A DNA stretch of 64,000 nucleotides, taken from contig NZ_JACHEP010000002.1 of assembly GCF_014201465.1 (NCBI RefSeq), positions 186,001 to 250,000 of the forward strand. Direction: 5' to 3'. Position numbers and translations under genes: made by a program. The DNA comes from Anoxybacteroides tepidamans. GTDB lineage: Bacteria; Bacillota; Bacilli; Bacillales; Anoxybacillaceae. Positions 1-64,000 of the stretch are shown piece by piece (position 1 is the stretch's first letter; each line of letters opens with the position of its first letter). Under the pieces are notes generated by a model, which worked only from the letters and a program-made list of their open reading frames with translations, was not told the DNA's origin and did not search any database.

Positions 1-291
1 TTTTTTTTGCGTGTATCGCTCCCCTTGCGGACAAAGCAAAATGATGCGCGCATTGTTTGCATGTTTGGCCAAGTGTGCAACCGCGTCAAAAATGGGCTGC
101 GGTTTTAATACCATGCCTGCACCGCCGCCGTACGGATAGTCGTCTACCGTTTGGTGTTTGTTGTCAGCAAATTCGCGAAAATTAATGACATTGATCGAAA
201 CAGCTTTTTTTTCTTGTGCTTTTTTTAAAATCGATTCGCTGAACACGCCGGTAAACATATTTGGAAACAATGTGAGAATGTCGATTTTCAT
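1..291 (-). CDS. trmD: tRNA (guanine-N1)-methyltransferase TrmD, N-terminal part
   Basis: TrmD methylates G37 of tRNAs that read codons starting with C or G, using S-adenosylmethionine, and prevents +1 frameshifting. The 97 codons visible begin [13 protein letters not shown] and contain [12 protein letters not shown], the conserved SPOUT-family segment that follows the first domain. The gene runs off the left edge of the window, so the knot and the C-terminal domain are not seen. Its ATG shares one base with the rimM stop (TAATG), so translation is probably coupled to rimM. It is the last visible gene of the rpsP-khpA-ylqD-rimM-trmD operon. Confidence 0.96.
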
Positions 292-806
292 TAGTCGAGC
301 AGTCCTTCCATCGGGCGAATCGTAATGAGTTTGTCGTTGACATTGACATCGATCACAACATCGGCAATGTATGGAATGAGTGCATCTTTTCCGCCTTTCC
401 GCTGCACTACCCACACATCGTTCGCCCCCGGTGTCAATATTTCTTTGACGGTTCCAACCGTTTCGCCGTCTTCGGTTACGACCGTACAGCCGATAATTTC
501 GTGAAAGTAATATTCTCCTTCTCCCAGTTCGCCAAGCTGGCTTTCCGGCACTTTCAAAACCGCTCCTTTAAATTTTTCAACGAGATTGATGTTGTCGTAT
601 CCTTCAAATGCCAATAAATCAAACGATTTATGAACGCGATGGCTTTTCACTTTTACTTCGATTGGCTGTGGCGCGTTGTCCATAAAAATGTAAAGCTTGT
701 TACCAATTTTATACCGTTCGTCGGCAAAATCCGTTTTTGAAATGACGCGCACTTCGCCGCGAATGCCGTGCGTGTTGACAATCGTTCCGACATGAAACCA
801 TTTCAT
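291..806 (-). CDS. rimM: ribosome maturation factor RimM
   Basis: RimM binds ribosomal protein S19 and helps mature the head of the 30S subunit. The 171-residue product has the N-terminal RimM barrel ([16 protein letters not shown]) and a C-terminal PRC barrel that includes [11 protein letters not shown] and DALIPYI. The ATG at 806 is preferred over an in-frame GTG at 815, because AGAGGTG overlaps the GTG and stands about six bases before the ATG. It lies between ylqD and trmD, as in B. subtilis, and length and motifs are normal. Confidence 0.97.
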
Positions 807-822
807 CGTTCTCACCTCTTTT

Positions 823-1209
823 TCAGCGAATTTCTTTCACAATGCCATCTTCAATCACAATTGCACGCATCTTGGTGATGTCGTCCCAACGGTCGCCGAC
901 ATTCACCTCAATTAACGCCTGCACTTCTCGCTCTTTTAATTCGCTGCCTAACGGTAGGATGTGTAATTGTTCGAGCTGAAAATCCAATAGTTTGATTTTT
1001 TCGAGCCGATCGTCGATTTCTTTCGTAAAATATTGTTTTAATACGGTTGGAGAGTATTTGGCGTTTTTTTCGAGGCGTTTTTGCTCAAAACGAAGTTGGT
1101 CGCATTCTTGTTGTAATTTTCGTTTGCGTGCGGAAAATTTTTCGTGCAGTTCCGCCCGGCTTTTTTCGGTTAAAATTTGCTTCACTTCAACGGTTTGGAT
1201 CATTTTCAT
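823..1209 (-). CDS. ylqD: YlqD family protein
   Basis: This 128-residue protein is found in the rpsP-trmD operon of many Bacillaceae; its function is unknown. The start is the ATG at 1209 ([13 protein letters not shown]), five bases after GAGGTG. The longer upstream reading frame has no ribosome binding site. Residues about 20-80 are rich in Lys, Glu, Arg and Leu and look like a coiled coil ([20 protein letters not shown]). The C-terminal part ends in [12 protein letters not shown] and may be a small beta domain. Position between khpA and rimM supports the assignment. Confidence 0.92.
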
Positions 1210-1252
1210 AGCGACACCTCTAAAACGGTAATAAAAAAGGGGAGGATTCTCC

Positions 1253-1489
1253 TCACCCTTTGTCGTTAATTTGCACGATGACGCGCTTCGGCTGATCGGA
1301 TGCCGCTGCGTACACAACCGTTCGAATCGCGTGAATCGTGCGCCCTTGCTTTCCGATTACCTTTCCGATGTCTTCTTCATGAACGGATAACGTATAGGTA
1401 ATCGTCTGTTCGTCCGCAGTTTCCGTAACAACAACCTCGTCCGGATAATCGACAAGCGCCCGTACAATCGTTTCAATTAGCGGCTTCAT
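1253..1489 (-). CDS. khpA: KH-domain RNA-binding protein KhpA (YlqC)
   Basis: KhpA is a 78-residue single KH-domain protein that works with KhpB (Jag/EloR) in RNA binding linked to cell elongation in Gram-positive bacteria. The KH signature GKVIGKQGRTIHAIRTVV is intact near residues 41-58. The ribosome binding site before the ATG is weak, and the gene starts ten bases after the rpsP stop, so translation may be coupled. The order rpsP-khpA-ylqD is standard for the genus group. Confidence 0.95.
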   Translation of the reverse strand: MKPLIETIVRALVDYPDEVVVTETADEQTITYTLSVHEEDIGKVIGKQGRTIHAIRTVVYAAASDQPKRVIVQINDKG

Positions 1490-1499
1490 TTACATCACA

Positions 1500-1772
1500 T
1501 TATTTGCCGTATTTTAAGTTGTGGAATTTTTCTAAAATTCCTTGTTTTGAAAGCAAGTTGCGAACCGTATCCGACGGTTTTGCCCCGTTTTGCAGCCATT
1601 TTAATGCTAATTCTTCGTTGATTTTCACTTCTGCTGGCTCCGTAACCGGGTTGTACGTACCGATTGTTTCGATAAAGCGGCCATCGCGTGGAGAACGAGA
1701 GTCCGCTACAACAATACGATAGAAAGGCGATTTTTTCGCACCCATGCGTTTTAAACGAATTTTTACTGCCAT
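1500..1772 (-). CDS. rpsP: 30S ribosomal protein S16
   Basis: S16 is a structural protein of the 30S body needed for assembly. The product is 90 residues, the same length as in B. subtilis, and starts [19 protein letters not shown] with the typical [18 protein letters not shown] segment. The ATG at 1772 follows GGAGGTGCTAGAAAA. The longer frame to 1805 is rejected because it has no such site and adds residues absent in the family. It is the first gene of the operon, with a promoter at 1812-1840. Confidence 0.97.
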
Positions 1773-1811
1773 TTTTTCTAGCACCTCCGTAAATAGTTCA
1801 CACAAGATAGT

Positions 1812-1840
1812 ATATTAGCAATAATCGTGTAGTTTGTAAA
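1812..1840 (-). promoter_or_regulatory. predicted sigma-A promoter of the rpsP operon
   Basis: On the minus strand TTTACA (1835-1840) is followed after 17 bases by TAATAT (1812-1817). It lies between ffh and rpsP and points at rpsP. The -35 differs from consensus at one base, the -10 at two. Confidence 0.5.
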
Positions 1841-1865
1841 GTGTTTTTTCTTAACACATTATCCC

Positions 1866-3206
1866 CTACATAAACGGGAATTTAAACCCTTTTTTCTTTC
1901 CTTTTGTCATCGTCGTCATCATTTTCATCATTTTTTTCATTTCTTCAAATTGTTTTAACAGGCGGTTGACTTCTTGGACAGATGTGCCGCTTCCTTTGGC
2001 GATTCGCTTTTTGCGGCTGGCGTTAATAATTTCTGGATTCGCCTTTTCCTCTTTTGTCATCGAGCGAATGATTGCTTCGACGTGGGCAATTTGTTTCTCA
2101 TCGATTTGGATGTTGTTTAAGCCTTTAATTTTATTGGCGCCCGGAAGCATTTTTAAAATTTCATCCAACGGTCCCATTTTCCGCACTTGTCCGAGCTGTT
2201 CGAGGAAGTCATCGAACGTAAACGACATCGTGCGCATTTTTTGTTCAAGCTCTTTCGCTTTTTCTTCATCGACCGCCGCTTGTGCCTTTTCGATGAGGGT
2301 AAGTACATCACCCATCCCTAAAATGCGCGAAGCCATTCGCTCTGGATGAAACGGCTCAAGGGCATCCATTTTTTCGCCCATCCCAACGAATTTAATTGGC
2401 GTGTTCGTGACCGCTTTAATCGATAGCGCTGCCCCGCCGCGCGTATCCCCGTCAAGTTTCGTTAAAATGACGCCGGTTAAACCGAGCTGTTCGTTAAAGC
2501 TTTGCGCCACGTTGACAGCGTCTTGTCCGGTCATCGCATCGACGACGAGGAAAATTTCGTCTGGTTTGGTGAGTTGTTTAATTTGTTTCAATTCATCCAT
2601 TAACGCTTCATCAATATGAAGCCGCCCGGCTGTGTCGATGATGACGTAGTCGTGATGGTCTTCTTTCGCTTTCGCAATCGCTTGTTTCGCGATTTCGACT
2701 GGGCTGACTTGATCGCCGAGGGAAAATACTGGAATGTTCAGCTGTTTGCCGAGCGTTTCAAGCTGTTTGATGGCGGCCGGACGGTAAATGTCGGCAGCGA
2801 CTAACAGCGGTTTCCGGTTATATTTTTTGCGCAATAAGTTCGCTAATTTCCCGGTCGTCGTCGTTTTTCCGGCTCCTTGCAAACCGACCATCATAATGAC
2901 GGTTGGCGGACGAGTGGCAACGGCGATTTTGCTTTGTTCTCCGCCCATGAGCGCCGTTAGTTCTTCTTTAACGACTTTAATGACTTGTTGGCCTGGCGTT
3001 AAGCTTTTTAGCACTTCTTGGCCAACAGCGCGCTCGCTCACGCGTTTGATAAAGTCTTTAACGACTTTAAAGTTTACGTCCGCTTCTAAAAGCGCAAGCC
3101 GGACTTCGCGCATCATTTCTTTTACATCGGCTTCCGTTACTTTTCCTTTGCCGCGAATTTTGTTCATCACGCTTTGCAGACGGTCGGCTAACCCTTCAAA
3201 TGCCAT
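1866..3206 (-). CDS. ffh: signal recognition particle protein Ffh (SRP54)
   Basis: Ffh binds signal sequences emerging from the ribosome together with 4.5S/scRNA and delivers the complex to FtsY at the membrane. The 446-residue product shows an N domain, then the G domain with the P-loop GLQGAGKTTTTGKLA (about 108-122), DTAGRLHID and TKLDGDTRGGAAL. The methionine-rich M domain ends MMKMMTTMTKGKKKG. The start at 3206 follows AGGAGGCGG. It lies 13 bases after ylxM, with which it is conserved, and upstream of rpsP. Confidence 0.98.
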   Translation of the reverse strand: MAFEGLADRLQSVMNKIRGKGKVTEADVKEMMREVRLALLEADVNFKVVKDFIKRVSERAVGQEVLKSLTPGQQVIKVVKEELTALMGGEQSKIAVATRPPTVIMMVGLQGAGKTTTTGKLANLLRKKYNRKPLLVAADIYRPAAIKQLETLGKQLNIPVFSLGDQVSPVEIAKQAIAKAKEDHHDYVIIDTAGRLHIDEALMDELKQIKQLTKPDEIFLVVDAMTGQDAVNVAQSFNEQLGLTGVILTKLDGDTRGGAALSIKAVTNTPIKFVGMGEKMDALEPFHPERMASRILGMGDVLTLIEKAQAAVDEEKAKELEQKMRTMSFTFDDFLEQLGQVRKMGPLDEILKMLPGANKIKGLNNIQIDEKQIAHVEAIIRSMTKEEKANPEIINASRKKRIAKGSGTSVQEVNRLLKQFEEMKKMMKMMTTMTKGKKKGFKFPFM

Positions 3207-3219
3207 CTATTACCGCCTC

Positions 3220-3552
3220 CTACTCTAGTTTCTCCAACGCTTCAATCGTTTGCCATAATTCCCGGTCATCGGCATATTTTTGCAAAGCGAATTCCTTCAG
3301 CCGCTTAATCAGCTTTTGCCGTTCTTGAAACTTTTGGAACAATGACAACTTTTCTTCATATTCCTCGAGCATCGCTTCTGTTCGTTTAATATTATCGTAA
3401 ACGGCTTGCCGGCTTACTTCGTATTCTTCTGCAATTTCGCCGAGGGAGTAATCGTCTAAATAATAAAGGGACATATAGCTTCGTTGCTTCGGGGTTAACA
3501 ACGACTGATAAAAATCGTACAAATAGTTCATTCGCGTTGTTTTCTCAAGCAT
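3220..3552 (-). CDS. ylxM: YlxM family putative DNA-binding protein, SRP-associated
   Basis: YlxM/p13 proteins are about 110 residues, always sit next to ffh, and have been reported to modulate SRP activity in streptococci. This one has a sigma-70 region-4-like helix-turn-helix ([20 protein letters not shown], about 36-55) preceded by [18 protein letters not shown]. The start at 3552 follows GGGAGGGAG. A near-consensus promoter at 3598-3626 precedes it, so ylxM-ffh probably form one transcription unit. Confidence 0.95.
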
Positions 3553-3597
3553 CGAACTCCCTCCCGCTTGTTAAGTAAAATACCTTTACAAACATTT

Positions 3598-3626
3598 AGT
3601 GTACCGTCTTTTCCGCAAAGTGTCAA
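3598..3626 (-). promoter_or_regulatory. strong predicted sigma-A promoter of ylxM-ffh
   Basis: Minus-strand TTGACA (3621-3626) is a perfect -35 and TACACT (3598-3603) a good -10, with exactly 17 bases between. It is about 45 bases before the ylxM ATG and separates the SRP genes from the upstream accessory segment. Confidence 0.75.
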
Positions 3627-3658
3627 GGGTTGGGACTTAATCCTTCTTATTTTCTTCA

Positions 3659-3820
3659 TCATCCTGATCGTATCAAGCATGGCCGGAAAGGCGAATGCAC
3701 GTAATTTCCTTCTCGATGAATCGAGGAAAAAATGACAAAAATGGTGTGGTCGTTTAAAAGCAGCCGTCCTTCTCCGTCCCATGTGTATTGGTAACGGTCG
3801 TCTTGCAGAAGCTTCGTCAT
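3659..3820 (-). CDS. small hypothetical protein (53 aa)
   Basis: I do not recognise this frame. It would start at the ATG at 3820 after TTTGGTGAAG, a usable but not strong ribosome binding site. It encodes a 53-residue product beginning MTKLLQDDRYQYTWDGEGR and ending in CLIRSG. Codon use resembles that of a real gene more than a random frame does, and the frame ends before the ylxM promoter. It lies in the stretch between ylxM and ftsY that is empty in B. subtilis. It could be a remnant or non-coding. Confidence 0.3.
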   Translation of the reverse strand: MTKLLQDDRYQYTWDGEGRLLLNDHTIFVIFSSIHREGNYVHSPFRPCLIRSG

Positions 3821-3898
3821 CTTCACCAAATAGAAAAACAGCACCCCTCTATATAGGTGCACTTTGAAGCTTTAACATTTTTACTGTTTACGTCGTTA

Positions 3899-4035
3899 TT
3901 TTTCGACTGTCGGGCGACCGAACAACCAGCCGCTTCCCAGACAAATAAATTTGTCTGGGAGCGGTGTTGTTCGGTTCCCTGTCACGCTTTGGCGTGACGA
4001 AGGCAAGCCATGGGCTTGCCTCGACAGTCGAAAAA
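3899..4035. repeat. 137-base cloverleaf-shaped palindromic element
   Basis: A perfect 14-bp inverted repeat (3899-3912 TTTTTCGACTGTCG with 4022-4035) encloses three hairpins. Arm 1 pairs 3917-3926 (ACCGAACAAC) with 3966-3975 and continues into an inner stem, 3931-3946 with 3949-3963, that has one bulged base. Arm 2 pairs 3981-3987 (GTCACGC) with 3992-3998. Arm 3 pairs 4002-4009 (GGCAAGCC) with 4013-4020. The whole would fold as a four-way junction in DNA or RNA. No U-run follows the outer stem on either strand, so it is not a simple terminator, and it has no tRNA features. It resembles the structured non-coding repeats known as bcr elements in Bacillus cereus only in architecture; the family is not identified. 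Confidence 0.85.
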
Positions 4036-4174
4036 ATTAAGTTAAACTTCCTAGTTGTATTTATATTAGGATGCTGCCACATTATTTTTTTGAGCCATTT
4101 TTCTTATATTGCGCTAAGAAATTCATTCGACAGGCTCAACAACAAAGCTCCAGCCGTCCAGATATGTTTCCCGC

Positions 4175-4790
4175 TCATTGTCGTTCCACTACAATCTCAT
4201 CCGCCTCCACTACTGCACCGCTTTTGTACGCCGACAATGGCTTTCTCGTTTTCACCGTCACCGAAACGCCCGCCGCAATCTCCTCCGGTTTCAGCTGTTT
4301 GCCAGTGGAACTGCGAATAACCGTATGGGAATCAATCGATATTTTCTGAATCTCCCGACGACTAAAGTCGCAGGGTTCTTGCGTACAAAAGGGCTTCTCG
4401 TACACCTGCGTGCAGAACTCACCCTTGTTCCGCAAGACTTTCATGGGCAAACACCTCTGTGGTGCTTAGCGCCCTGTACGCCCGATTCAAGACGTTGGAC
4501 TTTTCTTCTCTATAAAAATAGTATACCATCTTTGACTACGTCAAAGCAATCGGTTCATCCCATGTCTACAGGCTACACCCTGCATAGGTTTTCTCCGATT
4601 GTAGTTTGTAAAAATAACCGACGTCTATTTTTTGTTTTTCTAATTTAGATAACTGAGACCAATCGACCCATATTTCCTTCTCGGTCGCCCTAGTGACTTC
4701 ACCTTTAATCGTGTCCAATTTTGCTTGGCACCCCGAAATACCAGACCACACTCCCAATAGAACCGCTAAAACAAGCAAAAATGGCCTCAT
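4175..4790 (-). pseudogene. small lipoprotein gene (DUF3221-like) interrupted by a miniature IS element
   Basis: The 5' part starts at 4790 and encodes a lipoprotein signal peptide (MRPFLLVLAVLLG) with the lipobox SISGC. It then reads KGEVTRATEKEIWVD and GYFYKLQ before stopping at 4566. The 3' part resumes near 4350 in another frame as KISIDSHTVIRSSTGKQLKP, VTVKTRKPLSAYKSG and ADEIVVERQ, ending at 4175. Joined, the two halves make a protein of roughly 120 residues with the beta-rich layout of DUF3221-type Bacillus lipoproteins. About 235 bases of IS200/IS605-like sequence separate them. Family assignment is tentative; the split itself is clear. Confidence 0.65.
4348..4585 (-). mobile_element. 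miniature IS200/IS605-like element without transposase
   Basis: The segment separates two halves of a lipoprotein gene. Its low-coordinate end carries a subterminal hairpin around CGACTAAAGTCG (4359-4370) with GGG/CCC flanks, very like the right ends of IS605-group OrfB elements in Bacillaceae. Near the other end lies the palindrome TTTGACTACGTCAAA (4531-4545). No tnpA or tnpB is left. Exact ends are uncertain by about 10 bases, because this family makes no target duplication. Confidence 0.55.
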
Positions 4791-4841
4791 CGCATTTTGA
4801 TCTCCATTTGCCCGTTGTTTTGTCTTTTAATGAACGTTTCT

Positions 4842-5822
4842 TTATTCTTCCAATAAATCCGCAAACAGTCCGTATACGTATTGTTCTGGATCGAAGGCTT
4901 GCAAGTCGTCCATTTTTTCGCCGAGGCCGACGAATTTGACCGGAATGTTCAGTTCATTACGGATCGCTAAGACGATGCCGCCTTTGGCAGTGCCGTCAAG
5001 TTTCGTGAGCACGATGCCAGTCACGTTCGTCGCTTCTTTAAACATTTTCGCTTGGCTCATCGCATTTTGACCCGTCGTTGCATCGAGTACGAGCAACACT
5101 TCGTGCGGCGCTCCCGGAATTTCGCGCTCAATGACACGCTTAACTTTCTCTAACTCTTTCATTAAGTTTACTTTATTTTGTAAACGGCCAGCTGTATCGC
5201 ATAGCAAGACATCGACGTTGCGCGCTTTCGCTGCTTGGATCGCGTCATACATGACAGCAGCTGGATCGGAACCGGCCGACTGCTTAATCACTTCCACCCC
5301 GACGCGCTCGCCCCATACCTCAAGCTGCTCAATTGCTCCGGCGCGGAACGTATCGCCCGCTGCGAGCATGACTGTTTTCCCTTCCGATTTGAACTTGTGT
5401 GCTAATTTTCCGATCGTTGTCGTTTTCCCGACCCCGTTGACGCCGACAAATAAAATGACCGTCAAGCCGTTTTCTTGCATATTTAACGTAGCCGGCGCGT
5501 CATCGCCGCCTTTATAAATGTCGACAAGCTTCTCCGAAATGACCGCCTGCATTTCTTTCGTCTCTTGAATGTTGCGGCGCTTTACTTCCATCTTTAATTC
5601 GTCAATTAAATCCATCACCGTTGTCACACCGACATCGGCGGCGATTAAAATTTCTTCGAGCTCTTCAAAAAACTCTTCATCGACTTTCCGGTAACGGGCG
5701 ATTAAGTCGTTTACCCGCCCTGCAAACGAATCGCGCGTTTTCGCAAGACCTTGTTTAAATTTTTCCGTGACCGCATCCGTTTGTTGTGTAATTTTCTCTT
5801 TGAACTTTTTAAAAAAATTCAT
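4842..5822 (-). CDS. ftsY: signal recognition particle receptor FtsY
   Basis: FtsY is the membrane-associated SRP GTPase that receives ribosome-Ffh complexes and hands them to SecYEG. The 326-residue protein has only a short charged N-terminal region, as in B. subtilis, then the N domain and the G domain with GVNGVGKTTTIGKLAHK (about 127-143), DTAGRLQNK and TKLDGTAKGG. The start at 5822 follows GGAAAGGATG at a spacing of about 9. It follows smc by 37 bases, the conserved rnc-smc-ftsY order. Confidence 0.98.
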   Translation of the reverse strand: MNFFKKFKEKITQQTDAVTEKFKQGLAKTRDSFAGRVNDLIARYRKVDEEFFEELEEILIAADVGVTTVMDLIDELKMEVKRRNIQETKEMQAVISEKLVDIYKGGDDAPATLNMQENGLTVILFVGVNGVGKTTTIGKLAHKFKSEGKTVMLAAGDTFRAGAIEQLEVWGERVGVEVIKQSAGSDPAAVMYDAIQAAKARNVDVLLCDTAGRLQNKVNLMKELEKVKRVIEREIPGAPHEVLLVLDATTGQNAMSQAKMFKEATNVTGIVLTKLDGTAKGGIVLAIRNELNIPVKFVGLGEKMDDLQAFDPEQYVYGLFADLLEE

Positions 5823-5859
5823 CGTTCATGCCATCCTTTCCACATTACGACTTTACAAG

Positions 5860-8800
5860 CTATTTCGAACCTTCCAAACGAACCGATACTAACTTCGACA
5901 CCCCTGACTCTTGCATCGTCACACCGTACAGCACGTCTGCTTCTTCCATCGTTCCTTTCCGATGCGTGATGACGATAAATTGCGTTTGGCTGCTAAACTG
6001 CTTTAAATATTGAGCGTAGCGATGCACGTTCGCTTCATCAAGCGCCGCTTCCACTTCGTCCAAAATACAAAACGGCACCGGCCGCACTTTTAAAATGGAA
6101 AACAATAACGCAATCGCCGTCAGCGCCCGTTCACCGCCAGACAGCAAGCTTAAGTTTTGCAGCTTTTTCCCCGGCGGCTGCGCGACAATGTCAATGCCCG
6201 TATTCAACAAATCGATCGGATCGGTGAGCTGCAAATCGGCGCGGCCTCCGCCAAACAGTTGCTGAAATACATCGCTAAAATGTGAACGAATTTGTTGAAA
6301 CGTCGACAGAAACCGTTTTTTCATTTCTTGATCCATCTCGTCAATGACTTGATATAACGTTTCTTTTGCTTGCTGCAAATCGCTTTTTTGCGCTGTTAAA
6401 AACTCATACCGCTCCGATACGCGTTCATATTCGTCAATCGCTCCTAAATTCACCGTTCCGAGTTCTTCGATCGCCCGCTTGATGAGCTTCACTTTTTTGC
6501 GCGCCTCATTTGCCTCAATTTCGAGCGGATATTTTTCTTTTGCCGCTTCAAACGTTAACATATACTCTTCACGCAAGCGCGCTAACAAGTTTTCGAGCTC
6601 AACATCGAGGCGATTCAATTTCACTTCTTCGTCTTTGATAATATCAGTTAGCTGTTTATACTTGCGTTTTTTCTCTTTTAATTCGCGTTCAAGGTTTTCA
6701 AGCGTTTGTTGATAGTGTAGGCGCTGTTCGCGGCGGCTGGCAATGAGTTCGACCGTTTCGTTTTTATCTTGTAGTTTTTGTTGCCGCAACCGCTCGAGTT
6801 GCTCTTCGCCGGAATCGTTCGACTCCATTTCGGCAATCAGCGCCGACAAATCGTCTTTTGCCGTTTTCAGCTGCGTTTCCGTTTCTGTTTGTTCAAGTTT
6901 CATCCGTTCAATTTTTTCTTGCAGATGCTTTAATAGCTGCTGTTTTTCGGCGAGGGCGATTTTTTGTTCCGTCATCGCTATTTGCAACGCTTCTTTTGAA
7001 TTTTGCTCGTCTTGTTTTTGAACGGCTAACCGCTCCATTTGTTCATCGATTTCAGCAAGCGCTTGTTGTATGTCACGCAGCTTTTGCTCAACGGTCGCAA
7101 TTTTTCCTTTGATTTGTTTCATTTCTTGCTCATCGTGCATTTTTTCATGATCGTATAAAGTAAGGCGGTCATTCATATTTTTTTCTTGCCATTCGACCTC
7201 GCGCCATTCGCTTTTCACTTCTTGCAAAGCAAAGCGCCATTGTTCTGCTTGTTTACGAAGCTCGGCAATCTCTGCTTCCCGCTCGCCTGCTTCTTTCTTT
7301 TTCGCTTGCACGTACCGCTCCAATTGTGCCGTTTTTTCTTCCATTTCGCGAAGTTTGCCGGTAATAGTTTCAAGTTCGCGGTTTCGGCTCAACAACGAGT
7401 TCGTCTTTTTCGCCACTCCGCCGCCTGTCATCGCACCACCTGGGCTGACGACGTCCCCATCAAGCGTCACAAGGCGATAGCGGTAATGAAGCAGACGAGC
7501 CAGTTCGTTCGCTCCTTTTAAATCCATTGTCACAATTACATTGCCAAGCAAATGGGCCATGACCGTACGATACATCGGATCATATGAAATAAGTTGGCTT
7601 GCGATGCCGATAAACGCCGGATGATGTTGCACAAGCGCAAGCTGTTCAGCCGGAATGTGCTTTGCTTGAATCACATTCAGCGGCAAAAACGTCGCCCGTC
7701 CATACGCATTTGTTTTCAAATAGTGGATCGCTGCCCGAGCAGCTTCCTCGTTTGCAACCACAATATGTTGCATCGCTCCGCCAAGCGCAATTTCGAGCGC
7801 CGTTTCGTATTCGTTTGGGACGTGAATGAGCTCGACGACTGCCCCGTGAATGCCGGAAAGCTGATGGCGCGCTTTTAAAATTTCTTTCACTCCTTGAAAA
7901 AAGCCCGCATAATCATGCTGCATTTCTTCTAACATTTCTTTTCGCGATTTCGTTTGCTGCAAATATTGGTATGCTTGATAGAGCATCGCTTCTTTTTTCT
8001 CAATTTCCTGCTTGATATGCGACAGCTGCTCGAGCTTTTCTTGCAGCGCTTGTTCGCGCTCAGCGATCATCCGCTCCGTTTTTTCATATTGTGCTTTCAA
8101 ACGCGCATGTTGCTCTTGCACACGATTGCGCTCAAGCAAATATTTTTCGTTCTCTTTTGCAAGCGCCGCCTGTTTCGTTGTTAACTTTTCCAGCTGCGTC
8201 TGCAAATGCGAACGCTCGTTCTTTAACGACGCTTGCTCGTGAACAAGCTCGATGTAATCGCTTTTTAATTTCTCCATTTGTTCTTCGACACTCACATCGT
8301 GTAGTGAAAGAGCTTGCTGTTTTTCTTTCAATTCCGCTTGAATGGCCGCAATTTGTTGACGCACTTGAACAAGCTGCTCCTGCTCTTTCTCAAACATTTC
8401 TGCTAATCGTTCCTTTTTCTCAGAAAAAGCAGTGATCGCTTCCTCTAACTGCTTTTTATATTGAGCAGCATTTTTCTTTCGTTCTCTTAATACTTCTTTT
8501 CGCCCTTCCAGTTTTTCGAGCTCTTCGCTTACAACGAGCAATACTTGTTGCAAGCCGTCAATCGACTCATCAAGTGCGGTCATTTGATCGCGAAGCTGTT
8601 CGACGGACGCTTCTTCTTTTTGCATCGTTGCCGATAACGACATTTCTTCTTGCTGATGGGCCGTCACTTGTTCGCGCATTGCGGTCCATTGCTGGTGAAG
8701 CGTTTCAATTTCATGAGCGATCAGCGCCACTTCAAACTTTTCTAGTTCGTCGCGCTTTTCAAGATAGTCTTTGGCAATCGAAGCTTGCATTTTCAACGGC

Positions 8801-9408
8801 TCAAGCTGACTCTCTAACTCATGTAAAATATCGTTGACGCGCTGCAAGTTTTCTTGTGTTTCAATGAGTTTATGCTCCGCTTTTTTCTTGCGGATTTTAT
8901 ATTTGAGCACTCCGGCTGCTTCTTCGAAAATAGTGCGCCGTTCTTCCGGTTTGCTGCTTAAAATTTCTTCGATGCGGCCTTGGCCGATAATTGAAAACGC
9001 TTCTTTTCCTAAGCCGGAGTCCATAAACAAATCAACGATATCTTTCAAACGACAAGGTTGCTGGTTAATCAAAAACTCGCTTTCTCCCGAACGATAAACA
9101 CGTCTTGTCACGCTAATTTCTTGATAATCAAGCGGCAAAAATTGATCTTCGTTATCAAGCGTTAACGTCACCTCGGCAATGTTTAACGGTTTGCGTGAAT
9201 CGCTCCCCGCGAAAATAATGTCTTCCATTTTCGCCCCGCGAAGTGATTTCGCCGACTGCTCGCCTAACACCCAACGGATGGCATCGGTAATATTGCTTTT
9301 TCCGCTACCATTCGGGCCAACAACAGCAGTCACACCCGGAACAAACTCGATCGATACACGATCAGCAAACGATTTAAATCCGATAATATCTAATCGTTTG
9401 AGGAACAT
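5860..9408 (-). CDS. smc: chromosome partition/condensation protein SMC
   Basis: SMC forms a homodimeric ring with ScpA and ScpB that organises and segregates the chromosome. The 1182-residue product has the Walker A motif GPNGSGKSN at residues 31-39, two long coiled-coil arms, a hinge at about 510-660, and the C-terminal signature LSGGERALTAIAL with Walker B FCILDEVEAALDE. The ATG at 9408 is preferred; the frame to 9435 adds nine residues absent from the family. A terminator at 9483-9527 separates it from rnc, so smc may have its own promoter there. Confidence 0.98.
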   Translation of the reverse strand: MFLKRLDIIGFKSFADRVSIEFVPGVTAVVGPNGSGKSNITDAIRWVLGEQSAKSLRGAKMEDIIFAGSDSRKPLNIAEVTLTLDNEDQFLPLDYQEISVTRRVYRSGESEFLINQQPCRLKDIVDLFMDSGLGKEAFSIIGQGRIEEILSSKPEERRTIFEEAAGVLKYKIRKKKAEHKLIETQENLQRVNDILHELESQLEPLKMQASIAKDYLEKRDELEKFEVALIAHEIETLHQQWTAMREQVTAHQQEEMSLSATMQKEEASVEQLRDQMTALDESIDGLQQVLLVVSEELEKLEGRKEVLRERKKNAAQYKKQLEEAITAFSEKKERLAEMFEKEQEQLVQVRQQIAAIQAELKEKQQALSLHDVSVEEQMEKLKSDYIELVHEQASLKNERSHLQTQLEKLTTKQAALAKENEKYLLERNRVQEQHARLKAQYEKTERMIAEREQALQEKLEQLSHIKQEIEKKEAMLYQAYQYLQQTKSRKEMLEEMQHDYAGFFQGVKEILKARHQLSGIHGAVVELIHVPNEYETALEIALGGAMQHIVVANEEAARAAIHYLKTNAYGRATFLPLNVIQAKHIPAEQLALVQHHPAFIGIASQLISYDPMYRTVMAHLLGNVIVTMDLKGANELARLLHYRYRLVTLDGDVVSPGGAMTGGGVAKKTNSLLSRNRELETITGKLREMEEKTAQLERYVQAKKKEAGEREAEIAELRKQAEQWRFALQEVKSEWREVEWQEKNMNDRLTLYDHEKMHDEQEMKQIKGKIATVEQKLRDIQQALAEIDEQMERLAVQKQDEQNSKEALQIAMTEQKIALAEKQQLLKHLQEKIERMKLEQTETETQLKTAKDDLSALIAEMESNDSGEEQLERLRQQKLQDKNETVELIASRREQRLHYQQTLENLERELKEKKRKYKQLTDIIKDEEVKLNRLDVELENLLARLREEYMLTFEAAKEKYPLEIEANEARKKVKLIKRAIEELGTVNLGAIDEYERVSERYEFLTAQKSDLQQAKETLYQVIDEMDQEMKKRFLSTFQQIRSHFSDVFQQLFGGGRADLQLTDPIDLLNTGIDIVAQPPGKKLQNLSLLSGGERALTAIALLFSILKVRPVPFCILDEVEAALDEANVHRYAQYLKQFSSQTQFIVITHRKGTMEEADVLYGVTMQESGVSKLVSVRLEGSK

Positions 9409-9482
9409 TCGTACCCCCGCCTCGCTATCTTTCATATAAAATCCTCAATATTGTACCATAACTACTAATTCAAACATAGAGA

Positions 9483-9527
9483 GGAAAAAAGGGCTGACTA
9501 TGTTTCGCTGAGCCAGCCCCTTTTTTG
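9483..9527 (-). terminator. intrinsic terminator between rnc and smc
   Basis: GGGCTGACT (9491-9499) pairs with AGCCAGCCC (9511-9519) with one G-U wobble, and there are T-runs on both sides. It follows the rnc stop on the minus strand. Confidence 0.85.
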
Positions 9528-9544
9528 CGAAAAATGCGTTTTTC

Positions 9545-10288
9545 TTATTCGTTCGCCAACTTTTTTAACTTTTGCAGTGCCATCTGTGCCGCTTTTTGCT
9601 CCGCTTCTTTTTTGGATTTCCCGACGCCAACGCCAAACTCTTTTCCGTTTAACGAAACGCGGGAAACAAACTCTTTATTGTGCGCAGGTCCTTTTTCCTG
9701 TAAAATTGTATACTCGATAACGCCGTTGCCGTCGCGCTGAACTAGTTCCTGCAATTGGCTTTTATAATCCATCACATGAGAAAAAGCACCTTCATTGATT
9801 TTTGGAAAGATCGTTTGTTCCAAAAATCGAATGACCGCATCCATTCCTTGATCTAAATAAAGAGCGCCAATAAACGCTTCAAACACGTCTGCTAGAAGCG
9901 ATGGCCGCATCCGTCCGCCCGTCATTTCTTCACCTTTTCCAAGCAAAACGAGCTGGCCAAATACAAGATCATTAGCAAACTTCACAAGAGACGGCTCACA
10001 TACAATGGCAGCACGCAATTTTGTTAATTCCCCTTCACTCATATGAGGGAAATGTTGAAATAAATATTGCGAAATGGTAAGCTCTAACACAGCATCTCCC
10101 AAAAATTCGAGCCGTTCGTTATCTTCATGCGGTCGCTTGCGATGCTCATTCACATACGATGAATGGGTAAAGGCCTGAATCAAAAGCTTCTCATTCGTGA
10201 AAAATATGCCGATTTTTTGTTGCAACTGCTTAAACATTAATCTCCTTTTTTCGTTCATACGCTGTTCTTTGTCTTTCTGTTTCGACAT
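9545..10288 (-). CDS. rnc: ribonuclease III
   Basis: RNase III cleaves double-stranded RNA in rRNA precursors and, in Bacillus, scRNA and toxin mRNAs. The 247-residue product has the nuclease domain with the signature [14 protein letters not shown] (about 57-70). The second acidic cluster lies in [18 protein letters not shown]-terminal dsRNA-binding domain begins [15 protein letters not shown] and ends [13 protein letters not shown]. The start at 10288 follows GGAGGTCC. The gene sits between acpP and smc as in B. subtilis, with terminators on both sides. Confidence 0.98.
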
Positions 10289-10356
10289 AAATAAGGACCT
10301 CCGGACTTCATTCCATCAATATACTCGGTAAGACCGATCGCCCAATTGGATCAATA

Positions 10357-10397
10357 AAAAAAGCATAGAAAGCCCCGTTTAAAACAACGGGACTTTT
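10357..10397 (-). terminator. intrinsic terminator after acpP
   Basis: CCCGTT (10374-10379) pairs with AACGGG (10386-10391) just after the acpP stop. On the minus strand a run of seven T follows after a short spacer. Confidence 0.7.
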
Positions 10398-10410
10398 CTC
10401 AATTATATCA

Positions 10411-10644
10411 TTACATGCGGCTTTTTATGTAGTTCACAGCATCTCCGACTGTGACAATTTTCTCTGCTTCCTCATCGGAAATTTCCATGTCAAACTCATC
10501 TTCTAATTCCATTACAAGTTCTACTACGTCTAATGAATCAGCGCCTAAATCATCTTTGAAAGAAGCTTCTAGCGTCACTTGTGATTCCTCTACACCTAGA
10601 CGATCCACGATGATTTTCGTTACACGCTCTAATACGTCTGCCAT
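10411..10644 (-). CDS. acpP: acyl carrier protein
   Basis: AcpP carries growing acyl chains on a 4'-phosphopantetheine arm. The 77-residue product contains the modification site [12 protein letters not shown], whose Ser receives the arm, and is strongly acidic. The ATG at 10644 ([12 protein letters not shown]) is chosen because AGGAGGTG lies nine bases before it. The in-frame ATG at 10656 is only one base from that site. It follows fabG; a TATAAT lies in the gap at about 10668-10673, so extra expression of acpP alone is possible. Confidence 0.98.
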
Positions 10645-10704
10645 TATTGCATTCACCTCCTCTCATGATTATAGTCAATTTCTTGCCAAAATACTAGCTT
10701 GAAT

Positions 10705-11445
10705 TTACATGACCATTCCGCCATTGACATGAATCGTTTGACCGGTAATGTAGTTGGCTGCGTCCGATACTAAAAATACGACAACTTTTGCGATATCTTC
10801 CGGCTCTCCAAAGCGGGCGAGCGGAATTTGCTTCAACATTTCCGTCCGAATGTCTTCGCTGAGACGATCGGTCATATCGGTCGTAATAAATCCCGGCGCA
10901 ATCGCATTCACCGTAATATTGCGGCTCGCAAGCTCTCGTGCGGCTGTTTTCGTAAAGCCGATGACTCCTGCTTTAGCGGCTACATAGTTGGCTTGTCCGG
11001 GGTTTCCGCTCACGCCAACAATCGAAGTGATATTGACGATGCGCCCGTACCGCTGTTTCATCATCGGGCGAGTGACCGCCTTCGTGCAATGGAACACACC
11101 TTTTAAGTTAATATTGATCACTTCATCCCACTCTTCCTCTTTCATACGCATAAGTAAATTATCGCGCGTAATGCCGGCATTGTTGACTAAAATATCGATG
11201 CGCTCAAAGCGATCTATGACTTCTTTTACCATCCGCTCAACCGCTTCAACATTCGATACGTCCGCTTGAATGGCAAACGCTTCGCCGCCCATATGTTGAA
11301 TTTCTTCAACGACTTCCTTCGCCTTTAATTCACTTCCGGCATAGTTGACGGCTACTTTCGCTCCTTGACGAGCGAGCTCTAAAGCGATGGCGCGCCCGAT
11401 TCCGCGCGACGCTCCTGTAACGAGCGCTACTTTTCCTTGTAACAT
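10705..11445 (-). CDS. fabG: 3-oxoacyl-[acyl-carrier-protein] reductase FabG
   Basis: FabG reduces beta-ketoacyl-ACP with NADPH, the first reductive step of each elongation cycle. The 246-residue protein is a classical short-chain dehydrogenase. It has the cofactor motif [13 protein letters not shown] near the N terminus, [14 protein letters not shown], catalytic Ser in [17 protein letters not shown] and the YxxxK pair in YVAAKAG. The ATG at 11445 sits eight bases after GGGG. An ATG two codons earlier overlaps the fabD stop but is too close to the ribosome site. Confidence 0.98.
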
Positions 11446-11447
11446 GT

Positions 11448-12389
11448 TCATTCCCCTTTCAATGCCGCAATGGTTGCTTCGAGGGAAGCAAGGTCGTTGA
11501 CCGCATATACGTGCACATTGCGGTTAATTTTTTTTACAAGACCGGATAACACTTTTCCAGGTCCGATTTCAACAAACGTATTTACGCCTAATTCGATCAT
11601 TTTTTCGACCGACTGCTCCCAACGGACAGGTGAGTAAAGCTGCTCAATTAACAACTGCTGAATCGTTTCTTTTTCCGTCATCGGTTCCGCCGTCACATTG
11701 GCGATCACCGGAATTTCAGCATTTGCAATCGCTATCGTGCTTAACACATCCGCCAATTTCGCGGCGGCAGGTTTCATGAGCGAGGAATGGAACGGGCCGC
11801 TGACGTCAAGCGGAATGACGCGCTTCGCTCCTTTTTCTTTTGCAAGCTGCGATGCACGTTCTACCCCTTCTTTTGAACCGGAAATGACGATTTGACCGGG
11901 GCAGTTCAAATTGGCAAGCTGAACAGGAGCACCTTCGTTGGAAACTTGTTCCGCAATCGCTTTAAGTTCCTCCGCTGCCATGCCAAGCACTGCCGCCATC
12001 GTTCCTTCGCCGGCAGGCACCGCTTCTTCCATAAACTCCCCGCGTTTGCGAACCGCATAGACAGCATCCGCAAACGAAATCGCACCCGCGGCTACAAGCG
12101 CTGTATATTCGCCTAAGCTGTGGCCGGCAACATAATCCGGACGGATTCCAGCTTCCTTTACTTTTTCAAGCAATGCAACGCTCGTCGTTAACAAAGCCGG
12201 CTGCGCATTATATGTAAGTGTAAGCGTCTGTTGCGGTCCTTCGAAAATAATCGAAGAAAGCGAAAAGCCGAGCCGCTCGTCGGACGCTTGAAAAATCGCC
12301 GCTGCTTTTTCATCTTTTTCTGCCAGTTCTTTTCCCATGCCAACTGTTTGCGAACCTTGACCTGGAAAAATAAATGCCATTTTCCCCAT
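11448..12389 (-). CDS. fabD: malonyl CoA-acyl carrier protein transacylase FabD
   Basis: FabD transfers malonyl groups from CoA to ACP. The 313-residue product begins [19 protein letters not shown] and has the nucleophile elbow [11 protein letters not shown], with active Ser near residue 93, and the catalytic His in SGPFHSSLM. The start at 12389 follows AAGGAAGGG; the upstream frame to 12422 overlaps the plsX end without support. It sits between plsX and fabG in the FapR-controlled lipid operon. Confidence 0.97.
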
Positions 12390-12402
12390 ACGATTCCCTT
12401 CC

Positions 12403-13392
12403 TTATGAATAAATGTGTTCAAGCTCTTGCTTAATCGTTCCGACCATATCGTTCGTTACCATTTCCCTCGCTTGGCGCACCGCGTGGAAAATGGCGGTCG
12501 CATCGGAAGAACCGTGCGCTTTAATCACCGGAGCATTTAATCCGAACAAAGCCGCGCCCCCGTATTCCGAGTAGTCCATTTTCTTTTTAATTTCGAGCAA
12601 CTTTGGTTTAAGTACGGCAGCCGCTAGCTTGCTAGAAAAGCTGCTTGTCAACGTCTCTTTTAACATCGAAAACATCGAAATGGCGGTTCCTTCGATCGTC
12701 TTCAACGCAACATTCCCCGTAAAACCGTCGGTTACGACTACATCGGCGACCCCCTGCAGCAAATCGCGCGCCTCGACGTTACCGATAAAATTTACATTCG
12801 CCTCTTGAATGAGTTGAAATGCGCGCTTCGCCAAATCGTTTCCTTTTTGATCTTCCGTTCCAACGTTTAATAATCCGACGCGCGGATGAGCAATTCCTCG
12901 CGCTTTTTTCGCATATACTGCTCCCATTAATGCATACTGCACTAAATGCTCCGGACGGGCATCGACGTTCGCGCCGACATCTAAAAAGACAAACCCTTCC
13001 CCGCCGATTGTTGGCAACGTCGGTGCCAAAGCCGGACGTTCAATCCCTTCAATCCGTCCGACAATAAACAGCCCTGCTGCCATTAAGGCGCCCGTATTTC
13101 CTGCGGAGATGCATGCATCCGCACGGCCTTGTCTGACTTCTTCCGCCATCAATACCATCGAGGACTGCTTTTTTCTTCTGACTGCGCGCACCGGTTCGTC
13201 CGTTGCTTCGATCGTTTCGTCTGCATGTACGATTTGGATCCGTTCGTCAACGGAAAGATGCGAACGAATTTGTTGCTCATCACCAAAAAGCGTAATTTCG
13301 ACATCTTGAAAATGTTGAACCGCTTTCTGTGCTCCGAAGACAATTTCTTTCGGAGCGTAATCCCCGCCCATGGCATCAATTGCTATTCTCAT
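12403..13392 (-). CDS. plsX: phosphate acyltransferase PlsX
   Basis: PlsX converts acyl-ACP to acyl-phosphate, the donor for PlsY in phosphatidic acid synthesis. The 329-residue protein starts [18 protein letters not shown], contains [17 protein letters not shown], and ends with the typical C-terminal segment ([19 protein letters not shown]). The start codon lies inside the 3' end of fapR, a 17-base overlap also found in B. subtilis, implying coupled translation. It is the second gene of the fapR operon. Confidence 0.97.
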
Positions 13393-13972
13393 TTTCTACT
13401 CCATCCTTTTTTGCGATGTTTGATCGATACATTTCAAATTCTCCGGAAAACACGAGCTCTTGCCCCACGTAGCTGTTCACTTCAACAATCGTTCTTCCAT
13501 TTTCATTGACACCTTTTACCTTCGCTTTGGCCACGACACGTTCATTTTCTTTTACTTGTCGTGTAAAACGAATGTTCGCTTTTGCTGTCAGCGCCAGTTC
13601 ATCATTGATGACGGCAACGGCGAGCGAATTCGCTTGCGCAAATAAATGGTGTCCGCGCGCGATTTGGTTTCGTTTAAACACATGCTCTTTTTTCACATCA
13701 AAAATCGAAATCGCGCTTTGATCCGGTTCAATATCGATAATTTCACCGATCACTTCTTCAATTGGTAGCGATTTGACTTTATCGACAAACGATTTTTCCG
13801 CTACGTGCTTAATGCGTTCGCGCAATTCTGGAATTGATAATTCTAACCGATCGAGACGAATCGTTTGAATGCTGACAGAAAATTTTTCGGCCAATTCTTC
13901 ATCTGTAATAAACGGATTTTCTTCAATCGTTGCTTTCAGCATTCTTTGCCGTTCTCGCTTCGTTCTTCGCAT
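13376..13972 (-). CDS. fapR: transcriptional repressor of fatty acid and phospholipid synthesis FapR
   Basis: FapR represses fab and pls genes and is released from DNA by malonyl-CoA. The 198-residue product has an N-terminal helix-turn-helix ([20 protein letters not shown], about 20-39). A C-terminal hot-dog domain, which binds malonyl-CoA, contains [20 protein letters not shown]. It is about ten residues longer than the B. subtilis protein at the C terminus. The ribosome site GGACGGTG is moderate. A FapR-like operator overlaps its own promoter, so the operon is autoregulated. Confidence 0.97.
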
Positions 13973-13992
13973 GTTGTATACACCGTCCGCTT

Positions 13993-14042
13993 CTATGACT
14001 AGGTACTAATAGTAGTATATAATCACAAAAAACAGATTGCAA
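13993..14042 (-). promoter_or_regulatory. fapR promoter with FapR operator
   Basis: On the minus strand TTGCAA (14037-14042) and TATACT (14014-14019) are 17 bases apart. Directly downstream, 13993-14012 reads CTATTAGTACCTAGTCATAG, close to the 17-bp FapR box TTAGTACCTGrTACTAA as I remember it. The operator would cover the transcription start. This fits negative feedback on fapR-plsX-fabD-fabG-acpP. Confidence 0.7.
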
Positions 14043-14058
14043 GACTAAGTTTGCAATC
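14022..14058 (-). terminator. recG terminator overlapping the fapR promoter
   Basis: GATTGCAA (14035-14042) pairs perfectly with TTGCAATC (14051-14058) across an 8-base loop. A T-run (TGTTTTTT) follows on the minus strand. It lies just after the recG stop, and its distal arm contains the fapR -35 hexamer. Confidence 0.7.
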
Positions 14059-14066
14059 CGTATTGA

Positions 14067-16115
14067 TTAATCCAATTTTTCTCCGCTTAACACACCTGAT
14101 TCGTGCAAATAAAGGCGCAGCCATTGATATGCATCATCGTGCCAAAACGCGCGTGAATTAATCAATTTGGCCGCATCGTTTCGCGCCACTTCAAGAATGC
14201 GGTAGTCGTGCACAACATCTCCTAATTTAAAGTCTGGCATGCCGCTTTGTTTCGTGCCGAAGAAATCTCCCGGACCACGCAGCTGTAAATCTTTTTCCGA
14301 TAATAAAAAGCCGTCATTCGTTTCTGTCATAATACGCATGCGCTCTTTTCCCGTTTCCGATTTCGGGTCCGCTACAAGAATGCAATACGATTGCTCGCTG
14401 CCGCGGCCGACACGCCCCCTTAGCTGATGGAGCTGCGCTAAGCCGAACCGCTCCGCATCGTAAATGACCATCACCGTCGCATTCGGCACGTTGACGCCTA
14501 CTTCGACGACCGTTGTCGACACTAAAATTTGCACTTCATTTTGACTGAATGCTTTCATCACCGCATCTTTTTCCTCTGAAGAAAGCCGGCCATGCATGAG
14601 CCCGATTCGATATTTACCCCGATAATGATGCACAAGCATACTATGAACATCGATGGCATTTTGTACATCTAATTTTTCTGATTCCTCAATGAGCGGGCAA
14701 ATGACATATGCTTGTCTCCCTTTTTGCACCTCTTTTTCAATAAAATCGAGGACTCGCTCAAGCATATAGTGCTTGACCCAATATGTTTCGATTTTTTTCC
14801 GGCCTGCCGGCATTTCATCAATGATCGAAACGTCCATTTCACCAAATGACGTAATCGCCAGCGTTCGCGGAATCGGAGTTGCCGTCATAAATAAAACATC
14901 CGGCGATTCTCCTTTTTCACGCAAAATGCGCCGTTGTTCGACACCAAAACGATGCTGTTCATCGGTAATGACTAAGCCGAGCTGGCGAAAATTCACTTCC
15001 TCTTGAATAAGAGCGTGTGTACCGATGACGATATCAATCTGTCCTACAGCGAGTTTTTCTAGCATCTCTTTTCGCCGCTTGCCTTTGACCGAGCTTGTCA
15101 AAAGTTCGACCGATACGTTTGCCCTCGCTAATAGCTGCTTTAGCGAGTGGGCATGCTGTTCTGCTAAAATCTCCGTCGGCACCATAAGCGCCCCTTGATA
15201 GCCGGACAAGACGGTCGCATATAAAGCGATCGCGGCGACGACCGTTTTCCCTGAACCGACGTCCCCTTGCAGAAGCCGGTTCATTCGGTATGGTGACCGC
15301 ATGTCTTTTACAATCTCTTGAACGACCCGCTTTTGTGCCCCTGTTAGCGGAAACGGGAGCTGTTGGATGAACTGTTGCAATTTCTCCACGGAAAAATCGT
15401 GAGCGATTCCTTGTGAATGTTCACGTTGTATTTTACGTAACGCATGAATTTTCAATTGAAACAATAAAAACTCCTCATAGACGAGCCGTCGCCGTGCTTG
15501 TTTTAACTCTTCATAAGAGCGCGGAAAATGAATGGCGCGAATCGCTTCCTTTTTCGTCCAAAGGCGATATGTCTGAATGATCGAAGCAGGAAGCGGCTCC
15601 TCGATTGCATCACTAAATTGTTCGAGCGCCAATTTCATAAACCGCCGCATTCCTTTGACCGTCAATGCGCCTCTTGTCGAATAGACCGGCTCTAATTCGT
15701 GGCTTTGGGAGAAAGATCCAATCTTCAGTTCCATCGCCGTAATCGTCTGACGATGCTGATCCCATTTTCCGATTACCGTCACCGTTTCGTTGATAGACAG
15801 CTTGTTTTTTAAATACGGCCGATTAAAGCAAACGACCGTAATTAAATAATGGTCGACAAGCAAGCGAAACGTTAGGCGCGATTTTTTACGGGCATAATAC
15901 GTAAGCGAAGGCTCGCTGTGAACTTTCCCTTCCACCGTCACTTTTTCGTCATGCTTCACGTCCGCTAAATCGCGGATCTCATAATCTTCATAGCGAAACG
16001 GGAAATAAGTAAGCAAATCCCCGATCGTCTCAATGCCCATATCCCGGAACGCTTCGCTCGTTTCTTCTCCGATTCCTTTTATTTGTGTAACTGGTTGTTG
16101 CCATACGTTAACCAC
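14067..16115 (-). CDS. recG: ATP-dependent DNA helicase RecG
   Basis: RecG remodels stalled replication forks and branched DNA. The 682-residue product has an N-terminal wedge/OB domain, the helicase motif I LQGDVGSGKTVVA (about 283-295), motif II DEQH in ITDEQHRFGVEQR, and C-terminal motif VI LRGRVGRGSEQSYC. The only credible start is GTG at 16115, whose second to fourth bases overlap the stop region of the sdaAA remnant. No clear ribosome site precedes it, so translation may have depended on coupling to sdaAA. Confidence 0.96.
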   Translation of the reverse strand: MVNVWQQPVTQIKGIGEETSEAFRDMGIETIGDLLTYFPFRYEDYEIRDLADVKHDEKVTVEGKVHSEPSLTYYARKKSRLTFRLLVDHYLITVVCFNRPYLKNKLSINETVTVIGKWDQHRQTITAMELKIGSFSQSHELEPVYSTRGALTVKGMRRFMKLALEQFSDAIEEPLPASIIQTYRLWTKKEAIRAIHFPRSYEELKQARRRLVYEEFLLFQLKIHALRKIQREHSQGIAHDFSVEKLQQFIQQLPFPLTGAQKRVVQEIVKDMRSPYRMNRLLQGDVGSGKTVVAAIALYATVLSGYQGALMVPTEILAEQHAHSLKQLLARANVSVELLTSSVKGKRRKEMLEKLAVGQIDIVIGTHALIQEEVNFRQLGLVITDEQHRFGVEQRRILREKGESPDVLFMTATPIPRTLAITSFGEMDVSIIDEMPAGRKKIETYWVKHYMLERVLDFIEKEVQKGRQAYVICPLIEESEKLDVQNAIDVHSMLVHHYRGKYRIGLMHGRLSSEEKDAVMKAFSQNEVQILVSTTVVEVGVNVPNATVMVIYDAERFGLAQLHQLRGRVGRGSEQSYCILVADPKSETGKERMRIMTETNDGFLLSEKDLQLRGPGDFFGTKQSGMPDFKLGDVVHDYRILEVARNDAAKLINSRAFWHDDAYQWLRLYLHESGVLSGEKLD

Positions 16116-16518
16116 GGTTATTGTTAGACACGCCGGAAACTTTCGCAGCTAATGCGCGACTTATCGGCGTTGCCGCTAACCCTCCTTGTGCAGTTTTTTA
16201 AGCTGTCGGCATCGTTTCGCCGATGCGGTACATCGCTTCGATACTTCACCGCATGGAATGCTGCTTTTCATACCGGCAAGCACCATATCAGCCGTCACCA
16301 TCGCATTTGGCCGCACCCGTCACGTTTCGCTTGACGCACGGCACTTCCACTAAACCCGTTTGCGCAAAAGAACCGTAAAAGGATATGTGCGCCCATTTCG
16401 GCTTTCTTCCAAATAAGCTGCACGACTCTCTGCCAATCCTCGCAGCTCCTGCTGTATGAGAGCTCAATAATCCTATCATAATTGGTCCGATAATATCGAA
16501 TGCACTTTTATACTTCAT
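16108..16518 (-). pseudogene. fused and decayed sdaAB/sdaAA (L-serine dehydratase) remnant
   Basis: Translation from 16518 gives the N terminus of the L-serine dehydratase beta chain: MKYKSAFDIIGPIMIG, SSHTAGAARIGR and HISFYGSFAQT. It then passes in frame into the C-terminal part of the alpha chain (GLVEVPCVKRN). Beyond that the alpha-chain sequence continues across lesions: one extra A, one missing A, and a TTA-to-TAA stop, before GGLAATPISRALAAKV and a stop at 16108. A deletion removed most of both genes. In addition the usual IGPSSSHT motif reads IGLLSSHT. The slot yloV-sdaAB-sdaAA-recG matches B. subtilis, so this is a vestige of the native operon. Confidence 0.9.
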
Positions 16519-16545
16519 GATGTCTCTCTTCCTTTAGTCCCCAAT

Positions 16546-16571
16546 AAAATAGAAGGGAGAATTCCCCTTCT
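16546..16571 (-). terminator. weak terminator after yloV
   Basis: AGAAGGG (16551-16557) pairs with CCCTTCT (16565-16571), followed on the minus strand by ATTTTATT. It lies 15 bases after the yloV stop and before the sda remnant. Confidence 0.5.
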
Positions 16572-16585
16572 ACTATTCTAACATA

Positions 16586-18256
16586 TCATTCAACAGAAAA
16601 GATAAACGGATATAGCGGTTGCGCCCCATTATGTGCTTCTACTTCTACATCCGGATATGCATCTTCGATATAATTGATAATCGTTTTTACTTCTGCTTCC
16701 GTTGTTTCTGCACCGTATAAAATCGTCACAATTTCAGATTCGTCATCAATTAGTTCATTGAGCAACTTTTTCGTAACATTGAGCTTATCTTTTTCTGATA
16801 CAACAATTTTTCCATCGGCAATGCCCATGTAGTCGTCTTTCGCGATCTCTACTCCATCGATCATCGTATCGCGCACGGCAAATGTCACCTGTCCTGTTTT
16901 CACTTGCGATAAAGCGGCTACCATCGCTTTCTCATTTTGTTCAACCGAAACGGACGGATTAAACGCCAAAATCGCAGACATTCCTTGAGGAACCGTTTTC
17001 GATGGAACGACAATGACACGGTTGTCTACTACCGAAGCCGCTTGTTCTGCAGCCATAATAATATTTTTATTATTTGGCAGCACGAAAACCGTTTCGGCAT
17101 GAACGCTTTCAATCGCTTTGACGATATCTTCCGTACTTGGATTCATCGTTTGGCCGCCCTCAATGACCGCATGTGCCCCGATACTCTCGAACAACTTGGC
17201 AATTCCGTCTCCCATCGCAATTGTAACAATCCCGTACGGTTGCTGCTGTTTTGGCACATTAGGCATTGCTTGAGGAGTTTCGTTCACGATGTTAGCGTGC
17301 TGTTCGCGCATGTTTTCAATTTTAATATTGAATAAACTGCCATAGCGTTGTCCGTATGTTAACACTTCACCAGGATGTTCCGCATGAATATGCACTTTCA
17401 CAAGTTCCTCGTCCGCAATCACTAATAACGAATCGCCAAATTGACTTAAATCTTCGCGGAACTTCTCTTCGGAAAACGGATGCTCGCGAAGCTTTTCTTC
17501 TTCAAAGCGAACCATAAATTCCGTGCAATAGCCAAACTCGATTTCATCCGTATGGATATGGCTTTGGGCGCTTTTATGATGTTCTGCATTGACAAGTTCC
17601 TGCATGGAAACGGTTGCGTTTTTCAAGTCTTCAACCGCTTCGCCTTTTAATTCCGCTAAAAATCCTTCATATACATAAACCAACCCTTGTCCACCGCTAT
17701 CGACCACGCCTACTTCTTTTAATACCGGAAGAAGGTCCGGCGTGCGCTGCAAAGATGCTTTTGCTTCTTTCACGACTTCTTCCATCACAGCCGCAAGATC
17801 CGGCTGTTTTTTTGCTATAACAACAGCACGTTTCGCAGCATCTTTTGCAACTGTTAAAATGGTTCCCTCAACCGGCTTCATTACCGCTTTATAAGCAGTA
17901 GCAACCCCCGCTTCCAACGCAGCCGCAAACTCAACGCTTGTAATCGTTTGCTTTCCTTCAACGGCTTTAGCAAATCCGCGGAATAGCTGCGATAAAATGA
18001 CACCCGAGTTTCCGCGAGCGCCCATCAGCAAACCTTTTGCAAGGGCGCTCGCCACTTTTCCGATATGGTCAGAAATATGGTTTTTGACTTCTTTTGCTCC
18101 GGAAGTCATGGATAAATTCATGTTCGTTCCTGTATCTCCATCTGGGACCGGAAAGACGTTCAGCGCATCTACTGCTTTGGCATTGTTTGATAAATGCTGC
18201 GCCCCTTTTAATACCATGTTTGCAAAACGTCTTCCGTCTAACGTCCGAATTGTCAC
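16586..18256 (-). CDS. yloV: DAK2 domain fatty acid kinase-like protein YloV (FakA family)
   Basis: YloV is the Bacillus counterpart of FakA, the ATP-binding subunit of fatty acid kinase, which works with FakB to phosphorylate exogenous fatty acids. The 556-residue product carries an N-terminal DhaL/DAK2 domain with NVFPVPDGDTGTNMNLSMTS (about 31-50) and MGARGNSGVILSQLFRG. A middle domain and a C-terminal DegV-like region follow. The start is GTG at 18256, nine bases after AAGGAGG. The upstream extension to 18310 runs into yloU and is not used. It forms an operon with yloU. Confidence 0.93.
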   Translation of the reverse strand: MTIRTLDGRRFANMVLKGAQHLSNNAKAVDALNVFPVPDGDTGTNMNLSMTSGAKEVKNHISDHIGKVASALAKGLLMGARGNSGVILSQLFRGFAKAVEGKQTITSVEFAAALEAGVATAYKAVMKPVEGTILTVAKDAAKRAVVIAKKQPDLAAVMEEVVKEAKASLQRTPDLLPVLKEVGVVDSGGQGLVYVYEGFLAELKGEAVEDLKNATVSMQELVNAEHHKSAQSHIHTDEIEFGYCTEFMVRFEEEKLREHPFSEEKFREDLSQFGDSLLVIADEELVKVHIHAEHPGEVLTYGQRYGSLFNIKIENMREQHANIVNETPQAMPNVPKQQQPYGIVTIAMGDGIAKLFESIGAHAVIEGGQTMNPSTEDIVKAIESVHAETVFVLPNNKNIIMAAEQAASVVDNRVIVVPSKTVPQGMSAILAFNPSVSVEQNEKAMVAALSQVKTGQVTFAVRDTMIDGVEIAKDDYMGIADGKIVVSEKDKLNVTKKLLNELIDDESEIVTILYGAETTEAEVKTIINYIEDAYPDVEVEAHNGAQPLYPFIFSVE

Positions 18257-18278
18257 CGATGTATTCCTCCTTACTGTA

Positions 18279-18641
18279 CTATAGGTTCGTAACACGAACC
18301 CCTTGAACATAGATGTTAATCGATTGCACAGAAAGTCCTAACGTCTGATCTAACGTGTATTTTACTTTTGTTTGTACGTTATGGGCGACTTCAGAAATTT
18401 TCACTCCGTAGCTGACGATAATGTACATATCGATTTGCACTTCGCCGTTTTCTTCCCGCACAATCACGCCTTTTGCAAAGTTTTCTCTACGCAAAATTTC
18501 TGAAATTCCATCTTTAATTTGATTTTTTGACACCATCCCAACAATTCCATAACAATCTACAGCAGCTCCACCTGCAATCGTGGCAATGACATCGTTTGAT
18601 ATTTCAATTCGTCCATACTTCGTTTGCAATTCAATGGACAT
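18279..18641 (-). CDS. yloU: Asp23/Gls24 family protein YloU
   Basis: This 120-residue protein belongs to the Asp23/Gls24 envelope stress family; its role is unknown but it is usually paired with the DAK2 protein. The core reads KYGRIEISNDVIATIAGGAA and later VAHNVQTKVKYTLDQTLGL. The ATG at 18641 lies eight bases after AAGGAGG; the frame beyond has no such site. It starts the yloU-yloV pair and is divergent from rpmB. Confidence 0.94.
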   Translation of the reverse strand: MSIELQTKYGRIEISNDVIATIAGGAAVDCYGIVGMVSKNQIKDGISEILRRENFAKGVIVREENGEVQIDMYIIVSYGVKISEVAHNVQTKVKYTLDQTLGLSVQSINIYVQGVRVTNL

Positions 18642-18732
18642 ATTGGTTTCCTCCTTCGGAAATGTTCGCATAGCTACAGCCATTTTACTATAACAGCTAC
18701 CTTTTTAAAAGTATCCCTTCGCCCACTAGTAT

Positions 18733-18762
18733 TATTTATCCTAAAATCAAATGGTATGTCAA
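18733..18762 (-). promoter_or_regulatory. predicted promoter of yloU-yloV
   Basis: Minus-strand TTGACA (18757-18762) is a perfect -35. TAAATA (18733-18738) lies 18 bases downstream as a fair -10. Confidence 0.5.
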
Positions 18763-18794
18763 GGAGATTTTCTTGAAAGGTTGGGATTGTACTA

Positions 18795-18823
18795 TTGCAA
18801 TCTGCCATTTTGTATGATAAATT
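18795..18823 (+). promoter_or_regulatory. predicted promoter of rpmB
   Basis: TTGCAA (18795-18800) and TAAATT (18818-18823) are separated by 17 bases on the plus strand, about 65 bases before the rpmB start. Both boxes differ from consensus at two positions. Confidence 0.4.
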
Positions 18824-18888
18824 ATAAAAGTGTTTTTAGCATGCGCAATCGATGACCCAATCTGTTTTGTAAGTAAGGAGGGAAAAAA

Positions 18889-19074
18889 ATGGCGAAATGC
18901 TTTGTAACTGGAAAGAAGAAATCTTTCGGTAACTCTCGTTCACACGCAATGAACGCTAATAAACGTACATGGAAAGCAAACCTGCAAAAAGTGCGCATTT
19001 TAGTAGACGGAAAGCCAAAACGTGTATGGGTTTCTGCTCGTGCGCTTAAATCCGGCAAAGTAGAGCGCGTGTAA
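18889..19074 (+). CDS. rpmB: 50S ribosomal protein L28
   Basis: L28 is a small basic protein of the large subunit. The 61-residue product begins [20 protein letters not shown] and contains [16 protein letters not shown], both typical. It has Cys at position 4 but lacks the extra zinc-binding cysteines of the C+ form of L28. The start follows AAGGAGGG. It is the only plus-strand gene in this part of the block, exactly as in B. subtilis. Confidence 0.98.
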
Positions 19075-19081
19075 TATCACC

Positions 19082-19112
19082 AAAAAAAGCACCAAATTAT
19101 TGGTGCTTTTTT
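19082..19112. terminator. bidirectional terminator between rpmB and spoVM
   Basis: AAGCACCAA (19087-19095) pairs with TTGGTGCTT (19100-19108), with A-run before and T-run after. It serves convergent rpmB and spoVM. Confidence 0.9.
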
Positions 19113-19117
19113 CTTGA

Positions 19118-19198
19118 TTATCCTTTTTTAAATGAATTCAACACCGCCCGTACAATTCCGCCAAGAAATTTTGGCAACTTAATTGTATAAAACTTCAT
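19118..19198 (-). CDS. spoVM: stage V sporulation protein SpoVM
   Basis: SpoVM is a 26-residue amphipathic helix that recognises the convex forespore membrane and anchors SpoIVA to start coat assembly. The frame reads MKFYTIKLPKFLGGIVRAVL followed by NSFKKG and a stop, the same length as the B. subtilis protein and nearly identical, including Pro9. A strong site (GGGGGAGGG) precedes the ATG by five bases. It lies between thiN and rpmB, its known place. Expression should be sporulation-specific, but I could not identify a sigma-E promoter with confidence. Confidence 0.96.
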   Translation of the reverse strand: MKFYTIKLPKFLGGIVRAVLNSFKKG

Positions 19199-19273
19199 TG
19201 CAATCCCTCCCCCAGCTATCATGACGAGCTTTACCTCTCCTTATAAGTATATTCGCCTGACAAAAAATAGTAC

Positions 19274-19930
19274 CTAGAAGTCCCCGCCTAAATCTTTGTC
19301 TTTGCTTCTTACCATCATTAATATGCCTTCCGAAAATGAAAAAGTACCGGAAGATTGGATGAGTTCATTACTAATACATAGTGTAGAACCGAGCTGAATA
19401 TGACAATTTGTTAACGGATATTTAAATCCTTTTAAAGTAATTCCTTTCACTTCATAGGAAAGCGGAATGAAGGAAATGTAACGATGCTCATCCCTCAAAA
19501 CGCTATATGTGCTAGGTGAATGAACCGTTACGACGTTTTGCTTATCAATGATTTCGATTCGCTTGTTCATATATTTCGCTAAAAGCTGAACGTTTCCAAA
19601 TAAATGATCGATCCGTCCACCAGTTGCACCAAAAAGGCGAATGAGATCAGCCTCTTCTTGCTCGACGGCCCACTCCAATGCAATTTCCATATCGGTTTTG
19701 TCTTTTTCAGATGGCCATACGTCTAAATCATCGAGCACAGATTGCACATATTCTAGTTCTTGGCCACTTATCGAATCGAAATCCCCGAACGCTTTGATCG
19801 GTCGAATGCCTGTTCGCAATAAAGCCATAACCCCCCGATCAACACCAATCCATTGAACGTTGTCGCCATGATAATGATGAAGAGAAGGAATGAACTCGTC
19901 TGGTCCGCCCCCAACAATATGAAGAATCAT
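19274..19930 (-). CDS. thiN: thiamine pyrophosphokinase
   Basis: ThiN converts thiamine to thiamine pyrophosphate. The 218-residue product begins MILHIVGGGPDEF and has WIGVDRGVMALL, KAFGDFDSIS and the TDMEIAL and GATGGRIDHL motifs of the catalytic domain. The C-terminal thiamine-binding domain is complete. The ATG at 19930 follows AAGGAGAG; the frame to 19996 overlaps the terminator after rpe and is rejected. Confidence 0.95.
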   Translation of the reverse strand: MILHIVGGGPDEFIPSLHHYHGDNVQWIGVDRGVMALLRTGIRPIKAFGDFDSISGQELEYVQSVLDDLDVWPSEKDKTDMEIALEWAVEQEEADLIRLFGATGGRIDHLFGNVQLLAKYMNKRIEIIDKQNVVTVHSPSTYSVLRDEHRYISFIPLSYEVKGITLKGFKYPLTNCHIQLGSTLCISNELIQSSGTFSFSEGILMMVRSKDKDLGGDF

Positions 19931-19962
19931 CGCTTTTCTCTCCTTCCCTTTTATCGTATTCG

Positions 19963-19992
19963 AAGAAAAACGGAAGGCCATATACCTTCCGC
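19963..19992 (-). terminator. terminator after rpe
   Basis: CGGAAGG (19971-19977) pairs with CCTTCCG (19985-19991) right behind the rpe stop, followed on the minus strand by TTTTTCTT. It may reduce read-through into thiN. Confidence 0.75.
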
Positions 19993-20643
19993 TCATTTTT
20001 TACCGCGAATCGCGCGAATCGCCGCCGCCCGATCTATTTCGCCATAAATCGCGGATCCGGCAACGAGCACGTTCGCGCCGGCCTCAATGCAAAGGCGGGC
20101 CGTTTCCGCGTTAACGCCTCCGTCCACTTCAATTTCAATCGATAAGTTTCGCTCTTTCGCTAGCTGTGCGACGCGCTGAATTTTCGGCAGCACGGAATGG
20201 ATAAACTTTTGACCCCCAAAACCCGGATTGACGGTCATTAATAACACTAAATCGACATCGTCAATGATATGTTCAATCATGGAAATAGGTGTATGCGGAT
20301 TTAAAACAACCCCCGCTTTCACGCCGCATTCTTTAATGAAATGAACGGTTCGATGTAAATGCGGACATGCTTCGACATGAACAGACAAATAGTCCGCTCC
20401 GGCTTTTGCAAAAGCTGAAATATAATGATCTGGATGCTCAATCATTAAATGAACATCGAGCGGCAATTTCGTAATCGGTCGAATAGCTTCTATAACAAGC
20501 GGGCCGATCGTCATGTTCGGCACGAAATGGCCGTCCATGACATCGATATGAATGTAGTCTGCTCCCCCTTGTTCAACGTCGCGAATTTCTTCGCCAAGTT
20601 TCGCAAAATTCGCGGATAAAATCGAAGGTGCAACTTTGACCAT
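19993..20643 (-). CDS. rpe: ribulose-phosphate 3-epimerase
   Basis: Rpe interconverts ribulose 5-phosphate and xylulose 5-phosphate in the pentose phosphate pathway. The 216-residue TIM barrel starts [20 protein letters not shown] and has [20 protein letters not shown] (metal site), HLMIEHPD, and [10 protein letters not shown]. The C-terminal catalytic segment EIEVDGGVN is also present. It starts one base after the rsgA stop, with GAGGT as ribosome site, in the prkC-rsgA-rpe-thiN cluster. Confidence 0.97.
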
Positions 20644-20644
20644 A

Positions 20645-21526
20645 TTAATACCTCGTCTTTCTTTCTTTAATTTCTTCCATAAAACTTACGTAATGATTGT
20701 AGCGATAAGCAGGAATGTCTCCAGCTTCAAGCGCTTTTTTGACGGCGCATTTCGGTTCAGACATATGTGTGCATCCACGAAATTTACATTCATGGCTGCG
20801 CTCGAGAAATTCTGGAAAGCAAAGCGGCAATTGTCCTTCTTCTAAGTCGTTGAATTCTAGGGCGCTAAAACCTGGCGTATCGGCAACAAGTCCGCCGCCG
20901 ATTTCGATTAGTTCGACGTGGCGAGTCGTATGTTTTCCGCGCCCTAAATGCGTCGAAATATCGTTTGTTTTTAAATTCAAACCTGGTCGAAGTGCGTTTA
21001 AAAGCGATGATTTTCCTACTCCCGATTGGCCAGCAAACACCGAAATGCGCCCTTCTAAATATGGAAGCAACTGCTCCACTCCCGATTTGGTCACCGTCGA
21101 TGTTGCGATGACGTCATAGCCGATATGGCGGTAATCACGAATGTATCCCTCGACGATCGGCTTCGTCTTTCCGCTGAGCAAATCCATTTTATTGATGACA
21201 ATAATTGGCCGAATTTTTTTAGATTCAACCAAAACGAGAAACCGATCAAGAAGAATGGAACTAAAATCCGGCTCTACCGCAGAAAAGACGAGAATCGCTT
21301 GATTGACATTTGCGATCGGCGGGCGCACAAGTTCATTTTTCCGTTCACGCACTTCCATAATGTATCCGTCCGTTTGGCTGCTTGCTTCAAACAAAACATA
21401 GTCCCCGACAAGAGGAGTAATTTTTTGTTTGCGAAATACTCCTCTTCCCCGGCATTGAATCACTTTCCCTTCACTTAACACATAGTAAAATCCGCTTAAC
21501 GCTTTGATGATTTTCCCTTCTGCCAT
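20645..21526 (-). CDS. rsgA: small ribosomal subunit biogenesis GTPase RsgA
   Basis: RsgA is a circularly permuted GTPase that checks late 30S assembly and releases assembly factors. The 293-residue product has an N-terminal OB fold and the permuted G motifs NKMDLL (G4) before [14 protein letters not shown] (G1, about 173-186) and [10 protein letters not shown] (G3). A C-terminal zinc finger reads [16 protein letters not shown]. The start overlaps the last 31 bases of prkC. Length is close to the 298 residues of B. subtilis YloQ. Confidence 0.97.
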
Positions 21527-23469
21527 AGCTTCACCTCTTTTTTTGAATATGGATACGGAATCGTTCCTTCTTGTTTTACGATGTTATTCACGATAATGCG
21601 GTAGTACCCTTGTCCTTCGTATGGAATGACAAACTCGACCGTTTCTTTGATTGGTGCAGTAAGTCGATATGTTTTATACGGTTTTGTCATATCATGGTTA
21701 GCATCCTGAATATACAACTGCGCCTCGACCACTTCCCCTTCCTGTTCAGGTTCGTACGGAATTTCAATTTCTTTCACAACCGTTTTGTTCGGGAGCGGCT
21801 CTTTTCCACGTGAAATGACGACTGTAATCGTATCTCCTTTTTGCAATTCGGTATTGGCGCTCGGTGTTTGTGAAATGACAATTCCTTCCGGCACTTGATC
21901 GGAATATTCTTGTTTCACAATGACGTTCAATTGCTGTTCTTCTGCATAATCGCGCACACTTTTTTCCGTATAACCGGTTAAATCTTTTAACATCACTTTC
22001 GGTGTTCCAGCACTCACCGTAAACTCTACTTCCGTTTCTTCAGGAACGACTTTTTCACCTGGAGAAGGAAATTGTTCAAGAATCGTTCCAGCCGGTTCTT
22101 CACTATAGCGTTCGATGCGTCTGACGATTAAATAGTTTTCATTTTTCAATTGTTCTTCGACCAAATGAATATCTTCTCCGATAAAATTTCCAAATTCCAC
22201 TTTCTTTTTCCCGATGCTTTTATAAATCGTAATCGCTGTTCCTTGTTTAACGACTTCTCCTGCTTTCGGTTTCGTACGAATAACATTTCCTTCTGCAATT
22301 TCGTTATCTTCTACTTCAATTGTATCTTTAATCTCAAAACCTAGCGAAGATAATTTCGCCACCGCTTGATCGTAATCTTGATTCGTTACATCCGGGACAG
22401 TCACGTCTTTCGGAAAGAAAAATGCCGGTATCCATGTTATGGCGCTCACGCCAACAGCAACCATCAACAAAAACAACGCTATAAGCCAGCCAATCCATTT
22501 CCTTTTCCTTTTTGGTTCGTGAGGTGCTTGTTCATTCTTTTCTTCACGTATGATCGTTTGTTCTGCCAATTCCTTGTTTTTTATAATCGGGATCGCTTTT
22601 GTCGGTTCATCGTCGTCAGGGAGCGTAAATTTTTTTTCATTCACCCGGTTTGGATGAAGCGCTGTGCGAATGTCTTCGTTCATTTCTCGCGCCGATTGAT
22701 ACCGATAAAACGGGTCTTTCGCTGTCGCCTTTAAAATAACGTTTTCCACGCTTTGTGGGATCGTAGGGTTCCACGCTTTCGGAGAAGGAGTTTCCGTTTG
22801 CAAATGCTTCAATACAATCGAAACTGCAGATTCCCCAGAAAAAGGAAGACGTCCTGTTAACAATTCGAACATGACAATGCCAAGCGAATAAATATCCGAT
22901 TTTTCGGTCGCTACACCGCCGCGCGCCTGTTCAGGGGATAAATAATGAACCGAACCGAGCACAGAATTCGTTTGCGTAATCGTTGTCGAGCTTAATGCGA
23001 CAGCGATGCCAAAGTCCGTAATTTTCACCTTTCCGTGTTCATCGATCAAAATGTTTTGTGGCTTAATATCGCGATGGATGATGCCGTTCGCGTGCGCATG
23101 AGAAATGGCGGATGTGAGCTGTTCCATAATATCCAATGCTTTATGGACACTCAGTGGGGCATGTTGTTGAATATATTGTTTTAACGTAGATCCGCGCACA
23201 TACTCCATAACAATATAATAAATGCCTTCATCTTCACCGACATCATAAATGCTGACGATATTTTCATGGTTTAAGCTCGTCGCTGCTTGCGCTTCGCGGC
23301 GAAATCGCTTAATAAATTGTTCATCGTTCGCAAAATCAAAGCGCAACACTTTAATGGCCACATCGCGCTCTAAAATCATATCTCTTGCCAAATAGACGTT
23401 TGCCATGCCTCCGCCGCCGAGCAAACTTATTACTTTATAGCGCCCGCTTAATCGTTTGCCTATGAGCAT
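21496..23469 (-). CDS. prkC: Ser/Thr protein kinase PrkC with PASTA domains
   Basis: PrkC is a membrane kinase that senses peptidoglycan fragments, triggers germination and controls cell-wall and translation factors. The 657-residue product has a cytoplasmic Hanks kinase domain with the glycine loop LLGGGGMANVYLARD, HRDIKPQNILID and DFGIA. A linker, one transmembrane segment (IGWLIALFLLMVAVGVSAI, about 336-354) and three extracellular PASTA repeats with a C-terminal beta domain follow. It is paired with the phosphatase gene prpC, six bases upstream. Confidence 0.97.
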   Translation of the reverse strand: MLIGKRLSGRYKVISLLGGGGMANVYLARDMILERDVAIKVLRFDFANDEQFIKRFRREAQAATSLNHENIVSIYDVGEDEGIYYIVMEYVRGSTLKQYIQQHAPLSVHKALDIMEQLTSAISHAHANGIIHRDIKPQNILIDEHGKVKITDFGIAVALSSTTITQTNSVLGSVHYLSPEQARGGVATEKSDIYSLGIVMFELLTGRLPFSGESAVSIVLKHLQTETPSPKAWNPTIPQSVENVILKATAKDPFYRYQSAREMNEDIRTALHPNRVNEKKFTLPDDDEPTKAIPIIKNKELAEQTIIREEKNEQAPHEPKRKRKWIGWLIALFLLMVAVGVSAITWIPAFFFPKDVTVPDVTNQDYDQAVAKLSSLGFEIKDTIEVEDNEIAEGNVIRTKPKAGEVVKQGTAITIYKSIGKKKVEFGNFIGEDIHLVEEQLKNENYLIVRRIERYSEEPAGTILEQFPSPGEKVVPEETEVEFTVSAGTPKVMLKDLTGYTEKSVRDYAEEQQLNVIVKQEYSDQVPEGIVISQTPSANTELQKGDTITVVISRGKEPLPNKTVVKEIEIPYEPEQEGEVVEAQLYIQDANHDMTKPYKTYRLTAPIKETVEFVIPYEGQGYYRIIVNNIVKQEGTIPYPYSKKEVKLWQKGKSSKR

Positions 23470-23475
23470 GCGTCA

Positions 23476-24225
23476 TCACCCGCTTTCACATTCCGATGAA
23501 AATTCAACGATGGCTAACGTAATGTTGTCTTCGCCGCCATGCTCATTAGCTAAATGGATTAATGTTTGCGCTTTTTCTTCCAGCGACCGATCCGACGTTA
23601 AAATATCCAACATTGCTTGCTCTGATAGTTTATTCGATAATCCGTCCGAACATAAAAGCAGTTGATCATGTTCATCGACGCTGATCGTCTTAATATCTAG
23701 CTTCACGTCTTTTTCCGTTCCGAGCGCGCGCAATAACACGTTTTTGCGTGGATGATGCTCAGCATCTTCCTTCGAAATTTGCCCCGTTTTCACTAATTCA
23801 TTGACAAGGGAATGGTCTTCTGTAATTTGTTGGAATCCATGTTGATTAAACAAATAACAACGGCTATCACCGATATGACCGATCGTCGCAAATTGATCGG
23901 TACAAATGGCGCTTACAATCGTTGTTCCCATTCCTTGGCATTCCTCATAATGTAACGAATGGTCAAATAAGATTCGGTTGATGTTCGCAATATGCTCTTT
24001 CAGCCATTGTTCCGCTTTTTCAGGGGAAGAGATGTTTTCCGTCTCTTCCCACTCATTTTTTAAATACGTAATCGTCATTTCACTCGCTACATCCCCCGCG
24101 CGATGGCCGCCCATGCCATCAGCGACAACCGCCAAATAATCGCCGTCTTTATTTTGAAAAATACCGCCGCAGTCTTCGTTATGAGATCGGATTTTCCCGA
24201 TGTCTGTTTGGAAAACAGCTTTCAT
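23476..24225 (-). CDS. prpC: PP2C-type protein phosphatase PrpC
   Basis: PrpC removes phosphates placed by PrkC and is a Mn2+/Mg2+-dependent PP2C phosphatase. The 249-residue product starts MKAVFQTDIGKIRSHNEDC. It has VADGMGGHRAGDVAS, TIGHIGDSRCYLF, LLLCSDGLSNKL and GGEDNITLAIVEF, so all metal-binding aspartates are present. The ATG at 24225 follows GAGGTG; the frame to 24303 lies inside rlmN. It is five bases from rlmN and six from prkC. Confidence 0.97.
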   Translation of the reverse strand: MKAVFQTDIGKIRSHNEDCGGIFQNKDGDYLAVVADGMGGHRAGDVASEMTITYLKNEWEETENISSPEKAEQWLKEHIANINRILFDHSLHYEECQGMGTTIVSAICTDQFATIGHIGDSRCYLFNQHGFQQITEDHSLVNELVKTGQISKEDAEHHPRKNVLLRALGTEKDVKLDIKTISVDEHDQLLLCSDGLSNKLSEQAMLDILTSDRSLEEKAQTLIHLANEHGGEDNITLAIVEFSSECESG

Positions 24226-24229
24226 TTTT

Positions 24230-25318
24230 TCACCTCGTCTCTTCTTTTCGCTCCTTCGCGCGAAGCTGCCCGCATGCTGCATCGATATCGTGTCCTTGCT
24301 CACGGCGAATCGTCACATTGATTCCATGTTTTTTGAGTGTTCGCTCAAAAGCAAAAATTTGCTCACGCGGTGTTCGGACGTAATTTCGTTCCGGTACGTA
24401 GTTGACAGGAATTAAATTAACGTGGCATTTTAACCCTTTCAACAGTTCCACCAATTGTTCTGCATGCTCGATTTGATCGTTCACTCCGCCGAATAGTCCG
24501 TACTCAAACGTCACTCTGCGCCCCGTTTTTTCAACGTAATAGCGCACCGCTTCCATCAATTTTGGCAGCGGGTACGCTTTGTTAATCGGCATTAGTTTTG
24601 TGCGCAATTCCGTCGTCGGTGCGTGCAATGAAATCGCGAAATTAATTTGCGTTCCTTCATCGGCAAATTGATAAATTTTCGGAATGATGCCGCTTGTTGA
24701 TACGGTAATATGGCGCGCCCCGATATGCAATCCTTTTGGATGGTTGACAATTTTTAAAAATTTGATCAGCTCGTCGTAATTGTCAAACGGTTCGCCAATT
24801 CCCATCACGACGATACTATCGACGCGCTCGCCCTGTTCGTCTAACACTTTTTGCACTTTAACGACTTGAGCCACGATCTCTCCCGCTTCCAAATGTCGTT
24901 TTAACCCGCCGAGAGTAGAAGCGCAAAATGTGCAGCCGATGCGGCAGCCTACTTGCGTCGTGACACAAATGGAATTGCCGTAATCATGCCGCATTAAAAC
25001 CGTTTCGATCGAATAGCCGTCATGAAGCTCAAATAAAAATTTCATCGTGCCGTCTTTCGATGTTTGCTGAACGAGCGTTTTTAACGTGGTGATCGTAAAC
25101 TGCGTTGCCAGCTTTTCACGCAAGCTTTTTGGAAGATTAGTCATTTCAGCAAATGAAGTTACCCGCTTTTCATATAACCATTCGTATACTTGCACCGCGC
25201 GAAACGGCTTTTCCCCTTGTTCGGCCATCCACGCCTGCAATTGTTCTAATGTGAGCGAATAAATCGACGGCAAATAGATTTCTGCTTGTTGTGAAGTATG
25301 CTCTATTGTTTTTTCCAA
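24230..25318 (-). CDS. rlmN: 23S rRNA/tRNA (adenine-C2)-methyltransferase RlmN
   Basis: RlmN is a radical SAM enzyme that methylates C2 of A2503 in 23S rRNA and A37 in some tRNAs. The 362-residue product carries the cluster motif [10 protein letters not shown] (CX3CX2C) and the SAM-binding [15 protein letters not shown]. It also has the catalytic Cys region near the C terminus, [10 protein letters not shown]. The best start is TTG at 25318, eight bases after GAAGGTG and five bases after the rsmB stop. The upstream extension lies within rsmB. Length matches the 363 residues of B. subtilis. Confidence 0.96.
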
Positions 25319-25323
25319 TGAAG

Positions 25324-26667
25324 TTACACCTTCTTTCGTAATGATGCGATAAAAAATCCGTCTGAATCGAAATAGTGTGGCAATAAACATAGCTGTCCGT
25401 CTTTCACATATGGATGCACCGCTTGCGGCATCCGCTCTTTCAGCGTATCGTCGAGTTCAAATTCCGGATGCTGCCGCAAAAATTCGGCTACTACCGCTTC
25501 GTTTTCGTCACGATCGACGGTACACGTGCTGTAAACGAGCGTGCCGCCTGCTTTTAGCAACGGTGCGGCTTCTATTAAAATGTTGAGCTGTAAAGCTGCT
25601 AACGCCGGCAGATCAGCTTCGGTTTTAGCGTATTTAATATCCGGCTTGCGGCGGATCACTCCAAATCCCGAACAAGGCGCATCTACTAAAATTTTATCAA
25701 ACGATTCATCGGCAAAATAAGCGGAAGCTTGGCGGCTATCGAGCACTTTAGCAGTGATGTTTGAAAGCTGAAGCCGCTTCGCTTGTTCCTCAATCAATTT
25801 TACTTTATGTTCATGAATATCGAGTGAAACAACTTGTCCCGTGCCATTCATCAGCTCTGCGATATGCGTCGATTTGCCGCCGGGCGCAGCGCAGCTGTCA
25901 AGCACTCGTTCATGTTCACAAGGTTGAAGCGCCCGCGCGACAAGCATCGAACTTTCATCTTGAATTGTGATATATCCGTCTTGAAACGTTTTCGTATGCG
26001 CTAAACTTCCTTTTTTTACTTTAATGGCTTCGTCTGCAATGTCTCCATGCATGACCTCGACGCCTTCTTCAGACAGCTTTTCGATCACTTCGTCTACCGT
26101 TGTTCTTGCTGTATTGACTCGCGCCGTTTGCTTTGGGGCAATTAAGTTGGCGAAACACATTTTTTTCGTTTCTTCCATGCCATATTGCGCAACCCATCGC
26201 TTCACAAGCCAATGCGGATGGCTCGTTTCAACCGCCAGCCGTTCGATCTCATCATTGATGGCGTCAAACGACGGAACACCTTCGCGCTGAATAGCGCGCA
26301 GAACTCCGTTAACCATCGAAGCAATGCCGCGATGGCCGCGCTTTTTCGCCATTTCCACCGCCTCAAAAATAACGGCGCGATCAGGAATGCGGTCAAGATA
26401 TAGCATTTGATAGAGCGATAAACGAAGCAATACTTTTACCCATGTTTGCAGTTTATGCGCTTTTTTGACAAACGGGCGCAAATAATAGTCCAACGTATCA
26501 CGGCGTTGGAGGGTGCCGTAGACGATTTCTGTCAATAACCCGGTATCTTTTTCCGATAAGCGGTGTGTGCGAATCATTTGATTGAGCAATAAATTGCTGT
26601 AAGCTTCTTTTTCTTCGATCGCTAACAGCGTCTCTAATGCTACTTCTCGTGCGTTTTTAGTTCTCAT
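25324..26667 (-). CDS. rsmB: 16S rRNA (cytosine-C5)-methyltransferase RsmB
   Basis: RsmB (Sun) methylates C967 of 16S rRNA. The 447-residue protein has an N-terminal NusB-like RNA-binding domain, then the methyltransferase with [34 protein letters not shown] and the catalytic Cys in [12 protein letters not shown]. The ATG at 26667 lies six bases after AGGAG. An ATG two codons earlier directly abuts the site. The start overlaps the fmt stop by 11 bases, indicating coupling. Confidence 0.97.
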
Positions 26668-27607
26668 TGTCATCTCCTAGCTTTGTTCCGATTGTCACGC
26701 CAGCGCCGCGCAAAAATTGCTCAGCGCTCATTCGTTTTTTGCCTGCCGGCTGCAATTCCGTAATTTTAATCGCTGTTTCGTTTCCAGTCGCTACAACAAT
26801 GCCGTCACGGGTCGCTTCAATGACCGTGCTTGGCGCAGCCTGTCGTTGTGCCGGAACTTTTTCTCCCCACCAAATTTTCCACACTTGTCCTTTATATGTC
26901 GTGTATGCCACAGGCCAAGGATTCAAGCCACGAATATGGTTATAGATATCTTCGCCGGTTTTCGTCCAATCAATTTTTTCTTGCTCGCGTTTAATGTTAT
27001 AGGCAAATGTCGCTTTTTCTTCCTCTTGCTTCACCGGTGTAATTTTTCCTTCCAGCAATAGCGGAATCGTTTCTGATAGCAGTTTAGCCCCGGCAATGCT
27101 TAATTTATCATGGAGCGTGCCGACCGTATCTGTTTCCGCAATCGGCACTTCGACTTGCGTTAAAATATCGCCTGCATCAAGCTTCTCTACCATGTACATA
27201 ATCGTGATGCCTGTTTTTGTTTTTCCTTGCAAAATTGCATAATGAATCGGAGCACCGCCGCGCAACTCCGGAAGAAGAGAGGCATGAACGTTAATGCAGC
27301 CATACTTCGGTGCTTCTAACAATTCTTTCGGCAAAATTTGGCCAAACGCTGCCGTCACAATTAAGTCCGGCTTTAGCGCGAGTACTTGTTCATACTGCTC
27401 CTTTTCGCGAATTTTCACCGGCTGAAATACAGGAATCCCGTGTTTTTCAGCCTCGACTTTGACCGGAGGAGGCGTAAGTTCTTTTTTGCGCCCTTTCGGC
27501 TTGTCTGGCTGCGTGACGACACCGACCACCTCGTATCCGTCACAGATTAGCTGCTTTAGCACTGGAACCGAAAAGTCAGGCGTTCCCATAAAGACGATTC
27601 TTACCAT
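26657..27607 (-). CDS. fmt: methionyl-tRNA formyltransferase
   Basis: Fmt formylates initiator Met-tRNA with 10-formyl-THF. The 316-residue product begins [20 protein letters not shown] and contains the catalytic segment [20 protein letters not shown] and [17 protein letters not shown]. The C-terminal tRNA-binding domain is complete. The ATG lies 11 bases after the def stop, with GAAGGGTAG a little further upstream than ideal. def-fmt is the usual pairing. Confidence 0.98.
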
Positions 27608-27618
27608 GTATGCATCAT

Positions 27619-28092
27619 CTACCCTTCTAACTCTTCTGCTTCATAATAACGAATGACTTTCGCTGTAAACAAAATGCCGTTTAAATGATCGATCTCATGT
27701 TGCAACGCGCGCGCCAAAAAGCCGGTCGCTTCGATCATAAAGGAGCGGCCGCGCCGGTTTTGCGCCCGCACTTTCACGTACTCTGCCCGTTTTACTTCGC
27801 CAAACAATCCCGGAAAGCTTAAACATCCTTCAGGACCGATTTGCTCTCCGCGCGACTCCAAAATAACCGGATTGATCAGTTCAATTCGGCCATGTTGATC
27901 ACCAATATCGACAATCGCGATTTGTTTGGCGATGCCGACTTGCGGAGCGGCTAAACCAACGCCGTCCGCCTCGATCATCGTATCGTACATGTCATTTAAT
28001 AGTTTAACAAGTTTACGGTCAAATTCGGTTACTTTTTCGCAAACCGTTTCTAACACTTCTGCTGGATATGTTACGATGTTTAGTTTAGCCAA
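27619..28092 (-). CDS. def: peptide deformylase
   Basis: Def removes the formyl group from nascent N-formylmethionine. All three motifs are present in the 157-residue product: [10 protein letters not shown] (about 44-53), EGCLSFPG with the metal-binding Cys, and HEIDHLNG with the metal-binding His pair. The start codon is TTG at 28092, seven bases after GGAGG; no ATG competes. It is followed directly by fmt and preceded by priA. Confidence 0.97.
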
Positions 28093-28107
28093 AATGATTC
28101 CTCCAAT

Positions 28108-30522
28108 TTACATCATCATATATGGATTTGTATCAATCGTAATCAATAAATCCCCTTGGGACATGTCTTGTTGATAGCGGTCGACCACTGTTTTTAACAC
28201 TTGAGTAAAATTGGCCTCCCGCTTGTATTTTATCATGCATTGGTAGCGATATCTATCATGGAGACGCGCAATCGGCGACGCTACTGGTCCAAGAATAAGC
28301 GCTTCTTTCGATAAATGAGCGTGCAAATACGCGGCGATTTTTTCCGTTACCGAAACCGCTTTTGTTAACTCCGGATGCGAAACGGTAATGAGCGTTAAGT
28401 AATAAAACGGTGGATAACCTTGAAGCTTGCGAATCGCCATTTCTTTTTGATAAAACGTTTCATAGTCGTGCTGGGCGGCTAGTTCAATGCTGTAATGTTC
28501 CGGCGTATATGTTTGAATGACGACTTCCCCCGGCAGTTCATGGCGCCCTGCGCGCCCGCTTACTTGCGTTAACAGCTGAAACGTTTTTTCACAGGCACGG
28601 AAATCCGGAAGATGGAGCATCGTATCAGCTGTTAAGACGCCTACTAACGTCACTTTCGGAAAATCTAATCCTTTTGCAATCATTTGCGTGCCGAGCAAAA
28701 TGTCGGCTTTTCCTTCGCCAAACGCCGAAAGCAACCGCTCATGCGCCCCTTTTCGGCTCGTCGTATCAACATCCATCCGAATAACCCGCGCTTGTGGAAG
28801 AAGTTTCGTTAATTCTTCTTCCACTTTTTGCGTTCCCGTGCCAAAAAAGCGGATATGTTCGCTCTCACACGATGGACAACGATGCGCAACCGGTTCTTCA
28901 TAGCCGCAGTAGTGGCATTTTAACCGTTGTTGCACCCGATGATACGTAAGCGAAATATCGCAGTGCGGACAGCGAATGACGTACCCGCAGTCGCGGCACA
29001 TCACAAACGTAGAATAGCCGCGCCGGTTTAAAAAGAGCACTGCTTGTTCTCCTTTATAAAGGCGGTCTTGTAATTTTTTAAATAATGTTCGCGAAAACAT
29101 CGAACGGTTGCCGCTTCTTAACTCTTCGCGCATGTCGACAATGTTGACGGCCGGTAGTCCGTTTTCGTTCATGCGCTTTTTTAGCGTAAGCAGCCGGTAC
29201 ACTCCTTTTTTGGCGCGAGCAAACGATTCAAGCGACGGAGTGGCGCTGCCAAGCACGACCGGACATTGATGAAAGCGCGCGCGGTAAATCGCCACATCAC
29301 GGGCGTGATAACGCGGCGTTTCTTCTTGTTTATAGCTCGCTTCATGTTCTTCATCGATAATGATCATGCCGAGATTTTCAAACGGAGCAAAAATGGCAGA
29401 ACGAGCCCCGACAACGAGCTTGACTTCTTTCCGGTGAATTTTTCGCCACTCATCGTACTTTTCACCGATTGATAGTCCGCTGTGAAGCACGGCCACTTGT
29501 GAACCGAATCTCCCTTTAAAACGCTCGACCATTTGCGGAGTAAGCGAAATTTCGGGAACAAGAACAATCGCCTCTTTCCCTTGTTTTAGCACTTCTTCAA
29601 TCGCTTGCATATACACTTCCGTTTTTCCGCTGCCTGTGACGCCATACAGCAAAAAAACGTGATGTTTATTGGTGCGCACGCTTTCGACAATCGGGGCGAG
29701 CGCTTGCTGTTGTTCATCAGTTAGCGAGAGCGGCGCTGTCTTTTCGAAGTGACGTTGCCCATATGGATCGCGGTATGTTTCGATTTCGTATTCGCAGATC
29801 ATTCCTTTTTGAATTAGCGTTTTTACGGTAGCATAAGAAGCACCGCTTTGTTCGAGCGCTTCTTTTAACGGCATTCCGTCTGCTGCTGAAAAAAGAAGGG
29901 TAAGCAAATGCTTTTGCTTCGTAGCGTTCGCCGGAATCGACTCAAGCGCTTCTTTTCTTCGTTCTTCCGGCAAAGAGCAGACAATATATTTCACCGTCTT
30001 TTTCGTTCCCTTTTCTTTGACGTGGTATACTACTTCCAAATAACCGTTTTGAATGTCTTTTTGCAAGCGGGATAACACGTTTGTATGCTCGATTTCTTTC
30101 CATGAAATGGCCGATCGCTCAGCAAAAAACGGTTGAACGCTCGGATGCAGATGCATGCGATATGTCTCACTGACAAGCCGGATTTCTTTTTCATATTTCG
30201 CTTTCAGTGCGGCCGGCAACATCGCCTGGTAAGCAGAAATCGCAAAGCAAAGCGTCGTTTCCGTTAAATATTGCCCTAAGCGCAATAATTCTTCGTTTAA
30301 TACCGGCACGACATCTAAAATAGCTTCAATCGGTTTTAACGTCTTTAAATCAGAATGGGATTTAATGCTAACGACAAAACCTTGCAATCGCCGGGCGCCA
30401 AACGGCACTGCCACACGCATGCCGACTTGCAACACCTCTGCCCACTTTTCCGGTATTTCGTAATCAAACGGCCGGTCTGTTTGCCGTGCTGGAACATCAA
30501 CAATGACCTCTGCTACTTTCAT
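28108..30522 (-). CDS. priA: primosomal protein N' (replication restart helicase PriA)
   Basis: PriA reloads the replicative helicase at repaired or stalled forks. The 804-residue protein has an N-terminal DNA-binding domain (PFDYEIPEKW), the Walker A motif GVTGSGKTEVYMQAI, and DEEH in IIIDEEHEASYKQEE. Two zinc-binding clusters (CRDCGYVIRCPHC and CHYCGYEEPVAHRCPSC) sit within the helicase lobes. The ATG overlaps the coaBC stop by four bases (ATGA). Confidence 0.97.
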   Translation of the reverse strand: MKVAEVIVDVPARQTDRPFDYEIPEKWAEVLQVGMRVAVPFGARRLQGFVVSIKSHSDLKTLKPIEAILDVVPVLNEELLRLGQYLTETTLCFAISAYQAMLPAALKAKYEKEIRLVSETYRMHLHPSVQPFFAERSAISWKEIEHTNVLSRLQKDIQNGYLEVVYHVKEKGTKKTVKYIVCSLPEERRKEALESIPANATKQKHLLTLLFSAADGMPLKEALEQSGASYATVKTLIQKGMICEYEIETYRDPYGQRHFEKTAPLSLTDEQQQALAPIVESVRTNKHHVFLLYGVTGSGKTEVYMQAIEEVLKQGKEAIVLVPEISLTPQMVERFKGRFGSQVAVLHSGLSIGEKYDEWRKIHRKEVKLVVGARSAIFAPFENLGMIIIDEEHEASYKQEETPRYHARDVAIYRARFHQCPVVLGSATPSLESFARAKKGVYRLLTLKKRMNENGLPAVNIVDMREELRSGNRSMFSRTLFKKLQDRLYKGEQAVLFLNRRGYSTFVMCRDCGYVIRCPHCDISLTYHRVQQRLKCHYCGYEEPVAHRCPSCESEHIRFFGTGTQKVEEELTKLLPQARVIRMDVDTTSRKGAHERLLSAFGEGKADILLGTQMIAKGLDFPKVTLVGVLTADTMLHLPDFRACEKTFQLLTQVSGRAGRHELPGEVVIQTYTPEHYSIELAAQHDYETFYQKEMAIRKLQGYPPFYYLTLITVSHPELTKAVSVTEKIAAYLHAHLSKEALILGPVASPIARLHDRYRYQCMIKYKREANFTQVLKTVVDRYQQDMSQGDLLITIDTNPYMMM

Positions 30523-31715
30523 TTCATCGCCCCGACAATCTCTTTTAAAATTTCTTCTGCCACTTTTTTCTTCGGTAAAAGCGGGAGAGTCATCACCGAG
30601 CCATTGCGCTTAAAAATGGTAACAATGTTCGTGTCGCCGGCAAATCCTGCTCCTTCTTGGGATACGTTATTCGCAACAATCATATCTAAGTTTTTGCTTT
30701 GCAGTTTTTTACGGGCATATTCTTCGACATGTTCGGTTTCAGCAGCAAACCCGACTAAAAACTGAGTCGTTTTTTGTTCGCCCAGCGTTTTTAAAATATC
30801 GATCGTTCGTTCCATTTCAATGATTAAGTCGCCCGGCTGTTTTTTCATTTTTTCATGAAACACATGCTTTGGACGATAATCGGCGACAGCGGCTGATTTA
30901 ATAACAATATCGACGTGCGGAAACCGTTTGATCACTTCTTCGTACATTTCTTGAGCCGATTCAATGTGAATCGTTTCGACGTTCGGCGGAGACGGCAAAT
31001 TCGTCGGGCCGGAAACGAGCGTCACTTCCGCACCAAATTCAGCCGCTGTTTCTGCAATCGCATAGCCCATTTTACCCGTCGACCGGTTCGTAAAAAAACG
31101 AACGGGATCGATTTTTTCGCGCGTCGGTCCTGCAGTCACGAGCACTTTTTTTCCTTTTAAAAGCGGCGATGGCGACGAAAAATATTGTTCGATGGCAACG
31201 ATAATATTCTCCGGCTCTTCTAATCTTCCTTTTCCAACATAGCCACACGCCAAATGTCCTTCACTAGGCTCGATGAACCGATAGCCGAAACGAACGAGCT
31301 TTTCGATATTTTCGCGAACAGCCGGATGCTCGTACATATGAACGTTCATCGCCGGCGCGACCCATACCGGCGCAGTTGTGGCAAGCAATGTTGTCGTGAC
31401 CATATTGTCGGCAATTCCGTGTGCCAGTTTCCCAATCGTATTGGCTGTCGCCGGCGCAACAACTACAAGATCCGCCCAATCAGCCAAATCGATATGAGCG
31501 ATGACGGCAGACTGTTTTTCTTCAAACGTATCAATGTATACGTCATTTCGCGATAGAGTTTGAAACGTTAACGGCGTAACGAACTTGCAGGCGGCCTCAC
31601 TCATGATGACTTTCACATTGGCACCGCGCTGCGTTAATTGGCTCGTTAAAGCCGCGGCTTTATATACGGCAATTCCGCCTGTGACACATAATAAAATGTT
31701 TTTTCCATAGATCAT
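30519..31715 (-). CDS. coaBC: bifunctional phosphopantothenoylcysteine decarboxylase/phosphopantothenate-cysteine ligase CoaBC
   Basis: CoaBC performs two consecutive steps of CoA synthesis. The 398-residue product has an N-terminal flavin-dependent decarboxylase (CVTGGIAVYKAAAL, PAMNVHMYEHPAV, and the Cys flap ACGYVGKGRLEEP). A C-terminal CTP-dependent ligase begins KKVLVTAGPTREKIDPVRF. The ATG at 31715 is nine bases after GGGGAG; a start at 31736 has no better site. A strong terminator between rpoZ and this gene means it needs read-through or its own promoter. Confidence 0.97.
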   Translation of the reverse strand: MIYGKNILLCVTGGIAVYKAAALTSQLTQRGANVKVIMSEAACKFVTPLTFQTLSRNDVYIDTFEEKQSAVIAHIDLADWADLVVVAPATANTIGKLAHGIADNMVTTTLLATTAPVWVAPAMNVHMYEHPAVRENIEKLVRFGYRFIEPSEGHLACGYVGKGRLEEPENIIVAIEQYFSSPSPLLKGKKVLVTAGPTREKIDPVRFFTNRSTGKMGYAIAETAAEFGAEVTLVSGPTNLPSPPNVETIHIESAQEMYEEVIKRFPHVDIVIKSAAVADYRPKHVFHEKMKKQPGDLIIEMERTIDILKTLGEQKTTQFLVGFAAETEHVEEYARKKLQSKNLDMIVANNVSQEGAGFAGDTNIVTIFKRNGSVMTLPLLPKKKVAEEILKEIVGAMK

Positions 31716-31742
31716 TTTGCGACGCTCCCCTTTCATTTTTGT

Positions 31743-31776
31743 AAAAAAATAACAACCTAAAACCTAGGTTGTTATT
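31743..31776 (-). terminator. terminator overlapping the rpoZ stop codon
   Basis: AATAACAACCTA (31748-31759) pairs perfectly with TAGGTTGTTATT (31765-31776) over a 5-base loop, and a T-run follows on the minus strand. The rpoZ TAA at 31772-31774 is inside the stem. Confidence 0.85.
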
Positions 31777-31978
31777 TCTCCTCTTCTCTTACTAGTTCGA
31801 TATGACCTGCGGCAATTTCCTCTAACGCTTTCCCGACGAATTTTTTCGATACCGGCTTTTCAATCATCAAATCATTCTCGTTTTCTTGCAGCTGGCGCGC
31901 TCGTTTCGCCGCAACGCTCACAAGCGTATATTTGGAATCTAGTTTTTCCATTAATAAGTCGATGGAAGGATACAACAT
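31772..31978 (-). CDS. rpoZ: DNA-directed RNA polymerase subunit omega
   Basis: Omega helps fold and recruit the beta' subunit. The 68-residue protein reads [20 protein letters not shown] and [12 protein letters not shown], typical for Bacillaceae YloH. It starts two bases after the gmk stop and ends within a terminator stem. The remA-gmk-rpoZ order is conserved. Confidence 0.97.
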
Positions 31979-31980
31979 GC

Positions 31981-32873
<893 letters not shown>

Positions 32874-32929
32874 AGAAATTCCACCTGCCATAAAAATTAT
32901 TGTTGCCGCAATCTCGTTGTTATAAACGA

Positions 32930-33805
32930 TTACTCAATATTTTGCACTTGCTCTTTCACCTTTTCAAGCGCACTTTTCATTTCGACGACTTGCAAGGCAA
33001 TACGACTGTCATTTGCTTTCGAACCGATTGTGTTCACTTCGCGATTCAACTCTTGTACTAAAAAATCGAGCTTGCGTCCGATCGGCTCCGATTGGTACAA
33101 CGTAATCTGCAATTGTTCAATATGGCTACGAATCCGTTTTAATTCTTCATTAATATCGGCTTTCTCAGCAAAAATTGCTACTTCCATGGCGAGGCGCGTT
33201 TCATCGACCGCTCCTTGCACAAGCTCATTTATTCGCTTCATCAACCGCTCATGATACCGCTTAGCGACTTCAGGAGCGAGCTGTTGAACATGATGAACAC
33301 ATTGTGTAATGACCGCCAGCTGCTCCCGTATATCGTAAAGCAGCGCTTGCCCCTCTTTTTCGCGCATCGCTTTTAACTGTTGTGCAGCTTCTTCAGTTGC
33401 CGATAGGAGAAGCTGTTCGACTTTTTCATTTTCCGCTTCTTCCTCCATAACCTCTGTTACTCCTTCAAGCTGGAACAATTGCCCTAATGTAATGCGGTCT
33501 TGAAGCGAAAAATGCGCAGTTGCTTCCTGTAAACGTTCATAGTAATCGCTCATCAGCTGCCAATCAACTTGCAGCTTTCGTTTCGTCCATCCTTCTCCTT
33601 CAATCGTAATAAATACTTCTACTCTGCCTCTTTTTACATATTGCGAAATTACTTTTTTTATTTTATCCTCAAATATTAACAGTTGTCTAGGGAGGCGGAC
33701 AGAAATTTCGCGAAAACGGTGGTTGACAGACTTCATTTCTACCGTCATGCTGATGCGTCCATTTGTTTGTTTGCTTCGGCCGAAGCCGGTCATACTGCAT
33801 ACCAT
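32930..33805 (-). CDS. yicC: YicC family endoribonuclease (YloC)
   Basis: YicC proteins are endoribonucleases reported to act in sRNA and mRNA turnover. The 291-residue product starts [16 protein letters not shown] and has the family segments [17 protein letters not shown] and [17 protein letters not shown]. It ends in the conserved [20 protein letters not shown] region. The ATG follows GGATGTG. It precedes remA as in B. subtilis (yloC-remA-gmk). Confidence 0.95.
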
Positions 33806-33901
33806 GTTATCACATCCATTGCGTCATCTTAAAACTCCTATGACTAAAGCAGCAAAATGGTTACTCTCTTACCTACAAAACGCAGCAACGAGCCGTGATC
33901 A

Positions 33902-33936
33902 AAAAGAAAAGGTCATAGGAAATCTCCTATCACCTT
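33902..33936 (-). terminator. terminator after the P-type ATPase gene
   Basis: AAGGT-ATAGGA (33909-33920, one mismatch) pairs with TCCTAT-ACCTT (33925-33935), followed on the minus strand by TTTCTTTTTG. It lies six bases after the ATPase stop. Confidence 0.75.
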
Positions 33937-33941
33937 GCATA

Positions 33942-36632
33942 TTATAACATATTTGTCCGCGATTTTCTTGTGAAAAACGAACCGGCAAATAAAAATGTCG
34001 GCAATGCGGCGAGTCCAACGATTAACAACCAGTCGAATAAAGCGAGCGGAACAGTATGGAATACACTTTGCAACGGCGGATAATAAATGACAACAAGCAA
34101 CAGCAAAACAGATAAAAGCACCGCACCGACAAGATATAAATTTCCAAACGGATTGCGATCAAAAACCGAACGTTCGCAGCGGCAATCAAATACATGAATG
34201 AGCTGGGCCATCACTAATGTCGCAAACGCCGCCGTCTGCGCGTATACAAGGTTTTGCTCGCTTCGTTCGTAAACGGTCATAAACGCAGCAAGCGTTACTA
34301 GACCGATGATGAAGCCGCGGCTAACGATTTTCCAGCCAAGTCCGCGGGCAAATACTCCTTCTTTCGGATGGCGCGGTTTTCGTTTCATGACGTTTTCTTC
34401 TGCTTGGTCAAGTCCGAGCGCCATTGCTGGCAATCCGTCGGTCACGAGATTGACCCATAAAATTTGAATCGGCACGAGCGGCAGCGGTAACGCTAACAGC
34501 ATCGCAAATAACATCACTAAAATTTCGCCGACGTTCGAAGCAAGCAAGTAGCGGATAAATTTGCGGATGTTTTCGTAAATGTTTCTTCCTTCATGAATCG
34601 CTGCTTGAATCGTCGCAAAATTATCATCTAACAATACGAGCGCCGCCGCTTCTTTCGCGACATCGGTTCCAGATTTCCCCATCGCCACCCCGATATCTGC
34701 TGCTTTAATCGCCGGCGCATCGTTAACGCCGTCGCCGGTCATCGCGACAATATGTCCTCTTCTTTGCAACGCTTTGACAATTTTCAATTTATGTTCTGGT
34801 GACACACGGGCAAATACATAAATATCATCAACCACTTGTTCTAATTCATCAACCGAAAGCCGGGACAACGTTTGACCGTCCATCACTTTCCCGTTGTTCG
34901 GCAAAATCCCTAACTGCTTGGCAATTGCTTTGGCCGTTAACACATGGTCACCGGTAATCATTACCGTTTTAATGCCTGCTTCTTTGCATTGGTAAATCGC
35001 TTTTTTCACTTCTGGACGCGGCGGGTCGATCATCCCTTGAATGCCGACAAAAATAAGCGCTTTTTCTGCGTCTTTTTCCGTTATGATTCGTTCATGAGCT
35101 GCTAACGGACGATAAGCGATGGCAATTGTGCGCAACGCTTTATTCGCCATCGTCTGAATGACTTCTTGCACCGTTTTTCGCCAAGCGGACGCCATTTGTT
35201 GTTCGCGTCCGTTCCATGTGATGCGATCGCTTATTTCTAATAGTACATCCGGTGCTCCCTTCGTTACAATCCAGCGCCGCCCGCTGCTATCTTTAACGAT
35301 GACGGTCATCATTTTTCGTTCCGAGTCAAACGGAAATTCGTGCTCCATTACAAATTCCGCATTAAGCCGTTCTTTTGTTAAACCGGCTTTCAGCGCCGCG
35401 ACAAGCAGCGCTCCCTCGGTCGGATCGCCATCGATATAGCGGCGATGGTTTTTTTCTTTTAGTTGCGCGTTGTTGCAAAGTACACCAAATGTAAGAAGCT
35501 TCTGTAAAGACGCGTCTTTTTGGACATCAACAGGACGATCGTGTTCATAAAACTGTCCATTCGTTTCCAGCCCTGTTCCGCTGACCGTCCACGTTTTTCC
35601 GCTCGCCCATATATGCGTCACGGTCATCATATTTTCTGTCATCGTTCCCGTTTTATCGGAACAAATGACGGAGGCGCAGCCTAACGTTTCCACGGCTGGG
35701 AGTTTACGGACGATCGCATTTTTCTTAATCATGCGCTGTACGCCAAGCGCCAACGCGATCGTAACAATAGCCGGCAATCCTTCCGGAATGGCGGCAACCG
35801 CGAGCGACACGCCTGCCAAAAACATTTCGTACAATTGGTGGCCTTGAATCACGCCGACGACAACGACAAGAACGGTAAGCAAAAGCGCCACGACGATTAA
35901 AATTTTTCCGAGCTGCTCTAGTTTCCGCTGCAATGGTGTCGCTACCGTTTCTGCTTCTTGAAGAAGGTTGGCGATTTGCCCCATCGCTGTTTTCATTCCG
36001 GTCGCAATGATAATACCGACGCCGCTTCCACGTGTTACTAATGTCCCCATAAACGCCATGTTATGTAAGTCGCCAATCGTCGCATGTTCATTCGTAAGTG
36101 GGGCGGCTATTTTTATGGTCGGAACAGACTCTCCTGTGAGCGCCGATTCTTCGATTTCCAGCCCTTTTGCGTCGATGAGCCGGACGTCTGCCCCGATGCG
36201 GTCGCCGCTTGAAAATTTAATGACATCGCCGACGACGAGTTCTTGGGAACGCACTTTCACCCATTCCCCGTCGCGCAACACGATCGCTTGCGGGGCGGAC
36301 AATTGCTTCAGTGCTTCAAGCGATTTTTCAGCGCGCCTTTCTTGAAAAAAACCTAAGCATGCGTTCATGATAACAATGACGATAATAGCGATCGCATCGA
36401 CATATTCGCCAAGAAAGCCAGAAATAACCGTTGCTACAAGCAATACAAGCACCATAAAATCTTGAAATTGATGGAAAAACAATAAAAGCGCCGACTGCTT
36501 TTTCGTTTCTTTTAGCTTATTATCACCGAATCGCTTCAACCGTTTTTTTGCTTCTTCTGTCGTCAGCCCCGTCACTAAATTCGTGTTCGTTTCTTTCGCC
36601 ACATCGTTTGGTGCGAGCGTATGCCACTGCAT
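33942..36632 (-). CDS. yloB: calcium-translocating P-type ATPase (YloB/PacL type)
   Basis: This 896-residue P2A-type pump exports Ca2+ (SERCA-like) across the cytoplasmic membrane. It shows the actuator motif LTGESVP, the phosphorylation site [11 protein letters not shown] (Asp near residue 330) and the hinge [20 protein letters not shown]. About ten membrane spans are present, four before the phosphorylation domain and six after. PEGLPAIV and the polar residues of M4-M6 suit calcium. The start follows GAGGAGGG. It is divergent from rqcH, as in B. subtilis yloB-yloA. Confidence 0.94.
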
Positions 36633-36690
36633 CCGTTTCTCCCTCCTCTTCGCTTTTCTATGAAAGCTTATTCAGACATGTCCGAAAAAA

Positions 36691-36704
36691 TGATATGGTA
36701 TAAT
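36691..36704 (+). promoter_or_regulatory. extended -10 promoter of rqcH
   Basis: TGGTATAAT (TATAAT at 36699-36704) is an extended -10 on the plus strand, 29 bases before the rqcH ATG. No good -35 is visible. Confidence 0.5.
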
Positions 36705-36732
36705 GAAATAAAAAGGTAGAAAGGTGTTTTTT

Positions 36733-38445
36733 ATGTCGTTTGACGGAGTATTTACATATGCAATGGCAAAAGAGCTAAAAGAGGCGCTCGAAGGTGGGCG
36801 CATTACGAAAATTTATCAGCCGTTTCCGCACGAACTTGTGCTGTATATTCGCTCGTACGGGCAAAATCATAAGTTGCTGCTGTCGGCGCACCCGAGCTAT
36901 GCGCGTATTCATTTGACGAGCGAAGCGTACGACAATCCAGCCGAGCCGCCGATGTTTTGCATGCTTTTGCGCAAACATTTGGAAGGAAGCATCATTGAAT
37001 CGATTCAACAAGTCGATTTTGACCGGATCATCGTTATTGAAACAAAAGGGCGGAATGAAATTGGCGATGTATCGTCAAAGCAATTAATCATTGAAATCAT
37101 GGGTCGCCACAGCAACATGATCTTAATCGACAAAGAAACGAATACAATCATTGACAGCATTAAACATCTTTCCCCGGCGGTGAACCGTTACCGAACAGTA
37201 TTGCCCGGCCACGAATACATCGCTCCGCCGTCCCATGAAAAAATCAATCCGCTCTTGGCGACGGAAGAAACGGTGATGAAAAAACTCGATTTTCATGCAG
37301 GAAAACTGACCGATCAGCTCGTCGCTACTTTTGCTGGCGTTTCACCGCTCTTTGCAAAGGAAGCCGTCTTTCGCGCAGGGCTCGCCAATCGGACGACGTT
37401 GCCGAAAAGTTTTATCGCCTTAATCGAAGAAGTGCGAAACGGGCAGTTTACTCCTTCTATTTATACAAACGGGCAAAAAGAATGGTTTTACGTGCTGCCG
37501 CTTACGCATTTGCAGGCAGAGGCGAAAACGTTTCGTACGCTAAGCGAAATGCTTGACCGCTTTTATTTCGGCAAGGCCGAACGCGACCGTGTCAAACAGC
37601 AAGCGCACGATTTAGAACGATTTGTCGCCAATGAAAAAGCAAAAAATGAGAAAAAGCTGTTAAAGTTGGAACAAACGTTAGAAGAAGCAAAACAAGCGGA
37701 ACAATATCGGCTATATGGGGAATTGTTAACCGCTAACCTTTATGCGGTTCAGCGGGGAATGAAAGAAATTGAAGTGATAAACTACTATGACGAAAATGGC
37801 GCAACAATTACCATTCCGCTTGATAAACAAAAATCGCCGTCGGAAAACGCGCAAAGCTATTTTCAAAAATACCAAAAAGCGAAAAATTCACTTTCCATCG
37901 TGCAGCAACAAATCGAGCGAACGAAAGAAGAAATCGTGTACTTCGAAACGCTTTTGCAACAGCTCGAAACAGCCGCACCGAAAGATATCGAAGAAATTCG
38001 CGAAGAATTAATTGAACAAGGATATTTGCGGGCGCGAGCGACAAAACAGAAAAAACAAAAGATGCGCTCGATTGAACTCGAGCGCTACGTATCAAGCGAC
38101 GGCACGGAAATTTTCGTCGGCAAAAACAATAAGCAAAACGATTATTTAACAAACAAGCTGGCAGGTAAAGACGATATTTGGCTCCATACGAAAGACATTC
38201 CAGGCTCGCACGTCGTCATTCGCAGCAAACATCCATCGGAACAAACGATCATCGAAGCTGCGAATTTAGCTGCTTACTTCAGCAAAGCGCGCCACTCCAG
38301 CTCCGTTCCGGTGGACTATACGCGCATCCGCTACGTCAAAAAACCGAACGGCGCCAAACCAGGCTTTGTCATTTACGAAAACCAACAGACGATTTACGTC
38401 ACCCCGGATGAAGAATTGGTCGTTCAAATGAAAAAATCCGTCTGA
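36733..38445 (+). CDS. rqcH: ribosome-associated quality control protein RqcH (NFACT family)
   Basis: RqcH (YloA, earlier called FbpA) recruits Ala-tRNA to stalled 50S subunits and adds C-terminal poly-alanine tags for degradation. The 570-residue product has the NFACT-N domain ([30 protein letters not shown]), a long coiled coil at about 290-435, and the NFACT-R domain with [18 protein letters not shown]. The ATG at 36733 lies six bases after GAAAGGTG; the track to 36724 starts within the site. A terminator overlaps its stop codon. Confidence 0.96.
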
Positions 38446-38461
38446 ATAGGCGGTTTTTTTC
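38431..38461 (+). terminator. rqcH terminator
   Basis: CCGTC (38438-38442) pairs with GGCGG (38449-38453) with one G-U, followed by seven T. The rqcH TGA lies in the loop. Confidence 0.75.
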
Positions 38462-38570
38462 ATTATCAATCGTTCAGTCAGTTTACACCCATTTTTGTCC
38501 AGTTTTTTCGATGGCAATCACTTAGGAAAGACGCTATAATAATTGACGTAGTATAAAAGAAGGTGAAAAA

Positions 38571-38863
38571 GTGGAAGCGGCATTACAACGCATTTTCGAT
38601 TATCATTTTTACGCACAAATATCGCGACAAAGGACGATATTGCCGTGCTCGACAAATGCATTATCCATATCGAGCAAACGATGGCGACGAAAGAGGATGT
38701 TGCTGCGCTAAAAGACGATATCCGAGCTCTAGAAGGCCGCGTGAACCACATCGAACAAACAATGGCAGCGAAAGACGATATCGTTGCCGTGAACAAACGA
38801 ATCGCCCAATCGGATGGACGGTGTCTCTGGCTTTTTCGAGACGAAGTCCAAAATGCCACTTAG
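38571..38863 (+). pseudogene. broken paralogue of the coiled-coil repeat protein
   Basis: The start (GTG after GAAGGTG, then EAALQRIFDY) matches the N terminus of the intact repeat gene near 45.7 kb. One extra base after the codon for Tyr shifts the frame. The second frame continues ATKDDIAVLDKCIIHIEQT, MATKEDVAALKDDIRALEG and MAAKDDIVAVNKRIAQ, then loses similarity and ends at 38863 beside an IS982 remnant. It therefore retains about three MATK-type units and lacks the C-terminal domain. A TATAAT at 38535-38540 may be the old promoter. Confidence 0.85.
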
Positions 38864-39383
38864 TATTCATCGTACAGCCTTTTTGGTAGGTCACGGCTAA
38901 TGAACCCTTTGTCCTCGAGGTTATAGGGATGGGGAATTTGAGTCATCACGGTTTCGGCTGCGATTCGATCGTGGCAGGATGCTTCCGTCACTACATATCC
39001 ATTGGCAAACCTTAATCGGTCACTTGAAGGTGCCGTTTCAACCCGCAGTACCATTGCTTTTTTGAAGCGCAGTACCCGATGTGTGCGATCCCTTGAAATC
39101 GTTTTGCACAGTGTATTCTCGCGACATGGCACACTCCAACCGGCAAGCTGTCGACCACGGCATAGGCATGACGTGGCCGCGGCCAGTTCATGACAAATCT
39201 ATTTGATCGCAAAACGCAACGCTCGACAACGGCGGTTATATCGGGAACGTTCGAGAAACTATCCCTTTGTAAACAAGTTTCCGCTGACAAAGCGATGCCA
39301 TGCACGTTCGGAAAAAAAACAAACAACTTCCCTAAAATAAAATTATGAATGGCAATGATGACAGCGTCTTCTTGTTTCACCAA
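38860..39383 (-). mobile_element. IS982-family transposase remnant
   Basis: Two overlapping minus-strand frames together give a piece of an IS982-like DDE transposase. The upstream frame (to 39012) includes VKQEDAVIIAIHNFILGKLF, VVDSLPVGVCHVARIHCAK and GYCASKKQWYCGLKRHLQV. The downstream frame (to 38860) gives RLRFANGYVVTEASCHD and NLEDKGFISRDLPKRLYDEY. A +1 shift near 39015 separates them. The N terminus and both terminal repeats are missing, so it is inactive. It directly abuts the broken coiled-coil gene. Confidence 0.8.
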
Positions 39384-39905
39384 ATGGCGATTGCGACGTT
39401 GAAGATAGATCTGAATTTATGAAAGTTGGGCACAAACAAAGAAGAAAGTGGCTGCATATTGTTTTTGAATATTCGCCTGTAGTAAAATGAAAGGCTCTTG
39501 CCTAGGGATTCTCCTTCTCAATGTTTGGTCGCACTTTCATTTTAAGGAGATCCGCAGGCAAGGGTTATTTTTATGCTTGCTTGAGTTTATCTTAATTATT
39601 GACTCGCATTTAATTTTTCCACACAATGGTATGGTCCTTTATGAAGGCGATTTTCAAGACTGGTTAAAATTATTTCACACAACTCCCCCATGAGGCATTC
39701 GCGATAATGATCGAACAGAGCTGAATTTCACCATCCTTCTAGATACATGCCTGAAGTATGTCTAATGCCTCTAGTCCTTTGATACAAAAGGATTTAGAGG
39801 TATTTTGCTTATCTAGTCGCTGTCGAAAATCGGGATTCCATTCATCGAAAAATAACAGGTCATAGCACAGCCCACTTGCGGGCGGGGAAACGGTGCGAGG
39901 ATAGG
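39384..39905. other. gene-free stretch with a long imperfect hairpin
   Basis: I see no convincing gene here; a plus-strand 68-codon frame at 39487-39693 has no ribosome site and no recognised sequence. The only structure is a hairpin: AATGCCTCTAGTCCTTT (39764-39780) pairs with 39786-39804 with one mismatch, followed by TTTTGCTT. It could be a leftover plus-strand terminator. Confidence 0.5.
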
Positions 39906-40535
39906 TTACAATCCCTTCGGCGTCACTTTCTTTTCCACCTTCCGCAGTAGCCAGTCAAACAAAATCGCTAAAATCGCGGCTGGGATGGCGCCGGCTAAAA
40001 TCAAGTTTTTGTCGGCGATGCGCAAGCCACGGTCAATCAAGTCGCCAAGCCCGCCGGCGCCGATAAACGTCGCTAAAGCAGCGACGCCGATCGTCAGCAC
40101 GGTCGCTGTGCGTACGCCGGCCATGATAACCGGAAGCGAAAGCGGCAACTCGACCATCCATAAAATTTGCCGCGACGTCATACCCATCCCTTTCCCAGCG
40201 TCAACGAGCGCCGGATCGACGCCGAGAATACCGGTGTACGTATTGCGCAAAATCGGCAACAGGGCATACAGCGTCAAGGCAATGATCGCCGGCAGTTTGC
40301 CGATGCCGAAAATCGGCAGCATAAACCCAAGCAGCGCCAAGCTCGGAATCGTTTGAATGATGGCGGCAACGCCAATGATCGGCTCGGCGAGCTTCCGGTA
40401 GCGCGTTAAGAAGACGCCGAGCGGCACGGCGACGGCGATCGCAATGCCCATGGCAATGGCCGATAACAGCACATGTTCTTGAAAGGCGAGCCAAATTTCT
40501 TCTTTTCGTTCGATAAATGTCTGTAACAATTTCAT
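39906..40535 (-). CDS. osmoprotectant-type ABC transporter, permease
   Basis: This 209-residue permease belongs to the OpuBB/OpuCB/ProW group that imports choline, glycine betaine or related compounds. It has about five to six membrane spans and the EAA-type loop DAGKGMGMTSRQILWMVELP. The typical segment IGAGGLGDLIDRGLRIAD follows. The ATG at 40535 follows AAGGAGGG. A gap of 221 bases separates it from the ATPase gene, longer than usual in such operons. The base composition is clearly more GC-rich than that of flanking genes. Only one permease is present, where Opu systems normally have two. Confidence 0.9.
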   Translation of the reverse strand: MKLLQTFIERKEEIWLAFQEHVLLSAIAMGIAIAVAVPLGVFLTRYRKLAEPIIGVAAIIQTIPSLALLGFMLPIFGIGKLPAIIALTLYALLPILRNTYTGILGVDPALVDAGKGMGMTSRQILWMVELPLSLPVIMAGVRTATVLTIGVAALATFIGAGGLGDLIDRGLRIADKNLILAGAIPAAILAILFDWLLRKVEKKVTPKGL

Positions 40536-40756
40536 TGTATCCCTCCTTGACGGAAAACCGCAGTGGATGGTCGCCGCACGGTCATGGACTGAGCCCTTGT
40601 GTAAGGCTCTCGCCGCCGTTTTGGAGCAAGCGGCCCAACCTTTTTCTGTACATTTAGGCAAAGCGGCAACCTAAGGCAAGCGGCTGATAGGATTGGCTAC
40701 GAACGGGATAGCATGGCTTTTCCAAGCTGCCATCTGTCCGTGCTCCGTTCGTTTCT

Positions 40757-41884
40757 TTAAGCTTGCTGCTGGAACGTCCACTCCGCGAGGGCACGCATCA
40801 TGCTCGAGCGTGTAATCCCGCCGATCAGCCGTTCGCCGTCAAGCACCGGGATGATGCGCACGTCCGGATCTTGGAACAAAGCGGCGACGTTCGTGACGTC
40901 CGCTTCTTTCGCCAATGTCGTTACATCGTAATCGGCGATGTCGGCGATCAACAAATGTTCTTCGTTGTATCTCTGTTCGATTTGTTTCAACGTTACGATG
41001 CCAAGAAACGATTGCTTCTTATCGACAACAACTAGGCTGTCGACTTTTTTCGCTTTCATCAGCCGGAACGCTTCGGCCAAGCCGCGCCTTGGCGAGATCG
41101 TCGCGACGGTATCAGACATTAAGTCTTCCGCTGTCGGCACGGCCGTCTGACGGGTTAGTAGCCGGTTTTCACCGATAAACTCGCGGACAAACGTGTTCGC
41201 AGGCCGCCGGAGCATTTGGTCCGGATTGGCAAACTGGACAATTTTCCCATCTTTCATGAGCGCGATCCGATCGGCGATTTTAATCGCCTCATCCATATCG
41301 TGAGTGACAAAGACGATCGTTTTGTGGATTTCTTCTTGCAGACGAACGATGTCATCTTGCAGCTGTTCGCGGCTGATCGGGTCCAAGGCGCTGAACGGCT
41401 CATCCATTAAAATGATGTCCGGCTCGGCGGCCAAGGCGCGGACGACGCCGACACGCTGCTGCTGCCCGCCGCTGAGCTCCGACGGATAGCGGTGCTTGAA
41501 CGTCGAAGGGTCCAACCCGACGAGCTCAAGTAGCTCATCAACCCGTTTTTCATAGGCGTGTTTTTCCCATTTTTTCAACTTCGGCACGAGCGCGATGTTT
41601 TCCGCGATCGTCATATGCGGAAACAAACCGATTTGCTGGATGACGTAGCCGATGTTGCGCCGCAGTTCGACCGGGTCGAGCTCGGAAATGTCTTGCCCAT
41701 CGATGTATACTTTTCCTGATGTCGGCTCGATCAAGCGATTGATCATCCGCATCGTCGTCGTTTTCCCGCATCCGCTCGGCCCGATGAGGGCGACGAGCTC
41801 CCCTCTGCGAATTTCGAGATTCATATTTTTCAAGGCGACAAACCCGTCCTCATACTGTTTCGTCACGTTTTCAAACCGAATCAT
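40757..41884 (-). CDS. osmoprotectant-type ABC transporter, ATP-binding protein with CBS domains
   Basis: The 375-residue product powers the transporter. It shows Walker A LIGPSGCGKTTTMRMI (about 32-47), signature LSGGQQQRVGVVRALA, Walker B DIILMDEPFSALDPISR and the switch His in VFVTHDMDEA. A C-terminal pair of CBS domains (residues about 250-370) follows, as in OpuA/OpuC ATPases where such domains sense ionic strength. The ATG at 41884 lies six bases after CGAGGA. It is 16 bases behind the binding-protein gene. Confidence 0.93.
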   Translation of the reverse strand: MIRFENVTKQYEDGFVALKNMNLEIRRGELVALIGPSGCGKTTTMRMINRLIEPTSGKVYIDGQDISELDPVELRRNIGYVIQQIGLFPHMTIAENIALVPKLKKWEKHAYEKRVDELLELVGLDPSTFKHRYPSELSGGQQQRVGVVRALAAEPDIILMDEPFSALDPISREQLQDDIVRLQEEIHKTIVFVTHDMDEAIKIADRIALMKDGKIVQFANPDQMLRRPANTFVREFIGENRLLTRQTAVPTAEDLMSDTVATISPRRGLAEAFRLMKAKKVDSLVVVDKKQSFLGIVTLKQIEQRYNEEHLLIADIADYDVTTLAKEADVTNVAALFQDPDVRIIPVLDGERLIGGITRSSMMRALAEWTFQQQA

Positions 41885-41900
41885 GGGCATTCCTCGCTTT

Positions 41901-42800
41901 CTAGTCGATCAGTCCTTCCGCTTTTAAGAAATCAATCGCCACCTCGCGCGGATGTTTTCCTTCCAAGTTTACTTCGCCGTTTAATTCCATCATTTTTTCA
42001 TCGGTCAACACACTGGCCAGCTTGTTCAGCTTTTCTTCCAGCCCTCGGTTGGCATTGAGCACTTCTTGGCGGATAATCGGCACGGCGTGGTACGGAGGGA
42101 AGTAATGTTTGTCATCTTCTAACACGACGAGATCGTATTTTTTAATGCGGGCATCGGTCGTATAGGCGGTGATGATGTCAATCTCGCCGTTTTTCGCCGC
42201 TTCGTATTGTAAGTCTGGATCAATGTTGACTGTTTTTTTGAAGTGGAATCCGTACGTATCGACAAGCCCGTCATAGCCGTCGCTTCGCTCAAAAAACTCG
42301 GCGTCTGACCCGAACGTGAGGGAGGACGAATGCTTCACTAAATCGGAGTACGTTTTCACCCCGAGTTTTTCCGCAAGGTCTCTTCGCATTGCCAATGCGT
42401 ATGTGTTATTAAATCCGAGTGGTTTGAGCCAAGCGATGTTGTACTTTTCCTTATACAATTTTTTCGTTTCGTTGTAGATTTGTTCTGGCGTTTTCGCTGG
42501 ATCATATGGCTGTTTTAAAATGTTCAAATACCCGGTCCCCGTGTACTCGACATACATGTCGACATCCCCATTTTCAATGGCTTGTTGGAGCATAAACGCG
42601 CCGCCGAGGCTATCTTTCACATCCACACCCAAATCGGTGTTCGCTTTCACATACTCCGCCAGCAAATGCGTCAAAATGACTTGCTCGGTAAACTTCTTTC
42701 CCGAAATAACGATTTTCCCTTTTGTATCGCTTGTTCCACTGCAGGCCGCCAATGACAACAAAAGCCCGACAGCGATCAATGAAGTGAACCATTTACGCAC
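41901..42800 (-). CDS. osmoprotectant-type ABC transporter, substrate-binding lipoprotein
   Basis: The product is a 299-residue lipoprotein of the OpuAC/OpuCC fold. A signal peptide (VRKWFTSLIAVGLLLSLAAC) ends in the lipobox LAAC. The mature part has ISGKKFTEQVILTHLLAEYV, DSLGGAFMLQQAIENGDVDM and YVEYTGTGYLNIL, typical for quaternary-amine binders. The start is taken as GTG at 42800, six bases after AAGGAGG; an ATG two codons earlier is too close. Order binding protein-ATPase-permease is unusual for Opu operons. Ligand cannot be read from sequence alone. Confidence 0.9.
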   Translation of the reverse strand: MRKWFTSLIAVGLLLSLAACSGTSDTKGKIVISGKKFTEQVILTHLLAEYVKANTDLGVDVKDSLGGAFMLQQAIENGDVDMYVEYTGTGYLNILKQPYDPAKTPEQIYNETKKLYKEKYNIAWLKPLGFNNTYALAMRRDLAEKLGVKTYSDLVKHSSSLTFGSDAEFFERSDGYDGLVDTYGFHFKKTVNIDPDLQYEAAKNGEIDIITAYTTDARIKKYDLVVLEDDKHYFPPYHAVPIIRQEVLNANRGLEEKLNKLASVLTDEKMMELNGEVNLEGKHPREVAIDFLKAEGLID

Positions 42801-43281
42801 TATCATTCCTCCTTGTTTGGCTACTATCATAAAAAAGGGGCAAAAAGGACGCAGAGGGGATGAAAAAGCGTCGCAAAAATAGGATATCGCGGTTTGGTTT
42901 CTGTTGGCAAATTTGGTATCCAGTGATATCCTCACCTATCGCCTATTCTCGCGTCGATGAACGCCCTCTCCTCCCCTATGCTGAAAAATGCTCGGGAATA
43001 CTTTGGAATCCTCCTGAATACTCCGAATTCGTGATGTTCGGGCTGATGCCATGTTGTAAATTAGCACATTATTCACAATCCTTTTTCAAATTACTTCAGA
43101 TGGATTCTGAATAATGTGCAAAATTTTTGCGAATTATTTCGGAACATTTTCACATTCTTTCAGATAACGATTTCCAGTCCCTAGGATGAGCAGATCGAAA
43201 AGAAAAAGAAAAGAAAAAGGAAAGCAGAGGATGTCCCAAAAGTGTTCGCATAGCGTTAACTTTCATTTTTTGTATAAAAAG
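42801..43281. other. intergenic region with IS-end-like inverted repeat
   Basis: No gene is evident. GCACATTATTCA (43064-43075) pairs perfectly with TGAATAATGTGC (43108-43119) over a 32-base spacer. The stretch around the first arm (GTAAATTAGCACATTATTC) recurs with changes at 45388-45410 beside another IS remnant, so both are probably insertion-sequence ends. A purine-rich run occupies about 43194-43235. Confidence 0.5.
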
Positions 43282-43718
43282 GGTTCATCACCAAAAGATG
43301 TACGTGCACCTGCCACTAAAGTATGGTAGCTGTTTCTAGCCGTACTCGCAATGCAAATCGTTGGATATTTCTGTATCCATATCCTCGGCGCTTGATCAAT
43401 TTGATCTTGTTATTCGTTCCCTCCATTTTCCCATTTGAATAAGGCGACAAAATGCACGAAATGATTTCTTCTGTTCGTTTGACGAGTGCTTTTGCGATGG
43501 AGCGCACAACGGAACAGGTGCAAAACATATATCGGTGAATCCAATGTCTAACTATTTGCGACAACGATCTAAAGCTTCCGTAAACAGCTGAATGACATGA
43601 AAATAATCGACCACATGTATGGCTTCTGGACACGCTCCTTGAATGGCTTTTTTCATCGCTGGAGCCAAATCGCTTACGACATACCGAGCAGAATCAGACA
43701 CATGCGCTAATGCACGTC
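43282..43718 (-). mobile_element. ISL3-family transposase remnant with one terminal repeat
   Basis: Minus-strand frames give the middle and end of an ISL3 transposase: VSDSARYVVSDLAPAMKKAI and IHVVDYFHVIQLFTEALDR, then after a frameshift VKRTEEIISCILSPYSNGK and GTNNKIKLIKRRGYGYRNI, ending at 43316. The terminal repeat GGTTCATCACCAAAAGATGTAC is at 43283-43304. The 5' half of the transposase is missing, and its truncated edge joins the desaturase fragment at about 43718. The element is inactive. Confidence 0.8.
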
Positions 43719-44266
43719 AATTTATAATCCAGCATATTATAAAGCCGCTTACGTTGATACATGTTCCGAAGTATATATACGGGACAATTAAAGTAAATAT
43801 TTTTTCAAAAGAAGAGCCTTGGTCAGAGCGAGTGGTAAAAATTTTGTTTTGGCTATCGATTATCACAGCAAGTATCGAGTTTAACTTTTGGAAAGAGTTA
43901 ATTTTGTTTTGGTTCGTTCCTCTTCTTACTACATTTCAAGTTATAAGATATTGGGCAGAAATGGCGGAGCATTCCGGCTTAAAAAACGTTAATGAATTAT
44001 ATGCTAGCAGAAATACTTTTTGTAACCCAATAGGAAGGTTCTTTTTACATCCACATCATGACAATTATCATCTTGTACATCATTTGTTTCCTGCGATTCC
44101 TCACTATAACTTAAAGAAGGCACATTTAATCCTAATGGAGGACGCTGCATACAGAGAGGCTCATCATTGTACGGGATTTTTTAAATCATTCTTACTAGGG
44201 TTTTATAGTATCATTGAGGATATATGTGGCATCTCTTTTGATAGAGGTAAAGGTAAAATTAGTTAA
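43718..44266 (+). pseudogene. fatty acid desaturase, 3' fragment
   Basis: From about 43718 the plus-strand frame encodes the C-terminal part (about 180 residues) of a membrane fatty acid desaturase. It has IHVPKYIYGTIKV, a hydrophobic pair of spans, RYWAEMAEHSGLKNVNELY and the last histidine box HPHHDNYHLVHHLFPAIPHY. The first two histidine boxes and the N terminus are lost at the junction with the ISL3 remnant, so the enzyme cannot work. The open frame starts upstream at 43643 inside IS sequence, which is accidental. Composition is AT-rich, unlike the transporter next door. Confidence 0.85.
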
Positions 44267-44292
44267 TGGGTTCATGAAAAGGTGGGAACATC

Positions 44293-44910
44293 ATGTTGAC
44301 AGCATTACTTCATGGGATTGCATTAGCTTTTGGATTAATTCTACCCCTTGGTGCGCAGAATGTCTTTGTCTTCAACCAAGGGGCTTCACAACCAAAGTTC
44401 AGAGGGGCAGTTCCAGTAATCATTACGGCTTCGCTTTGTGATACTTTACTCATTTTGTTAGCTGTGTTTGGAGTCTCTGTTATTGTTTTTACAGTTCCTT
44501 TACTACAAACTGTACTCTTTTCTTTAGGGTTATTATTTCTGATTTATATGGGGTGGTCTATTTGGAATAGCGCCCCTGCAAGCTTAAGCATGAAAGAAGT
44601 TGCGTTGACTCCTAAAAAACAGATTATGTTTGCATTATCTGTGTCTCTTCTCAATCCACATGCCATCCTAGATACAGTGGGGGTGATTGGAACTAGTTCG
44701 CTTAGTTACAATGGTTTAGACAAAGTTGTGTTTACTATTGCGACCATTTCGGTTTCTTGGATTTGGTTTTTATGTCTTGCCATTGCCGGAAGAATAGTCG
44801 GTAATTTCGATACAAAGGGAACACTTTTAAAAATGATAAATAAACTATCAGCTTTGATCATATGGGGAGTAGCTTTATACATAGCCGTTCAATTGTATAA
44901 AATGTTGTAA
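44293..44910 (+). CDS. LysE family amino acid exporter
   Basis: This 205-residue membrane protein belongs to the LysE/ArgO (YisU-like) family, which exports basic amino acids such as lysine or arginine. It begins MLTALLHGIALAFGLILPLG followed by AQNVFVFNQG, the family's signature in the first span. It contains ITASLCDTLLILLAVFGVSV and SLLNPHAILDTVGVIG, and has six predicted spans. The start follows AAAAGGTGG. It is the only intact gene of the AT-rich patch, between a truncated desaturase and a truncated B3/B4-like gene. Substrate is inferred from family only. Confidence 0.92.
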   Translation: MLTALLHGIALAFGLILPLGAQNVFVFNQGASQPKFRGAVPVIITASLCDTLLILLAVFGVSVIVFTVPLLQTVLFSLGLLFLIYMGWSIWNSAPASLSMKEVALTPKKQIMFALSVSLLNPHAILDTVGVIGTSSLSYNGLDKVVFTIATISVSWIWFLCLAIAGRIVGNFDTKGTLLKMINKLSALIIWGVALYIAVQLYKML

Positions 44911-44917
44911 GCAGGGA

Positions 44918-45100
44918 GTGATGCAATTGATAACTGTTGCGGTGGATCCAAAAATCTTTGAACAATATCCAAATACACATATTACATGCATGATAGCGAA
45001 GAATGTCGTAGTAAAAGAAAATTATGCATCACGTACTATTTTAGAAGAGTTTATAAGGAGTAATGAACAATATTTAAAAAATCAAGAATGGGGGCCTATG
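44918..45100 (+). pseudogene. B3/B4-domain-like protein, 5' fragment
   Basis: The frame begins MMQLITVAVDPKIFEQYPNT and HITCMIAKNVVVKENY, resembling the start of B3/B4 (PheRS-beta-like tRNA-binding) domain proteins of about 230 residues. After about 60 codons (near 45100) it enters antisense IS4 transposase sequence, and the remaining codons to 45265 are not native. It starts eight bases after lysE and was probably co-transcribed with it. The family call is moderate; the truncation is clear. Confidence 0.6.
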
Positions 45101-45385
45101 ACATCGAAAAAAGACTTCGACTGCCCAACGCTCTTGATACATGTCGGCAATCTTTTCTGCCGATACGTCAAAGACATTCGTTACGACGCAAATCTCCTTT
45201 CCATGGGCATCACCAAAGATGACCACTCGATGACGTTTCTTCGAACGGCATTGCTTCGTTCCTAGCTGACCAGTCAAATCAGCGATGACATTGGAATCAG
45301 AAGAAGCAAGACGCTGTAAACGGTGATGACGATGAATCTGTACATTTTCTTTCATGCGAATGACAAAAAGTTGTCCCTTCGGCCA
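45100..45385 (-). mobile_element. IS4-family transposase internal fragment
   Basis: The minus strand encodes PKGQLFVIRMKENVQIHRHH, VADLTGQLG-like sequence, RVVIFGDAHGKEICVVTNVF and IADMYQERWAVEVFFR. These are the beta-strand and YREK-type region (Y-x2-R-x3-E) of IS4-family transposases. Both flanks are cut, so this is a fossil. It disrupts the B3/B4-like gene at its low-coordinate edge. Confidence 0.75.
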
Positions 45386-45426
45386 ATGGTGTAAATTAGC
45401 ACACTATTCCAGAACTACTTTTTCAA

Positions 45427-45571
45427 GGTTCATCACCACAACATGTACTTGACAAACGGTAAACTTCTCTGAACAAGTATATGCAAAAAAACATTAGTTC
45501 GCTGGTTTTCCCTCGGAAACATAAGTAGGGCATATTATGAAAAAATCAAGTACAACTTTTGGTGAAGAGCC
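45427..45571. mobile_element. 145-base miniature ISL3 derivative
   Basis: Imperfect 26-base terminal repeats bound the segment: GGTTCATCACCACAACATGT at 45427, and the complement of GGCTCTTCACCAAAAGTTGT at 45571. They agree at 21 of 26 positions. They match the ISL3 end found at 43283. No coding sequence lies between them, and no clear 8-base target duplication is seen. Confidence 0.6.
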
Positions 45572-45668
45572 AAAAAAGTTCAAAAAATTTTTTGTCATAT
45601 TTTCCTTTCGATCCTGCTTCTTTTTTGTCGAATGATGATATAATGGATAACGAAAAAAGGAGGTGAAC

Positions 45669-46634
45669 ATGATGGAGCAGTTGTTACAACGCATTTTTGA
45701 TGAGTTGGCGTTTTTGCGGACAAATATGGCAACGAAAGGCGATATCGCTGCCATGGACAACCGCATTAGCCACATCGAACAAACGATGGCGACAAAAGAG
45801 GATATCGTCGCTGTAAACAAACGAATCGAGCAGATCGAACAGACGATGGCGACGAAAGACGATATTGCTGCCATGGACAACCGCATCAGCCACATTGAAC
45901 AAACGATGGCGACAAAAGAGGATATCGTCGCTGTAAACAAACGAATCGAGCAGATCGAACAGACGATGGCGACGAAAGACGATATTGCTGCCATGGACAA
46001 CCGCATCAGCCACATCGAACAAACGATGGCAACGAAAGACGATATCGCTGCCATGGACAACCGCATCAGCCACATTGAACAAACGATGGCAACGAAAGAC
46101 GATATCGCTGCCATGGACAACCGCATTAGCCACATTGAACAAACGATGGCAACGAAAGACGATATCACCAGCATCGAACAGCGGATGGCTACCAAAGACG
46201 ATATTGTCGCTGTAAGCAAACGAATCGAACACATGGAACACACAATGGCAACGAAAGAGGACGTTGTTGCGCTAAAAGAGGATATTCAATCTCTAGAAAG
46301 TCGTGTGAGCCACATCGAACAAACAATGGCGACGAAAGAGGATGTGGCTGCGCTAAAAGAGGATATTCAATCTCTAGAAAGTCGTGTGAGTCACATCGAA
46401 CAAACAATGGCGACGAAAGAGGATGTGGCAGACATTCCATTTATTAAACAAGCGGTGATGGAAACGTTAGAAGCCATTAACGAAATCCCAGCCATGAAAC
46501 AAACCCTCGCCCAAGCGCTACGAAAACTAGACGATGTCATCGCCGGCCAAGCGCGGCAAGAGCTCGTTCTCCAATCACTCGCATTTCGTTCGCTTGAACA
46601 GGAAAATGAGATTCGCGCATTAAAAGCGAAATAA
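45669..46634 (+). CDS. coiled-coil tandem-repeat protein of unknown function
   Basis: I do not recognise a named family. The 321-residue product starts (M)MEQLLQRIFDELAFLRTN and continues with twelve units that each begin MATK, mostly of the form MATKxDIxAxxxRIxxIEQT. Unit lengths are 20 residues (seven times), 13, 20, 27, 27 and a final unit that runs into a unique C-terminal helix (IKQAVMETLEAINEIPAMKQ, then RQELVLQSLAFRSLEQENEI). All unit lengths equal 6 modulo 7, so each unit is whole heptads plus a six-residue step. No signal peptide or membrane span is seen. GGAGGTG precedes the start. A broken paralogue lies at 38.6 kb. A long cytoplasmic coiled coil is the likely structure. Confidence 0.85.
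   Translation: MMEQLLQRIFDELAFLRTNMATKGDIAAMDNRISHIEQTMATKEDIVAVNKRIEQIEQTMATKDDIAAMDNRISHIEQTMATKEDIVAVNKRIEQIEQTMATKDDIAAMDNRISHIEQTMATKDDIAAMDNRISHIEQTMATKDDIAAMDNRISHIEQTMATKDDITSIEQRMATKDDIVAVSKRIEHMEHTMATKEDVVALKEDIQSLESRVSHIEQTMATKEDVAALKEDIQSLESRVSHIEQTMATKEDVADIPFIKQAVMETLEAINEIPAMKQTLAQALRKLDDVIAGQARQELVLQSLAFRSLEQENEIRALKAK
45726..46406 (+). repeat. in-frame 60-bp tandem repeats with 39- and 81-bp variants
   Basis: MATK-unit starts fall at 45726, 45786, 45846, 45906, 45966, 46026, 46086, 46146, 46185, 46245, 46326 and 46407. Spacings are therefore seven of 60, then 39, 60, 81 and 81 bases. Two sub-types alternate in the first units, giving a 120-bp higher-order repeat at 45786-46025. 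There are no spacers, so it is not a CRISPR array. Confidence 0.95.
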
Positions 46635-46687
46635 TCTAGCCACGCAACAACACTTCTCATCGCAGCAATTAACCCAATACTAAGCGC

Positions 46688-46719
46688 AAAAAAGCAACCG
46701 CACGCACGGTTGCTTTTCG
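46688..46719. terminator. bidirectional terminator between repeat gene and Uma2 gene
   Basis: AGCAACCG (46693-46700) pairs with CGGTTGCT (46707-46714) between convergent genes, with A-run before and TTTT after. Confidence 0.85.
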
Positions 46720-46722
46720 CCA

Positions 46723-47286
46723 TTAATGGAATATTTCTTGCAAATCGACACATAGACTAGGAAAACAGACAGATTGGATCGTTCCTGTACTAACCTTAAT
46801 ATCTGCTTGTTCATAAAGCCCTTCTTCATTTAGCACATAGACAGTGACAGCTTGTTTCATCGGATTGACAATCCAATATTCTTTTACACCATATGCCATG
46901 TATAAATTAAACTTCGTTACTAAATCATGCGCTTGGTTCGACGGGCTTAATATTTCGACAATCAACGTCGGGACACCGACATATTTCGTTTCCGTAAATC
47001 CTTTTTCATCACAAATAATGCTTAAATCAGGAATGACGACTTTTCGTTCAGGAAATTTTTCGTTCACTAACTCAATATCAGTCGGAGCCGCAAACACTTT
47101 GCATTGTTTCCCTTTTAAATACATCCCAAACTGTGTATGAAGATTGCTCGAGACGAGCTGATGCTGAATGCTTGGTGAAGGTGTCATATAAACAACACCG
47201 TCAATATATTCTAATCGCTCATCGCTGCTTTGCCGCAAAGCAACGTATTGTTCATACGAAACGTTCGAAAAGCGAGGCAACGACAC
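46723..47286 (-). CDS. Uma2 family (DUF820) putative endonuclease
   Basis: The 187-residue protein has the Uma2/DUF820 PD-(D/E)XK-like core: ERLEYIDGVVYMTPSPSIQH, IPDLSIICDE with the acidic residue, and VEILSPSNQAHDLVTKFNLY with the distal catalytic-like E/S/K positions. YGVKEYWIVNP follows. These genes are common in cyanobacteria and thermophiles; a biological role is not established. The start is taken as GTG at 47286, six bases after AAGAGGG; ATG at 47292 abuts that site. A TATAAT at about 47314-47319 may be its promoter. It lies just after pyrE. Confidence 0.85.
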   Translation of the reverse strand: MSLPRFSNVSYEQYVALRQSSDERLEYIDGVVYMTPSPSIQHQLVSSNLHTQFGMYLKGKQCKVFAAPTDIELVNEKFPERKVVIPDLSIICDEKGFTETKYVGVPTLIVEILSPSNQAHDLVTKFNLYMAYGVKEYWIVNPMKQAVTVYVLNEEGLYEQADIKVSTGTIQSVCFPSLCVDLQEIFH

Positions 47287-47337
47287 GTTCATCCCTCTTT
47301 TCTTTTCTTCCATTATACAACATGATGCTGATCCGCG

Positions 47338-47957
47338 TCATTTCTCCCACGTTTCTGGCTGTTCCCGCCAAGCGCGCAATGTCGCAAGCTCTTGTTCGGT
47401 GACAACCCCAAGTTCCACAGCGGCTTCAATTAGCGTATCATAGTCGGTAATCGTATAGACAGGGATGTTTTCTTTTTGAAACGCTTGCTTCCCTTTATCC
47501 AACCCATATGTAAAAATCGCAACGACACCAAGCACCTCACAGCCTGCTTCGCGCAACGCCCGCACCGCGTTTAGTGAACTGCCGCCCGTTGAAATTAAAT
47601 CTTCGACGACAACAACTTTTTGTCCGTTTTCCACTTTCCCTTCAATCTGCTTCCCTTTTCCGTGCCCTTTCGCTTGGCTGCGCACGTAACACATCGGCAA
47701 GTTGAGACGATCGCTCGTCCATGCCGCATGCGGAATGCCGGCAGTTGCGGTGCCAGCAATGACTTCGACGTTCGGAAAATACGTGCGAATGAGTGAAACA
47801 AGCCCTTCCGCAATCATGCTTCTAACAGCTGGATATGCTAACGTCAACCGATTATCGCAATAAATCGGCGATTTCATTCCTGATGACCATGTGAATGGCG
47901 CGCTAGGATTCAAAGATACCGCCCCGATTTGTAACAATTGTGTCGCCACTTCTTTTT

Positions 47958-47961
<4 letters not shown>
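47338..47961 (-). CDS. pyrE: orotate phosphoribosyltransferase
   Basis: PyrE joins orotate to PRPP, giving OMP. The 207-residue product begins [20 protein letters not shown] and has [16 protein letters not shown]. The PRPP-binding motif is [15 protein letters not shown] (about 118-132). The ATG at 47961 overlaps the pyrF stop by four bases (ATGA) and follows GGAGAGGG. It is the last gene of the pyr operon; no obvious terminator follows. Confidence 0.98.
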
Positions 47962-50353
<2,392 letters not shown>

Positions 50354-50357
<4 letters not shown>

Positions 50358-53300
50358 GCGTACACCTTCTTTTCCGACATCGCCGTCGTTGAAAACGTCA
50401 TCGATTCAATGACTAAGAGCATTGCTTTTGCTGTATCAAGCGACGTTAAGCACGGAATGCCGTTTTCGACTGCTTCGCGGCGAATGCGGAAACCGTCGCT
50501 TTCCGGCTGTTTGCCTTTCGTTAGCGTATTGATGACGACTTGCGCTTTTCCTTGCCGAATCACATCTAAAATATTGGGCGAGTCGGAATGGATTTTATTG
50601 ACAACCGTCACTGGAATGTCTGCCGCTCGTAACGTTTCCGCTGTTCCGTTCGTCGCTAACAGCTGATAGCCAATCTCGTAAAAACGGCGGGCCAATTCAA
50701 TCGCCTCTTCTTTATCTTTATCCGCAATCGTCAACAACACCGCACCGTGTGGACGAATATGAATGCCGGATGCAACAAGCCCTTTATATAACGCTTTTTC
50801 AAACGTTTGATCTTTTCCGATCACTTCGCCTGTCGATTTCATTTCCGGCCCGAGGGAAATATCGACATTACGCAATTTGGCAAATGAGAAAACCGGCGCT
50901 TTTACATATACCCCTTCGCTTGCTGGCTTTAACCCTGTTTCATAACCGAGATCCTTTAGCTTTGCGCCTAAAATGACTTTTGTCGCAACATTGGCCATCG
51001 GAACATCGGTAATTTTGCTTAAAAACGGAACGGTGCGGCTTGAGCGCGGATTCACTTCCAACACGTATACTTCGTTTTTGTACATGACAAACTGAATGTT
51101 TAACAACCCGACAATTCGCAATCCTCGCGCCAATTTCACCGTATAGTCGACAATTTTTTGCTGTATATCGCTCGTTAATGTTTGCGGCGGATAAACGGCA
51201 ATCGAGTCCCCTGAGTGAACGCCAGCCCGCTCAATGTGCTCCATAATCCCTGGAATAAATACGGTTTCTCCGTCCGAGATCGCATCGACTTCAATTTCTT
51301 TTCCGATTAAATACCGGTCAATGAGCACCGGATGTTGCGGGTTCACTTTTACCGCATGTTCCATGTAATGCAATAGCTCTTCTTCTTTGTAGACAATTTC
51401 CATCGCACGGCCGCCGAGCACATACGATGGGCGGACGAGCACAGGATAGCCGATTTCTTCGGCGATGCGCACCGCCTCACGAACCGAAAACGCCGTTTTT
51501 CCTTTCGGTTGCGGGATGCCTAATTGCGACAACGTTTGTTCAAACTTATCACGGTTTTCCGCACGATCTAAATCTTCAAGCGATGTGCCGAGAATGCGTA
51601 CGCCGCGCGCAGCCAGCTCAGCTGCTAAGTTAATCGCCGTCTGGCCGCCAAATTGCACGATGACACCAACCGGCTGTTCTAAATCAATGACGTGCATCAC
51701 GTCTTCGATCGTTAACGGTTCAAAATAGAGCTTGTCAGAAATGCTAAAGTCGGTCGATACCGTTTCCGGATTGTTGTTAATAATAATCGCTTCATATCCC
51801 GCTTCTTTAATCGCCCAAACCGAGTGAACGGTCGCGTAGTCAAATTCGATTCCTTGCCCGATGCGAATCGGACCGGACCCAAGAACGACGACGCTTTCGC
51901 GGGGCGTAACGATTGATTCGTTTTCGTCTTCATACGTGCTATAGTAATATGGCGTTTCTGACTCAAACTCAGCTGCGCACGTATCGACCATCTTGTAAAC
52001 AGGGACGATGCCCGCTTGTTTGCGCATTTCATACACATCGCGTTCATTCATGTTCCAAAGTTTCGCAATCGCCACATCGGAAAAGCCCATTTGTTTTGCT
52101 TTTCGCAATACATTGATATCGCCAACGTGATCGCGCACGACCGTTTCATAGCGGACGATGCGGTCGATTTTTGTTAAAAAGAAGCGGTCGATTTGACTCC
52201 ATTCGTGAATTTGTTCGATAGAAATGCCGCGGCGCAATGCTTCCGTAATGTAAAACAACCGCTCATCGCCTGCTTTGCGAATGCGTTTTTCGAGTAACTC
52301 GGCGCTCACATCGCCTTTTATGTCAAGATGGTACACATTTGTTTCCAACGAGCGCACCGCTTTCAGCAACGACTCTTCAAACGTCCGGCCGATCGCCATT
52401 ACCTCGCCGGTCGCTTTCATTTGCGTACCGAGATGACGGTTCGCCGATTCAAATTTATCAAACGGAAAGCGCGGAATTTTTGTCACGACATAGTCAAGCG
52501 CCGGTTCAAAGCAAGCATACGTTTTTCCTGTTACTGGATTAATCATTTCATCTAACGTAAGTCCGACCGCTATTTTTGCCGCAAGCTTAGCAATCGGGTA
52601 GCCGGTCGCCTTCGACGCTAGCGCCGATGAGCGGCTGACGCGAGGATTCACCTCAATGACGTAATAATGAAAACTATGCGGGTCAAGCGCTAGCTGCACG
52701 TTGCAACCGCCCTCAATGCCTAGCGCGCGAATAATGCGCAAAGATGCGTTGCGCAACAGTTGATATTCGCGGTCGCTTAACGTTTGGCTTGGCGCAACGA
52801 CGATCGAATCGCCTGTATGAATGCCGACAGGATCGATATTTTCCATATTACATACGACGATCGCATTATCGTTTGAGTCGCGCATCACTTCGTATTCAAT
52901 TTCTTTATAGCCGGCAATGCTTTTTTCTAGCAAGCATTGGTGAACAGGGCTTAATTTTAAACCGCTCGAAACAATCTCGATCAACTCTTCTTCGTTCGTA
53001 CAAATGCCGCCCCCTGTGCCGCCGAGCGTAAACGCCGGACGAACGATGACCGGATAGCCGACTTTTTCCACAAACCCGTACGCTTCTTCTAAGCTATGAA
53101 TAATTTCACTTTCCGGTACTGGCTCGCCTAATTCATTCATCAAGGCGCGGAACAATTCGCGGTCTTCCGCTTTTTCAATCGCTTCTAATTTCGTTCCGAG
53201 AATTTCTACTCCGCATTCTTCAAGTATGCCCGCTTTCGCCAACTCAACGGCTAAATTCAACCCCGTTTGGCCGCCAAGCGTCGGCAAAATCGCATCCGGC

Positions 53301-53542
53301 CGCTCTTTGCGGATAATGCGGGAAACAAACTCAAGCGTCAACGGTTCCATATAGACTTTGTCGGCAATTTCTGTATCGGTCATAATCGTCGCCGGATTGG
53401 AGTTGACTAAAATCACTTTGTATCCTTCTTCTTTCAGCGCCAGACACGCTTGCGTTCCGGCGTAGTCAAACTCGGCTGCCTGCCCGATCACAATCGGACC
53501 AGAACCGATGACAAGAATCGTTTCGATATCGTGGCGTTTAGG
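50354..53542 (-). CDS. carB: carbamoyl-phosphate synthase large subunit, pyrimidine-specific
   Basis: The 1062-residue protein (PyrAB) makes carbamoyl phosphate from bicarbonate, ATP and ammonia channelled from CarA. It has two homologous ATP-grasp halves, each opening with a ligand motif ([19 protein letters not shown] and [19 protein letters not shown]). The C-terminal allosteric MGS domain begins near [10 protein letters not shown]-like sequence. The ATG at 53542 overlaps the end of carA by five bases and follows GAAGGGGAG. The pyr context shows it is the pyrimidine isozyme, not the arginine one. Confidence 0.98.
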
Positions 53543-54628
53543 CATGAACGATCTCCCCTTCTTTTTTGAACTGTTCAATCATCGCCATAAATTCATCAAA
53601 TAAATTGTTCGCATCTTCCGGCCCTGGCGAAGCTTCCGGATGATATTGCACCGTGAAAGCCGGATAATCGAGATGGCGAAGCCCTTCAACCGTTCCGTCG
53701 TTTAATGCAACGTGCGTCACTTCCAGACGGGTATTCGAAAGCGATTCAGCGTTGACAGTATAGCCGTGGTTTTGCGACGTAATCGCCACTTTTCCGGTCG
53801 CCAAATGTTTGACCGGGTGGTTCGAACCGCGATGGCCAAATTTCATTTTCTCCGTATCCGCACCGCAAGCGAGCGCAAACAGCTGGTGACCGAGGCAAAT
53901 GCCAAAGAGCGGAACGCGCCCGAGTATCCCTTGAATCATATCAATTGCTTCCGGCACATCTTTCGGGTCGCCAGGTCCGTTCGATAACATGACGCCGTCC
54001 GGATGCAAACGTAGCACATCTTGTGCTGTCGCATTATACGGAAGAACGATTACATCACAGTTTCGTTTATTTAATTCGCGCAAAATGCCGTGCTTCATTC
54101 CAAAGTCAACCAATACGACCCGATGACCGCGGCCCGGGCTTGGATAGGCGCTTTTTGTCGAAACGCGCTTTACTTGATCACGCGGCAGCTTCGTTTCTTT
54201 TAAATAAGTAACGGCCTCTTCCACGCTTACATCCGCATCGCAAATCATTCCTTTTAACGTTCCATATTGGCGAATGATGCGTGTCAATTTACGCGTATCG
54301 ACGCCTGCTAAGCCTGGAATGTTTTTTTCTTTGAAATATTCATCAAGCGTCATCTCATTTCGCCAGTTGGAAGGCACATCGCACATTTCTTTTACGACAA
54401 ATCCGTGAATGTGCGGCTCAATTGATTCAAAATCGTCACGGTTAATGCCGTAGTTGCCAATTAACGGATACGTCATTGTGACAATTTGCCCGCAATAAGA
54501 CGGATCGGACAAAATTTCTTGATAGCCGGTCATTCCCGTATTAAACACGACTTCCCCGATCTTTTGTTCCGTACTGCCAAACGCTTCCCCGATGAAAAAT
54601 GTCCCGTCTTCTAAAATGAGTTGTCGCT

Positions 54629-54632
<4 letters not shown>
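53538..54632 (-). CDS. carA: carbamoyl-phosphate synthase small subunit, pyrimidine-specific
   Basis: The 364-residue protein (PyrAA) hydrolyses glutamine for CarB. The N-terminal domain starts [20 protein letters not shown]. The class I amidotransferase domain has [15 protein letters not shown], the nucleophile in [13 protein letters not shown], and the His/Glu pair in [13 protein letters not shown]. The ATG at 54632 follows AAGGAAGAG; it overlaps the pyrC stop by four bases. Confidence 0.98.
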
Positions 54633-56879
<2,247 letters not shown>

Positions 56880-56889
56880 TTATTTTATA

Positions 56890-57044
56890 AAAAAACACCC
56901 TGTCCAATTGACAGGGTGCTACACCGTTTTTAGGCGTAAAAAGGTGTGTAGAAAGAGACCAACGGTTGCTGGCGTTGGTTCTTTTTCTTTTTACGCGAAC
57001 AGGAACACCCTTTTAAGTCTCACTGGACTTAATTAAAAGGTGAC
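56890..57044 (-). promoter_or_regulatory. PyrR attenuator, pyrP-pyrB intercistronic leader
   Basis: In transcript direction, the PyrR-binding hairpin with the conserved loop AAGTCCAGTGAGACTT (57015-57030) comes first. An antiterminator region follows, then a terminator with CACCCTGTC/GACAGGGTG arms (56896-56918) and a U-run. UMP-bound PyrR would stabilise the first hairpin and permit termination before pyrB. Confidence 0.92.
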
Positions 57045-58352
57045 TTACGCAACATGATCATCATTTGTTTTTTCGAGTTCAAACATATTTTCGTTGACTT
57101 CCGGACGTCCCGGTAAAATCAAGTTTAAAATGACGCCGACAATCGCGGCTAATGCCATTCCTTGAATTTGAAACGTCTCCGATATTTTTAATATCGCACC
57201 GCCAATGCCGATGACGAGAATGACGGACGAGATAACCAAGTTTCGCTTATCGCCGAAATCGACTTTGCTATCGACAAGCATGCGCAAGCCGGAAGAAGCG
57301 ATAATTCCAAACAGAAGGATCGATACTCCGCCCATCACCGGCGTCGGAATCGAGCCGATCAACGCAGTAATTTTTCCAATGAATCCGAACACAATCGCAA
57401 GCACGGCCGCTCCGGCTAATACGTATACGCTATAGACGCGCGTAATCGCGAGCACGCCGATATTTTCACCGTACGTCGTTTTTGGCGGTCCACCGATCAA
57501 TGCAGAAATCATCGTCGCTGTACCGTCGCCTAAAATGGAGCGATGCAAGCCTGGATTTTTAATGTAGTCACGTCCGACGACTTTGCTTAAGACAAGCTGG
57601 TGGCCGATATGCTCCGACAGTGTGACAATCGCAACTGGCACCATAAGCAGGACAATTTGTCCGGTAATATGAATTGGATAATCGATGCCTGGCAATAAGA
57701 AATCTGGCATTTCAAACAGCTTTGCTTTCGCTACTTTCGATAAATCGACAACACCGATGATTAGTGCATATACATACCCGACGATAATTCCTGCTAAGAC
57801 AGGAACTAAGCTGAACAAGCCGCGCGAGAAAATGGAACATACAATCGTCGCTGCAAGCGTCACAAGCGCCACTGAAAAATACGTGAGGTTATACTTGCCA
57901 TCTGGTCCGTTCATCGCCATACCGACAGCGACATTCGCAAGCCCTAAACCGATGACGATAATGACCGGCCCGACGACAACAGGCGGCAACAAATTCATAA
58001 TCCAGCGATAGCCTGCTTTTTTAATGATGAGAGCCACAACGCCGTACACAAGCCCCGCCAAGAAGCTGCCAATCATCGCCGCGCCAGGGCCTCCGGCTGC
58101 TTTTGCTGCGATAATCGGCGAGATAAATGCAAACGAAGAGCCGAGATACGCAGGCACTTGCCATTTTGTAATAATTAAAAAGGCAAGCGTTCCAAGGCCG
58201 CTCGAAATGAGCGCCATCGCTGGACTTAATCCGACAAGATATGGAACTAAAATCGTCGCCCCGAACATCGCAAATAAATGTTGTAAGCTTAATGTTAGCC
58301 ATTGCAACGGTGAAGGTACGTCTTTAATATCTAATACTGGTTTATTCATCAT
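57045..58352 (-). CDS. pyrP: uracil permease
   Basis: PyrP imports uracil in symport with protons (NCS2 family). The 435-residue membrane protein matches the B. subtilis length. It has SLQHLFAMFGATILVPYLVG at the N terminus, the NCS2 motif GGPPKTTYGENIGVLAIT, and about 14 hydrophobic segments. The ATG at 58352 lies four bases after GGGGAG; an ATG one codon later is equally possible. It is the second gene of the operon, between two PyrR attenuators. Confidence 0.97.
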   Translation of the reverse strand: MMNKPVLDIKDVPSPLQWLTLSLQHLFAMFGATILVPYLVGLSPAMALISSGLGTLAFLIITKWQVPAYLGSSFAFISPIIAAKAAGGPGAAMIGSFLAGLVYGVVALIIKKAGYRWIMNLLPPVVVGPVIIVIGLGLANVAVGMAMNGPDGKYNLTYFSVALVTLAATIVCSIFSRGLFSLVPVLAGIIVGYVYALIIGVVDLSKVAKAKLFEMPDFLLPGIDYPIHITGQIVLLMVPVAIVTLSEHIGHQLVLSKVVGRDYIKNPGLHRSILGDGTATMISALIGGPPKTTYGENIGVLAITRVYSVYVLAGAAVLAIVFGFIGKITALIGSIPTPVMGGVSILLFGIIASSGLRMLVDSKVDFGDKRNLVISSVILVIGIGGAILKISETFQIQGMALAAIVGVILNLILPGRPEVNENMFELEKTNDDHVA

Positions 58353-58370
58353 CTTTCTCCCCTTTTCCAT

Positions 58371-58448
58371 AATAAAAACCCTCTTGGCGCAAGGCACAAA
58401 GAGGGTATGACAAAATCGCCCCCCTTTGTCAGCCTCGCAGGACTGCCT
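58371..58448 (-). promoter_or_regulatory. PyrR attenuator, pyrR-pyrP intercistronic leader
   Basis: The PyrR loop AGTCCTGCGAGGCT (58431-58444) is followed by an antiterminator segment. The terminator arms ACCCTCTT/AAGAGGGT (within 58374-58406) with a T-run come next. It follows directly after the pyrR stop. Confidence 0.9.
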
Positions 58449-59130
<682 letters not shown>

Positions 59131-59135
59131 AATTC

Positions 59136-59164
59136 ATTGTATGTTGCATGAAGCTGTTTGTCAA
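59136..59164 (-). promoter_or_regulatory. pyr operon promoter
   Basis: Minus-strand TTGACA (59159-59164) and TACAAT (59136-59141) are 17 bases apart. The -35 overlaps the rluD stop codon. Confidence 0.8.
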
Positions 59165-60072
59165 CGATTATTTCTCAACGTATACAGCAGCTGTTCAAAC
59201 TCCGGCGGCAGCGGGGCTTCAAACTCCAAATACTCCCCCGTGCGCGGATGGGTAAACCCTAGCACGCCGGCATGCAGCGCTTGTCCATCGATCAGCAACG
59301 TCTTTTTCGGGCCATACTTCGGATCCCCAGCAAGCGGATAACCGATATATTTCATATGGACGCGAATTTGATGCGTCCGCCCTGTTTCTAATTGGCATTC
59401 AATAAACGTAAAATTCGAAAACCGTTCGAGCACGCGGAAATGTGTCACCGCTTCTTTCCCGTCTTCGACAACCGCCATACTTTGGCGGTCATGTTTGTCG
59501 CGTCCGATCGGGGCATCGATCGTTCCGTAATCATGCGGAATAACGCCGTGGACAATCGCCTTATATTTGCGCGTCACCGTTTTGTTCACTAATTGGTTGA
59601 CGAGCGACTCATGCGCCATATCGTTTTTCGCGACCATCAACAAGCCGGACGTATCTTTATCGATGCGGTGTACAATCCCCGGCCGAAGCACGTCGTTAAT
59701 GCCTGATAAATCTTTGCAATGGGCAAGCAAACCGTTCACCAACGTGCCGCGCATATGTCCAGGCGCAGGATGGACCACCATCCCGCGCGGTTTATTCACA
59801 ACAAGCACATCGGCATCTTCGTAATAAATATCTAAATCCATTTCTTCCGGCTCAACGTCAAGCGGCTCCGGTTCCGGTAAAGCAATGACCACCTCATCGC
59901 CGACAGAACATTTATAGTTGGCTTTTACCGTTTTGCCGTTCACCATCACAAGCCCGTCTTTGATCCATTGCTGAACTTGCGAGCGCGACCATTCTTCATT
60001 CAACGCAGAAATGACTTTATCAATTCGTTCACGATCATACTCTTCCTCAATATGAAATTTTACTACGTCCAT
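59161..60072 (-). CDS. rluD: RluD-type 23S rRNA pseudouridine synthase (YlyB)
   Basis: This RluA/RluD-family enzyme forms pseudouridines in 23S rRNA, likely near helix 69; exact sites are inferred from family. The 303-residue protein has an N-terminal S4 domain (RIDKVISALNEEWSRSQVQQ). The catalytic motif is GIVHRIDKDTSGLLMVAKN, with Asp near residue 140, and GRTHQIRVHMKYIGYPLAGD follows. The ATG at 60072 follows AAAAGGGGAA. It begins one base after the lspA stop. Confidence 0.95.
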   Translation of the reverse strand: MDVVKFHIEEEYDRERIDKVISALNEEWSRSQVQQWIKDGLVMVNGKTVKANYKCSVGDEVVIALPEPEPLDVEPEEMDLDIYYEDADVLVVNKPRGMVVHPAPGHMRGTLVNGLLAHCKDLSGINDVLRPGIVHRIDKDTSGLLMVAKNDMAHESLVNQLVNKTVTRKYKAIVHGVIPHDYGTIDAPIGRDKHDRQSMAVVEDGKEAVTHFRVLERFSNFTFIECQLETGRTHQIRVHMKYIGYPLAGDPKYGPKKTLLIDGQALHAGVLGFTHPRTGEYLEFEAPLPPEFEQLLYTLRNNR

Positions 60073-60073
60073 A

Positions 60074-60538
60074 TTATTGATTCCCCTTTTCCTTCGCACC
60101 AGTCACAAATGTGTGTAAAAAAACGAGCGCCACACCAATAGATAAGGCGGAATCAGCGATATTAAAAATCGGGAAATCGTATGTAAAAATATACGTATGA
60201 ATAAAATCGACAACTTCTTTTCGAACGAGCCGGTCAATAAAATTCCCGATCGCTCCACCGAGCATAAAGCCGAGCGCAATGCCAAATAACCGCTCTTCGC
60301 GGGGCAGGCGCTGAATATAAATTACTAAGCCGATAACAACAATGATCGTAATGAGATAAAATAGCCAAAACTGTCCTTGCAAAATTCCCCATGCCGCCCC
60401 GCGATTGCGATGGGAAGTAATATATAGCACGTTCGGAATGATCGTAATGCTTTCGCCAATCTTCATATTCGTTACAACTAACCATTTTGTAAACTGATCG
60501 ATCGCAATCACCACGAGCGCAATTAAATAATAAAACAC
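60074..60538 (-). CDS. lspA: signal peptidase II (lipoprotein signal peptidase)
   Basis: LspA cleaves the signal peptide of diacylglyceryl-modified prolipoproteins. The 154-residue protein has four membrane spans. The catalytic aspartates are in [20 protein letters not shown] and [19 protein letters not shown]. The start is GTG at 60538, five to six bases after GGAGGGAA. The dksA-like ylyA gene that lies between lspA and ileS in B. subtilis is absent here. Confidence 0.97.
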
Positions 60539-60670
60539 GCGATTCCCTCCAACTCAACATATGTACTTAATGAATTGTAGCACAATCGTAAACAGATAGA
60601 CAATGATGAGCGCTTTTTTGCCGTAATCCTCGAGCGACCTCATTGCCCCATAGCGCTTCATGTACAATCC

Positions 60671-60711
60671 AAAAAAAACGAGCCCGCCATCATCAGGCGA
60701 GCCCTGTTTTT
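60671..60711 (-). terminator. ileS terminator
   Basis: A nine-pair stem with two G-U wobbles (60680-60688 with 60696-60704) lies directly after the ileS stop, followed by eight T on the minus strand. Confidence 0.85.
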
Positions 60712-63484
60712 AGGCCATATAATGCTCTTTCACAATGTGAGCACAGCGCGGGCATAATGTTGGATGCTCTTTATCTTGGCCGACTTCTGGCGTCACAACC
60801 CAGCATCGTTCGCACGTTTCGCCTTCTGCTTGGCGAACGACAATCGCCATGCTTGCAAATTTTTGCGCCTCTTCAGGTGCGACTGCATAATCTCCGGCAA
60901 CTTCGAAACCAGACACAATAAAGAGCTGTTTCAAACTTTCCTCGATCGAATCGAGAAGCTGTTTCGTTTCTTTCGTCGGATACACAGTTAAATGCGCTGT
61001 CAACGATTTGCCGATTACTTTTTCGTTCCGCGCCACTTCAAGCGCTTTTAATACATCATCGCGCACGTTCATGAACGCATCCCATTTTGCAAGCAGCTGA
61101 TCTGCTTCTTCGATTTCCATCGCTTCCGGCATATCGACAAGCTGAACGCTTTCCTCTTTCTCTTTTCGATTCGGAATATGGCTCCATACTTCATCCGCTG
61201 TGTGTGGTAAAATTGGCGCAATCAGCTTCGTTAACGCCACAAGCGTTTCGTATAACACCGTTTGAATCGAACGGCGTTCTTGATGATCCGGCGCTTCAAT
61301 GTAAAGAATGTCTTTAGCAAAATCTAAATAAAAGGCACTCAAATCAACGGTGCAGAAATTGTTCACATCATGATAAATCGCTGCAAAATCGTATATTTCA
61401 TACGAACGTTTCACTTTTTCAATCAAACGGTTTAATTTCACTAGCATGTAGCGGTCCACTTCGCGCAACTCCGCCAACGGAACAGCGTTTGTTTCCGGGT
61501 TAAAATCAAACAAGTTGCCAAGCAAGAAGCGGAACGTATTGCGAATTTTGCGGTACACTTCGGCGACTTGTTTCAAAATGCTGTCAGAGATGCGCACATC
61601 CGCTTGATAATCGACAGAAGCGACCCAAAGCCGCAAAATATCCGCACCTAACTGTTCCATCACTTTCGCTGGCACAACGACGTTTCCGAGCGATTTGCTC
61701 ATTTTCCGCCCTTCGCCGTCGAGAACAAATCCGTGGCTGAGCACTCCCTTATATGGCGCTTTCCCTGTCACAGCGACTGCCGTAGAAAGCGAAGAGTTAA
61801 ACCAGCCGCGGTATTGGTCGGAACCTTCGAGATAAAGATCAGCAGGGCGCTGCAAATCGTCCCGTTCTTCAAGCACGGCTTGATGCGAAGAACCGGAGTC
61901 AAACCATACGTCCATAATATCGGTTTCTTTCGTAAAATGACCGTTTGGACTTCCTGGATGTGTAAATCCTTCCGGCAATAAATCTTTTGCTTCCCGCTCA
62001 AACCACACGTTAGAGCCGTATTGTCTAAATAAGTTCGATACGTGTTCAATCGTTTCATCTGTAATAATCGGCTCACCGTTTTCCGCATAAAAGACGGGAA
62101 TCGGCACACCCCACGCGCGCTGACGGGAAATACACCAGTCGCCGCGGTCACGAATCATATTGTAAAGGCGAGTTTCTCCCCAAGCAGGCACCCATTTCGT
62201 TTCGTGCACCGCTTTTAATAATTCGTCGCGAATTTTATCAATCGATGCAAACCATTGCGAAGTCGCTCGGAAAATCGTCGGTTGTTTCGTGCGCCAATCG
62301 TGCGGGTACGAGTGCGTAATAAAGCTTAGCTTTAATAAAGCGCCGACTTCGTTCAATTTTTCCGTAATTGCTTTGTTCGCTTCATCATAAAAAAGCCCTG
62401 CAAATCCGAGCGCTTCTTCCGTCATATATCCGCGCTCGTCGACCGGACAAAGCACCCCTAAACCGTATTTTTGCCCAACGATGAAGTCATCTTCCCCGTG
62501 TCCTGGCGCAGTATGAACGCATCCTGTACCTGCGTCTGTCGTGACATGCTCTCCGCACACGACGAGCGAATCGCGATCGTAAAACGGATGCTTCGCCACA
62601 ACGTACTCCAACTCTTTTCCTTTCAACGTTTTAACAACCGTTGTTTCTTCCCAACCGATTTCTTTTTTCACCGACTCAAGCAATGCTGAAGCAACTACAT
62701 ATTTTGCTTGACCGACTTGAACGACGCTATATTCCAAATCAGGATGAACCGCGATCCCTAAGTTCGCCGGAATCGTCCAAGGAGTCGTCGTCCAAATGAC
62801 GACTTTTTCATCGCCGTCAAGCACACCTTTTCCGTCTTTCACCGGAAACGCTACATAGATAGACGGGGAACGTTTATCTTTATATTCAATCTCCGCTTCC
62901 GCCAACGCGGATTCGCTTGACGGAGACCAGTAGACAGGCTTCAATCCTTTATAAATCAAGCCCTTTTTCGCCATTTCGCCAAACACTTTAATTTGCTGTG
63001 CTTCATATTCCGGCTTTAGCGTAATGTACGGATTGTTCCAGTCACCGCGCACGCCGAGCCGCTTAAACTGCTGGCGCTGACTGTCAATTTGTTCATAGGC
63101 ATACTCCTCACAAAGTTTGCGGAACTCCGCCACGCTCATTTCTTTGCGGTTTACGCCTTTATTTTTCGTGAGCGCCGTTTCAATCGGCAAACCGTGCGTA
63201 TCCCAACCCGGAACATACGGTGCACAATAGCCGCTCATCGATTTATAGCGGACGATAAAGTCTTTTAAAATTTTGTTGAGCGCATGCCCCATATGAATAT
63301 CGCCGTTCGCATACGGAGGACCGTCATGCAATACAAACAATGGACGGCCTTTCGTACGCTCTTGCACTTTTCGATAAATGTCCATCTCTTCCCATTTTGC
63401 TTGAATTTGCGGTTCACGCTGCGGAAGATTTCCGCGCATTGGAAAATCTGTTTGTGGCATTAATAACGTGTCTTTATAGTCCAT
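60710..63484 (-). CDS. ileS: isoleucine-tRNA ligase
   Basis: IleS charges tRNA-Ile and edits valine. The 924-residue class I enzyme has the HIGH motif as HMGH in [20 protein letters not shown] and the editing-domain segment [26 protein letters not shown] follows, and the C-terminal zinc finger is CERCWVV with LCPRC. The start at 63484 follows GGAGGAATGAGGA. A T-box leader controls it, and a terminator follows it. Confidence 0.99.
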
Positions 63485-63511
63485 TCCTCATTCCTCCAAA
63501 TTTTTTATCAA

Positions 63512-63745
63512 CATAAAAAACCGTCCTCTCCCAAAAAGGGACGAGAACGGTCTCGCGGTACCACCCTTATTGACTATCCAAATAGTCCACTCTGCATTCG
63601 TAACGGGAATGACGCGCCATTGCCTACTTTTGTTCAGCATGGAACTCCAGGGTGATGTTCACTCTTTCGCTTATGCCGAGCTTCCACCATCCTCGGCTCG
63701 CTATCATAAGCATGTGAAAGAGCTACTGTCCCTTTCATCGTCAAT
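63512..63745 (-). promoter_or_regulatory. T-box riboswitch, isoleucine specific
   Basis: The leader shows a Stem I region (from GACGATGAAAGGGAC at about 63741) and a specifier ATC (63654-63656) in GAACATCACC. The T-box sequence AAGGGTGGTACCGCG is at 63554-63568. The terminator arms ACCGTTCTCGTCCC/GGGAGAGGACGGT (63520-63551) end in TTTTTT. The AUC specifier matches ileS, so uncharged tRNA-Ile should permit read-through. Confidence 0.95.
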
Positions 63746-63972
63746 TTATATGTCCATTTTACCTGTTATTAAGTCATGAATAATGTTCAACATATAAAAG
63801 ACATGAAAAATTGTTATGAAACATTATCGCTAAGCAATATTCCGCTTAACCGGATATAGCTCTACACCTTCTACTCCATTCGCAAACGCGTTTGGATATA
63901 CTTCTTTCATGATCTGTATTTTGTATTAAAATGAACATTTATTTTGATTATATGCGAAACGGGCAAAATTCG
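63746..63972. other. intergenic region upstream of the T-box
   Basis: This stretch must hold the ileS promoter, but I could not pick one reliably. It also holds a 26-codon minus-strand frame at 63830-63910 (MKEVYPNAFANGVEGVELYP) with no ribosome site, which I do not call as a gene. Confidence 0.4.
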
Positions 63973-64000
63973 TCAAGATTGGCTCATTTCTTCCTTTTCA
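63973..64000 (-). CDS. divIVA: probable C-terminal end of DivIVA
   Basis: The last 28 bases read EKEEMSQS and stop on the minus strand. divIVA precedes ileS in B. subtilis and ends in an acidic tail, so this is probably its end. The call rests on position and only eight residues. Confidence 0.35.

Follow-up and report, generated by a model that had tools for sequence, protein, structure and literature searches.

The sequence motif MATK-x-[DE] has been described as the β-layer motif of the α/β coiled coils (Hartmann et al., 2016; eLife e11861). According to the parts of that paper drawn on here, insertion of a hexad into a trimeric coiled coil of heptads causes the three chains to cross as short β-strands, which form a triangular β-layer, and after this layer the heptad pattern restarts. 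Such β-layers come from inserts of 6 or 2 residues (a nonad belongs to the latter, 9 being 2 modulo 7), they come after g/c or c and always lead into e-f-g, and their consensus is [aliphatic]-A-T-K-[polar]-[DE]. MATKDD gave a β-layer in the crystal structure of construct T6, and the control insert A7, which has seven residues, gave none. The examples covered in the same parts of the paper comprise Tcar0761, with tandem nonads and a hexad for its first layer, constructs with hexads, and a phage tail fibre in which one spacing is of the hexad kind. 'Related periodicities' are mentioned for the MATKDD family, and the authors may have seen hexad arrays such as the one reported below without showing them in those parts. 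In the literature, no report besides this one was found that bears directly on the MATK motif.

Here we describe a gene for a repeat protein with twelve MATK motifs from Anoxybacteroides tepidamans, located in a window of 64,000 nucleotides, this being the whole stretch of DNA that was analysed. An earlier note on this DNA had described the repeat without the type of junction between its units; the junction is the published β-layer hexad MAT-K-x-[DE]. The protein is likely to be a parallel homotrimeric rod of the α/β coiled-coil type, in which the register is restarted at each motif.

Results

The features of the locus are collected in Table 1. Position 45672 (MEQLLQR), which gives a protein of 320 residues, is the more likely start of the repeat protein than 45669, because the GGAGG at 45659-45663, located by eye, lies 8 nt ahead of 45672 and 5 nt ahead of 45669, and because the orthologue in Anoxybacillus voinovskiensis (locus L033) opens with MEQ. 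A promoter scan that requires a -35 box called nothing upstream of the gene. The inverted repeat behind the gene is a likely terminator, and at the same place a terminator scan called one weaker, overlapping stem on the minus strand. Inspection of the repeat protein by eye revealed neither a signal peptide nor a membrane segment. The N-terminal helix stays in heptad register as far as the first MAT, with L6, I9, L13 and L16 at a/d positions as judged by eye.

Table 1. Features of the repeat-protein locus, with positions counted from the first letter of the window.
Feature	Position	Strand	Basis
Repeat-protein coding sequence	45669..46634	+	open frame, 321 codons and stop (321 aa)
Ribosome-binding site AAGGAGGTGA	45657..45666	+	by eye; also present at L033
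Candidate extended -10 box TGATATAAT	45636..45644	+	by eye; identical letters upstream of the gene at L033
N-terminal helix, residues 1-19	45669..45725	+	AlphaFold2 helix 2-20
Array of 11 units, residues 20-246	45726..46406	+	spacings, register of homologues, helix gaps at motifs
Twelfth MATK and C-terminal domain, residues 247-321 (75 residues)	46407..46631	+	alignment of 14 homologues
Perfect 11-bp inverted repeat, between repeat-protein gene and convergent Uma2 gene	46690..46717	.	computed
Uma2 (PD-(D/E)XK) gene, convergent neighbour	46723-47313	-	Pfam
Frameshifted relic of a second gene copy, directly behind fbpA	38555..38823	+	L002; readable spacings 20 and 27

The twelve MATK motifs stand at residues 20, 40, 60, 80, 100, 120, 140, 160, 173, 193, 220 and 247. 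The spacings between them are, in order, seven times 20, then 13, 20, 27 and 27, that is, 20 residues in 8 of the 11 cases, 13 in one and 27 in two, and the earlier claim that the unit lengths (13, 20 and 27 residues) all equal 6 modulo 7 is confirmed for all 11. By simple arithmetic, congruence of the three distinct lengths alone would arise by chance about once in 49 cases. The consensus that serves as a membership test for α/β coiled coils is followed in full by 11 of the 12 motifs, the exception being the first (MATKGD), which has G in the polar place, and the spacings of 6 modulo 7 with a restart at e-f-g are those of the hexad insertions in these proteins. At the DNA level, it had been proposed that the 60-bp repeats are nearly identical; this is correct within a kind of unit and incorrect between the two kinds. 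Units of the same kind show 0-5 nt differences, and those at residues 40 and 80 show none; duplication or conversion in the recent past would produce such similarity. Units of different kinds are 16-18 nt apart, and the unit at residue 173 differs by 10-20 nt from every other unit. In Tandem Repeats Finder, the score is higher for a period of 120 bp (91% matches) than for one of 60 bp (82%).

When the protein was compared with the PDB by phmmer, the top match was 5apz (Tcar0761; E 5e-7), and 5apw, the sequence of which has one MATKDD between GCN4 zippers, was matched with E 2e-4. With the whole protein as query, the Pfam families above cut-off were ABC_tran_CTD, Amanitin, DUF2730 and HTH_Tnp_2, all of which were judged to be coiled-coil or low-complexity matches and set aside; none of 15 NCBIfam matches reached its cut-off. 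A phage or plasmid origin was also considered and rejected, as tblastn against both collections at 1e-5, with a low-complexity filter that may mask such sequence, gave no match. PHROGs gave strong matches to families of unknown function (phrog_6136, E 1e-22; phrog_25353, E 8e-21 with the whole protein as query), and since the latter extends over residues 1-38 (45669-45782), the N-terminus may have relatives in phages. Two viral scans gave at least 120 stretches each, and among the matches listed (240 stretches) a single viral contig (L353) contained ORFs with at least two strict motifs; its two ORFs have irregular spacings of 23, 11 and 18, which counts against the trimeric rod. These viral ORFs are short; they contain LATK/MATK motifs and, towards the C-terminus, a hydrophobic stretch. 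In a pattern search of the phylum, 14 of 398 genomes matched, the genome of the window counted, and two of the 13 others had an ORF with at least two motifs (L061, with nonads, and L068, with a spacing of 13).

The C-terminus defines an unnamed family of the Bacillales with a pattern like QExxLxxLxxRSxxxExxIxxLK, and comparison of the C-terminal domain with Pfam gave no family above cut-off. With a profile of this domain (A2), in which the window sequence is included by construction, members were detected at E ≤ 1e-4 in 39 of 199 genomes from the order. Of 24 distant members that were listed, an obvious repetitive rod was recognised by eye in about 16, the others being fragments or members with short rods. 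The rods differ in kind, with 7-residue repeats such as LKEDVHT, DGIDERF and SGQKSLE, again by eye. The same genome encodes a paralogue (L003; G000:C6:117333-117662) with a pure-heptad LKEDVAM rod and a C-terminus of the same kind (RSIEHE). In another family ORF (L007), four consecutive 17-residue units beginning with IP (IPxxKQ...NE) were seen by eye in the C-terminal part; 17 is 3 modulo 7, so this is a second repeat type within one protein. The window protein has one such 17-residue IP unit before its next IP.

Over the C-terminal 75 codons, dS exceeded dN in all 12 comparisons, dS being saturated in several; against L033 the values were 0.012 (dN) and 0.226 (dS). Judged from these substitutions, this part of the protein is under purifying selection. 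The number of motifs varies from 4 to 17 between species when nine fbpA-pyrE loci are compared, which span two C-terminal subtypes, so that one-to-one orthology of all nine is uncertain. It might be argued that the gene has little or no function and is kept by drift or by selfish repeat amplification, since 29 of 61 relatives have no match, a decayed copy lies in the same window and the length is highly variable. However, the C-terminus is conserved in the 39 genomes mentioned above and its codons show the excess of synonymous change in every comparison, so we regard this explanation as unlikely. Our reading is that the ends of the protein matter and that the length of the rod either drifts freely or is tuned.

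Homologues were found in 32 of the 61 relative genomes searched, own genome counted, and belong mostly to Geobacillus and Anoxybacillus. Named genomes provided 23 loci (21 from Anoxybacillus and Geobacillus, one from Tepidibacillus and one from Evansella), and 40 further regions were fetched to add homologous loci. The resulting set consists of 52 distinct ORFs with at least two motifs, identical proteins being counted once, and takes in L030, L106 and L111, which are short and belong to a different coil family, a Tepidibacillus MAG (L054), the relic in the window (L002) and an ORF with masked residues (L093). With the strict motif [MLIV]ATKx[DE], 280 of 295 spacings are 6 modulo 7, and the 15 off-rule spacings are 9 (five times), 24 (seven times), 33, 47 and 52. 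A relaxed motif, which allows MTTK, MITK, MVTK, MATR and the like and was chosen post hoc, after the strict-motif exceptions had been seen, divides 33, 47 and 52 into lengths of 6 modulo 7. With it, 291 of 305 spacings follow the rule, the spacings ranging from 13 to 139 residues, and the 14 that do not are nine 24-mers (L101, L110 and L054) and five 9-mers (L112). In 8 of the nine 24-mers the motif is followed by a hendecad and a heptad, that is, by a stutter, L054 being a poorer fit, and the five 9-mers are nonads of the Tcar0761 type. The nonad ORF (L112; G030:C11:30000-36500) has six motifs of the type MATKQDLEN at nonad spacing and a C-terminus of the same kind as the family.

Counted as distinct lengths, 12 of 14 are 6 modulo 7 (nominal P about 3e-8, on the assumption, valid only as an approximation, that the lengths are random and independent). 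In the earlier note, homologues with lengths other than 6 modulo 7 had been named as what would speak against its proposal. Such spacings occur in 4 of the 52 ORFs (L101, L110, L054 and L112), so to the letter the proposal does not hold for these; it fails only literally, because nonads and 8 of the nine 24-mers are lengths allowed by the rules of coiled coils. Hexad and nonad spacings in homologues indicate that both published modes are used by one family, and a strict rule of 6 modulo 7 is inexact.

The register was then derived from the position of the motifs. In units of 6 modulo 7 (336 heptads from 117 distinct units), residues I, L, V, M or F occupy 98.8% of a and 92.6% of d positions, and 0% of e and g positions. 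When the register is reset at each motif, 1022 of 1042 core positions (98%) carry one of these residues, whereas with one unbroken register only 411 of 1042 (39%) do so; this comparison was made with the 40 of the 52 ORFs that have at least three motifs and no odd spacing. The restart can therefore be read from the sequences independently of any predicted structure, and the register of the homologues bears out the earlier proposal that units grow by whole heptads with a phase step of one residue at each junction. Long stretches in Geobacillus homologues have seven-residue variants such as VAATRED, VVAMRED and MTAVKED in place of the hexad MATKED. In long units, 23 such variant heptads were found, and there the phase slip is absent.

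These data bear on the possibility that the quantised lengths reflect descent alone, ancestral units of 13, 20 and 27 residues having been reshuffled by recombination without any structural rule. Units of the same kind are indeed near-identical in DNA, and unequal recombination yields only lengths that already exist. Reshuffling of three lengths accords poorly, however, with 14 distinct lengths, of which 12 obey the congruence and which reach 139 residues, with a core pattern that is kept right up to each motif, and with a slip that vanishes where the motif has seven residues, so that descent alone is quite an unlikely explanation.

A monomer model of the window protein obtained with AlphaFold2 (14 sequences) shows the helix broken at 12 of 12 motifs, the gap covering MAT in 11 cases and AT in the remaining one; the only other breaks are at residue 272, in the C-terminus, and at the two ends. 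In the model of a Geobacillus homologue (L042; 12 sequences), each of the 6 MATKs interrupts the helix, whereas the helix runs on through all 4 seven-residue variants. Confidence in the two models is moderate, with pTM values of 0.23 and 0.26 and mean pLDDT values of 75 and 76, and with pLDDT below 50 at the break at 220-222 of the window protein and at the final break of L042. Since the training of AlphaFold2 probably included 5apz, the breaks at MAT are not independent evidence. Together with the register, they agree with the regularly interrupted coiled coil that had been suggested for this protein. The trimer motif R-h-x-x-h-E at g-a-d-e occurs 10 times in the window protein with h as I, L, V or M, and 9 times when d is restricted to L, I or V, as in the definition in the relevant part of PMC3653964; at least one copy of the loose pattern is present in 44 of the 52 ORFs. 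Taken with the crystal structures of 2016, the models make β-layers and a trimer very likely for this protein.

It is also conceivable that the coiled coil remains helical throughout and that the missing residues are taken up by local over- or underwinding, with no β-layer, and the introduction of the eLife paper, in the part drawn on here, does state that some insertions and deletions are absorbed in this way (eLife e11861). Against this stand the hexad MATKDD, which formed a β-layer in the T6 crystal structure of the same paper, and the helix breaks predicted at every motif of the window protein; we consider an unbroken helix very unlikely.

The relic of the second gene copy and the intact gene are separated by about 7 kb (38824-45611), which are absent at the A. 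voinovskiensis locus. This segment contains transporter genes, a fragment of an ISL3 transposase, a LysE-type exporter, a fragment of a DDE transposase and a desaturase-like ORF, the Pfam match of which begins at profile position 109. Two genes of the transport operon, which we take to be OpuC-like, were checked with Pfam. Among 25 loci inspected by eye, in several of which the family gene was mispicked, no constant operon partner was seen. At the 8 other fbpA-pyrE loci, Uma2 is whole at L033 and present as fragments at L036 and L046, and 5 of the 8 gave no match by blastp of ORFs of at least 90 aa; from this patchy presence, Uma2 as a partner was judged incidental. That the repeat protein works with Uma2 as a nuclease accessory, in line with the DUF3782 endonucleases that have the same motif, is highly improbable. 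The Uma2 gene is a neighbour and occurs at L033 also, but no whole copy was seen at the 7 remaining loci, five of them covered by the blastp of ORFs of at least 90 aa; its convergent orientation, the 11 matches to Uma2 across the genome and the lack of a DUF3782 match at the locus speak against such a role as well.

Discussion

The results can be combined into a model of a trimeric rod. At each MAT, the three chains would cross as short β-strands in a β-layer, each chain moving about the axis by some 120 degrees. The helix would be restarted by K-x-[DE] at e-f-g and would continue through one to three regular heptads up to g, where the next MAT can start. A β-layer after g, the restart at e-f-g and n heptads give units of 3 + 3 + 7n residues, that is, 13, 20 and 27. 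Because the register would restart at every motif, whole units or heptads could recombine in or out without spoiling the core, and the length of the rod could therefore change while both ends are kept. At about 1.5 Å per helical residue we estimate that the rod, if straight, would measure roughly 40 nm. There is perhaps an even chance that it is cytoplasmic and acts as a spacer of variable length between a binder of the N-terminal helix and a binder of the C-terminal domain.

As a more tentative and broader reading, the Bacillales family may represent a natural set of interchangeable rods with one kind of C-terminus, in effect a molecular ruler tuned by recombination and a testbed for phase rules. 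On this reading, evolution would have swapped continuous heptads, hexad β-layers (6 + 7n), nonads and stutters, a single residue (MATKED versus VAATRED) would convert a β-layer junction into a continuous heptad or the reverse, and recombination would tune the length of the rods and the interleaving.

As the physical basis of the junction has been described before, no new fold is involved; the building principle has already been published, and what is new is the long natural hexad array. What the locus and its homologues contribute to the published rule is an extensive set of natural data, in the form of a long array of hexad-type β-layers with whole heptads between them. The natural one-residue pairs (MATKED and VAATRED) parallel the control A7 and could show what makes or abolishes a β-layer, and in protein design the homologues may be useful as length-adjustable rods.

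Several described proteins share the motif with the window protein and differ from it in other respects. The coiled coils of prokaryotic PD-(D/E)XK endonucleases of the type DUF3782 (PF12644) have the same β-layer consensus. Up to E 10, the DUF3782 model matched the genome at 8 places, but the locus is not among them and no match exceeds the cut-off, and no PD-(D/E)XK nuclease domain is found in the repeat protein among the matches listed (25 of 30, Pfam); some bacterial DUF3782 members also have no nuclease domain, as stated in the parts of the paper used here (eLife e11861). In CCDC90/DUF1640 (PF07798), the motif likewise opens a coiled-coil stalk, but these are integral membrane proteins, and the two places that the PF07798 model matches weakly in the genome, at up to E 10, lie outside the locus. 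MPN010 (DUF16, PDB 2BA2) of Mycoplasma pneumoniae, as presented in the same parts of the paper, is a coiled coil of unknown function with an internal β-layer (eLife e11861), which differs from the window protein in having two β-layers and hendecads in its register. The construct T6, with MATKDD between GCN4 zippers, has a hexad β-layer between whole heptads, the junction predicted for the window protein, but is engineered and has a single layer, whereas the window protein is natural and has 12 such motifs. Tcar0761 of Thermosinus carboxydivorans (5apz) is like the window protein in having MATKDD at its β-layers, a tandem array, no nuclease domain and a first β-layer after g. Its units, however, are of 9 residues (2 modulo 7) with the β-layer after c, whereas the window protein uses only 6 + 7n, with the predicted β-layer after g/c and one to three heptads between layers.
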